Positions 1-40,766 of a stretch of DNA of 40,766 nucleotides are shown piece after piece. Where the stretch lies: contig JAUHYR010000015.1 of the NCBI GenBank assembly GCA_030426475.1, forward strand, positions 1 through 40,766, in the 5' to 3' direction. Position numbers and translations under genes: made by a program. Every line of letters begins with the position of its first letter. Position 1 is the first letter of the stretch. The stretch is from Bacteroidia bacterium. Its GTDB lineage: Bacteria > Bacteroidota > Bacteroidia > Flavobacteriales_E > Vicingaceae. Under the pieces are notes generated by a model that saw only the letters and a list, made by a program, of their open reading frames with translations, searched no databases and was not told the origin of the DNA.

Positions 1-1
1 A

Positions 2-2479
2 GAGTATATAAACATGTCCGATAAAAATCTTCTTATTGAAAGAATACACAAAGAAGATTTACAAAAAATAAAAGATTCCGTAGAAAAATTATTATCGAAA
101 AAGAAACCGGTTTCTTTTAAATATAGATTTAAACCAAAAGGAGAAGAAAGATATAAATGGATACTTGAAAGAATGTATCCTATAGTCGGAAAAAAAGAAG
201 ATGATATAGCCATAACAGGGGTTATTACAGACATTACCGATACTGTAAAATCCAAAGAAGAATTAACAGAACAACAAAAAGAGCTATCATTTATCCTTGA
301 AAATATTGACCAAGTAATTTACTTAAATGTACTTGAAAATGGAAAAATGGTGTCAAAGTATGTGAGTTCAAACTTTAAAAAGTTTTATGGGTTTAACAAC
401 AAAGAGCTAGAGGAGTTAAAAAGGAAAGGAAAAATACTGGAAAGAATACATCCTGAAGATGTAAAAAGAATTTATACAAACGAAAAAATAGTAAGAGAAA
501 AACAAAAGAGCACCACTCAATACAGGTTTCTTCCAAAAAACAAAAAAGAATATATATGGTTGGAAGAAACCGAATATCCTCAAAAAGATGAGAAAGGAAA
601 TATAACGTCAGTAATAGGAATAGTAAGGGATATAACAGAACTTAAAGAGAAAGAGGGATTACTAGAAAAGAGAGAGATGAGATATAGAAACCTGTTTGAA
701 AGAAACTTAGCGGGTGTATATAGAACAGAAGAAAACGGAAAAGTTTTGGAATGTAATGATGCCTTTGCAAAAATGCTGGGATACAAAAGAGCAAAAGAAC
801 TGATAGGAACAGACATAAAAAAGCACTATCTAAAAAATGAGGATAGAGAAGAATATTTAGAGGGACTGAAGGCAGACGGATTTAAAACAAACATAAAACA
901 TCAACTAGTAAGAAAAGACGGAAAAGTAATTTGGGTTTTGGTCAACTCTTCTTACATAAAAAATGAAGAAGAAAACCCTTATCTGGAAGGAACGCTCATA
1001 GATATTAGCGAAACTGTAAAGTTTGAACAAACTATTTCCAGAAGAGAAAAAAGCTACAGACAGCTAATAGAAAACTCTCCCTATGGAATAATTATTCATA
1101 AAAGAGGAAAAATACTATACGCAAACAAGCGCGCATCAGAAATACTAAACTATAGAACACCAGAAGAAATATTAAACAGAAACGGCTACGATTTTATTAA
1201 AAAAGAGCAGCTGGATTTAGCAAAAAAAATGTATCCCGATTTAGCTAAAGTTTCAGATGTTGACCACATAGAAATGAAAGTAAAAGACGCTAACGGAATG
1301 TTTTTAGAAGTAGAGTTAAAACCCGTTTTGTGTGACTGGGAAGGAGAAAAGGCCGTACAGGTATCGTTTAGAGATATTTCGTTTAAAAAGCAATTAGAGG
1401 AAGAAAAAGTAAGATCAAAAATAATAGAGGCATCCAACAAACTGCTTAAAAAAGAAATTACAGAGCGTAAGAAAATTGAAAAAAAGCTGTTTGACAACGA
1501 ACGATATACCCGAAGCATAATAGACAGTTCAATAGACATGATTTGTTCTACAGATAAGAATGGATATATAGTGGAATACAACGAAACAGCAAAAAAGATA
1601 TTTGGATATGAACCCGAAGAAGTAATAGGAAAGCACGCAAATCTTCTATATGCAAATGATGAAGAAAGGGAAAAAGTTTCTAAGCGACTAAAAGAAACAG
1701 GCTTTTTTAAAGGGGAAGTAGAGAATGTTAAAAAGAATGGAGAAAGGTTTGTATCTTACTTAACAGCATCGTTTATTTATGACGAAGGAAAAAACATTGT
1801 CGGCTCAATGGGTATTTCCAGAGATATAACAGAAGAGATAAAACAAAAAAATGAATTAGAAGATTCTCTGAGAGAGAAAGAAGTTTTATTACAAGAGGTT
1901 CATCACAGGGTAAAAAACAACCTGCAAATCATATCCAGTATTCTTAATTTACAATCATCATACATTAACGACAAAAAAATTCTGAACATCCTAAAAGAAA
2001 GCCAAAACAGGATAAAGTCAATGTCGTACATACACGAAAACCTTTATCAAACCAATGATTTTTCAAGGGTTAATTTTGGAGAGTATATAAAAAACCTTTC
2101 ATCAAATCTTTTATTAACATATCTTCAACCGGGAAAAAAAGTTAATTTAAAAATTGATGTTGAAGATGTTTTTTTTAATTTAGACCTGGCAATACCATGT
2201 GGGTTAATAATAAATGAATTATTAACCAATGCGTTAAAATATGCTTTCCCGGAAAACAGCTCAGGAGACATTGAAATTAAAATGAAAAAAAACGGGCAGG
2301 ATATTCTTTTAAGCATAGCAGATGATGGAGTGGGAATGGATAAAAAAATAGACATTGAAAAAACAGAAACACTAGGATTGCAATTAGTTAGTTCTCTGGC
2401 AAACCAAATTGATGCAACAATTCAGTTAGAGTTAGAAAGGGGAACTAGATTTATAATAGAATTTAAACTTTACGAATAA
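2..2479 (+). CDS. multi-PAS sensor histidine kinase (HisKA_2 type), 5' partial
   Basis: Cytoplasmic sensor kinase that should autophosphorylate and pass phosphate to the response regulator 3 bp downstream. The frame is open to the window edge and the first ATG (position 14) falls inside a PAS domain (it begins at the RIHKED part of the fold), so the true start lies upstream. From that ATG: partial PAS 1-77, then PAS domains near 87-213, 222-336, 345-460 and 495-612. After these comes a HisKA_2 dimerisation segment with the motif HHRVKNNLQ (phosphoacceptor His about 631) and a HATPase_c domain with NELLTNALKYAFP near 734 and ADDGVGM near 770. No transmembrane segment lies in the visible part, so sensing is probably cytoplasmic or upstream. 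The ligand is unknown. Kinase class is clear; specific role is not. Confidence 0.9.
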   Translation, partial: EYINMSDKNLLIERIHKEDLQKIKDSVEKLLSKKKPVSFKYRFKPKGEERYKWILERMYPIVGKKEDDIAITGVITDITDTVKSKEELTEQQKELSFILENIDQVIYLNVLENGKMVSKYVSSNFKKFYGFNNKELEELKRKGKILERIHPEDVKRIYTNEKIVREKQKSTTQYRFLPKNKKEYIWLEETEYPQKDEKGNITSVIGIVRDITELKEKEGLLEKREMRYRNLFERNLAGVYRTEENGKVLECNDAFAKMLGYKRAKELIGTDIKKHYLKNEDREEYLEGLKADGFKTNIKHQLVRKDGKVIWVLVNSSYIKNEEENPYLEGTLIDISETVKFEQTISRREKSYRQLIENSPYGIIIHKRGKILYANKRASEILNYRTPEEILNRNGYDFIKKEQLDLAKKMYPDLAKVSDVDHIEMKVKDANGMFLEVELKPVLCDWEGEKAVQVSFRDISFKKQLEEEKVRSKIIEASNKLLKKEITERKKIEKKLFDNERYTRSIIDSSIDMICSTDKNGYIVEYNETAKKIFGYEPEEVIGKHANLLYANDEEREKVSKRLKETGFFKGEVENVKKNGERFVSYLTASFIYDEGKNIVGSMGISRDITEEIKQKNELEDSLREKEVLLQEVHHRVKNNLQIISSILNLQSSYINDKKILNILKESQNRIKSMSYIHENLYQTNDFSRVNFGEYIKNLSSNLLLTYLQPGKKVNLKIDVEDVFFNLDLAIPCGLIINELLTNALKYAFPENSSGDIEIKMKKNGQDILLSIADDGVGMDKKIDIEKTETLGLQLVSSLANQIDATIQLELERGTRFIIEFKLYE

Positions 2480-2482
2480 AAA

Positions 2483-3235
2483 ATGGCTAAGTATAACATA
2501 CTGGTTGTAGAAGACGAGAGCATCGTTTCTAAGGACATTCAAAACAGCCTTAAAAAAATGGGCTACAATGTTGTTGGTTCTGCAATGACAGGGGAAAAAG
2601 CCATTGAAATAGCAAATGCAGAAAAACCCGATTTGGTGTTGATGGATATTATGTTGAAAGGAGAAATGAATGGGATACAAGCGGCAGAAAAAATAAAGAA
2701 AGACCTTTCCATTCCTGTAATATTTCTTACGGCCTATGCCGATGAAGCAACGCTCAGTAAAGCAAAAGTAACCGAGCCGCACGGCTATATCATAAAGCCG
2801 TTCAAAGAAATAGACCTCCACACTTCTATAGAAATGGCGCTTTATAAACACAACAAAGAAAAAGAGGTGTTAAAAGAGAGAGACTTGTTTTACTCTATTA
2901 TTGAAGGAGGCCAGTCTTCGGGAGAAATTTTTGTGAAAGCAAACTCACAGCTGGTAAAAGTAAAAAATGAAGATATTGTGCTGATAGAAGCTATGAAAGA
3001 CTACATTGTTATCAACACTAAAAAAGAAAAATATACCATACACTCTACCATGAAAGATATAGAGGAAAAACTTCCCTCTACTGAGTTTCAAAGAATACAT
3101 CGTTCATTCATTGTTAGTGTAGATAAAATAAAAGCCATTGAACAAAACAATGTTATAGTAGACGGACACGATGACCCGATTCCTATAGGAGGATCTTACA
3201 AAGATCAATTGTTCAAACGATTAAATCTTATTTAA
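2483..3235 (+). CDS. LytTR-family response regulator
   Basis: Receiver domain at residues 1-120 with acidic pocket E10/D11, phosphoacceptor D55, T83 and K105. A short linker follows, then a LytTR DNA-binding domain at about 150-250 (VLIEAMKDYIVI and RIHRSFIVS blocks). The gene starts 3 bp after the kinase stop, which makes this a cognate pair. LytTR regulators bind short direct repeats upstream of target genes; the sequence does not show which genes are targets. The ureohydrolase gene follows after another 3 bp, so all three genes are probably one transcript. No Shine-Dalgarno is visible before the ATG. Confidence 0.92.
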   Translation: MAKYNILVVEDESIVSKDIQNSLKKMGYNVVGSAMTGEKAIEIANAEKPDLVLMDIMLKGEMNGIQAAEKIKKDLSIPVIFLTAYADEATLSKAKVTEPHGYIIKPFKEIDLHTSIEMALYKHNKEKEVLKERDLFYSIIEGGQSSGEIFVKANSQLVKVKNEDIVLIEAMKDYIVINTKKEKYTIHSTMKDIEEKLPSTEFQRIHRSFIVSVDKIKAIEQNNVIVDGHDDPIPIGGSYKDQLFKRLNLI

Positions 3236-3238
3236 AAA

Positions 3239-4255
3239 GTGAGTGATTTTAACCCAAGCTCTGTTGGCGTTAGCAACGGAAACATTTTTGGATTACCACA
3301 ACCTTACGAATTATCTAAAATAATTACCATTACTGTTCCATGGGAAGTAACCGCATCTTACGGCTCAGGAACATCAGAGGCTCCTCAAAAAATGATAGAA
3401 GAGTCTATACAAATAGACCTCTATGACCCTGATTTAGAAAACTGCTGGGCGTATGGCATATTTAGTTTAAACGACCTTGATAAGTGGAAACCAAAAAACG
3501 ATGAGCTAAGAAAAAAAGTGGTAGCCTATCAAAATGACTTAGCCCAAGGCTTGGAAAAAGAGGAGCACGAACAAGCGATAGATGAGGTTAACCAACAAGC
3601 AGAAGTTTTAAAAGAAGAAATAAAAGCGCTAGCCAAAGAAATATTAAAAAACAACAAGCTTCCTTCACTACTTGGGGGAGACCACAGCACACCTCTTGGG
3701 TTAATAGAAGCTTTGAGCGAAGAAGGAAAGCGGTTTTCAATTCTTCAGATAGACGCGCATGCTGATTTACGAATTGCTTACGAAGGTTTTGAATATTCAC
3801 ATGCATCCATTATGCATAATGCACTGCAAAATGATAACGTAGAAAAACTGGTTCAAGTAGGTATAAGAGATATTTGTGAAGAAGAAATAGATTACATTAA
3901 TAACTCAGAAGGAAGAATAAAAACCTTTTTTGATAACGATTTAAAAGCGGCACAGTTTGGCGGCACTACATGGCACGACCAATGCCAAAAAATACTCAAC
4001 AACCTAACCGATGAGGTCTACGTTTCTTTTGATATTGATGCGCTGGACCCTCAATATTGCCCTGGAACCGGAACACCCGTGCCCGGAGGCTTGTCTTACA
4101 ATCAGGCCGTTTATTTAATTACGGAATTAGCAAAGTCTGGCAGAAAAATAATTGGTTTCGACTTAAACGAAGTGGGCAATTCTACTTACGATGCTATTGT
4201 GGGTGCAAGGCTGTTTTTTAAGCTGTGCAACATGATGTATCTTTCAAATAAGTAA
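3239..4255 (+). CDS. arginase/agmatinase-family ureohydrolase
   Basis: Binuclear manganese hydrolase of the ureohydrolase fold (arginase, agmatinase, formimidoylglutamase). Metal ligands visible: GGDHS with H149, DAHADL with D172, H174 and D176, and SFDIDALDP with D265 and D267. At 338 residues it is longer than typical agmatinase (about 300). The extra length lies in a charged helical stretch around residues 75-125. The start is GTG, 3 bp after the response regulator stop; the frame does not offer an ATG that keeps the N terminus. Substrate cannot be fixed from motifs alone; agmatine, arginine or a related guanidino compound are all possible. Its place behind a two-component pair is unusual and suggests a signal-linked role or simple read-through. 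Confidence 0.88.
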   Translation: MSDFNPSSVGVSNGNIFGLPQPYELSKIITITVPWEVTASYGSGTSEAPQKMIEESIQIDLYDPDLENCWAYGIFSLNDLDKWKPKNDELRKKVVAYQNDLAQGLEKEEHEQAIDEVNQQAEVLKEEIKALAKEILKNNKLPSLLGGDHSTPLGLIEALSEEGKRFSILQIDAHADLRIAYEGFEYSHASIMHNALQNDNVEKLVQVGIRDICEEEIDYINNSEGRIKTFFDNDLKAAQFGGTTWHDQCQKILNNLTDEVYVSFDIDALDPQYCPGTGTPVPGGLSYNQAVYLITELAKSGRKIIGFDLNEVGNSTYDAIVGARLFFKLCNMMYLSNK

Positions 4256-4298
4256 AAAGCCAGGCTGAAACCCCTTAAATATACCCTAAAAAGGCGTA

Positions 4299-4327
4299 TT
4301 TCTTAAACTTATTATTTCCTACTTTTG
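4299..4327 (+). promoter_or_regulatory. Bacteroidota-type promoter of the feo operon
   Basis: TTTC at 4299-4302, 17 bp, then a perfect TAnnTTTG -7 element (TACTTTTG, 4320-4327). The spacing fits the -33/-7 promoters of this phylum, and the feoA ATG lies only 12 bp downstream, implying a very short leader. I saw no clear Fur box. Motif match only. Confidence 0.5.
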
Positions 4328-4338
4328 CTGCCGATAAA

Positions 4339-4560
4339 ATGACACTAGCAGAGCTTAAAAAGGGAGAAAAGGCAATCATAATTAAAAATGATGAAATTGA
4401 CCTTCCACTCAAAATTGTTGAAATGGGGTGCATGGAAGGCGCTATGGTAGAAGTTATCCAAAAAAACTTCCTTTCAGACCCAATATACATAAAGGCAAAC
4501 GACAGCTTTTTAATTATTAGAAAAGACCTAGCTTCTAGAATATATGTGGAAAAGGAATGA
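4339..4560 (+). CDS. feoA: FeoA ferrous iron transport accessory protein
   Basis: Small cytoplasmic SH3-like protein of 73 residues, typical for FeoA (about 75-85), thought to regulate FeoB. The family pattern is visible: an N-terminal LAELKKGEKAII segment, a MGCMEGAMVEVIQKN turn, and a C-terminal strand ending in basic residues. It overlaps feoB by 4 bp (ATGA), indicating translational coupling. A promoter-like element lies just upstream and the preceding 80 bp separate it from the ureohydrolase gene, so feo is probably a separate operon. Confidence 0.9.
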   Translation: MTLAELKKGEKAIIIKNDEIDLPLKIVEMGCMEGAMVEVIQKNFLSDPIYIKANDSFLIIRKDLASRIYVEKE

Positions 4561-6530
4561 GCGGGAAAATAAAAATAGTACTGGCCGGAAATCCAAACAC
4601 GGGAAAAACCAGCTTATTTAATACCCTTACAGGGCTAAACCAAAAAGTAGGAAACTATCCCGGCATTACCGTAGAAAAAAAGCAAGGAGAATTTAAAGTT
4701 ACAGACAGTTTAAAAGCAACGCTAATTGACTTACCCGGAGCCTATAGCCTTCACCCCAGCACCTTAGATGAAGAAGTTGCGGTAAATATTTTAAAAGAAA
4801 AAGAAGGTCCGTTTTTTCCTGATTTGGTAATTGTTGTTACAGATGTAGAAAATCTTAAAAGAAACCTTTTTCTCTACACCCAGATAAAAGACCTGGGGTT
4901 GCCAACCATATTGGCAATTAACATGCTCGATAAGGCAAAAAAGAAAGGAATAGACATAAACAAAGAAGAGCTTGAAAAAAAGCTAAAAACCAAAATAGCA
5001 TTAATCAGCTCGGCTGATAGAACCGGAATAAACGAACTGAAAAACTTAATCGTTAACTATAAAGAGCTTTCCACAGAACCTTGTTACACAGAAACAAAAA
5101 ACATTGTTGACGAAAGAGCCACCACAGAAAAATTAAAACAGCAACGAGACGCCATAAAAAGGCATTTATTTATAAATGAGCTATTGGCAAATAACTACAC
5201 CAGAAAGTCAGACAAACAAAAAAAAGAAGTTAGAAGTCTTTTAGACAAAATCTTTATTCACAATGTTTGGGGGTACTTTATTTTCTTTGGCCTAATGCTT
5301 TTAATTTTTCAGGCTCTGTTTAGTTGGTCTGCGCTGCCTATGGATTTAATCGATGAATTTTTTGCCGGATTAAGTGAAAAAACAAGAGCGGCATTGCCTC
5401 CGGGAAACTTTACAGAATTATTGGCAAACGGAGTTATTCCGGGAGTGGGAGGAGTGGTAATATTTGTGCCTCAAATAGCTTTTTTGTTTTTATTTATTTC
5501 TTTTTTGGAAGAAAGTGGCTACATGAGCAGAGCCGTATTTCTGATGGATAAAGTTATGAGGCCTTTTGGACTAAGCGGAAAAAGTGTTGTCCCACTGGTT
5601 TCGGGAACAGCCTGTGCCGTTCCGGCAATTCTGGCCACAAGAAATATAGAAGGATGGAAAGAAAGGCTGATAACCATATTGGTGACTCCACTTACTACTT
5701 GTTCCGCAAGATTACCCGTTTACATTATGATAATTAGCATAGTAATACCGGAGAAAAAACTGCTCGGAGGATATCTTAACACTCAGGGACTTTCGTTGGG
5801 AATACTGTATTTACTGGGATTTGCTTCGGCAATCTTTTTAGCATATATCTTTCATAAAACACTAAAAGAAAGAGGGAAAACTTTTTTTATAGCAGAAATG
5901 CCCGACTATAAAGTTCCGCTACCAAAAAATATTTTGATTAACGTTTTCGAAAAAACAAAAGTGTTTGTGCTTCAGGCAGGAAAAATAATCGTAGCCATTT
6001 CAATCGTGCTGTGGGCGCTTGCTTCCTTTGGACCGGGAGACGACTTTAATAATGCCGAGCAAATAGTAAAACAAGAAAACCCGCAACTCACGGAAGTAGA
6101 AATAGAAGCAAAAGTGGAAGCAAAAAAACTGGAAAGCTCTTACATTGGTAAACTAGGGCAGTTTATAGAACCCGCCATAAAACCTTTGGGCTACGACTGG
6201 AAGATAGGTATTGCGTTAATTACTTCTTTTGCCGCCAGAGAGGTGTTTATCGGCTCATTAGCCACTATATACAGCGTAGGAACAGATGAAGAACTGACCA
6301 TTAAAGAAAAAATGAAAAGCGAAATAAATCCCGATACAGGCAAACCAATTTATAATTTAGCTACGGGCATTTCTCTTTTATTGTTTTATGCCTTTGCCCT
6401 GCAATGTATGAGCACGGTAGCGGTAGTGAAAAGAGAAACAAACGGCTGGAAGTGGCCGTTAATACAAATGTTTATCATGACGGGAGCCGCATATATTGTT
6501 TCATTAATCGCATATCAAATCTTAAAATAA
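4557..6530 (+). CDS. feoB: FeoB ferrous iron transporter
   Basis: Inner-membrane Fe(II) uptake protein. It has an N-terminal G-protein domain: G1 motif GNPNTGKTS at 11-19, G3 DLPG near 58-61, G4 NMLD at about 122-125. A linker helix region runs to about residue 230, then a polytopic membrane domain with the Gate repeats (VGGVVIFVPQIAFLFLF and the cysteine motif SGTACAVPA). 657 residues is slightly short relative to the roughly 770 of E. coli FeoB but normal for this phylum. Start ATG overlaps the feoA stop by 4 bp, and the stop overlaps the next small gene by 1 bp (TAATG). Confident. Confidence 0.95.
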   Translation: MSGKIKIVLAGNPNTGKTSLFNTLTGLNQKVGNYPGITVEKKQGEFKVTDSLKATLIDLPGAYSLHPSTLDEEVAVNILKEKEGPFFPDLVIVVTDVENLKRNLFLYTQIKDLGLPTILAINMLDKAKKKGIDINKEELEKKLKTKIALISSADRTGINELKNLIVNYKELSTEPCYTETKNIVDERATTEKLKQQRDAIKRHLFINELLANNYTRKSDKQKKEVRSLLDKIFIHNVWGYFIFFGLMLLIFQALFSWSALPMDLIDEFFAGLSEKTRAALPPGNFTELLANGVIPGVGGVVIFVPQIAFLFLFISFLEESGYMSRAVFLMDKVMRPFGLSGKSVVPLVSGTACAVPAILATRNIEGWKERLITILVTPLTTCSARLPVYIMIISIVIPEKKLLGGYLNTQGLSLGILYLLGFASAIFLAYIFHKTLKERGKTFFIAEMPDYKVPLPKNILINVFEKTKVFVLQAGKIIVAISIVLWALASFGPGDDFNNAEQIVKQENPQLTEVEIEAKVEAKKLESSYIGKLGQFIEPAIKPLGYDWKIGIALITSFAAREVFIGSLATIYSVGTDEELTIKEKMKSEINPDTGKPIYNLATGISLLLFYAFALQCMSTVAVVKRETNGWKWPLIQMFIMTGAAYIVSLIAYQILK

Positions 6531-6649
6531 TGGACGCTTTTCAAAACATATTAGTTATAGCTGCCATAGGCGTTGCCGTTCTTATTTTATTTAAGAAAGT
6601 AATTTTTAGAAAAAAGAAAGACTGCGGCAAAGACTCTTGCGGCTGCTAA
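6530..6649 (+). CDS. FeoB-associated Cys-rich membrane peptide
   Basis: A 39-residue protein encoded directly after feoB, its ATG sharing one base with the feoB stop. It has one transmembrane helix (about residues 5-23), a basic stretch, and a tail with three cysteines (KDCGKDSCGC). This layout matches the small FeoB-associated Cys-rich proteins found behind feoB in many bacteria. They are presumed to bind iron or help FeoB; the role is not established. The 3' end overlaps by 4 bp the end of the convergent membrane-protein gene. An earlier in-frame start inside feoB exists but would give an 81-residue product with an unlikely charged N terminus. Confidence 0.82.
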   Translation: MDAFQNILVIAAIGVAVLILFKKVIFRKKKDCGKDSCGC

Positions 6650-7140
6650 TCGTTATCGTGCTCTTCCTCATGTTCGTGCTCAGAAACAGGAGCGCTGTAA
6701 TCGCTTCTTATTTCCGTATGGCGTATTTCACCGCCTGTTGTTCCTGCCTGTCTGCCAAAGTAGATAACCACCAAAGCGTAAAGCAAAACAACAACACTTA
6801 AAATAGTGGAAAACGACTTTTTCTTAAAACTTGCCCATAAGCCAAGCAATGAAAGCGCACCCAACAAGTACGACAGCAAAGCAAATGTTTCTGCCGACTC
6901 TTCATGCTCTTCAATATAATCATGGCTAATGCCGCTAATCTCCTCAACAATTTCTTCTGCCCCTTCACCGGTGTTCATAGCCGCAAGGCAGGATAGTGCC
7001 CCTATGGTAAAAATAAGATAAGCCGTTCGCTTTACCGCTTCCGATTTTGAAATAAAACCCGTAATAATTACGATTACTCCCACTATAGGGAAAATGATAG
7101 GGATATGATTTACCACTAAATGCCAATGTGCTTCGTTCAT
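6646..7140 (-). CDS. DUF2231-like four-helix membrane protein
   Basis: 164-residue integral membrane protein with about four hydrophobic helices. The N terminus MNEAHWHLVVNHIPII resembles the H-x-x-x-N-H-x-P start of DUF2231-type proteins, often found near redox or heme systems. A conserved-looking H-x-x-x-E-E-H-E-E segment follows helix 2, and the C-terminal tail is rich in His and Glu (HEHEEEHDND), a possible metal-binding tail. The gene is convergent with the feo operon, overlapping it by 4 bp, and overlaps the upstream gene on its own strand by 4 bp. A metal-related function is suggested by sequence and place, not shown. Confidence 0.6.
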   Translation of the reverse strand: MNEAHWHLVVNHIPIIFPIVGVIVIITGFISKSEAVKRTAYLIFTIGALSCLAAMNTGEGAEEIVEEISGISHDYIEEHEESAETFALLSYLLGALSLLGLWASFKKKSFSTILSVVVLLYALVVIYFGRQAGTTGGEIRHTEIRSDYSAPVSEHEHEEEHDND

Positions 7141-7538
7141 AGTTTTGTATTTTTTTCTGTAATTATTGTATCAAGGTTCTCAATTCTAATAATCCTGTAT
7201 AGAAGTTCTTTTGCTAAATAATCGTAGCATTGATTTAAACTCAACGGAGACGAACAGCTTGTAAGGCTAACAACTCTTGGTTTTTCGTTTAAGATATTAT
7301 CGGAGTAATACTTTAAAAAAGGAATATATCCAATGGTCTTATCTGTTTTTCTATTCACAACTTCTTTGGCAATTATTCCAAGCCCAATTTCAAATGAGAA
7401 ATTGTCAAAAAGGCTATAGTAGCTATCATGGTTTGGGTTTTGGTTTTCGATTTTTCTAATAATTCTTGAAGCCGTTGAGGTTGGCTGCTCTTTAAGAAAC
7501 CTTTTTATTCTTTTATCGAAAGCCTGTTTTGTTGTCAT
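7137..7538 (-). CDS. hypothetical protein
   Basis: 133-residue soluble protein, no signal peptide or membrane segment. I do not recognise the family. It starts with a basic helix (KQAFDKRIKRFLKEQ) and contains a serine/cysteine-rich stretch (VSLTSCSSPLSLNQC) near residues 90-105. The gene overlaps the DUF2231-like gene by 4 bp (ATGA) and probably forms a two-gene operon with it, driven by the promoter-like element at 7576-7603. Confidence 0.6.
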   Translation of the reverse strand: MTTKQAFDKRIKRFLKEQPTSTASRIIRKIENQNPNHDSYYSLFDNFSFEIGLGIIAKEVVNRKTDKTIGYIPFLKYYSDNILNEKPRVVSLTSCSSPLSLNQCYDYLAKELLYRIIRIENLDTIITEKNTKL

Positions 7539-7575
7539 TTTTGCTTTTTTAATTTATGCCAACCAGTTTACAAAC

Positions 7576-7603
7576 CAAATATAGTTTAATAAACCAATTC
7601 AAA
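7576..7603 (-). promoter_or_regulatory. Bacteroidota-type promoter for the two-gene minus operon
   Basis: On the minus strand TTTG, 16 bp, then TATATTTG, a perfect TAnnTTTG -7 element. It lies 37 bp upstream of the ATG at 7538. The spacer is one base below the usual 17-23 range. Motif match only. Confidence 0.4.
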
Positions 7604-7658
7604 TAACACTTTTTAACAAAGTTTTTTCATCTATTCATATAATAAATTATTTGGTGGT

Positions 7659-7771
7659 TGCGTTTTTAGCATTACCGTATAAATAAAGTCGGGTAGAGAA
7701 AGAGCAATCAAATTAAGTTATACCTTTTCATTTACGCCCGACAAATGAAGTAAATACAAAGGAGGTCTGTT
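7659..7771 (+). promoter_or_regulatory. structured leader of the first 168-residue gene
   Basis: Region before the gene at 7772, conserved with 20362-20472. In order: TGCGTTTTTA (7659-7668), probably promoter; a long-range stem GTCGGG (7688-7693) with CCCGAC (7737-7742) enclosing 43 nt that begins TAGAGAAAGA; then a conserved AAATGAAG block; then Shine-Dalgarno AGGAGG (7760-7765) 6 nt before ATG. In the second copy the stem is GTCAGG/CCTGAC, a compensatory G-C to A-U change. A strong Shine-Dalgarno is exceptional in this window. This suggests a cis-acting RNA with translational control; the ligand or partner is unknown. Confidence 0.6.
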
Positions 7772-8278
7772 ATGGCACCTTACAGCAACATATCAAGTAG
7801 TCTCGGTACGGGAGACTATAATCAAATTATCAATCGTATTAACGCCATTAAAGCAGCGTTACCATTTTTAATCAATCTTACTGCTGATGAACGCAGAAGA
7901 GGATTACGACAGGGCGACAAAAGCATGGCATTTGTAAGCAAAGCACTGGAATATGCTTCGGCACATCCTAATCTGGTGCCGCCTTATTTGAATGTGGGTG
8001 AGTTTCAAAAAGACCATGACTTGCGCGAACAACTGCTGCACATTTTGCGCGAAATGAACTCTTTGGTAGAAGCCATTGACGACACCGTGCTGGCCTTGGG
8101 CAGAGAAGAGTTTGAACAGGCGCTTATTTTTTACAATAGCGTAAAACAAGCCGCCAAAGGCAATGTGCCAGGCACAGGCTCTATTTACGAAGACCTTGCC
8201 GAACGTTTCCCTGGCGGAGGTTCTTCCGATAACGGAGGCGAACCTGACGAGCCCGCCACCCCTGAGCCCACTCCATAA
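7772..8278 (+). CDS. uncharacterised helical protein, copy 1 of a paralogous pair
   Basis: 168-residue soluble protein of a family I recognise as recurrent in bacteria but without a known function. Residues 1-148 form the conserved part: an N-terminal helix (DYNQIINRINAIKAALPFL), a LTADERRRGLRQGDKS turn, an ALEYASAHPNLVPPYL segment, a long helical stretch, and a QALIFYNSVKQAAKG helix ending in EDLAERFPG. The last 20 residues are a low-complexity Gly/Asp/Pro/Glu tail. No signal peptide or membrane helix. The copy at 20473 differs at about 20 of the first 148 positions. It is flanked by a conserved structured leader, a conserved terminator and a 21-bp repeat array, so it behaves as a self-contained unit. 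Confidence 0.85.
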   Translation: MAPYSNISSSLGTGDYNQIINRINAIKAALPFLINLTADERRRGLRQGDKSMAFVSKALEYASAHPNLVPPYLNVGEFQKDHDLREQLLHILREMNSLVEAIDDTVLALGREEFEQALIFYNSVKQAAKGNVPGTGSIYEDLAERFPGGGSSDNGGEPDEPATPEPTP

Positions 8279-8309
8279 GTTCTCTTTTTCTTTTAGTTAT
8301 ACGGTAGTT

Positions 8310-8350
8310 ACACCGCAGGTGCTGTTTTGAGCCTTGCGGTGTTTCTTTTT
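8310..8350 (+). terminator. intrinsic terminator after the first 168-residue gene
   Basis: ACACCGCA pairs with TGCGGTGT around a loop containing a further GG/CC pair, followed by TTTCTTTTT. The loop sequence (GTGCT...AGCCT) and stem are conserved with the terminator at 21010-21053, with an A-T to C-G exchange in the stem. Confidence 0.8.
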
Positions 8351-8401
8351 ATGGGCTTGTTTAGCCAACGGAACTATTAAATACCCCAACAGATTATCAA
8401 A

Positions 8402-8653
8402 AAGACCGAAAAAAGTATGGACGAGACCGAAAGTTTCGTCAAAAGGGGCGAAGCTTTCGCCAACATTACCGAAAATTTGGGTGAAAAGGGCGAACTTTTC
8501 GCCAAAGAGACCGAACGCTTCGCTTAAATGACCGAAGTTTTCGGCAACGCCACCCAAAACTTGGCTTAATTCACCGAAATTCTCGCCTCAGCCACCGAAG
8601 GCTTCGCCAAAAAGCACGAAAGTTTGGGGAAATTAGACGAGCGGTTGGGGGAA
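8402..8653. repeat. array of twelve 21-bp palindromic repeats (copy 1)
   Basis: Twelve degenerate units in exact 21-bp phase: the CGAA (or CCAA/CGAG) core begins at 8407, 8428, 8449, 8470, 8491, 8512, 8533, 8554, 8575, 8596, 8617 and 8638, with no indel. Each unit is a small palindrome of the form nCCGAAnnTTTCGnC followed by a short A-rich spacer. In several units changes in one arm are matched in the other (for example CCAA with TTGG at 8554). Read on the minus strand it gives heptads like GESFAPF, broken by stop codons near the 5' end of that frame. Stops also interrupt both plus-strand frames that I translated. The array lies about 50 bp after the terminator of the 168-residue gene; a homologous array follows the second copy. 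Confidence 0.75.
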
Positions 8654-8698
8654 TGAGGGATATAAGGGTCAAGTATAAGAGCAGTAGCGAATTTCAAA

Positions 8699-8747
8699 CA
8701 CTAATTTTTCGGCTAAACAAAGGCCTTTTTTATATACGTTGTTAGGC
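8699..8747 (-). repeat. attC-like imperfect palindrome at the 3' edge of the restriction-modification insert
   Basis: Read on the minus strand, directly after the DUF3883 stop: GCCTAAC, then about 25 nt, then TTTAGCCG and ATTAGTG. GCCTAAC fits the RYYYAAC end of integron attC sites; the other end is degenerate. CGGCTAAA plus (on the plus strand) TATACGTTGTTAGGC is shared in order with the element at 19610-19676. No integrase is in the window, so integron origin is inference. Confidence 0.4.
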
Positions 8748-8754
8748 ACAGTGT

Positions 8755-9534
8755 TTATTCCTTTGGTGTTACTTTCCAAGTAGTAGTATCAAAGTTGAAG
8801 TCAGCAAATAATTCGCTACTAGTTATAATTCTAACATCACCGTGTCGTGTTTCCTTATTAAAGTTGTATACTCTGTATATAAAAGCGGAATCTCCATATT
8901 CTTCAAAAAACCTTCTTTCGTTTTCGCTCATAAAAAATGGCTGATTGAAATCACCACTTGTTGTTTTAACTTCAATATACCGAGATGAACCATCATCATT
9001 TATTGAGTAAATATCATAACCTAATCCATCCCCTTGCAATCTACTCAAATGCTGAACATTTTGCATTGCTTTTGCTCTTTCTATTGAAAGAGTTTCTATT
9101 AATCGATCAATTTCAAATTCTAAAACAAATTCCTCACCTTGGTCTCCTATTTCATTATTTCGGTCTCTTACTTTTTCCCAGTCAACTTTACGAGCAGTAA
9201 AGCGTCTCGTTTTTTCTTTAATAGCTGCTACTTCAGCAGGCTGAATAACTGCATTAGATATGGGGTTTAAAAGAGAGAATTTCGCTGGTCTAAAACTTTT
9301 ATCTACTATAAATCCTTCATCATAAATTTTTACTATATCTGCTTGGTGTGCGACAATATTACCTATTCGTTGTATAATGAGAGCTTCATTTCGAGTTGCC
9401 GATGGTATATTGTCCTCAGCGTCAAAGATTAAAACTGTGTGTAATAAATCTTTAACCTCTGTTGTGTTTAATTCTCCATAAACGGTTAATAGTGGCTTTA
9501 TTGCTCTTCTTATTTGTGCTTCTGTGTGTGCCAT
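8755..9534 (-). CDS. DUF3883 nuclease-like protein, putative restriction endonuclease
   Basis: 259 residues. The C-terminal half matches the DUF3883 PD-(D/E)XK nuclease-like fold: E134/E135 in the helix DQGEEFVLEFE, then GLGYDI with D174, then RYIEVKTT with E188 and K190, followed by FFMSENERRFFEEYGD. The N-terminal 110 residues look like a helical, winged-helix-type DNA-binding part. It lies 8 bp downstream of a D12-class adenine methylase gene on the same strand. The pair is therefore best read as a type II restriction-modification system with this as the cutting subunit. Cleavage activity and target site are not shown by the sequence. The insert is bounded by attC-like edges. Confidence 0.75.
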   Translation of the reverse strand: MAHTEAQIRRAIKPLLTVYGELNTTEVKDLLHTVLIFDAEDNIPSATRNEALIIQRIGNIVAHQADIVKIYDEGFIVDKSFRPAKFSLLNPISNAVIQPAEVAAIKEKTRRFTARKVDWEKVRDRNNEIGDQGEEFVLEFEIDRLIETLSIERAKAMQNVQHLSRLQGDGLGYDIYSINDDGSSRYIEVKTTSGDFNQPFFMSENERRFFEEYGDSAFIYRVYNFNKETRHGDVRIITSSELFADFNFDTTTWKVTPKE

Positions 9535-9542
9535 ACTCTTTA

Positions 9543-10742
9543 TTAATAGTTTGTGATTAAAAGATGTTCAACATTCTTGTCGTTTCGGTTCATAAAACTC
9601 ACTAAATAAGTTTTATCAAATGTTGAAACCTTAATGTTTGGATGATTGTATAAATCAAAAATAAAACCCGTGTTCTTTATAATCATCATCCATTTTGCCT
9701 TACAATTATTAATTAAAAAGTCAGCAAGTCTTTTTTGGTCAGATTTAACAAAATCGTTTTGAGCATATGTGCTAAATTCAGTGTCGTATGGTGGGTCTAA
9801 AAAGATAAAATCATTTTCCTTCGGCTCAAAGAGATTAAAAAACTCTTGAAAATCGGCATTTACAATATTAGTTTTTGATAATAACTTTTTTAAAGGTTCA
9901 GATTTTAAATAATCAATTTTCTTTCTGAAGTTTTTATTGTTGTAAGCAATACCGCCATAAGGAACATTAAATTCACCTTTTGAATTGTATCTAAACATTC
10001 CAGAATAAGCGTAATTGCGGATAAATAAAAATATTGCTGTGTAAAACGCCAGGTTTAGTTCGTACTTTTTGTGAAAGTTGTAAATGTGTCTGAAATGCAT
10101 ATAAAATGCACTTTTCAATGCGGTTTCGACATTGTCTAAAATATCTTTATCAGGCAACTTTCCTTTTTCTTTTTCAAGAACTTTCATTCTTGAGGTTTTA
10201 CGGACTAAGTTTTTCTTTATCTCTTTTAGGAAATTTTCAATATTAAAGTTAAAGTAGGAAGAAAAAAGCCCGTTGAATTCTTTAGAGTTTTTTAAAATAA
10301 ACTCATAAATTTTGTTGGACAAAATATCCTTAGAGATTTTGCCACAGGCAAAATCTTTATAGATTTTTATGAAAAAAGCCTGGTTTTTTTCTGAAATATT
10401 TCCTAAAACCTCCCAATTGTGAATTATTTCCTCAATTGCATTGAAAAACATTTCTCTTTCGTCCGAAACTATGATTTTATATAAATCAATTAATTCATGT
10501 GCTTTGTCATTTATAAAATATTTTTTTGCTTGAATTGCAGTGTAAACTGAACCACCGCCAACAAAAGGTTCGTAGTAATTTTCAAAGTAGTCAGGGAGAT
10601 TCGGAATGATATATTTTAATTCCTGCTCTTTTCCTCCCGCCCATTTTACTAGTGGTTCGAGCTTTCTTTCCTTTGTGTAGTTAGAAAAACTCAAATTTAT
10701 TTGATTATATGTTACAACAGGCTCTTCTGCTAAAGTGCTCAT
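9543..10742 (-). CDS. D12-class DNA N6-adenine methyltransferase
   Basis: 399-residue adenine methylase transferring a methyl group from S-adenosylmethionine to adenine in DNA. Motifs: KWAGGKE near residues 33-39, NYYEPFVGGGSVY (AdoMet binding) near 55-67, and the catalytic DPPY at about 316-319 within FIFLDPPYD. It is longer than Dam (about 270) because of an inserted helical target-recognition region around residues 100-230. It precedes the DUF3883 gene by 8 bp, consistent with a modification subunit made first. Unlike the phage-type methylase at 37490-38332, this one belongs to the inserted pair. An inverted/direct repeat cluster lies just upstream (10756-10795). Recognition site unknown. 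Confidence 0.87.
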   Translation of the reverse strand: MSTLAEEPVVTYNQINLSFSNYTKERKLEPLVKWAGGKEQELKYIIPNLPDYFENYYEPFVGGGSVYTAIQAKKYFINDKAHELIDLYKIIVSDEREMFFNAIEEIIHNWEVLGNISEKNQAFFIKIYKDFACGKISKDILSNKIYEFILKNSKEFNGLFSSYFNFNIENFLKEIKKNLVRKTSRMKVLEKEKGKLPDKDILDNVETALKSAFYMHFRHIYNFHKKYELNLAFYTAIFLFIRNYAYSGMFRYNSKGEFNVPYGGIAYNNKNFRKKIDYLKSEPLKKLLSKTNIVNADFQEFFNLFEPKENDFIFLDPPYDTEFSTYAQNDFVKSDQKRLADFLINNCKAKWMMIIKNTGFIFDLYNHPNIKVSTFDKTYLVSFMNRNDKNVEHLLITNY

Positions 10743-10755
10743 AATGTAAATTTAT

Positions 10756-10795
10756 AAAACTTAAGAATCGGTTTTAAGTTTTTGTATTAAGTTTT
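10756..10795. promoter_or_regulatory. repeat cluster upstream of the methylase gene, possible operator
   Basis: AAAACTTAA at 10756-10764 is an inverted copy of TTAAGTTTT at 10774-10782, and a third, direct copy lies at 10787-10795 (13-bp step). The cluster sits 14-53 bp upstream of the methylase ATG (minus strand). Controlled restriction-modification operons often have such operators; no controller gene is visible here, so the methylase itself would be the candidate binder. Inference from position and symmetry only. Confidence 0.35.
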
Positions 10796-10815
10796 CCAGT
10801 TTTTTTTCACATTAT

Positions 10816-10862
10816 GGTCAATTATTAGTTAAATGCCATATGTCACATAATGTTTTGTATTG
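10816..10862 (-). repeat. attC-like remnant at the 5' edge of the restriction-modification insert
   Basis: Contains TTATTAGTTAAATGCCATATGTCACATAA-type sequence matching 24 of 30 positions with the element at 20176-20205, which borders the GNAT gene. Both sit upstream of a minus-strand gene. Shared edges around unrelated genes suggest gene-cassette mobility. The sequence is degenerate and no integrase is present in the window. Confidence 0.4.
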
Positions 10863-10908
10863 GGTGTAAAAAACACTAAAATCAAATTTTTACGTTCTTT
10901 GTGTTTGC

Positions 10909-12726
10909 ATGCGCAACTTTTTTAAAATACTCGCTTATGTTAAGGGCTATAAAAAATATGCCTTTCTCAATATTTTCTTTAATATTCTGTCGGTAGTATT
11001 TAATTTATTGTCGCTGTTGCTGTTTATTCCTTTTCTGCAATTGCTGTTTCGTGAAGAAATTCCTTTTGTGCCCAAGCCGGAGTTTAGCATGTCTAAAGAA
11101 TTTTTAGAACAAAGCTTTAACCACTGGATGAGCAATTACATCATTCAAAACGGAAAAGCGGAAACACTGGTGGCAATATGTTTAATGGTGGGCGCTTTGT
11201 TTTTACTTAAAAATGTTACCCGCTATTTCGGCATGTATTTTATTGCCGTTATCAGAAATGGAGTGGTTTATGACATCAGAAAAAAGGTGTTTGAAAAAAT
11301 GACCCGCCTGCATTTATCTTACTACACCGATGCCCGCAAAGGAGATTTAATTACCAGAATCACCAATGACGTACAGGAAATAGAATGGTCTATTTTAAGC
11401 TCCTTAGAGCTGCTTTTTAGAGAGCCGATAGCCATACTGTTGTTTATGGCAACCATGTTTGCCATGAGCCCCCAATTAACCGTTTTTGCGCTTGTTTTGC
11501 TTCCACTCAGCGGGCTGGTAATCGGAAGATTGGGAAAAAGCTTAAAAAGAACTTCTACGCAAGCACAACAAAAACTGGGAGAACTAATCTCCAAAGTAGA
11601 AGAATCCATTTCAGGGCTAAGGGTCATAAAAGCCTTTAATGCGGAAGAGCAATCTAAAAGCCAGTTCAACGAAATAAACACCAGCTTTACCAAAACCATG
11701 ATAAAAGCCTTCAGAAAAAGAGACCTGGCTTCTCCGCTAAGTGAGTTTTTAGGCGCATTGGTAATGATTTCACTAGTGTATTATGGTGGAAGTCTGGTGC
11801 TGGACGGAGACGTAATGACAGGCGAAGAGTTTTTGGGCTACATCATCATTTTTTCTCAGCTTATCAATCCGCTTAAATCATTTTCAACAGCTATCAATAA
11901 TGCCAACAAAGGAGCGGCATCAGCCGACAGAGTGGAAGAGCTGTTAACTCAAGAGGAAAAAATAAAAGAACCGCAGCAACCAATTGAACTAAAAGAATTC
12001 AACTCAGTCATTGAATTTAAAAAGGTTGGATTTAATTATGGTGATAAAGTGGCGCTTAGCGACATTAACATAGAAATTAAAAAAGGAGACACTATTGCGT
12101 TAGTAGGTCCTTCCGGTGGCGGAAAATCTACGCTGGCAGATTTACTTCCTAAATTTCACGAACCCACAGAGGGAGAGGTGTTGATTGACGGAAAAAACAT
12201 TAAAAACTGTCGCTCGGAAGACGTGAGGAAAATGCTGGGAGTCGTTACTCAACATTCCATTTTATTCAATGATAGCATCTTTAACAACATTGCGCTGGGC
12301 ACAAAAAATGCTACCGAACAACAGGTAATAGAAGCGGCAAAAGCAGCCAATGCACATGAATTTATAGAGGGGCTTGAAAAAGGCTATTACACGAATATCG
12401 GAGAAGGAGGAAGCAAGCTCTCTGGCGGGCAACGGCAGCGAATATGTATTGCCAGAGCATTATTAAACGATCCCCAAATTTTAATATTAGATGAGGCAAC
12501 GTCAGCGCTAGACACGGAGTCTGAAAAAAAGGTGCAGCAAGCCATTGAAAATTTAATGAAAAACAGAACAAGCATTGTTATCGCCCACCGATTGTCCACT
12601 ATTTTAAATGCAACGGAAATTATTGTCTTAGATAATGGAAAAATCATTCAAAGAGGAAAGCACGAAGACTTGATAAAGCAACCCGGGATGTACCAAAAAC
12701 TATCTCAAATGCAGAGCGTTAATTAA
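10909..12726 (+). CDS. MsbA-type ABC exporter (fused membrane and ATPase domains)
   Basis: 605-residue half-transporter that would dimerise in the inner membrane. The N-terminal membrane domain has about six helices (residues 15-325) and the coupling region LHLSYYTDARKGDLITRITND. The C-terminal ATPase domain has Walker A GPSGGGKST at about 400-408, signature LSGGQRQR from about 504, Walker B ILILDEATSALD with D528/E529, and H-loop AHRLST with H560. Length and order match lipid A/lipid exporters (MsbA) and multidrug exporters of this class. In Bacteroidota a lipid role is common, but the substrate cannot be read from sequence. Confidence 0.9.
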   Translation: MRNFFKILAYVKGYKKYAFLNIFFNILSVVFNLLSLLLFIPFLQLLFREEIPFVPKPEFSMSKEFLEQSFNHWMSNYIIQNGKAETLVAICLMVGALFLLKNVTRYFGMYFIAVIRNGVVYDIRKKVFEKMTRLHLSYYTDARKGDLITRITNDVQEIEWSILSSLELLFREPIAILLFMATMFAMSPQLTVFALVLLPLSGLVIGRLGKSLKRTSTQAQQKLGELISKVEESISGLRVIKAFNAEEQSKSQFNEINTSFTKTMIKAFRKRDLASPLSEFLGALVMISLVYYGGSLVLDGDVMTGEEFLGYIIIFSQLINPLKSFSTAINNANKGAASADRVEELLTQEEKIKEPQQPIELKEFNSVIEFKKVGFNYGDKVALSDINIEIKKGDTIALVGPSGGGKSTLADLLPKFHEPTEGEVLIDGKNIKNCRSEDVRKMLGVVTQHSILFNDSIFNNIALGTKNATEQQVIEAAKAANAHEFIEGLEKGYYTNIGEGGSKLSGGQRQRICIARALLNDPQILILDEATSALDTESEKKVQQAIENLMKNRTSIVIAHRLSTILNATEIIVLDNGKIIQRGKHEDLIKQPGMYQKLSQMQSVN

Positions 12727-12777
12727 GGCGATTAAAAAAAAATGTGTTAATTTGCGGAAATCAAAAAAATTAAGTCT

Positions 12778-13866
12778 ATGAAAAAAATAAGTACCCTTTT
12801 TCTTTCAACGGCATTGTTTGTAGGAGCTAACGCCCAAATAACAATGAATAGCAATGACATAGGAGATATAGGAGATACCTATATTCAACGAACAGATACT
12901 AATAAAAACATTTATGCCGTAGGTGCGGCAGGAACGAACCAGACATGGAATTTTTCTTTCCAAAACTGGGGAGAAGACACTACTGAATTAACGAATAAAA
13001 ACTGGACGCCTTATGCAGCTCAGTTTCCCGGAGCTAATTTAGCAGGTTTTAACCCTAACGACCCTTCAGGCTCAGATTATTTTTATATCAACAAAAGTAC
13101 TGCTGATTTAAGATTAATGGGCGGAGCGGTTGATGTTTTTGGAAACGGCTCTAAAGAAATTTTAAAATGGAATCCGGGAAGAGTGTTGTTAAAATTCCCG
13201 ACAGCTTACGGAAACACTTATTCAACTCCATTATACAGAGCAATAAAAATTACGGTAGACACAAATATTTCCGGCCCACCGCCAATCGATTCCATCAGAT
13301 ATGTTTCTTGGGAAACTCATTTTGATACGGTTGATGCATGGGGAAGCATTACTCTTCCAAGCGGAACGTTTGCTTCTTTAAGAATACAAACCATTTCATA
13401 TAGATGGGACTCTATTTTTGTTCACTCTCCATTGCTTCCGGGAACCTGGACATTAATTACTGACGCAATGGATACGACTTACACTAAAACATGGTGGTCA
13501 AATGATCCTGCGGCTAAATTTAATTTAGTAGAGATGAGATATGACCCATTAACAGGAATGAACACAGATGACATAACTTATTTACACGCTAAATACGTAA
13601 ACTCTGTTTCGGAATTAGATAAAAACTATCAGGCGAATGCTTACCCTGTTCCTGCTAATAGTGAGTTAACCATTAGCCACCCTGATATTGATGCGGGAAC
13701 GATATTGGTTTATAATGCTTCAGGACAAAAAGTTGCCGAGCAAAGAATAAATAGCGAGCTTTCAAAAGTAAATGTTGCGAACTATTCAAACGGCTTTTAC
13801 TTCTATCAAATACAAACGCCTACGGGTCAGTTTGTAACAAAAGGAAAGTTTCAGGTAGTTAAATAA
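12778..13866 (+). CDS. secreted protein with T9SS type A sorting domain
   Basis: 362 residues. Signal peptide at 1-19 (hydrophobic core FLSTALFVGA, cleavage after ANA). The central part (20-275) is rich in aromatic residues, Thr and Asp, beta-type, with no recognised catalytic motif. Residues about 285-362 form a type IX secretion C-terminal domain: NAYPVPANSELTI, VYNASGQKV, YSNGFYFYQIQ and final KFQVVK. The protein should be exported through the Sec pathway, pass the outer membrane through T9SS, and be attached to or released from the surface. Function of the cargo part is unknown. A clear terminator follows at 13887. Confidence 0.85.
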   Translation: MKKISTLFLSTALFVGANAQITMNSNDIGDIGDTYIQRTDTNKNIYAVGAAGTNQTWNFSFQNWGEDTTELTNKNWTPYAAQFPGANLAGFNPNDPSGSDYFYINKSTADLRLMGGAVDVFGNGSKEILKWNPGRVLLKFPTAYGNTYSTPLYRAIKITVDTNISGPPPIDSIRYVSWETHFDTVDAWGSITLPSGTFASLRIQTISYRWDSIFVHSPLLPGTWTLITDAMDTTYTKTWWSNDPAAKFNLVEMRYDPLTGMNTDDITYLHAKYVNSVSELDKNYQANAYPVPANSELTISHPDIDAGTILVYNASGQKVAEQRINSELSKVNVANYSNGFYFYQIQTPTGQFVTKGKFQVVK

Positions 13867-13886
13867 CAACCACAAACGATAATACT

Positions 13887-13913
13887 AAAGCTGCCAATTT
13901 TGGCAGCTTTTTT
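13887..13913 (+). terminator. intrinsic terminator
   Basis: Perfect stem AAAGCTGCCAA/TTGGCAGCTTT with a 2-nt loop followed by a run of T. It ends transcription of the T9SS cargo gene. Confidence 0.9.
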
Positions 13914-13927
13914 GTTATATAGACAGC

Positions 13928-14260
13928 ATGAATAAAATTTACGCCATCCTATTTTTATTGATTGCAACGAGCGGTAAGGCTCAACAACCAATAACTATTC
14001 AGCCGGACTCTTTACAAAAACTGTTTGAAACCTATTTATTTCATCAAGGGCAGTTTCCGCAACAGTTTGATCTGGATAAAAACCATTTTAATCTTACCGA
14101 TAGCATGCCATCTATTTTTTCAGCTATTGAAATTCCATTAGACACTACACAACAAAAAGAGTGGTTAGAAAGAATGGCAATTTACCAAGAACTTTTTATG
14201 GTAGATTTTTTTGGAATAGTAGAAGAGGAGAGCGAAAAAGTAAGAAAGAAAAAAAAGTAG
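13928..14260 (+). CDS. small secreted hypothetical protein
   Basis: 110 residues with a signal peptide (hydrophobic ILFLLIATSG, cleavage near GKAQ at 18-19). The mature part is charged and helical, rich in Gln and ending in a basic run (SEKVRKKKK). No family recognised. It begins 14 bp after the preceding terminator and its stop abuts the stop of the convergent SPOR gene (14260/14261). Periplasmic or surface location is likely. Confidence 0.65.
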   Translation: MNKIYAILFLLIATSGKAQQPITIQPDSLQKLFETYLFHQGQFPQQFDLDKNHFNLTDSMPSIFSAIEIPLDTTQQKEWLERMAIYQELFMVDFFGIVEEESEKVRKKKK

Positions 14261-14665
14261 TTATTTCTTTTTGGGCTTAAACTCTACAATATCATTCACT
14301 AAGTAAGCAGCCGGAAACATTCCTCTTATTTCTTCTAAGAACAAAAGCGCCTCAAAGCGATTCGTAAAATCTCCCACCCGAATTTTAAAGTTAGGAGCGT
14401 TATAAACCTCATAAGTAGCCATTCTAGGGTATTTGCTCAAAAAGCTTGCCCGAGCTTGATTAGATTCTTTCTTGGTGGTGCCTGAATACACCTGGATACG
14501 ATACCCTTGAAGCTCATAAGTTTCTTTGTAAGTAGTTAAAAGTGTTTCCAGATAGGGCTCTTGAATAATCGTGACCGAACCCGTATCTTTTTTGACGGTA
14601 TCGACTTTCTGCGAAAAACCAATCACAGAAAAAGAAACAAATAATATGGAAGTAAAGATTTTCAC
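14261..14665 (-). CDS. secreted SPOR-domain protein
   Basis: 134 residues when started at the GTG at 14665, which gives a clean signal peptide (IFTSILFVSFSVIGFSQ). A longer reading to 14749 would run into the pgk gene and add a non-signal N terminus, so I reject it. The SPOR domain covers about residues 60-130: GYRIQVYSGTTKKESN, FKIRVGDFTNRFEA and AYLVNDIVEF are the typical strand-helix pattern. SPOR domains bind denuded peptidoglycan glycan strands, usually at the division site. The gene lies 19 bp after pgk on the same strand and may be cotranscribed with it. Confidence 0.78.
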   Translation of the reverse strand: MKIFTSILFVSFSVIGFSQKVDTVKKDTGSVTIIQEPYLETLLTTYKETYELQGYRIQVYSGTTKKESNQARASFLSKYPRMATYEVYNAPNFKIRVGDFTNRFEALLFLEEIRGMFPAAYLVNDIVEFKPKKK

Positions 14666-14684
14666 CGATGCAAAAAAACAAAAA

Positions 14685-15896
14685 TTATTCCACACTGTGG
14701 TTTTCAGGGTGAAGGATAGCGGCAACTCCGGGCAATTCTTTCCCTTCAATATACTCTAACATAGCACCGCCACCGGTAGAAACATAGCTTACTTGGTCAG
14801 CCATGTTAAACTGGTTAATGGCTGCAACAGAGTCTCCGCCACCTACTAAACTGTATGCTCCGTTTTCAGTTGCCTTAGCAATCGCCTTGGCAACCGCAAT
14901 AGTACCTTGGGCAAAGTGCTCAAACTCAAAAACGCCCATTGGGCCATTCCACAAAATGGTTTTAGATTTTAGAATTACTTCTGTATAGTTTTCAATGGTT
15001 TTTGGACCAATGTCTAAACCCATCCAATCGTTTCCGATTTCATCAGCGGGAGTTGTTTCGGTGTGGGAATTGTCTTCAAACACTTTTGAGTTAACACAAT
15101 CCACCGGTAAATGAATTTCAACATTTTTGGCTTTTGCTTTTGCTAAAATTTCTTTGGCTAAGTCCAGTTTGTCTGCTTCTACTAATGATTTTCCGGTATT
15201 TCCACCCATTGCTTTAGTAAAGGTGTGGCTCATTCCGCCACCCACAATTAAGTGGTCAACACTGTCCAGCAAGTTTTCGATTACGGCAATTTTTGAAGAA
15301 ACCTTTGCGCCACCCACAATAGCAGTGAATGGTTTTTCAGCTGTTCTTAAAAGCTTTTCCAGATTCGCTACCTCATCACGCATTAAGTAGCCAAAGCAAG
15401 AGTGGTTAGGAAAAAATCGTGCAATGATGGCGGTTGAAGCATGTGCACGGTGTGCCGTTCCAAAAGCATCGTTTACATAAATATCTCCGTGAGCAGAAAG
15501 TTGCTCGGAAAAATTTAAATCGCCATAGGTTTCTTCTTTGTAAAAACGGAGGTTTTCTAATAGTAACACCTCTCCGGTTTTTAGTTGTGCAGACTTTTCT
15601 TTGGCTTCGTCTGAGATACAATTGTCAGCAAACAATATGGCTTTGCTTAAAAGGTTTTCTAAGGCAGGAACTAAGTGTTTTAATGAAAACTTTTCTTCAG
15701 GTCCGTTTTTGGGTCTTCCCAGATGAGACATCAATACTACGCTTCCTCCGTCTTTCAACACTTTTTGAATGGTTGGCAAAGCTGCTTTAATTCTGGTGTT
15801 GTCGGTTACTTCAAATTTGTCATTCAGTGGAACATTAAAGTCAACCCTTATCAATGCTCGTTTTCCTGAAAAATTAAAATCATCAATTGTTCTCAT
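14685..15896 (-). CDS. pgk: phosphoglycerate kinase
   Basis: 403 residues, normal length. Cytoplasmic glycolytic enzyme that transfers phosphate between 1,3-bisphosphoglycerate and ADP. Typical blocks: RVDFNVPLND near 17-26, MSHLGRPK near 57-64, LLENLRFYKEE, VGGAKVSSKI and, near the C terminus, ILWNGPMGVFEF and VGGGDSVAA followed by STGGGAMLEYIEG. A phylum-type promoter lies 17-46 bp upstream. Confident assignment. Confidence 0.97.
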   Translation of the reverse strand: MRTIDDFNFSGKRALIRVDFNVPLNDKFEVTDNTRIKAALPTIQKVLKDGGSVVLMSHLGRPKNGPEEKFSLKHLVPALENLLSKAILFADNCISDEAKEKSAQLKTGEVLLLENLRFYKEETYGDLNFSEQLSAHGDIYVNDAFGTAHRAHASTAIIARFFPNHSCFGYLMRDEVANLEKLLRTAEKPFTAIVGGAKVSSKIAVIENLLDSVDHLIVGGGMSHTFTKAMGGNTGKSLVEADKLDLAKEILAKAKAKNVEIHLPVDCVNSKVFEDNSHTETTPADEIGNDWMGLDIGPKTIENYTEVILKSKTILWNGPMGVFEFEHFAQGTIAVAKAIAKATENGAYSLVGGGDSVAAINQFNMADQVSYVSTGGGAMLEYIEGKELPGVAAILHPENHSVE

Positions 15897-15913
15897 CCCT
15901 GTTTAATTTGCCA

Positions 15914-15943
15914 CAAAAATAGCCATTCGGCATAGACTTTAAA
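15914..15943 (-). promoter_or_regulatory. Bacteroidota-type promoter of pgk
   Basis: Minus strand: TTTA, 18 bp, then TATTTTTG (perfect TAnnTTTG). The -7 element ends 18 bp before the pgk ATG at 15896. Confidence 0.5.
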
Positions 15944-15991
15944 TTTATTACATTTGAAATTATAAACATCAAACCAATTAAAATCAACAAA

Positions 15992-16378
15992 ATGAAAAAG
16001 AATGGAATTATATTATTGGCTGCAATAAACATAGCTGTTTTAATATTTGCATTTAAACCAAGTGCCGATGATGGTGCTGAACAATACATGGTAATGACCA
16101 CCGTAGAGTCTATCATTCCCATGGGGATAGGACGCTCTAAAGTACTTATTACTTATCCTGACATGGGACAAGAAGAAGCTAAACTGGAGAACTTTTACAG
16201 CGGAGTGGGAATTAACTTTGGCAACATTCAACAAAACGATAATGACATTATGCAGCGCATCAATACGCTTTCTTCTCAAGGATGGGAGCTATACGATGTT
16301 TCTACGGGAGTACAAAGTCCTACAGACGGAGGAAAACAAGGAATTTATTTAACCAGATATTTATTTAGAAAAGGATAA
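15992..16378 (+). CDS. hypothetical exported or membrane-anchored protein
   Basis: 128 residues with an N-terminal hydrophobic segment (IILLAAINIAVLIFAF) that may be a signal anchor. The rest is soluble. The pattern INTLSSQGWELYDVSTG followed by YLTRYLFRKG is reminiscent of small DUF4177-like domains (a two-stranded unit with GWEL), but I would not assign it. A TACATTTG -7-like element lies at 15949-15956 without a good upstream partner. It ends before a strong terminator. Confidence 0.65.
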   Translation: MKKNGIILLAAINIAVLIFAFKPSADDGAEQYMVMTTVESIIPMGIGRSKVLITYPDMGQEEAKLENFYSGVGINFGNIQQNDNDIMQRINTLSSQGWELYDVSTGVQSPTDGGKQGIYLTRYLFRKG

Positions 16379-16397
16379 ACGATTCTGATAAAAAATG

Positions 16398-16422
16398 ACC
16401 CTGACAATGTCAGGGTTTTTTT
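16398..16422 (+). terminator. intrinsic terminator
   Basis: Stem ACCCTGACA/TGTCAGGGT with a short AT loop followed by a run of seven T, 19 bp after the stop of the preceding gene. Confidence 0.92.
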
Positions 16423-16459
16423 GGCTTTGTTTTGTAATATTGCAACAAAATAGAAAACA

Positions 16460-17170
16460 ATGGGAAGAGCATTTGAATACCGAAGAGCGGCAAAAGAAAA
16501 AAGATGGGACAAGATGTCCAGAGTGTTTCCAAGGCTGGCAAAAGCCATTACTATGGCAGCAAAAGAAGGCGGTGCCGACTTAGAAATGAACGCCAAGCTG
16601 AGAACGGCCGTTCAAAATGCTAAGGCGCAAAACATGCCGAAAGACAACATTGAGGCAGCCATAAAAAGAGCTTCGGGAAAAGATGCCGAAAGCTATACCG
16701 AAATTAATTACGAAGGAAAAGGACCTTACGGAGTATTGGTATTTATAGAATGTGCTACAGACAATCCCACTCGTACCGTTGCCAACATTAAATCTTATTT
16801 CAATAAGTTTGACTGTTCATTAGTGCCTACCGGTTCATTAGAGTTTTTGTTTGACAGAAAAGCAGTGTTTGAGTTTAACAAGCCCGAAGGCAAAGACATG
16901 GAAGAGCTGGAGCTGGAACTGATAGACGGTGGCCTGCAAAGCATGGAAGAAAACGAAGGCGTAATTTATGTATATACCGACTATACTGATTTTGGAAACA
17001 TGTCCGAAGTATTGGAAAAGCTAGGCATAGAAGTAAGCAAATCTTCCTTGCAACGCATACCCAACAACCCCACCGAATTTACCGAAGAACAATTAGTGGA
17101 TATTGAGAAACTGCTGGATAAGATTGATGAAGACGATGATGTGCAGGCGGTGTACAACAATATTGCTTAA
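16460..17170 (+). CDS. YebC/PmpR-family regulator
   Basis: 236-residue cytoplasmic protein of the YebC/TACO1 family. N-terminal [34 protein letters not shown] and [16 protein letters not shown] are family signatures, followed by [23 protein letters not shown] and an acidic C terminus. Members act as DNA-binding regulators or, as shown more recently for some, in translation of difficult peptide sequences. The role in this organism is open. The gene stands alone between two terminators. Confidence 0.93.
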
Positions 17171-17200
17171 CCCGCTCCTTTAGGAGAGGAAAAAACAATT

Positions 17201-17242
17201 ACCCCCTTAATGGTTAAACCTTGGTTTTAAAGGGGTTTTTTT
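17201..17242. terminator. bidirectional terminator inside the 3' end of the lipoprotein gene
   Basis: ACCCCCTTAA (17201-17210) pairs with TTAAAGGGGT (17227-17236, one mismatch), with T runs on both strands: TTTTTTT after the plus-strand arm and TTGTTTTTT after the minus-strand arm. It serves the convergent yebC and DUF3298-like genes; the stem includes the last codons of the latter. Confidence 0.7.
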
Positions 17243-18001
17243 GTTGCTTTTGATTTTTATCCATTCTTTCTTAATGAAATTATTCCCTTCATCTAAAGGA
17301 AGCAAAGACCTTGTTGCGACACAAGCCCATGATAGATTTGGATTGATATAAATACCATTTTCAGTAAATGAAAAATCAAGATTTTTATATGGCCAACCCC
17401 ATTCTATACAATCATTCGTGTGTTGTTCTGCATATCGAACAAATTCAGTCGAATCATTTTTATTATACAAGCTAAAAATATCATTGATTTGAATCAGCTT
17501 ATTTGTATTTAAATTAAAATTGAATGTACTCCGCACATAATTGTGATGATTTCCTCCCTCTGTATATGTATCAATAATATTAGAGACACTAATGATTTTA
17601 CTGTCCGTATAAATTTCCACAGGTCTTAATAGGAAAGAATGTATTATATCAATAGGAGAGTTTTCGTTATACGAGTCTATATAACTTTGCTCAATTGTTA
17701 TTAGGCCTTTTACAAATTGCTGTATTTCTTGATTGAACTTTTTATTCTCCAATAGATTAGACTGCAAGCAATAAGCTGTATAACTGGCTCTTGATATTGT
17801 ATCGTAAATCGTAATACTATCTAAATAGAAGTTCTTCGGAAGTTCAATGTTTGGGAATTCATACGTTGTGGACGGAAAGGATATTTTAGTTGAATTACTC
17901 AATGAATCCCTTCCTCTACTGTCGGAATGGCTTTCCTCTATAAAATTGCACGAACAAGCGAGTGCAAGAAGAAAAAGTTGTATTGTATTAAGCTTATTCA
18001 T
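17207..18001 (-). CDS. lipoprotein with DUF3298/DUF4163-like domain
   Basis: 264 residues. Lipoprotein signal with lipobox LALAC (Cys about 16), so anchored in a membrane facing the periplasm or surface. Residues 35-255 match the pattern of DUF3298-type proteins: paired strands, then YTEGGNHHNYVRSTFNFNL with KLIQINDIFSLY, and a final ENGIYINPNLSWACVATRSLLPL (these proteins usually show a Y-x-x-G-G-x-H motif followed by the same strand pair). Related domains occur in RsiV/PdaC-like proteins. Start codon and the stop of the upstream T9SS gene share one base (TAATG), so the two are cotranscribed. Function unknown. Confidence 0.7.
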   Translation of the reverse strand: MNKLNTIQLFLLALACSCNFIEESHSDSRGRDSLSNSTKISFPSTTYEFPNIELPKNFYLDSITIYDTISRASYTAYCLQSNLLENKKFNQEIQQFVKGLITIEQSYIDSYNENSPIDIIHSFLLRPVEIYTDSKIISVSNIIDTYTEGGNHHNYVRSTFNFNLNTNKLIQINDIFSLYNKNDSTEFVRYAEQHTNDCIEWGWPYKNLDFSFTENGIYINPNLSWACVATRSLLPLDEGNNFIKKEWIKIKSNKKTPLKPRFNH

Positions 18002-19167
18002 TATAACTTTATAAACCTTTTAGGAAGCCCATTCACATTTAAAATATAAGCTCCCGGCTTAAGAAAAGAAATGTCGATTTTGTATCCACCATTCTGCTGA
18101 ACAAGTAAATTCTGTTTTAATAATTGCCCGGATACATTATAAATTGAATACACGAGTTGGTTTTGAGGATTATCTAGAGCTAAGAATATGAAATCTTTAG
18201 CCGGGTTGGGAAAGATTTTAATATCATTCACTTTTGGATTGTTTTCTAGTCCTGCCACAATAGTTGATGTTAGCATATACGTCCATACATCATTATTAAT
18301 TGTGCTTAACTTAATGGTCGCATTATGGTTAAGCAATACCAGCCCGGGAGGCTGTGTAGTGTAAAGGCATCGGGAGTTTCCATAGGGAGAAGAAATGTTG
18401 TCAACAAAGGTAGTATCGTCACTTGCAAGCATTCCTAGCCCTGAAATGTTTGCAAACTGTTTGGAAAAAGCCACCACTTCATCATTGAGGCTTAAATAAG
18501 AATAATGCCTGTTTATTGGTGTTGTGCCTGCCTGATTTAGCCAGTTTGCAGGGCCCGAAAAAAAGTTGCTATAATCATTAGGGCCCGAAAACATTAAAAC
18601 CCTTTCAACCAAATATTGCTTTGCAAGATAACAGGCGTGACCGGATCCCTGAGAGTGTCCGCCTACTAATACTTTTGACCAATTTATTGAAGACGGAGAA
18701 GCTAAGTACTGCCCCCAATTTTGTGAAGGATAAGTTACGTCCAGGTATTTTATCAGCTTTAAGGTTCTTGTATAAATAGAGTTTAAACTGTCAACCGTTA
18801 CATCATTGCTTATAGATGTACCAAAACATACTTCTTGTCGGTATTTATCAAACACAAGAGGGTCATTACTATTTGCCAGGCTGGCAGCTGCAACGTTGTT
18901 GGGATAACTTAAATTAATAAAGTCAAATCCAAGGTTGGCAGCATGAAGCCTTAGTGCATTATAATCTTTTGAGCTGCTGCTTCCGGTTCCACCGATAAAA
19001 AGGAACAGCTTATTTACCGGAGAGGTTGTATTGATGCTAATAGCGCTGCTATCTTCCGTTGGAGAATAGTTTACATCTGTTAACACGGGCTTTACATAAT
19101 AGGTTTGCACCTGACCGTAACAGATACCTATTGAAAAAAGCATTAAAAAAAGAATCGTTTTTTTCAT
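18001..19167 (-). CDS. secreted alpha/beta-hydrolase-like protein with T9SS sorting domain
   Basis: 388 residues starting at ATG 19167 (a GTG directly before it is possible). Signal peptide with core ILFLMLFSIGICYG. Residues about 50-280 look like an alpha/beta hydrolase: strand LFLFIGGTGSS, then nucleophile elbow VLVGGHSQGSGHACYL with candidate Ser in GHSQG, and MFSGPNDYSNFF after it. A catalytic His may be in NHNATI near residue 293. Residues about 315-388 are a T9SS type A domain (KIFPNPAKDFIFL, YNVSGQLLKQ, LKPGAYILNV, KRFIKL). A secreted esterase- or lipase-like enzyme is likely; substrate unknown. The downstream lipoprotein is coupled by a one-base overlap. Confidence 0.78.
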   Translation of the reverse strand: MKKTILFLMLFSIGICYGQVQTYYVKPVLTDVNYSPTEDSSAISINTTSPVNKLFLFIGGTGSSSSKDYNALRLHAANLGFDFINLSYPNNVAAASLANSNDPLVFDKYRQEVCFGTSISNDVTVDSLNSIYTRTLKLIKYLDVTYPSQNWGQYLASPSSINWSKVLVGGHSQGSGHACYLAKQYLVERVLMFSGPNDYSNFFSGPANWLNQAGTTPINRHYSYLSLNDEVVAFSKQFANISGLGMLASDDTTFVDNISSPYGNSRCLYTTQPPGLVLLNHNATIKLSTINNDVWTYMLTSTIVAGLENNPKVNDIKIFPNPAKDFIFLALDNPQNQLVYSIYNVSGQLLKQNLLVQQNGGYKIDISFLKPGAYILNVNGLPKRFIKL

Positions 19168-19176
19168 CACTTCGGT

Positions 19177-19566
19177 TTATTGCGGAATTTCTTCCACCAA
19201 TATTTTATTGCCCGACAGGTCAAAGTAAGAGCAAGTCATCTTATCCATAACAACAGCCCACTTCTCAACGCCTGATTTGGCCGCATCATTGCAGAATGTA
19301 GGATAATCGGTTTTTCCGCTTTGGTGAGCCCTTAAGTCTAGTTTAAACTTCTCTTTGTCGGATGTTTTTGCAAGTACTAAAGTATCATATTTTGCCGGAG
19401 ATGTAATTTTATAATCATTAGCTCCGTAGTAGTTGATGTGCCCATCTATTACAAAAGTTTCGTAATGAGAAACGCCTAATTTTTTCAGGTCTTGAATGTA
19501 GGCGGGAAAGTCTGCTCCGGACTTCACCTTGCCGTGAGCCTCTTTAATTTGTTCTAGTGTAAACAT
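19177..19566 (-). CDS. DUF1398 family protein
   Basis: 129-residue cytoplasmic protein. FTLEQIKEAHGKVKSGADFP, LKKLGVSHYETFVIDGHINYYG and HQSGKTDYPTFCNDAAKSGVEKW are the familiar blocks of DUF1398 (YbcV-like) proteins, full length. The biochemical role is unknown. It lies 9 bp upstream of the T9SS hydrolase-like gene on the same strand, so it may be the first gene of that operon. The attC-like element at 19610 begins 43 bp upstream of its start. Confidence 0.82.
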   Translation of the reverse strand: MFTLEQIKEAHGKVKSGADFPAYIQDLKKLGVSHYETFVIDGHINYYGANDYKITSPAKYDTLVLAKTSDKEKFKLDLRAHQSGKTDYPTFCNDAAKSGVEKWAVVMDKMTCSYFDLSGNKILVEEIPQ

Positions 19567-19609
19567 TGTTTATGTTATTTTTCGATTGTGTATGATATAT
19601 TTAAGTGAC

Positions 19610-19676
19610 CGCCAACGTTCCGGCTAAAAAGCGTTGCTGTCCCGCAGGGTGCTATGCACTATACACATTGTTGTGC
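19610..19676 (-). repeat. attC-like imperfect palindrome at the 3' edge of the GNAT insert
   Basis: On the minus strand after the GNAT stop: GCACAAC (19670-19676) ... GTTGGCG (19610-19616), with internal arms CACAACAATGTG and CTTTTTAGCCGGAACGTTG. The ends are inverted repeats of each other in the CAAC/GTTG core, as in attC sites. CGGCTAAA and TTGTTRKGC elements are shared with 8699-8747. It is a candidate gene-cassette recombination site. Confidence 0.45.
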
Positions 19677-19686
19677 TTTCGTGTTT

Positions 19687-20148
19687 TTACTGACTCATGT
19701 GATAATTAATAATTTCCACATCTTTCATCATATTTTTGTTTTCTCTAATTACTTTAAATCCTTTGGTTTCAAAAAATGGTCGAGCAGTTTTGCTTACATC
19801 AGAAGTCAACTTTTCAAAACCAAGTTCTAATGATTTAGCTTTCAGTTTTTCAAATATCAAATTGGCGATTCCTTTTCTCAAGAAATCCTTATGCACATAC
19901 ATGAAGTCCAAATAATTTCCATTCTCCAAAGAACCATATCCAACCATTTTATTGTTAATCTCAGCTATTAAAAAGTATTGATTGGCTAAAATGGATTTCC
20001 ATCTTTCTTTATTTTCAACGGAAGAAACCCAAGCGTCAATCTGTTGCTTATTATATTCATTTTTGCAAGTACTTTTAATTGTCTCAACAAACAATTCCTG
20101 TATTTCTTCTAAATCGTTAAGGTTTGCCTGTCTAAATTTTAAGTCCAT
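19687..20148 (-). CDS. GNAT-family N-acetyltransferase
   Basis: 153 residues from ATG 20148; an upstream TTG reading (20175) would begin inside the flanking repeat and add residues before the usual MxxxFRxA start, so I reject it. GNAT fold: N-terminal LKFRQANLNDLEEIQELFVE, central strand YFLIAEINNKMVGYGSL, then YLDFMYVHKDFLRKGIANLIFEKL, where the acetyl-CoA loop has R-K-G-I-A in place of the common R/Q-G-x-G-x-G/A. ARPFFETKGFKVI closes the fold. It transfers an acetyl group from acetyl-CoA to an unknown amine. Flanked on both sides by attC-like elements, it looks like a single-gene cassette. Confidence 0.85.
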   Translation of the reverse strand: MDLKFRQANLNDLEEIQELFVETIKSTCKNEYNKQQIDAWVSSVENKERWKSILANQYFLIAEINNKMVGYGSLENGNYLDFMYVHKDFLRKGIANLIFEKLKAKSLELGFEKLTSDVSKTARPFFETKGFKVIRENKNMMKDVEIINYHMSQ

Positions 20149-20169
20149 TTTTTTTGAATTTCGCATGAA

Positions 20170-20213
20170 GCACAACTATTGGCTAAATGGCATATGTCTC
20201 ATAACCAACCGTT
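20170..20213 (-). repeat. attC-like remnant at the 5' edge of the GNAT insert
   Basis: On the minus strand it ends in GTTGTGC (complement of GCACAAC at 20170-20176), which would be the cassette junction, preceded by CATTTAGCC and GACATATGCC. The stretch 20176-20205 matches 24 of 30 positions with 10822-10851 at the edge of the restriction-modification insert. A further GGCTAAA copy lies at 20291-20297 within CCGGCTAAACGGC. Confidence 0.45.
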
Positions 20214-20361
20214 ATGGATATAAAAATAATACTTTTTCGCTTTAAACGCATACATTATATTAAGCTGCCTGATTTTATGTATAATTGGCCGGCTAAACGG
20301 CACGCCCCAATAAAAGAAGTTAAATTTTTAACATTTTTTAAATACTAAAAACCTAAAAAGC

Positions 20362-20472
20362 TGCGTTTTTAACATCAGAACTTGAAAAAGTCAGGTACAG
20401 AAAGAAGAAACAAATAAATGTAATACATTCATTTTGCCTGACAAGTGAAGCTAAAAACAAAAGGAGGATATT
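20362..20472 (+). promoter_or_regulatory. structured leader of the second 168-residue gene
   Basis: Counterpart of 7659-7771. TGCGTTTTTA at 20362-20371; stem GTCAGG (20390-20395) with CCTGAC (20437-20442) enclosing 41 nt beginning TACAGAAAGA; AAGTGAAG block; Shine-Dalgarno AGGAGG (20462-20467) 5 nt before ATG. The stem differs from copy 1 (GTCGGG/CCCGAC) by a matched change on both arms, while the loops have diverged. This supports a selected RNA structure. Confidence 0.6.
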
Positions 20473-20979
20473 ATGTGTCCTTATAACAACATCTCGGAGA
20501 ACCTAAGCACCGGAGATTACAATCAAATTATCAATCGTATTAATGCCATTAAAGCAGCTTTGCCATTTTTGGTAAACCTTACTGCCGATGAGCGTAGAAG
20601 CGGACTAAAAATGGGCGACAAAAGTCTGGCGTTTGTTAGCAAGTGTCTGGAGTACGCTTCGGCACATCCTAACTTGGTGCCGCCTTACCTAAATGTGGCG
20701 GAGTTTCAAAAAGACCATGACTTGCGCGAGCAACTGCTGCACATTATCAGAGAGCTGAACACTTTGGTAGAGGCGGTTGATGATACTATTTTGGCGCTGG
20801 GCAAAGAAGAGTTTGAGCAGGCGCTTATTTTTTACAATAGTGTAAAGCAAGCCGCCAAAGGCAACGTACCCGGCACGGGTGCTATTGTAGAAGACCTTGC
20901 CGAACGGTTTCCGGGCAATTCTTCCTCTGCCGATAATGGCGATGGAACAACGCCCGAACCGCCTGCGCCTAGTTCGTAA
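20473..20979 (+). CDS. uncharacterised helical protein, copy 2 of a paralogous pair
   Basis: 168 residues, closely similar to the protein at 7772. Identical long blocks include GDYNQIINRINAIKAALPFL, EYASAHPNLVPPYLNV and EEFEQALIFYNSVKQAAKG. About 20 substitutions in the first 148 residues, mostly conservative; copy 2 has cysteines at positions 2 and 58 where copy 1 has Ala. The C-terminal 20 residues diverge freely (Ser/Asp/Gly/Pro/Thr rich), which suggests a disordered tail. No signal peptide. Intracellular, probably oligomeric helical protein; function unknown. Leader, terminator and 21-bp array are all kept as in copy 1. Confidence 0.85.
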   Translation: MCPYNNISENLSTGDYNQIINRINAIKAALPFLVNLTADERRSGLKMGDKSLAFVSKCLEYASAHPNLVPPYLNVAEFQKDHDLREQLLHIIRELNTLVEAVDDTILALGKEEFEQALIFYNSVKQAAKGNVPGTGAIVEDLAERFPGNSSSADNGDGTTPEPPAPSS

Positions 20980-21009
20980 AGAATTCTTTCTTGTTTTTTC
21001 AGTTCTGGT

Positions 21010-21053
21010 AAACACCGCCCGTGCTCTTTGTAGCCTGGCGGTGTTTCTTTTTT
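21010..21053 (+). terminator. intrinsic terminator after the second 168-residue gene
   Basis: Perfect 10-bp stem AAACACCGCC/GGCGGTGTTT (21010-21019 with 21037-21046), loop of 17 nt, then C and a run of T. It is homologous to 8310-8350, with compensatory differences. Confidence 0.88.
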
Positions 21054-21208
21054 GCATCCGCTTCGCCCATCATTTACTCAAAAGCAGGCTTATTTTATTC
21101 AACATAGACCTTTTATTGCTCCGTGAAGAGGAAACATGCCTCTAAAATAGCGTATTAAACAATCGAATTAGCGTACGGAAGGTCAGAAGAGGTGTGCAGA
21201 GGCTCGGC

Positions 21209-21439
21209 AGCAACGTATACTACGCCAAAGCTGACGCAACTTGCGTCAAGCGTGTCGCATTTTACGCCAACGGAGACGCTACGAGCGCCAACGGTGCCGA
21301 AACTTTCGCCTAAAGAGGCGTTCGGAACGCCAACGCTTGCGAAATTTACGCCTCAAGAGCCGTAGCGAACGCCATTAATGGCGTAACTTACGCCAAACGA
21401 GACGCACATTACGTCAAAGCCGACCCTTTTTACGCCAAA
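21209..21439. repeat. array of eleven 21-bp palindromic repeats (copy 2)
   Basis: Eleven units in exact 21-bp phase: the CG(C/T)C end of each unit begins at 21223, 21244, 21265, 21286, 21307, 21328, 21349, 21370, 21391, 21412 and 21433. Each is a 15-nt palindrome plus a 6-nt spacer. Three are perfect and different: GACGCAACTTGCGTC (21233-21247), GGCGTTCGGAACGCC, GGCGTAACTTACGCC. So both arms change together between units. The CGCCAA-type spacer is shared with array 1. One stop codon breaks the minus-strand heptad frame and one the plus-strand frame. Between the terminator and this array (21054-21208) I see no gene. Confidence 0.78.
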
Positions 21440-21466
21440 TTGGCAGAGATAGATAAAACAATAAAG

Positions 21467-22075
21467 TTATTTTATAGAGCGTAAATGTTCTAAAAGGAGT
21501 CTTTTATTGTTCTTTGCCTTTTCATGAGGCTCATTCATTTTCAGTATTATATTTTTTGCAATACTATCAATGGATAGATTATTACAAATAGGGTTTTTTA
21601 TATGCTCTAAAAAGTAAAAAAAGTTTTTGTTGTCGCTAACGGGTAAACCATAGTCTAGCATTTGAGGATCTTGTTCCAGGATTAAAAAAACAACTTTGTT
21701 GGTAAGGGTGTAATAAACGCCTGTTTCACTTGGTTCAAGAGATGCTATAAAAGCAGAAATGTCTTGATGGTAAAGAAAATTGTTTATGGTATCTCCATTT
21801 GAGTCGCGAACATACCCTCTTTTTTCCTTGTGGTTGAACTTGTCGAGTATGTGAAGGTGCATTTGATAAGCTTTTCGGGTAATAGTGTCATATACAAAGT
21901 TACAATCCGATAGTTGACTGTGTTTGCTTTCTGTATTGGGAGTTTGAACCAAACTCAAAGAATCATGATAGGTAGAAGAGTTTTTATTAAGGTTTTCTGG
22001 TTCCTTGTGTTCTTCTCTGCAACCTGAAATAATCAATAAAAACAACGAAAAAGAAAAGAATACTATTGTTTTCAT
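21467..22075 (-). CDS. hypothetical lipoprotein
   Basis: 202 residues with a lipoprotein signal: hydrophobic FFSFSLFLLII then lipobox ISGC (Cys about 19), followed by a charged Ser/Asn-rich linker. Residues 50-190 are a mixed fold with a single pair of segments (YDTITRKAYQMHLHILDKF, VVFLILEQDPQMLDYGLPV) and a basic C terminus. No family recognised. It is separated by 18 bp from the upstream bestrophin gene on the same strand, so probably cotranscribed with it. The 21-bp array ends 28 bp beyond its stop. Confidence 0.65.
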   Translation of the reverse strand: MKTIVFFSFSLFLLIISGCREEHKEPENLNKNSSTYHDSLSLVQTPNTESKHSQLSDCNFVYDTITRKAYQMHLHILDKFNHKEKRGYVRDSNGDTINNFLYHQDISAFIASLEPSETGVYYTLTNKVVFLILEQDPQMLDYGLPVSDNKNFFYFLEHIKNPICNNLSIDSIAKNIILKMNEPHEKAKNNKRLLLEHLRSIK

Positions 22076-22093
22076 ATATAAAGGCTTTAGCTT

Positions 22094-22963
22094 TTATTTA
22101 ATCAGCACCTCATCAACGTTTGCTTTTATTTTTTGGCAGAGCTCATCGGTGGGTAAGTCGTTATCGTCAGTGCCAAAAGGGTCTTCTATTTCTTCTGCCA
22201 GTATTTCTATACTTACCAAAATGTAAAACACAAAAGTGGTAAGCAAAATAGACCAATAGCCAAAGGAAGAAACAAACGCCAGCGGCATGGTGGTAACGTA
22301 AATAAAAATAAACTTCTTTAAAAAGAGGCTGTACGAATAGGGAATGGGGGTGTTTTTAATTCGCTCGCAGGCACCGGTAATGTCAGAAAATGTTTTGAGG
22401 TTGGTGTCTAACACCAGGTAATCGGTTTCGGTAATTTGTCCGTTTTGTTTTATCGTGTATAGTTTTTGGTAAATGCTTTGGGCAATGTGGTTGGGAATAT
22501 GTTCGGTCTTTTGCAGAGCTGCTTTTTCTTCTTCGGTTAAGTTAAGCTCGTTTATCAACACTCCTTTTCTTAAGTGTTCTTTTACTGCAAAGGCATAGTT
22601 ACTAATCATTCGGCTAAAGAAGTTTTTGTCTTCATTGGCAATCCCTGTAGCCGATAGTTTAATAGCCAGATTACGAGTGTTGTTTACCAGTTCGCCCCAT
22701 TTTTTTCTTCCTTCCCACCATCTGTCGTAACCTGTATTGGTTCTAAAAACAAGCAATAGTGACAGCACAAAGCCAATCAATGAATACACTGACATGAGGT
22801 CTTTCAGCAGCTTTACGTTGGGGAAGTAGGTTAGCTCTACAAACGTAATAATAGTGGTAAGCCCGGCAATGAATAAAATTTCCTGCCAAAGAATACGAAT
22901 GGTGTCGCTCTTATGAAGCGATAAAATATGAACTAACCAGCTTTTTGGGTTGTAGTTTATCAT
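22094..22963 (-). CDS. bestrophin-family (UPF0187) channel protein
   Basis: 289-residue integral membrane protein with about four hydrophobic segments. The family block LLVFRTNTGYDRWWEGRKKWGELVNNTRNLA lies near residues 70-100, and the neck/second helix pair near 210-255, ending in an acidic DPFGTDDNDLPTDELC segment that matches the Ca-binding-like DPFG-x-D-x-x-D pattern of the family. Bacterial bestrophins form pentameric cation- or anion-selective channels in the inner membrane. Confident family call; ion selectivity unknown. Confidence 0.92.
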   Translation of the reverse strand: MINYNPKSWLVHILSLHKSDTIRILWQEILFIAGLTTIITFVELTYFPNVKLLKDLMSVYSLIGFVLSLLLVFRTNTGYDRWWEGRKKWGELVNNTRNLAIKLSATGIANEDKNFFSRMISNYAFAVKEHLRKGVLINELNLTEEEKAALQKTEHIPNHIAQSIYQKLYTIKQNGQITETDYLVLDTNLKTFSDITGACERIKNTPIPYSYSLFLKKFIFIYVTTMPLAFVSSFGYWSILLTTFVFYILVSIEILAEEIEDPFGTDDNDLPTDELCQKIKANVDEVLIK

Positions 22964-22970
22964 AGCAAGG

Positions 22971-23002
22971 CAAAGATAGTAATTGCCTTTAGACAGGATA
23001 AA
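22971..23002 (-). promoter_or_regulatory. Bacteroidota-type promoter of the bestrophin gene
   Basis: Minus strand TTTA, 20 bp, TATCTTTG (perfect TAnnTTTG), ending 8 bp before the ATG at 22963. Confidence 0.5.
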
Positions 23003-23054
23003 ATGTTGAAAGAGCTATCTCTTAAAGGGTTAAAATATAGAAATAAATTATTTC

Positions 23055-23963
23055 TTAGGAGTTTTTAAAAAAGCTTTTATAAACGACCCACCCTAAAAAG
23101 GCAAACAAAAATAATGGCCAGATTCCAAATAAAACAACAACAATATTTTTTAAAACATCCCATCCGGTTTTAATAGATTCCCATACCTGAGAAAAGAAGC
23201 TAGGCTGATATGCGTCAATGTTTTTAAAGTTTTCCATAACGCTTCTTTTTACGGATTGCCTTTGATAAATATTTAAGTTAATGGTGCTGTAATCAATTTG
23301 GTCTTGAATGCTTAGAGAAGATAACTTTGCTTTGTCTGCCAACTCTTTTTTGTTTAACAGGTTTTCTTCGGCATTGGAAGTTTCCTTAAGCTTTTTACCT
23401 CTATTATCGATGGCATCAGTAATTCTTTCGGAGTGGTCTTCAATTCTTTTTTGGGTGAGCTTGTTTGAAACCAAAGAAAGGGTTACATCTTGTGCTTTAA
23501 TTGTTCGATAATCAAGATAGTCAATGTGAATAGCCATAGTTCTTATTGCGCTATCTAATTTGGTATTTGGCACTCTTATAATCAATTCGTTTTTTACCGT
23601 ATAAAAAATGGATTCCAAGGAGGAGTCTGCGCTTATAGGCGTTACATCTTTTCGGTCTATAGAGCTGTTTAAATGAGTGTAGGTAACAAAGCCACCATAA
23701 CTAGCTGCAATGTCTTCTAATGAAAGCGTAGCTTTAAAAACATCTTTAACTCTAAACTTTAAATCGGCAGTTCGAATAAACTTTCTGGAAGTGTCTTTAC
23801 TAACAGCAGCCGCTGAAGAAGAAACGAACCCGTTAGAATATTCTGTAATGGAATCTGAATAAGACGCACTGTTTTCGCTAGACATATATTCTTTTTCTTC
23901 ATAAGCACTTCCACAACCAATTAATAATAAAAGACTAACACAAACTCCAATAATAGTTTTCAT
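23055..23963 (-). CDS. DUF4349 lipoprotein
   Basis: 302 residues. Lipoprotein signal (SLLLLIGC, Cys about 17), Ser/Tyr-rich linker, then the DUF4349 domain (about 62-285): RKFIRTADLKFRVKDV, YGGFVTYTHL, ELIIRVPNTKLDSAI, an extended coiled coil around 170-215, and STINLNIYQ. It ends in a transmembrane helix (VVVLFGIWPLFLFAFLGWVVY, about 275-296) and a short basic tail. The family is membrane-attached and uncharacterised. An own promoter-like element lies upstream, and a 91-bp gap separates it from bestrophin. Confidence 0.87.
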   Translation of the reverse strand: MKTIIGVCVSLLLLIGCGSAYEEKEYMSSENSASYSDSITEYSNGFVSSSAAAVSKDTSRKFIRTADLKFRVKDVFKATLSLEDIAASYGGFVTYTHLNSSIDRKDVTPISADSSLESIFYTVKNELIIRVPNTKLDSAIRTMAIHIDYLDYRTIKAQDVTLSLVSNKLTQKRIEDHSERITDAIDNRGKKLKETSNAEENLLNKKELADKAKLSSLSIQDQIDYSTINLNIYQRQSVKRSVMENFKNIDAYQPSFFSQVWESIKTGWDVLKNIVVVLFGIWPLFLFAFLGWVVYKSFFKNS

Positions 23964-23982
23964 AGTAAATAGATTAGGTATT

Positions 23983-24017
23983 CAAATATAGTGTAAAATG
24001 AAATATGAATGCCCAAG
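23983..24017 (-). promoter_or_regulatory. Bacteroidota-type promoter of the DUF4349 gene
   Basis: Minus strand CTTG, 23 bp, TATATTTG (perfect TAnnTTTG), 19 bp before the ATG at 23963. Spacing is at the upper limit. Confidence 0.35.
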
Positions 24018-24044
24018 ACGGACATTTAATTGCTATAGTAAAAG

Positions 24045-25694
24045 CTAAAAAGAAGTCTGCTTTACCACCCTTGAAGTAGTGGTTGTTGTTTTTATAAAAT
24101 ATACTCCGGGACTTAAGCCGGAAAGGTCTATTTCTATTTTATTGTTTTGTATTGTGCTTTGAGAAGTTAGGAGGGTTACCTCTTGCCCAAGCATATCATA
24201 AACCCCTATCTGTTGCAGCTCATATAGGTTGGCTTCTACAATAATTTTATTGCTGGTAGGGTTTGGATAAATGGAAACAGAAGAGCTTTCAATATCATCA
24301 AAGTTTACGGTTACCGTTTGCGAGTAGTCAAAACTGCCGTCAAAATCAGTTTGCTTTAATCGATAATAAGAAATGCCGGCAAAAGGGTTTTCATCTACCG
24401 CCTCATAATTTTTATGGGTAGAAGAGGTTCCTGCTCCGTTTACTCTTTCTATTTCATGCCATGCTTTTCCGTCTTGTGAGCGCTCAATGGTAAAATAATC
24501 GTTATTGACTTCTGAAGCAGTTTCCCATTCAATGGTCACTGTTTTATGTTCTGTAGCGGAGCATCTAAAACTTATTAGCTCTGTAGGCAACGTAGCACAA
24601 AGTACAGAGGCACTCATTTGTGCCGAAACTACATAAAAGGTAGAAGGGCTGTTTTGATTGTTATATTCCGTAGCAATCCAGCTTGCAGATAATACTGCCG
24701 GAATGGCTCTTACCTCATCAATGTCTCCATGAAATCGATTGGCAGTTTCTCCAGCGGCTACTTCACCACCAATGGAGGCGTTTCCGGTAGGTGTTCCAAA
24801 AGCTCCTGTAACAACAGCGCTGGTAATTAAAGCTCCGTCAACATACATAAATTTTGTGCGGGTAGAGTGGTCGTAAACTCCCGCTACATAGTGCCAGGTG
24901 TTATTATTAATGGTTCCTCCCGGTGAATCAAGGCTAACTGGATTCATTCCTCTGATATAAAAACGCAACATCCCTGTTCCCGGGTCGCCAACGCTTAATG
25001 CATGGCAGCCATTGGCATTGGTGGCATCATCACATATTACTCTTTGTCCTGCACGCGTATTGTCTGCTGTTCTTATCCATGCGGTGTAAGAAAAACTATT
25101 GTTTCTGTTGGGATGAGAAGGGAGCTCAATCCAGTGATTTGGGTCGGTAAAGTTTCTTCCGTTTCCACTGTTATTTGCAGGGGTCATATTTGCTGAGCCG
25201 TTATTGGTTCCATTATTTCCATTTCCGCTGGCATCTGCAAAGGTGTTGTTTAAATGCCAAACACCGTCATAGCCTACATTCCAGGTAGAGCTTACGGAAG
25301 GATTTGCACTAATTCCCGAATTACCGTAATACATGTGTATGTTGGTATTGGTAGAATTACTTAGTGATGGTATTTTAACCCAGGCAATGTACTCTCCTGT
25401 TGCGGCATTGTATCTTTCTATTTGGTGGTCAAGCTGGGTTACACAGTCGCTCAAGGTAAAAATAATATCGTATCCATTAGCATTTTCAACATTTCCGGAA
25501 TTGGCCACTGTTCTTAAGTCAGGGTCTGTAAAATGGATTAAAACCGGGAAATTTGTTAGAGGCGTACCACCCGCAACTTGTGATGCCTGAATAAGCACTT
25601 GCTTACCAAAATTATATCCTGCCGGCTGACTGTATAAATTAATAAAAGATAAAAACGAAAAGGAAAGAGCAAATAAAAGTTTAATATTTCGCAT
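24045..25694 (-). CDS. secreted DUF2341-LamG protein with T9SS sorting domain
   Basis: 549 residues. Signal peptide with core LLFALSFSFLSFINLY. Then a DUF2341 domain (about 25-145: LTNFPVLIHFTDPDLR, YNAATGEYIAWVKIP, IHMYYGN), a LamG/concanavalin-like domain (about 146-350: GVWHLNNTFADASGNGNNGT, SYTAWIRTADN, DIDEVRAIPAVLSASWIATEY), and a fibronectin-like strand region (about 370-455, LPTELISFRCSATEHKTVTI). The T9SS type A domain comes last (about 470-549, SSVSIYPNPTSNKIIVEA, YDMLGQEV, LSPGVYFIKTT). This is a typical carbohydrate- or surface-binding secreted protein; adhesion or glycan binding is inferred. Confidence 0.88.
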   Translation of the reverse strand: MRNIKLLFALSFSFLSFINLYSQPAGYNFGKQVLIQASQVAGGTPLTNFPVLIHFTDPDLRTVANSGNVENANGYDIIFTLSDCVTQLDHQIERYNAATGEYIAWVKIPSLSNSTNTNIHMYYGNSGISANPSVSSTWNVGYDGVWHLNNTFADASGNGNNGTNNGSANMTPANNSGNGRNFTDPNHWIELPSHPNRNNSFSYTAWIRTADNTRAGQRVICDDATNANGCHALSVGDPGTGMLRFYIRGMNPVSLDSPGGTINNNTWHYVAGVYDHSTRTKFMYVDGALITSAVVTGAFGTPTGNASIGGEVAAGETANRFHGDIDEVRAIPAVLSASWIATEYNNQNSPSTFYVVSAQMSASVLCATLPTELISFRCSATEHKTVTIEWETASEVNNDYFTIERSQDGKAWHEIERVNGAGTSSTHKNYEAVDENPFAGISYYRLKQTDFDGSFDYSQTVTVNFDDIESSSVSIYPNPTSNKIIVEANLYELQQIGVYDMLGQEVTLLTSQSTIQNNKIEIDLSGLSPGVYFIKTTTTTSRVVKQTSF

Positions 25695-25800
25695 TTTACT
25701 TTAAATTTTTAAAAATCAAAGCAGGCTAACACGCTGACTTTGTGTAAGGTAAAGGTAACAAAAAAATAGAGACTAGGTATTTTTACCTAAAAGAAAGAAA

Positions 25801-26478
25801 TTATTTATTAGTGTAAACAGGAGTATGATTATCCATATTCTCTAAATAATTTCGGTAGCGAACAAGCTCGCTTTTTCTTTCTTCTTCTGTTATTCTGGCA
25901 GGGCTAAAACAGATAAAAGGAGGTAAAACCGTCATACCCACAAAGTAAAACATGCCATGATGGATAGGAAATAGAATGTTATCTAAGTTGCCATTTTTGC
26001 CTGACTCTCCATAGGCTTGTTGAGGGCCTCCGGTGGTAATAGTAACAAAGGCTGTTTTGTCTTTATAAATACCATTGTCATACACTCCTTTTCCCGCACC
26101 GTACACAAACCCCATGGCAAAGACCCTATCTACCCAGCCTTTTAAAATAGCGGGAAGACCGAACCACCATAAAGGAAAGTTAAAAATTAGAATATCGCAC
26201 CACTCCAGTTTTTCCATTTCAGCTTTTAAGCTTTCTTCAAACAGATTGTTTTGAAAAGCGTGCACTTGTTCCATCTGATATTTAAAAAAATCAGGGTTTT
26301 GCAAGCTGATAAAGTCATGTTTATCACCAACAGGATTAAATCCCATGGCGCATAAATCACTTTCTTTTACTTCGCAACCGGCCTCAGTAAAATAGGAGGA
26401 AGCAGCATTTTTTAAGCTGGAACAGAAAGAAGCTTTTTCCGGATGAGCATGAACAATTAAGACTTTATTTTTCTTCAT
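25801..26478 (-). CDS. flavodoxin-fold NAD(P)H:quinone reductase
   Basis: 225 residues from ATG 26478 (a TTG 15 bp further upstream is less likely). Flavodoxin_2 fold: VLIVHAHPEKASFCSSL near residues 5-21 (FMN phosphate loop), then CDILIFNFPLWWFGLPAILKGWVDRVF near 96-122, and TTGGPQQAYGESG near 148-160. These are characteristic of KefF/MdaB/NQO-type quinone reductases. Cytoplasmic two-electron reduction of quinones using FMN or FAD. The gene overlaps the end of the TraB/GumN gene by 14 bp and is the last of a probable three-gene operon. Confidence 0.87.
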   Translation of the reverse strand: MKKNKVLIVHAHPEKASFCSSLKNAASSYFTEAGCEVKESDLCAMGFNPVGDKHDFISLQNPDFFKYQMEQVHAFQNNLFEESLKAEMEKLEWCDILIFNFPLWWFGLPAILKGWVDRVFAMGFVYGAGKGVYDNGIYKDKTAFVTITTGGPQQAYGESGKNGNLDNILFPIHHGMFYFVGMTVLPPFICFSPARITEEERKSELVRYRNYLENMDNHTPVYTNK

Positions 26479-27325
26479 TAAAAGAAAACTCAACAGGTTT
26501 AACGGTATATCCTTTTTGCCTTAATAAAGCAATAACTCCTTTTTCTCCACCCAGGTGCGCAGCACCAACTGCGTTAAAGGTTTTTTGTTCTGCGCTATAC
26601 TTGGCGATGTTTTTTGCCATTACTTTATTTCGCTTGTCCAAAAACTCTTTGGTAAAATTTTCGGGCATGGAGGTGTCGTTCATCAAGATCATCAACTGCT
26701 CCAAGTCCTGCTTTAAATAATTACTGATAAGCTCTTCAAATTTTTCACTTTGGCTAGAAGTGTCTTTTAGGCTTTTCAATAACATTTTGGCTTGTTCTTT
26801 GGGAGAAATAGCATCAACAGCCGCAATTTGTTCTTCAAACTTTTCAATGGAAAGTGGTTTTTTATTAAGCTTTTTTGCTTCGTCTAACAAATACATATCT
26901 AAGGCTAATGGCATTTCTTTTTTTAAGTCTCCCTTCATCATTTGTGCGGAAATAAAGAAAGGCTTCATTTTATTGAACGCCATGGCGCTCATGCCTAATT
27001 TATCTTTAATCATAGAATCGACAAAGGCATATTCTTCCGGAGTGAACAATTCTTTTAAGGTTGTTTTTTCCAGCAGCATTTTTTCTTGCACAAGCTTAGG
27101 GTCAATGTCGCTTAAAAGCACTTCCATTGCATAGGCGTCACAGCTTTTAAAGATACTCCAAACAGTATCAGGCAGGGCAAACACTCTTTTGTCCTGAATG
27201 TGAATAGTACCATAGAGATAAGAAGGGGAGTCTAAGTTTTTTCCGGAAATTTCCCACAACAAAGACTGTCCTTGTAAAGCAAGAACAGAGGTTGCGGTTA
27301 AGAATAAGGAGAGAAGTTTTTTCAT
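26465..27325 (-). CDS. TraB/GumN-family protein
   Basis: 286 residues with a signal peptide (SLFLTATSVLAL, cleavage near QGQS). GumN/TraB hallmarks: LLWEISGKNLDSPSYLYGTIHI near 23-44, central helical region, and C-terminal FNAVGAAHLGGEKGVIALLRQKGYTV near 252-277. The two G-x-x-H-type motifs (GTIHI and GAAHL) are thought to form a metalloprotease-like centre. Periplasmic. The start overlaps the MORN-protein stop by 4 bp, and the 3' end overlaps the reductase gene. Precise function unknown. Confidence 0.87.
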   Translation of the reverse strand: MKKLLSLFLTATSVLALQGQSLLWEISGKNLDSPSYLYGTIHIQDKRVFALPDTVWSIFKSCDAYAMEVLLSDIDPKLVQEKMLLEKTTLKELFTPEEYAFVDSMIKDKLGMSAMAFNKMKPFFISAQMMKGDLKKEMPLALDMYLLDEAKKLNKKPLSIEKFEEQIAAVDAISPKEQAKMLLKSLKDTSSQSEKFEELISNYLKQDLEQLMILMNDTSMPENFTKEFLDKRNKVMAKNIAKYSAEQKTFNAVGAAHLGGEKGVIALLRQKGYTVKPVEFSFNEEK

Positions 27326-27897
27326 TTGTTTGTGAAAGTTTTTTCGTGTACTAAATCACCCTTTGAAAAGGTTCTGACTTTAATAAGTTTTCCGTCAACA
27401 TCCCAGTAATTCCAGGTTCCATTTGGAAAACCATCCAAAAAATAACCGTCTTGCCATTTTTTTCCATTGGCATGTGTTACAAAGTAATAACCATTTCGTG
27501 AGCCATTGGTGTAAGTGTACTGTATTAAAACACTTCCGTCATTACTATTAAAGTATTTTTCTTCTCCGTGCAAAACGCCTTTTCTAAAATTAATTTCTTT
27601 TGACTTCTTTCCGGAAGAGCTGTAGCTGGTCCAAGGTCCTTCTTGTAAGCCGTTTTCTACATTACCTTCTATTTTTAATTTGGTTTTTCCTTTGTCATAA
27701 TAAATTTTCCAGTGCCCGTCAGCTACACCTTTTTTCATAATAAACCGCTCCAGATAGTTGTCCACATCTTCACCAACTATAAGGTAAACTTTTTTCATAT
27801 AGACGGTATCTCCATACATAATATGAAATTCTTCCTGAGAAAAGGAACTGAATCCAAAACTCAAAAGAAAAAAGAAGCTTAAAAAAGATTTTATCAT
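27322..27897 (-). CDS. secreted MORN-like (YwqK-type) repeat protein
   Basis: 191 residues. Signal peptide FLSFFFLLSFGFSSFS. The mature protein consists of MORN-variant repeats of the form DGxWxxYYxxGK: ADGHWKIYYDKGKTK, QEGPWTSYSSSGKKS, LHGEEKYFNSNDG, RNGYYFVTHANGKKW, PNGTWNYWDVDGKL. Such repeats occur in many Bacteroidota envelope proteins. No enzymatic motif. First gene of the operon with TraB/GumN and quinone reductase (4-bp overlap downstream). Promoter-like element at 27905-27933. Confidence 0.82.
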   Translation of the reverse strand: MIKSFLSFFFLLSFGFSSFSQEEFHIMYGDTVYMKKVYLIVGEDVDNYLERFIMKKGVADGHWKIYYDKGKTKLKIEGNVENGLQEGPWTSYSSSGKKSKEINFRKGVLHGEEKYFNSNDGSVLIQYTYTNGSRNGYYFVTHANGKKWQDGYFLDGFPNGTWNYWDVDGKLIKVRTFSKGDLVHEKTFTNK

Positions 27898-27899
27898 CG

Positions 27900-27930
27900 T
27901 CTGGCAAAGGTATTAAAAAGAGTACATTTG
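27900..27930 (+). promoter_or_regulatory. promoter of the polysaccharide deacetylase gene, overlapping the divergent promoter
   Basis: TCTG (27900-27903), 19 bp, TACATTTG (27923-27930), a perfect -7 element. It overlaps almost completely with the minus-strand promoter at 27905-27933, so the two divergent genes may compete for RNA polymerase. Confidence 0.45.
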
Positions 27931-27933
27931 AAA
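27905..27933 (-). promoter_or_regulatory. promoter of the MORN/TraB/reductase operon
   Basis: Minus strand TTTC, 17 bp, TACCTTTG (perfect TAnnTTTG), 7 bp before the ATG at 27897. Confidence 0.5.
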
Positions 27934-27966
27934 CACATTAGTTTACCAATTTAAAAAAAGCGGAAG

Positions 27967-28578
27967 TTGTACTTAGTAAAAACGCCATATTTAATTAAAA
28001 AATACTTTTCAAAATTTGTTTGGGATGTTCCTAAATTACCTCACTCTATCTTTCTTACATTTGATGACGGACCAACTCCCGGAATAACAGAATTTGTATT
28101 GGAAGAACTTGACAAATACCAAGCCAAAGCAAGCTTTTTTTGTATAGGAGAAAGGGTAGAAAAACACCCTGACTTGTTTGAGCAAATTAAGACTCAAGGC
28201 CATATAATTGCCAATCATACCTACTCTCATTTGAACGGAAAAAAAACCTCAAAAGAAGGTTACTTAGCAGACTTTAAAAAATGCGAAAAGGTTTTTTCTT
28301 CTAAACTGTTTCGACCGCCTTATGGAAAGATAACAAAGGCTCAGTATGATGAGGTGTTAAAAACACATCAAATAATCATGTGGGATGTTTTAAGTGGAGA
28401 TTTTGACGTTGCAATTTCTAAAGAGGGCTGTTGGAAAAATGTTAGGGAAAATACCAAAGGTGGCTCTATAGTCGTTTTTCATGACAGCGAAAAGGCGGAA
28501 GAAAAGCTGTTTTATACTTTACCTAAAACACTAGAGCATTTTTCAAAAAAAGGGTTTCGTTTTGAGTCGATACAATAA
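27967..28578 (+). CDS. polysaccharide deacetylase (NodB homology)
   Basis: 203 residues. Starts with TTG at 27967; no better ATG keeps the N-terminal hydrophobic/basic segment. NodB domain motifs: TFDDGP with D33 (base) and D34 (metal), NHTYSH with H84 and H88, RPPYG at 116-120, MWDVLSGDFD near 138-147, and VVFHD near 170. All catalytic positions are present, so it should be an active metal-dependent N- or O-deacetylase of a cell-wall or exported polysaccharide. No clear signal peptide is seen, so location is uncertain. Followed by a terminator shared with the convergent gene. Confidence 0.9.
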   Translation: MYLVKTPYLIKKYFSKFVWDVPKLPHSIFLTFDDGPTPGITEFVLEELDKYQAKASFFCIGERVEKHPDLFEQIKTQGHIIANHTYSHLNGKKTSKEGYLADFKKCEKVFSSKLFRPPYGKITKAQYDEVLKTHQIIMWDVLSGDFDVAISKEGCWKNVRENTKGGSIVVFHDSEKAEEKLFYTLPKTLEHFSKKGFRFESIQ

Positions 28579-28580
28579 AA

Positions 28581-28604
28581 AAAGCGACACACCGGTCGCT
28601 TTTC
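28581..28604. terminator. bidirectional terminator between convergent genes
   Basis: Stem AAAGCGAC/GTCGCTTT with an 8-nt loop. The minus strand has a seven-T run (TTTTTTT), the plus strand only four, so it works best for the minus-strand gene at 28607. Confidence 0.75.
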
Positions 28605-28606
28605 GA

Positions 28607-29077
28607 CTAATGTTTTTCCATGTGTGCAGGCTTGTCCTTAGCAACTCTTTTTTCTGCATGAAGTTCTTTCATTTTAACTCTTTGCTCTGCAGTTAAAATT
28701 TTATTCATTTGCTGATGATGAACAAACTTTAATTTTTCTTTCTGTGCTTTTAAGGTATAAATTTCATCAATCAATGCATTTGCCTCATCAATATTTGCGT
28801 TTTCATCTTCTTTAAGCTCTTGAAGTCTAGCCTCTTTTTCTTTTAACTCATTTTTTATTGGCTCAATGTCTTCTTTGTGCATTTTTCTTACCTCTTGCAT
28901 TTCTTCTTTTTGTTTTTCAGTAAGATTTAATTCTTTCATCATTTCTTCATGATGTTTTTTGTGCATTTCTTCTTTTTTATCAGAAGGAGCCATGGCTTCT
29001 TTTGTGGTTTGTGCATTTATTGTAACTATGCTTCCTAAAGAGAATAATAAGGCGGCAGTTAAGTTTATTGTTTTCAT
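28607..29077 (-). CDS. secreted helical Spy/CpxP-like protein
   Basis: 156 residues from ATG 29077; an upstream ATG at 29119 would add 14 residues before the signal peptide and is rejected. Signal peptide LTAALLFSLGSIVTINAQ. The mature protein is almost all charged helix, rich in Lys, Glu, Met and His, with LTEKQKEEMQEVRK near 50 and LTAEQRVKMKELHAEK near 128. This resembles the LTxxQ motif pairs of periplasmic Spy/CpxP chaperone-like proteins. His/Met content suggests metal binding. Assignment to the family is by pattern, not certain. Confidence 0.7.
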   Translation of the reverse strand: MKTINLTAALLFSLGSIVTINAQTTKEAMAPSDKKEEMHKKHHEEMMKELNLTEKQKEEMQEVRKMHKEDIEPIKNELKEKEARLQELKEDENANIDEANALIDEIYTLKAQKEKLKFVHHQQMNKILTAEQRVKMKELHAEKRVAKDKPAHMEKH

Positions 29078-29140
29078 AATGATTAATTTAAAGGTTAATT
29101 TTTTGTTGACATGAACCATGCCAAAGCCTAAAGCTAACGA

Positions 29141-31672
29141 TTATAATTCAAATTTAGTACTAATCTTTACTCCAAAAGGTCTAGCTCCGTTTCCTAAGTG
29201 CGTAACTCTATGCACAAAATCAATTCTTACAAAACGAAGAATATTTGAAACTCCGTAACCAACCTCTATGTAGGGCAAATCTCTTAAGCTTTTGAAAACA
29301 GGAACAGGAACGCCTTCGCTATTTAACTTAAATGGAAACCCATTTGAGTCGTACAGAGGGACAAGAGCAAGATTATTTTGTCCAACGGAACCGTACAAGA
29401 TGTTGGAGGTAGCAAAAAATCTCCAATCCAGTTTTTTAATTAGCGGAATTCTGTTGCTTATTAAACCTTCAAATTTATGCGTCAATCTTAATGAAACGTA
29501 TTTGTCGCTCACAAACTCAGAGATGTCCATTAAGTTAAACGACTTTGTATTGTAAAAAGGAGTAATGTTTCCTAAATGGTTTTCTAAAAGAGGGTAAGGA
29601 ACACTTGAAGGAATGTAGGCGGTTTCCAACTCATATTGTGTACGCCCAAAAATACCTACACGTACATTTTGCTCAACTACAAACATGTATTTTCTGTAAG
29701 CTAAATTGCTTCCTAAGACACCTTTTATTCCTTCTGAAAAGCGAAGTGTAAAAATAGGATATTGACCTGTTCCAAAGCTTACTCTGGAATTGTCGTTTTG
29801 CAATAACTTTTCCTTAAAGGCAACTCTAAACTCTAGCTCTATTTCGCTAGTAGTAAAAGTTCTAGCGGTTTCATAAAGCCCTCCTTCAATAGAGCTTGGT
29901 TTAAAATATTCAAAGTTGTAAAGAGGATTAAAGTTTCGGTTTCTAAACGAAATTTTTGAAGTGAAGCCTTTTACAATATCCATTTGTAAATAGGCTTTGT
30001 TTAAAGTATGCCAATAAGGATTGCTTACATTTCCCCAACGGTTTGAAGCGATAAAAAGCGTATTTTTTTCATCTAAGTCTGAACGCCAAATACCTACTCT
30101 GTCAATATCTTCTTTTCTTTCAATACCGCCTACTAACCATTTACTTCGGTTGAAAATATAGTCAGCGCCAACGGAGTACTTGAGCTTTTGGTCAAGTGTT
30201 CCGTATGCCAGATAGCCTTTAAAAGTGGTTTTTCTACTGAACTTGTAGTTTGTCTTAAAGCCCATTTGAAAACGGTGTCCTTCTATTCTGTTCCAGGCAT
30301 ATAAATATGGATATGGCCCAACATCAAACTTTCCAATTCTTTTATATCCGTTTATTACAATATCTGCAATTTCAACATAAGTTTTAACGACAGGAAGGTT
30401 GTTAATAGTGTCAATTAGATTATAGACTACCTTATCATATTGAGTTAAAGAATCCGGTCTGTTTTCTTCCCAAAACTTTTCATCTTTTAACATGGCTTGT
30501 TCGTCAAGCGTAACGGGCTCTTCATAAAACTTTAAATCTTTAGGCTGATTAATGGTAAAGTTTCTGTTTGAAACGTAAAACTTGGCAAGCATTCCCGCCC
30601 AGTCATCACGAATTTCTCCTACATCAATTACAATTCTTGATTTTGAAGGAAGCCAGGCACCGCCTCTTACTACATTTTCATACTCCTGTTGCAGAACAAT
30701 TTTTTCAATAAAGTTAAGGTTGGCAGTTTTGTCAATTTTTACATCAATTTGCTTAATGGCATAAGAAGAGTCTGCAATCCATATTGTTCCATTGAAAGCC
30801 AAATCTTCCGGGTTTTTGGGCTTGAAAGATATTCGGTAACATAAATCATTACCAACCAATTCCGCAACATTTACCAATTCATATTCATAGAAAGCTCGCC
30901 AGCTATCGGCAATAGGAGAAACAAAATCTTTATCTACAATTTTTAACCAGTTTTGGTAAAAGTTATACTGCTGAAAAGAAGTTCCGATAAGCTGAGATAC
31001 GTATGTACCATCTTCAACGGCAATACCCGAAAGCTTTGTTTTTTTAATGACTTCTTTTTTGCGCTCAGGGCTGGTGATATAATAAAACTCAGAAAGAGAC
31101 TCAGAAAAGAAAACAGGCATAATGGGCCTTCCGTCTTCTCCTTTTACTTTTGAAATACTGTCAATTACGGCAATAACCTTTTTTACGGGCTTTTTCTTTC
31201 TAAACTTGTCGGTAATATTGTCAACGTCTAACTCAATTTTTGTATAAGAGTCATATTGGTAGGCATTAAGACTTCTAGGGTCATTCACTTTTTTATTGTC
31301 AATTACCTTTCTTAAAATAGCCCATGCCGGATTTTCTCCTTTTGCCGATACAGTAAAAGCCTCAATGTTTACGACATCTGCGGTTAAGTAAAAATTAATG
31401 TTTTGTGTTTTCCCTTTAACTATTTTTTTAGCTAAAGGCTTGTATCCAATATAAGAAGCAATAAGAGAGTCTCCGGGATGGTCTGTTTTTAACTCAAACT
31501 GTCCTTCAAAATTAGTGGATGTTCCTACGGTGGTGTTTTTAAAAAAGACGCTTGCAAAAGGAATTCCTTCTCCGGTAGTTTGGTCGATTACTTTTCCCGT
31601 GATAACTGTTTGCTGTGCAAAAGCTTGCAAAAACAAGAAAGAAGACACAAAGAGAGCGCAAGCAATTTTCAT
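29141..31672 (-). CDS. DUF5686 outer-membrane protein with CarboxypepD_reg domain
   Basis: 843 residues. Signal peptide (CALFVSSFLFLQAFA). Residues about 22-105 are a carboxypeptidase regulatory-like beta sandwich (VITGKVIDQTTGEGIPFASV, IASYIGYKPL). After that comes the DUF5686 region: FTVSAKGENPAWAILRKVI, AFNGTIWIADSSYAIKQIDV, and an antiparallel beta-rich C-terminal half ending in VKISTKFEL, typical of an outer-membrane barrel (aromatic C terminus). Such proteins are common in Bacteroidota with unknown transport or assembly roles. Full length for the family. A 57-bp gap separates it from the S41 protease upstream, so cotranscription is possible. Confidence 0.87.
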   Translation of the reverse strand: MKIACALFVSSFLFLQAFAQQTVITGKVIDQTTGEGIPFASVFFKNTTVGTSTNFEGQFELKTDHPGDSLIASYIGYKPLAKKIVKGKTQNINFYLTADVVNIEAFTVSAKGENPAWAILRKVIDNKKVNDPRSLNAYQYDSYTKIELDVDNITDKFRKKKPVKKVIAVIDSISKVKGEDGRPIMPVFFSESLSEFYYITSPERKKEVIKKTKLSGIAVEDGTYVSQLIGTSFQQYNFYQNWLKIVDKDFVSPIADSWRAFYEYELVNVAELVGNDLCYRISFKPKNPEDLAFNGTIWIADSSYAIKQIDVKIDKTANLNFIEKIVLQQEYENVVRGGAWLPSKSRIVIDVGEIRDDWAGMLAKFYVSNRNFTINQPKDLKFYEEPVTLDEQAMLKDEKFWEENRPDSLTQYDKVVYNLIDTINNLPVVKTYVEIADIVINGYKRIGKFDVGPYPYLYAWNRIEGHRFQMGFKTNYKFSRKTTFKGYLAYGTLDQKLKYSVGADYIFNRSKWLVGGIERKEDIDRVGIWRSDLDEKNTLFIASNRWGNVSNPYWHTLNKAYLQMDIVKGFTSKISFRNRNFNPLYNFEYFKPSSIEGGLYETARTFTTSEIELEFRVAFKEKLLQNDNSRVSFGTGQYPIFTLRFSEGIKGVLGSNLAYRKYMFVVEQNVRVGIFGRTQYELETAYIPSSVPYPLLENHLGNITPFYNTKSFNLMDISEFVSDKYVSLRLTHKFEGLISNRIPLIKKLDWRFFATSNILYGSVGQNNLALVPLYDSNGFPFKLNSEGVPVPVFKSLRDLPYIEVGYGVSNILRFVRIDFVHRVTHLGNGARPFGVKISTKFEL

Positions 31673-31729
31673 AAAAGTCTTTTCTAATACAAGTTTAAAA
31701 CAAAAAAAGAAAAAGCGAAAGGAAATTAA

Positions 31730-33337
31730 CTATTTCAGTTCTTTTAGGGCTCGGTCAATGACTTTATCGTCTTTATTCATAATCATATAAAAACCTTCAG
31801 AACCAAATAAATGTCTTGCCATATCTGCTTTTATTCTGCCTTTGATAATGGAAATGGAAAACTTTAGCCCCTTCTCGTCTTTAGGAACAGACTTATTTTC
31901 TGCAAAAACGACAAACTCTTTTATTATTTCTGATGAAATATAAAACTCATCAGAAAACTCATCAGCGTCTTTATATTTTTTAAACCTTGCCTTATTCTTG
32001 TCAATAAAATCGAAAGCAAACTGGTCAAAAACGCCACCGTAAAGTAATTTTGATAAATAATCGGAACGACCTGAAGTGTCTAAAGGCACAAAAACATCCG
32101 GCATAATGCCACCGCCACCGTAAACCACTTTTCCTTTAGGGGTATAAAACTTTAAAGAGTCTATAAACTTAATACTGTCTGCAGATAAGTGTTCTCCTCT
32201 TGCAAATCTATCATAAGCTTCTTGGCGGTAAGATTTTTTGCCTTCTTCATATGATTTTTGAATACATCTTCCTGTTGGCGTGTAATATCTGGCAACGGTT
32301 AATCTTACCGCAGAACCATCAGGGAAAACCAACTGTTCTTGAACCAAACCTTTGCCAAAAGAGCGCCTTCCTAACACAACACCTCTGTCATTATCTTGAA
32401 TGGCTCCGGCCAATATTTCACTGGCTGAAGCGGAGTTTTCATCAATTAAAACGGCTACTTTAGTGTTTTCTAAAATACCACTTCCGCTTGCATAATAAGA
32501 TGATTTGGAACGAGAGCGACCTTCGGTATAAACGATAAGTTTACCACTCTTTAAAAATTCATCAACAATATCTGCGGCAGCATTTAACACTCCGCCACCA
32601 TTTCCTCTTAAGTCAATGATTATAATCTCCATTTTCTTATCCAAAAGCTTATTAACTGCCACCATAAACTCTTTATGAGTGTTTTTTGCAAACCGACTTA
32701 TTTTAACATAACCAACTTTTTTAGAAACCATATAAGAGGCATCAATGCTATTAATCGGGATGCTTCCTCTTGTAATTTTAAATTTTAATTCTTTAGGAGA
32801 GCTTTTTCTGTATACATAAACATTTACTTCTGTTCCTCTTGGACCTTTTAGCTTTTTAATAACCTCATTATTTGTTATTTCTATTCCCGCAATATCAAAA
32901 CTATCTACTCGAATAATTCTATCTCCGGACATTAAACCAACTTTTTCGGAAGGCCCTCCATTTATCACAGAAATGACAACCACAGTATCTTCTACTATTC
33001 TAAACTCAACTCCAATCCCATCAAAGTTTCCTTCAAGGGGCTCGTTCATTTCACCAAAATCTTCTGGGGGAATGTAGTATGAATGTGGATCTAAATCTTG
33101 AAGTAGAAGTTGAATGCTTTTTTCCTCCAATTCTTTTGCTTCGATAGAGTCAACATAAGAGTCTTCTATGTATAGAAAAATTTCTTGCAGCTTGTTGGTG
33201 GGCTTGTTTTTCCCTTGATATATAATAGTGGCGTAATCAGAGCCTGATAAAAAGCGGCCTAAAAAAATACCCAGAACAATAGCCAAAGCAATTAGTAGAG
33301 GAAAAATTAAAAGAAGTTGATATTGCTTTTTATTCAT
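31730..33337 (-). CDS. S41 C-terminal processing protease with PDZ domain
   Basis: 535 residues. N-terminal signal anchor (LLLIFPLLIALAIVLGIFL), then a helical segment, PDZ domain about 95-178 (GIGVEFRIVEDTVVVISV, GDRIIRVD), and the S41 core (about 190-400). Catalytic dyad: Ser304 in NSASASEI and Lys329 in RSFGKGLVQ. The tail to 535 is charged. Acts in the periplasm on C termini of envelope proteins. The start overlaps the end of the dCMP deaminase gene by 8 bp, so the two are coupled. Confidence 0.93.
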   Translation of the reverse strand: MNKKQYQLLLIFPLLIALAIVLGIFLGRFLSGSDYATIIYQGKNKPTNKLQEIFLYIEDSYVDSIEAKELEEKSIQLLLQDLDPHSYYIPPEDFGEMNEPLEGNFDGIGVEFRIVEDTVVVISVINGGPSEKVGLMSGDRIIRVDSFDIAGIEITNNEVIKKLKGPRGTEVNVYVYRKSSPKELKFKITRGSIPINSIDASYMVSKKVGYVKISRFAKNTHKEFMVAVNKLLDKKMEIIIIDLRGNGGGVLNAAADIVDEFLKSGKLIVYTEGRSRSKSSYYASGSGILENTKVAVLIDENSASASEILAGAIQDNDRGVVLGRRSFGKGLVQEQLVFPDGSAVRLTVARYYTPTGRCIQKSYEEGKKSYRQEAYDRFARGEHLSADSIKFIDSLKFYTPKGKVVYGGGGIMPDVFVPLDTSGRSDYLSKLLYGGVFDQFAFDFIDKNKARFKKYKDADEFSDEFYISSEIIKEFVVFAENKSVPKDEKGLKFSISIIKGRIKADMARHLFGSEGFYMIMNKDDKVIDRALKELK

Positions 33338-33764
33338 CAGAATCTAAGTTTGGGATATGTTTTAGCTCCACACCGGCCTTTTCTAAAAATTCAAGACCTT
33401 CCGTATCTTTATATTGAATGTGGTAAACGACTCTCGTAATTCCTGACTGGTGAACCAGTTTGCTACAATCTTTACAAGGGGAAAGAGTAATATATAAGGT
33501 TGCGCCTCCACAGTTCTGAGTAGATTTTGCCACTTTTAGAATAGCGTTTGCTTCTGCGTGTAACACATACCAATGGGTTTCTCCGTTGTCATTTTCACAG
33601 CAGTTTTCAAAACCACTTGGCGTACCATTATATCCGTCAGAAATAATCATTCGGTCTTTTACTATAATAGCGCCCACCTGTCTTCTTTTACAATAAGAGA
33701 GTTCTGCCCATTCTCTTGCCATTCTTAGGTAGGCCACATCATATTTGTGTTGTTTACTGTCCAT
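33330..33764 (-). CDS. dCMP/cytidine deaminase family protein (ComEB-like)
   Basis: 144 residues from ATG 33764 (a TTG 27 bp upstream is less likely). Zinc motifs: HAEANAIL with H69 and catalytic E71, and SPCKDCSKL with C97 and C100. RRQVGAIIVKDRMIISDGYNGTPSG is the usual N-terminal block. dCMP deaminase converts dCMP to dUMP for thymidylate synthesis. Full-length and canonical. Its 3' end overlaps the S41 protease start by 8 bp. Confidence 0.93.
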   Translation of the reverse strand: MDSKQHKYDVAYLRMAREWAELSYCKRRQVGAIIVKDRMIISDGYNGTPSGFENCCENDNGETHWYVLHAEANAILKVAKSTQNCGGATLYITLSPCKDCSKLVHQSGITRVVYHIQYKDTEGLEFLEKAGVELKHIPNLDSDE

Positions 33765-33774
33765 AAAGAGTGTG

Positions 33775-33802
33775 CAAAGATAAGAAAGCAATTAGTTTCA
33801 AA
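33775..33802 (-). promoter_or_regulatory. Bacteroidota-type promoter of the dCMP deaminase/S41 operon
   Basis: Minus strand TTTG, 16 bp, TATCTTTG (perfect TAnnTTTG), 10 bp before the ATG at 33764. Confidence 0.5.
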
Positions 33803-33862
33803 TACTTTAATTACAATTGTGGAATAAAGTTTGCTTAACATCAATAGTTTAAACTAAAAAAT

Positions 33863-35392
33863 ATGTTCCGCTACAGTTATCTTTTAATGATATTTATGAT
33901 ATTCTTTTTTTCAGCATTTGCTAAAAAGAATAATGAAGAAATTAGTCAAAAATGGATTCAAATACAGACCAATGAAGATGGTTCAAAATCATACTACAAC
34001 AAGCAACTTATTAATGAAAACGGAAACTATAAAGAGGTAGAATTAGACTACCACACCTTTGTGTCTTCTCTTAATTTACTTGGTGATAGTAGCTATGAAA
34101 ACAGTTATTTAAATTTTGAATATACTCACGGAGACCATAGTCTTCCTGCCGGCTGGAACGGAAAGTGGTGGACGAGAAAAACAAAAGACTCTACGTTTCT
34201 ATGCCTTCAAACAACGTTAAATTTCATGTATGGATTTGACCCTGTTCCCGGTTCAAATGTGAAACCTCCGGGTCCAAAAGAAATTATTTTTAGATTTTAT
34301 ATTGAAGAACTGTCGACCGAAAAGCTAAAGTTAGCATTAGTTAATCAGGGATATTTTCCAAAACGGAAACTAGAGTTTATTTCCGAAAAACACTTTTTAA
34401 ATGAACTAAAAAAGCAACATCAAAAAGAAATAGAAGAGAACAATGCTGTTTTTTTTCAGGACTTAAAAGTGAATGAAGAAAGAACTGTCATGTTGAATAA
34501 AAAACCCTATTCAGGAAAAGCGATTTGTTACTATGAAAACGGAAGAATATTTAAAAACCTAAATAAACTTTTCATTCAAGAATATAAAGGCGGAAAACTA
34601 AACGGAGTATCAACACACTTCTTTCCTCAAGGTAATATTCATGCAGAATACACTTATGCTGATGGCGAAAAAAATGGTAAATATGTTAGCTATAATAATC
34701 TTAATGGCAAATCAATTAAATCTTGCGAAGGGGAATTTAAGAATGGAGAAATGGATGGGGAGTTTACTTACTTTGATAAAAATGGGCATAAAACAACAGT
34801 ATCACACTATAAAGATAGTAGACAGCACGGAACTTTTCTAAGCTTTAAGTATTACGGAGGAAAAGAGATTAAAGTAGTTGAAGGACAATATATTGACGGC
34901 AATAAAGAGGGTAAATGGCATTATTATAATGAGTTGGGAGAGGAAGTAATAACAGAAGCTTATGAAAATGGAAACTTGGTCAAAAAAGAAAAGCAAGTGG
35001 ATTTTGAGGGAAAATGGAAGGCAACTAAACAAATGATAAACGATAACGGAGAGGTTTGCTCTCAATACTCTTATCTACTAAAAATTAATGAAAAAGGGCT
35101 AATATCAAAACACACCGGAGCAGGAAACTATCAAAATGCCGGATTTATTGAACAAACGGCATCTATATTTAAAAAGTTCACTTTTGATTGGAGTGAGAAT
35201 ACGGAATACAGATTTAAAAAAATAGATGAGAACACTTATCAATTAACCAGAAATCACCCACCAAAACCACATCCCCATCAATATAAAAAAAATGCACCGA
35301 CATCAGATCCAGTTATAATGCCTGATGGAAAAACAAAGGCATCCCATAAAATTTGTGAAATAGAAGTTTGGACTTTCGAAAAAGTAAAATAA
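33863..35392 (+). CDS. secreted MORN-like repeat protein
   Basis: 509 residues with a signal peptide (YLLMIFMIFFFSAFA). Residues 20-205 are an unrecognised domain with many aromatic residues. About 210-380 contains MORN-type repeats: YSGKAICYYENGR, KLNGVSTHFFPQGNI, KNGKYVSYNNLNGK, MDGEFTYFDKNGHK, QHGTFLSFKYYGG, KEGKWHYYNELGE. Residues 385-509 form a beta-rich domain beginning EGKWKATKQM and ending EIEVWTFEKVK, which could be a lipocalin-like barrel. Function unknown; surface or periplasmic. It is the last chromosomal gene before the phage-like block. Confidence 0.75.
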   Translation: MFRYSYLLMIFMIFFFSAFAKKNNEEISQKWIQIQTNEDGSKSYYNKQLINENGNYKEVELDYHTFVSSLNLLGDSSYENSYLNFEYTHGDHSLPAGWNGKWWTRKTKDSTFLCLQTTLNFMYGFDPVPGSNVKPPGPKEIIFRFYIEELSTEKLKLALVNQGYFPKRKLEFISEKHFLNELKKQHQKEIEENNAVFFQDLKVNEERTVMLNKKPYSGKAICYYENGRIFKNLNKLFIQEYKGGKLNGVSTHFFPQGNIHAEYTYADGEKNGKYVSYNNLNGKSIKSCEGEFKNGEMDGEFTYFDKNGHKTTVSHYKDSRQHGTFLSFKYYGGKEIKVVEGQYIDGNKEGKWHYYNELGEEVITEAYENGNLVKKEKQVDFEGKWKATKQMINDNGEVCSQYSYLLKINEKGLISKHTGAGNYQNAGFIEQTASIFKKFTFDWSENTEYRFKKIDENTYQLTRNHPPKPHPHQYKKNAPTSDPVIMPDGKTKASHKICEIEVWTFEKVK

Positions 35393-35478
35393 AAAAGTAC
35401 CCCAAACCGTTCAAATGTCGAACTTTATTGTTAAAGATGTAAATATAGTAATAAAAACTTCCTGCAAATTAGGACACT

Positions 35479-35500
35479 AAAAAAGGGCAAAAACCCCTTT
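35479..35500 (-). terminator. terminator at the left end of the phage-like block
   Basis: Minus strand AAAGGG, 7-nt loop, CCCTTTTTT. It lies 26 bp beyond the stop of the ATPase gene. The 35393-35478 stretch holds no gene. Confidence 0.75.
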
Positions 35501-35525
35501 CCAATTAGAAAAAATTTACTCATTA

Positions 35526-37487
35526 CTAAACCCCGTGGTGCTTTTCAGCCTTTTCAAAGCCTATCCATTTACCATTTGAATCTAGTCCTCGGCTAGCAAG
35601 CTGCCGTCTTATAAGATACATCATATCAAACTTTCCTTTCAAGGCTTCTGTAAGAAGCTGTGTGGCGGTAGTAGAAAACATAAAGCGTGGGTTTAACTCA
35701 TCATCCCTTTTATCATATTTAGCAAGCTCATCTTTTGAAGATTTTTGCTTTTGACGCTGAAGCTTTGCCTCTCCCGAAGGGGTTAACTCTCCTCCGATAT
35801 TTTTCCAAACGGCAGGTGGTATTTCTTCTCTGACAATGGTATCAAGACTAAGGGCAAGATTGTAGGCTTCATTTCTTTTTCCTTTTTTGATCAAGCGGTA
35901 CACACTTTTTAAATCTTCATGGTCGGCTTTATCTAAAAAATCCGGTGTGACCCATTTTGGAAAAACTTCTCTTTGTTTTTTTGTTTTTCCTTCCAGTCCT
36001 TCCCATTCATAGTAAAATAGTAGGTCATCACTGGCTATTTTTTTAAGTTCTTTTTCCTCTCCTTTCAACACTACCGTAAAATAAGCTGCGCCATGATTAA
36101 GATTTGCAGAGTCCATTTCTTTAAAAGAAAGGCTTTTAATACTCACCTTTGCCTTTTCATTTTTGATAAAATCACCTGCCATTTTTAGCACTGATTTCTC
36201 TACTTTTTTAGGCTCATTATCGAGCATTTCAACAATTCTAAAATAGTCTTCCTCTTTTGAAAAATACTCCATAGATATTTCCTCCAGTGGCATCCCTAGT
36301 TCTGTAGTAATTTCAAGTGGTTTGTCTTTTTTTGATTTCATTTTATCTGATTTTCCAGCTAACATGGATACATTATCTAAAACATCCAAGCTATCTTCAA
36401 AGATATTTAGCTCTCCTCCCTGATTAAACCTACCGTACTGAACGGCAAGCCCTTTTTCAGGTACTTCAATTACTACATCCACATCATGCTGAAAGCTTTG
36501 CTGTCCTTTGAAGTTTCCATCTTTTGTGGACTGAAAAACATATATAAATGAAGTATTGGGGTTTTTCTCCTGAAGTAGGATAAGGTCATCGGGTACAAGC
36601 GAAAGCTTGTTTACAGAATCCAAAAACACAAACTGATAAGAGGACAACTCTTTTGGAAGACCATCGGCAACGTCCAGGTTCTCATGGGCGACTTCTTTAC
36701 TGTTAAGTTTTTCCTGAAGGGTAGCATCAAGTTTTTCCTCTTTTGCAACATATAAAACCCTTCCATGATTTCGGGCAAGATAGCCTGCAAAGTCAACACA
36801 GAGATAAGACTTTCCCATCTTGGGTTTTCCAAAGACCATGACGGTGAATCCACTGGTTGGGTCACCAATCAAGGTGAGCCACTTTCCTTTAAAGCCAAGA
36901 GAGGAGAACTGTAGCTTTGTAAACTCTAGACTATTCATGATTTGTGTCTTCGATTTTTCTTCCGGATTGTTGTCCTTTTCAATTCCATCTAGCTGATGGC
37001 TTTGAATTTCAGAAAGGGTGCCTCTTAGTCTTTTTTTCGTTTTAGGACTTATGGATACTTTGATTTGACTTGCCGCTATCTCAAGAAGAGAGATAACTTT
37101 TGACTTTATAAACTCAATTTCATCATGCCAAATAGATGAAGAATTGTTTTTTAAAAATTCATCCAACCTATTTAAAAAGGACTGGATTTCGGATTTAGTG
37201 ATAAGGGATTTATCCCAAGCTAAAAACACTTCAACAAGCCTATCTTCATTTTGAAAAGAAGGAACTCCATTTAAATTCCCATTTTCTTTTTTGTAGAACT
37301 CGGAAAGCTTATTTAAAAAAAGGTCAGTCATTTTTTTAAACTCGGCATCTGTTTTATACCGCTTCCAGTTTTTACCACCTTCGGTTTCAATATCAATAAA
37401 CAGATAGCTATCATACAGCGCCTTTGGGAATTTTTCGGTTCGCAAGTTTTTAATTACAAGAGCATAGTTAGAGGTTGTGATTTTCAT
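35526..37487 (-). CDS. RecA/RadA-like ATPase of a phage-like element
   Basis: 653 residues, one polypeptide with three parts. About 1-180 helical N-terminal domain of unknown type; 190-370 RecA-like ATPase with Walker A GKPKMGKS (220-227), VLYVAKEEKLDATLQEKL (244-261) and Walker B QFVFLDS near 285-291. The part from 400 to 653 is a charged region that includes a second folded domain. The GKPKMGKSYLCVDFAGYLAR block resembles RadA/DnaB-type single-stranded DNA ATPases, but the surrounding sequence is not a RadA. Function in phage DNA replication, recombination or packaging is possible. It starts 2 bp after the methylase stop and is the last gene of the block. Confidence 0.6.
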   Translation of the reverse strand: MKITTSNYALVIKNLRTEKFPKALYDSYLFIDIETEGGKNWKRYKTDAEFKKMTDLFLNKLSEFYKKENGNLNGVPSFQNEDRLVEVFLAWDKSLITKSEIQSFLNRLDEFLKNNSSSIWHDEIEFIKSKVISLLEIAASQIKVSISPKTKKRLRGTLSEIQSHQLDGIEKDNNPEEKSKTQIMNSLEFTKLQFSSLGFKGKWLTLIGDPTSGFTVMVFGKPKMGKSYLCVDFAGYLARNHGRVLYVAKEEKLDATLQEKLNSKEVAHENLDVADGLPKELSSYQFVFLDSVNKLSLVPDDLILLQEKNPNTSFIYVFQSTKDGNFKGQQSFQHDVDVVIEVPEKGLAVQYGRFNQGGELNIFEDSLDVLDNVSMLAGKSDKMKSKKDKPLEITTELGMPLEEISMEYFSKEEDYFRIVEMLDNEPKKVEKSVLKMAGDFIKNEKAKVSIKSLSFKEMDSANLNHGAAYFTVVLKGEEKELKKIASDDLLFYYEWEGLEGKTKKQREVFPKWVTPDFLDKADHEDLKSVYRLIKKGKRNEAYNLALSLDTIVREEIPPAVWKNIGGELTPSGEAKLQRQKQKSSKDELAKYDKRDDELNPRFMFSTTATQLLTEALKGKFDMMYLIRRQLASRGLDSNGKWIGFEKAEKHHGV

Positions 37488-37489
37488 TT

Positions 37490-38332
37490 TCAGGCAGCTA
37501 TTTTTAGGTTTTGTAAATTTTGGGTAAGTGAAAGTAAGCTGGGTGATTTTTCTTCTTTTGGCAAAGGGTAATTAAAAACCAGCATCTCTGTTTTTTTCTT
37601 ATCAGTATTCTTTGTTACCGCTACTGATTTTGTGATGGCTTTTTTCTGCCACTTGTGTTTTTTGATGAATTTATCCAATACCTTGGAAGGATAACTGCTC
37701 AACAAAAACTTACCTTTTAGTTTTGAAATTACCTCTAGCAGCTTCTCATAATCTTCTTCGGTAAATCCTTTATAATGTCCCTGATGGGAATTAAAATAGG
37801 GCGGGTCTAGATAAAAAAAGGTATCGGGGCTGTCGCTTCTTTCAATTACTTTAAGTGCATCATTACACTCGATTTGAGTTTTAGAAAGTCGCTTTTCATA
37901 GAGGTTAGAAAACTCTTCTCTTTTTTTGGCTAGGGACACTTCTTTGGAATTGGTCTTTCCAAATCCCCAAGAGGTAACCATCCCTGAAAAGCCTTGGTTG
38001 GTTAATGTCCAAAATGCCCATGCTCTTTTTACCTCAGAAAATAGCTCGGGATTTTCATACACCACTCTTGCCTTTTTAAATAGTTCACGGCTATGAGGTG
38101 TTGCGATGATTTCTTTTTGAAGAGAGGCAAAATCTGTTTTTATGACTTTGTAAAAGTTAATGACCTCTCCGTTCACATCGTTTATGATTTCAACTTTGGA
38201 AGCGGGCTTAGCAAAGAAAACTGCCCCACCACCAAAGTAGGGTTCAGCATAAATCTCATGGGGAGGTATCATTGCCGTGATAACAGAAGAGAGGGTTTGT
38301 TTTCCCCCATAATAGGTGATGGGTGTTTTCAT
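37490..38332 (-). CDS. phage-type DNA adenine methylase (D12 class)
   Basis: 280 residues. YYGGKQ at 8-13, EPYFGGGAVFF near 30-40 (AdoMet binding) and DPPY at 176-179 (catalytic). Shorter than and only distantly similar to the methylase at 9543. It modifies adenine in DNA; phage members often protect against host restriction or act in regulation. It overlaps the next small gene by 4 bp (ATGA), showing operon coupling within the phage-like block. No cognate endonuclease lies beside it. Confidence 0.87.
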   Translation of the reverse strand: MKTPITYYGGKQTLSSVITAMIPPHEIYAEPYFGGGAVFFAKPASKVEIINDVNGEVINFYKVIKTDFASLQKEIIATPHSRELFKKARVVYENPELFSEVKRAWAFWTLTNQGFSGMVTSWGFGKTNSKEVSLAKKREEFSNLYEKRLSKTQIECNDALKVIERSDSPDTFFYLDPPYFNSHQGHYKGFTEEDYEKLLEVISKLKGKFLLSSYPSKVLDKFIKKHKWQKKAITKSVAVTKNTDKKKTEMLVFNYPLPKEEKSPSLLSLTQNLQNLKIAA

Positions 38333-38502
38333 TTTCGTTTGATGTTTTTATAGCTCTCCATTAAGATTTCACCGACCAGCCCACCGATAAATCCACCGAT
38401 GAGCATGGCAGGAACGATGTCTTTCCCCTGAGACTTGGCATAGAAATACGAAGCCAGCGAAGAGACAAGGGTAATGGAAGAGACAATCGCTTTTTTTTTC
38501 AT
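38329..38502 (-). CDS. small membrane protein of the phage-like block
   Basis: 57 residues. N terminus MKKKAIVSSITLVSSLASYF is a signal-like or transmembrane segment; a second hydrophobic glycine-rich segment IVPAMLIGGFIGGLVGEIL (about 29-47) follows, then a basic tail. Two membrane passes in such a short protein next to lysis genes fit a holin-like or phage accessory role. It begins 1 bp after the stop of the coiled-coil gene and overlaps the methylase start by 4 bp. Confidence 0.6.
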   Translation of the reverse strand: MKKKAIVSSITLVSSLASYFYAKSQGKDIVPAMLIGGFIGGLVGEILMESYKNIKRK

Positions 38503-39126
38503 TTATCGTGTAAGAATTAAAAGGGTGGATAATACACCAAAAGAGATAACTCCTCCCGTCAAGAGCCTAGTGGTGTTTTTCTTTTTTAGAAGTTTAGATT
38601 CTAATTTTTGATTGATAGCATATAGCCTTGTGTTATCACTTTGTATGTTCTCTATACTTAGCTTACAATCTAAAAACCCTTGCATGGTTTCTTTTCGAAG
38701 GGACTTTTCAAGTAGGTAAAGTCCCTTGTAGTTAGAAAGAGAAGATTCAAAAAGGCTGTCTTTTTTAGTTTGTAAAAAAAACTGCTCTTGATGGATGTCC
38801 GATAGTTTATCTATTTTTTCAGCTTCTGAAAAGCTAGTATCCGTTTTTAGCTGTATGGCCATACTGACAAGTTTTTGCTCTTGGGTGGTAATTGCAGCAA
38901 GTTTCAATTTGTTTTGTTCGTTTAGTTCTTCTAAATCATGAGATAAACTATCTACCTCTTTTTCTTTTTGTAAAAGTTTGTTTTCTACTTTTTCGATTTC
39001 CTTTTTATAATCGGTTTGGATGGGAATGTCATTGTGTTTTTCTGTAGGAGAAAAAATGGCAATTTGGAGGATGAGCGAAAAGATAAAGCCGATGGTGATG
39101 CCTATTAAGAGATGTATATTTTTCAT
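38503..39126 (-). CDS. coiled-coil membrane protein of the phage-like block
   Basis: 207 residues. N-terminal transmembrane helix (LLIGITIGFIFSLILQIAIF), a long charged coiled coil (about 40-185), and a C-terminal hydrophobic helix (LLTGGVISFGVLSTLLIL). The layout resembles spanin- or tail-assembly-like phage membrane proteins, but no family is recognised. It lies 15 bp from the next upstream gene and directly abuts the small membrane protein gene. Confidence 0.6.
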   Translation of the reverse strand: MKNIHLLIGITIGFIFSLILQIAIFSPTEKHNDIPIQTDYKKEIEKVENKLLQKEKEVDSLSHDLEELNEQNKLKLAAITTQEQKLVSMAIQLKTDTSFSEAEKIDKLSDIHQEQFFLQTKKDSLFESSLSNYKGLYLLEKSLRKETMQGFLDCKLSIENIQSDNTRLYAINQKLESKLLKKKNTTRLLTGGVISFGVLSTLLILTR

Positions 39127-39141
39127 TTTTTTTGATGTTAT

Positions 39142-39369
39142 TTAAGGGTTGTTGTTTTTAGTTGGTTTTTCAATCGAGTAGCCAAAGCAGCCTGCCCCAA
39201 TCAAAGAGACAAAAGAGTAGAACATGTACTCAGGGATTTGTAGGGAAAAGAACTGCTGAGCTATCCAACTAATCACGGTAATAATGACAAAGACAAGGGT
39301 TACAACTTCTCTCAGATTATAGCTACCGTGTTTGTCTTTTAGGATTTGGGAAAGGAAGTTCTTTTTCAT
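39142..39369 (-). CDS. small phage holin-like membrane protein
   Basis: 75 residues, two hydrophobic segments (VVTLVFVIITVISWIA and YMFYSFVSLIGAGCFGYSI) between charged ends. Size, topology and position near the amidase and transpeptidase-like genes suggest a holin, which would form the lesion allowing lysis enzymes to reach the cell wall. Sequence alone does not prove this. Confidence 0.5.
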   Translation of the reverse strand: MKKNFLSQILKDKHGSYNLREVVTLVFVIITVISWIAQQFFSLQIPEYMFYSFVSLIGAGCFGYSIEKPTKNNNP

Positions 39370-39390
39370 CTTGGGACAGGGTTTAAAGGC

Positions 39391-39564
39391 TTAGTGTTTT
39401 TTAAATCGTGAGAAAAATGAAGGCTTTTTCTCTTTTGGTTTTTCAGGGATTTGTATTGAAATACTTACCTGTATGGTGGTAGTATTTCCAATAGAGATTT
39501 TTGTTTTTTCTTCCGTTGAAAGAGCGTTTAAAATTGCCATTGCGATGGTTTCTTCTGTTATCAT
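39391..39564 (-). CDS. small phage-block protein, 57 residues
   Basis: Starts MITEETIAMAILNALSTEEK and ends in a basic tail (EKPKEKKPSFFSRFKKH). No membrane helix, a short beta-like segment (TTTIQVSISIQIP) in the middle. It lies between the holin-like gene (21 bp away) and the transpeptidase-like gene (4 bp), same strand. Its length and start codon are consistent with a real gene; the family is unknown. Confidence 0.5.
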   Translation of the reverse strand: MITEETIAMAILNALSTEEKTKISIGNTTTIQVSISIQIPEKPKEKKPSFFSRFKKH

Positions 39565-39568
39565 TTGT

Positions 39569-40264
39569 TTAAGATTTAGTTGTTTTTAGTTGATTGTTGT
39601 TGTTTGTAAAAAGTAAAAGGGAAAGCGTGGTAATACTCATCACCGTACCTATCCAAAAAAGTGCTTTCATGATTTTTTTTCTTTTCCAAGAGCGAAGGTC
39701 AATGAGCGTATAGGTGAACTTGTTTCCATAAAGGGAGCGATGCTTTTCGGCTAGCTCCATTAAAAGATAAAAGTCCTTGGCTGAAGAAAGCACCTGACAG
39801 CCAGCCGAAAACTTATCGATGAATTTGGTAACTCCACTGATAAGTGCTCGATGGATGTTTATCCCAAACAGTCCTCTGTACTTTTTGCCCAAGTAGAAAT
39901 CAAGGCTATTGTCTCTATTCATATCTCTTAGAATGTCTACTTCTTTTCGCTGCACAAGGGCTTTGTATTTTCCCTTGTGAAAGCCAATCTGATAGGTATC
40001 GATGTATTGTCCTTCAAGTAATATGGCTGTTCCTTTTTCATGCATCGGACTTTTTAGCCAGTAGGTTCCGGGGTCAGTCGTGCAGGCAAAACTGTGTATC
40101 ACCCATTTTCCGGATGCAGATAAATAGATGACAAACATCCTGTCATCAAATTTTCCTGCTCTCATTTCAGGAGATCTCACCCCGATGATGTTTAGCTCAT
40201 AGGGGCGAGAATACCACCTGTAGTCAAGGGATTTAAATAATCGTATGAAAGAAGCTACCCTCAA
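39569..40264 (-). CDS. L,D-transpeptidase-like phage cell-wall protein
   Basis: 231 residues. Starts with TTG at 40264, overlapping the amidase stop by 4 bp (TTGA); the next ATG would remove the N terminus. Residues 20-185 have the look of a YkuD-type fold: FGINIHRA with H138 and FSAGCQVL with S153, G155 and C156, the usual His...S-x-G-C arrangement of L,D-transpeptidases, with CQ instead of the common CxR. A C-terminal helix (ALFWIGTVMSITTLSLLLF, about 201-219) would anchor it. Likely a peptidoglycan-modifying or -degrading enzyme of the lysis module; activity is not proven. Confidence 0.6.
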   Translation of the reverse strand: MRVASFIRLFKSLDYRWYSRPYELNIIGVRSPEMRAGKFDDRMFVIYLSASGKWVIHSFACTTDPGTYWLKSPMHEKGTAILLEGQYIDTYQIGFHKGKYKALVQRKEVDILRDMNRDNSLDFYLGKKYRGLFGINIHRALISGVTKFIDKFSAGCQVLSSAKDFYLLMELAEKHRSLYGNKFTYTLIDLRSWKRKKIMKALFWIGTVMSITTLSLLLFTNNNNQLKTTKS

Positions 40265-40698
40265 GCGATGTTTTTAAAGTTAGGCACATATTCTTGTAGC
40301 CATCTTCTAACATCAAAGCATGGACATGCTTTTTTCACACCTGTAAAATCTCTGTGTCCAAGGATAAGCGCATCGGGATATTTTTCAGAAAGGGAGATTA
40401 AAAGATTCATCATCGCTTCTTTCTGCTTTTGTGTTCGGGTATCTACATACTCTCCCTTTTTGTTTTTTCCTCCGATATAACCTACATGGATGGATACTTT
40501 GTTAAAGCCTTTTACTCCGTTTGCAATCAGAGATTCATCTTGTAGTTTTTCTACCTCTCCATCGGAAAGTATGATATAGTGATAACCTGGGTTATTCCAC
40601 TTTTTTTCATTCTTCCAATAGTTCTTTATCCCTTCAAGAGAAGCTGAAGGGAGTGTTCCGGTGGCATGTACCACGATATAGGAAATCAGTTGTTTCAT
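40261..40698 (-). CDS. phage N-acetylmuramoyl-L-alanine amidase (Amidase_2)
   Basis: 145 residues, the size of T7-type lysozyme amidases. Zinc and catalytic residues visible: YIVVHATG with H11, GYHYIILSDGEV near 38-49, IHVGYIGG with H71, and LILGHRDF with H115 followed by KKACPCFDV with C125/C127. Cleaves the bond between muramic acid and the stem peptide, causing lysis. It overlaps the transpeptidase-like gene. The family is clear; phage origin follows from the neighbours. Confidence 0.88.
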   Translation of the reverse strand: MKQLISYIVVHATGTLPSASLEGIKNYWKNEKKWNNPGYHYIILSDGEVEKLQDESLIANGVKGFNKVSIHVGYIGGKNKKGEYVDTRTQKQKEAMMNLLISLSEKYPDALILGHRDFTGVKKACPCFDVRRWLQEYVPNFKNIA

Positions 40699-40766
40699 TT
40701 TAAAAAATTGTTTTTAAGTGTTATTGAATAAGGATGTTTTTAGCTCTTACCTTTAAAAGTTTTCCT

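Follow-up and report, generated by a model that had tools for sequence, protein, structure and literature searches.

Arrays of 21-bp direct repeats linked to an uncharacterised protein family in Bacteroidota

Plasmid partition centromeres and iterons (parC, tubC, and StbA sites) have about ten sites at helical spacing next to the gene for a small protein, and REP/BIME elements with their RAYT proteins are dispersed intergenic repeats that sometimes lie beside a cognate gene. Borgs, which are archaeal extrachromosomal elements, carry tandem repeats with near-perfect units of many lengths, about half of them in ORFs (PMC9879509); TAACTGA heptamer repeats are intergenic in Beggiatoaceae, Cyanobacteria, and Bacteroidetes (PMC4679880), and the signal of phased A-tract curved DNA is spread along bacterial genomes (PMC3940949, PMC3372288). 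Here we describe two loci in a 40,766-nucleotide stretch of DNA of a Bacteroidia bacterium (Vicingaceae; JAUHYR010000015.1), the whole of which we call the window, where 21-bp direct-repeat arrays lie behind copies of a gene that we call gene A. In the open-access literature on 21-bp Bacteroidetes arrays or curved repeat arrays we found nothing describing these arrays. The pair of gene A and array proves to be a branch of a wider class of repeat arrays, apparently undescribed as well, in which the arrays have protein families of their own.

The arrays share helically phased sites with partition centromeres (the period is 20 to 22 bp in 88 arrays), but in contrast to centromeres served by ParA, ParM, or TubZ, no NTPase-like cluster recurs within 3 kb of the units, the units occur in numerous chromosomal copies, and the protein beside them is acidic. 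Like Borg repeats, some of which are 18–21 nt long, they form many fast-evolving head-to-tail tracts of genome-specific abundance; here, however, one length dominates, the units are degenerate and non-coding, and the tracts are tied to gene families on a preferred side. The TAACTGA heptamers are likewise intergenic direct repeats in overlapping phyla, but they have a 7-bp unit of one sequence, whereas the unit sequence here is free, and heptamer repeats are rejected as an identity for the arrays by the lack of excess identity at lags 7 and 14. As in phased A-tract DNA, AA/TT steps are spaced with the helix and bending is predicted, although this holds for A-linked arrays only, where the signal is concentrated in separate direct-repeat tracts, each about 250 bp long, that follow members of a single protein family. 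Unlike REP/BIME elements with RAYT proteins, the arrays are fixed 21-bp head-to-tail tracts with no stable palindromic sequence and no transposase-like protein match; unlike CRISPR, their head-to-tail 21-bp units have no spacers, no cas-like cluster occurs among the recurrent neighbours, and protein A has no PADLOC match. They differ from a CsrB-type hairpin sponge in that stem-loops are not kept by compensatory change.

Two units in the window

A sequence-only reading of the window had reported a four-part unit, present twice. Two such units, each with a leader, gene A, a terminator, and a 21-bp array, are confirmed (Table 1), and the two proteins are of equal length and 80% identical; the genome, however, holds three copies of gene A, the third on contig C60. 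Hairpins like intrinsic terminators sit between gene A and the array in both units. A screen of the window for known RNA or tRNA gave no match, and an autocorrelation scan of the source genome found no recurrent period other than 21 and its harmonics.

Table 1. Features of the two units, in window coordinates
Feature	Position	Strand	Basis and remarks
Leader, unit 1	7664..7771	+	Alignment of the three leaders of the source genome
Leader stem, unit 1	7688-7693 / 7737-7742	+	100% paired; three copies compared
Possible second stem, unit 1	7727-7733 / 7743-7749	+	By eye
Shine-Dalgarno AGGAGG, unit 1	7760-7765	+	Sequence
Gene A, copy 1	7772..8278	+	ORF call, homologues; 168 aa, acidic, predicted all-helical with disordered tail
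Intrinsic-terminator-like hairpin, unit 1	8310..8351	+	Read from sequence
Array 1	8400..8660 (about)	.	21-bp, about 12 units, consensus near ACCGAAnnTTTCGCCAAAn; TRF (21/42 bp) 8423-8607; autocorrelation (score >=0.55) about 8372-8639
Leader, unit 2	20364..20472	+	Alignment of the three leaders of the source genome
Leader stem, unit 2	20390-20395 / 20437-20442	+	Three copies compared
Shine-Dalgarno AGGAGG, unit 2	20462-20467	+	Sequence
Gene A, copy 2	20473..20979	+	ORF call; 168 aa
Intrinsic-terminator-like hairpin, unit 2	21010..21054	+	Read from sequence
Array 2	21160..21450 (about)	.	21-bp, about 13 units; TRF (21/42 bp) 21282-21374; autocorrelation (score >=0.55) about 21179-21414

The leaders of the three gene A copies contain a 6-bp stem (GTCGGG/CCCGAC, GTCAGG/CCTGAC, and GTTGGG/CCCAAC) with two compensatory pairs, and in unit 1 the possible second stem would give an H-type pseudoknot, with the loop of the first stem pairing. 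The overall folding energy of these leaders is ordinary. Strong Shine-Dalgarno sites are unusual in Bacteroidota; they are present at all three local gene A copies, and absent from the few gene A homologues read in other genera.

Gene A and its array

Protein A has no fitting family in Pfam, NCBIfam, PHROGs, or PADLOC, the sole profile row being a marginal match of one member to MobP3 (E=0.007). A search of genome contigs with the single window protein gave no match. With a profile made from ten homologues, the family turns up in 40 of the 395 genomes sampled from the class, many of them draft, in at most seven copies per genome; scanning named species for a sequence pattern extends it to Ignavibacteria and, among Cyanobacteria, to Nostoc and Komarekiella. 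The only gammaproteobacterial homologue seen is on plasmid pTs417 of Candidatus Thiodictyon syntrophicum (L123), where an array is not directly behind the gene. The family is acidic (median pI 4.9), and the predicted model (pLDDT 92) consists of helices only, one of them 55 residues long, and has a loose tail; fold searches with it returned a best Foldseek E of 1.1 and a best Z of 4.8. Structure searches gave no convincing match to a known fold for A or for the array-linked protein B1 described below, and a match of the A profile to MICAL1 chains in the PDB (E 0.002) was taken as chance helical similarity. Some A proteins (L078, L086, L094, and L069) have long C-terminal extensions, beta-rich in appearance, and in this resemble the architecture of several other array-linked proteins.

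The sequence-only reading had bound RNA, protein, and array into one functional system and proposed looking for leader and array together among homologues. For protein and array the co-occurrence holds: periodicity of 20–22 bp (score >=0.5) lies downstream of A in 86 of the 113 homologues with sufficient DNA on that side and upstream in 5 of 112 (Fisher p=3e-31; cut-offs picked by inspection, with controls under identical cut-offs). No such support extends to the RNA part; the covarying stem was seen only in the three copies of the source genome, and leaders of homologues elsewhere have no marked structure (mean fold z -0.75, 14% below -2). Among the five upstream hits are a stretch of N and the array belonging to a neighbouring A copy; other periods, harmonics aside, show no such bias around A homologues. 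The array is present behind the Cyanobacteria and Ignavibacteria homologues too, and these observations support the conclusion that protein A and the array are co-inherited across phyla, far beyond chance. About a quarter of the homologues have no clear array; at L064 and L115 the downstream array is missing and one lies ~200–400 bp upstream of gene A instead.

The array usually starts 40–90 bp past the A stop codon, contains 10–14 units, and can be shared between tandem duplicate A genes. A terminator-like hairpin occurs within 90 nt of the stop in 65 of 87 homologues versus 19 of 82 control stretches, and because it precedes the array, the array need not belong to the A transcript. Recurrent neighbours of A loci are B1, B2, HTH, and surface-protein genes. 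Surface-protein genes of T9SS-type appearance are often upstream of A (L054, L056, L073, and others), with a raw count of 22 within 3 kb.

Spacing, predicted curvature, and possible function of A-linked arrays

Across 88 A-linked arrays the period is 21 bp in 82, 22 bp in five, and 20 bp in one; since 20 and 22 exist beside 21, it is spacing and not codon phase that is kept. Excess identity within arrays is confined to lags 21 and 42. Consensus similarity between arrays falls to background once A identity is below about 50%, and even at 80% A identity it is ~0.40, versus a mean of 0.62 within an array. In the orthologous pair L043/L046 (86% A identity) the ~240 bp array has accumulated substitutions and zero gaps; the arrays of L048/L049 (96% A identity) are more turned over and have no gap-free alignment. 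Open frames within arrays are at the null level and give no coding signal, which together with the 22- and 20-bp periods rules out coding heptad repeats.

The array could instead be transcribed: like the CsrB sponge, its repetitive RNA would titrate a protein or serve as its scaffold, each 21-nt stretch binding A or a partner. Tandem units would suit a multivalent ligand, units of some arrays (including those of the source genome) can form short hairpins, and consensus dyad symmetry exceeds that of column-permuted arrays in 40% of cases, so that the palindromic character given to the array by the sequence-only reading holds at consensus level in a minority of arrays and not otherwise. We nonetheless regard an RNA sponge as unlikely. 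Watson-Crick covariation within units is found in 15 of 84 arrays, against 25, 11, and 14 for control pairings, and G-T mismatches are not in excess over A-C at paired positions; with covariation no better than control pairings and a G-T bias absent, a ladder of RNA hairpins is rejected. Further, the terminator-like hairpin parts the array from A, and the A-specific signal is a periodicity of the double helix. Judged from these sequence comparisons, the array is neither a gene nor a ladder of RNA hairpins, and is best seen as a cis-acting DNA element read by its spacing.

The helical signal was measured against column shuffles that keep the period and consensus dinucleotides. AA/TT power in A-linked arrays is raised only at the 10.5-bp second harmonic (mean percentile 0.74, p=2e-9), and since AA/TT steps are phased to the helix, the DNA is predicted to be intrinsically bent. 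Predicted curvature is 0.76 versus 0.47 deg/bp in shuffles (69 of 88 arrays, p=4e-11) under a wedge model with parameters entered by hand, of which the harmonic test is independent; related sequences are not independent, and with one value per genome (n=52) the curvature test gives p=2e-8. In 69 independent arrays without a link to A, the AA/TT percentile is 0.50, and neither phasing nor predicted curvature is in excess. Curvature as a trait of all 21-bp arrays is thus rejected, and as the other arrays share the period and lack the phasing, curvature cannot explain the period generally.

Our preferred reading, held tentatively and with somewhat less than even confidence, is that the A-linked array is a helically phased cis-acting DNA platform for co-operative nucleoprotein assembly, with a role for A or a partner. 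The array would present ~10–14 equivalent sites on one face of the helix, two turns (21 bp) apart, on DNA predicted to be intrinsically bent; a nucleoprotein structure may assemble on it co-operatively and could mark, insulate, or regulate the neighbourhood. The binder might be A itself, or A acting through a basic DNA-binding partner such as B1 or B2, whose genes lie beyond the array at some loci; the acidity of A makes its direct binding to DNA doubtful, and no fold match supports binding. We infer every step of this mechanism from the sequences. Against the platform stand the many A loci, most of them and the source genome's included, with neither B1 nor B2 beside the array, the homologues with no clear array, and the L048/L049 arrays with their lack of a gap-free alignment.

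Arrays without gene A and their protein families

The sequence-only reading had described a self-contained unit. The unit proved not to be closed, and the array is not confined to gene A: arrays of the same period occur alone or beside other uncharacterised families, in the source genome and in others. Two small protein families recur directly beyond the array: B1, a basic protein of ~82 aa, and B2, which combines an HTH with a coiled coil. Among B1 genes with no A nearby (L213-L232), 18 have a long enough upstream flank, and in 17 of these an array lies directly upstream; these arrays are often alone between housekeeping genes, and three further B1-array cases without gene A were found (L201, L203, and L208). 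A longer, single-copy form of B1 in other genomes has no array.

In the first 400 kb of a contig from another genome (G121:C2:1-400000; L233-L252) there are 20 tracts of exact 21-bp period, about one per 20 kb, and other periods between 15 and 30 bp are all but absent; one tract resembles a coding lysine-rich repeat and one a heptamer tract, and about 17 are arrays without gene A. Two Pfam-less families lie beside G121 arrays, C (~244 aa) and W (~238 aa), and we scanned 1.3 kb on each side of 30 loci of each (L273-L302 and L303-L332), a wider span than for A. As tabulated, an array accompanies 29 of the 30 C loci (at a threshold of 0.55, 21 have it downstream and 8 upstream, and some of the loci counted lie near that threshold) and lies upstream at 27 of 30 W loci, with 0–3 of 30 for control periods. 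Besides A, no fewer than three undescribed families (B1, C, and W) are array-linked, and the four families tend to be found in the same genomes, with odds ratios of 14–50. Four genomes of the window's own family that lack these proteins have zero such arrays in 392 kb.

In a further ~300 kb of the source genome, the scan found three or more arrays without gene A. One, at C32:50604-50882 (G000; L267:10604-10882), is 87.5% identical to array 2 over 279 bp without gaps, and the similarity starts and stops with the array limits; because this copy has no gene A, arrays also duplicate on their own. The proposal that the unit was moved or duplicated as a whole therefore fits leader, gene, and terminator, but not array 2, which is closest to the C32 array. 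The 3′ part of the C32 array resembles array 1, which has no other similarity in the source genome than this partial one, and the C32 array reads as a composite of both window arrays.

The composite suggests exchange or recombination between arrays, and could be taken to mean that the array is the recombination or insertion site of a mobile cassette, the unit, and serves its movement and not the resident cell. Several copies per genome, a spread over distant phyla, and arrays common to different loci would agree with this. We think it improbable, as the neighbours include no recurrent integrase or transposase family, A homologues were absent from phages and viral contigs, and plasmids gave one match, without an array.

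The main rival of the platform is that the arrays are minisatellite-like or selfish tracts with a 21-bp habit in some genomes, which arise and spread through slippage, recombination, or some uncharacterised transposing activity and have no function for the cell; protein families would adjoin them since shared mobile cassettes carry both. Many arrays alone between housekeeping genes, their abundance in G121 and absence from the four relatives of the source genome, the gap-free duplicate on C32, fast sequence turnover, and a patchy distribution in multiple copies all favour selfish tracts. The explanation is nevertheless rather unlikely in our view: each family has a preferred side (arrays follow A but precede W and B1), a divergent orthologous array keeps its 21-bp spacing gap-free, the helical-phase signal is present in A-linked arrays and missing from the rest, and simple slippage predicts varied unit lengths, whereas other periods are nearly absent. 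If the arrays are selfish minisatellites, the fixed period and the preferred gene side still need explaining.

Taking all families together, we lean slightly towards a chromosomal system of 20–22-bp direct-repeat arrays in many Bacteroidota and some Ignavibacteria and Cyanobacteria, served by dedicated, undescribed families A, B1, B2, C, and W, in which spacing is selected and sequence is free; the same joint claim includes, by extrapolation, up to hundreds of arrays per genome. Conserved spacing with free sequence would, if true, be an unusual kind of inherited information, and as an array is visible only through its periodicity, homology searches miss it. Together with the several unannotated protein families involved, it would suggest that a layer of chromosome organisation, regulation, or mobility has gone unrecognised in a major bacterial phylum.

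A 320-aa family (NNPGGIY/NNPGGIF) was seen twice beside G121 arrays (C2, near 171206 and 346110), with the array 5′ of the gene. Besides the C32 array, two 21-bp arrays of the source genome without gene A, at L257:7595-7809 and L271:12405-12612, lie respectively beside a short GIY-YIG-like ORF and between riboflavin-synthase-like and surface-protein genes.
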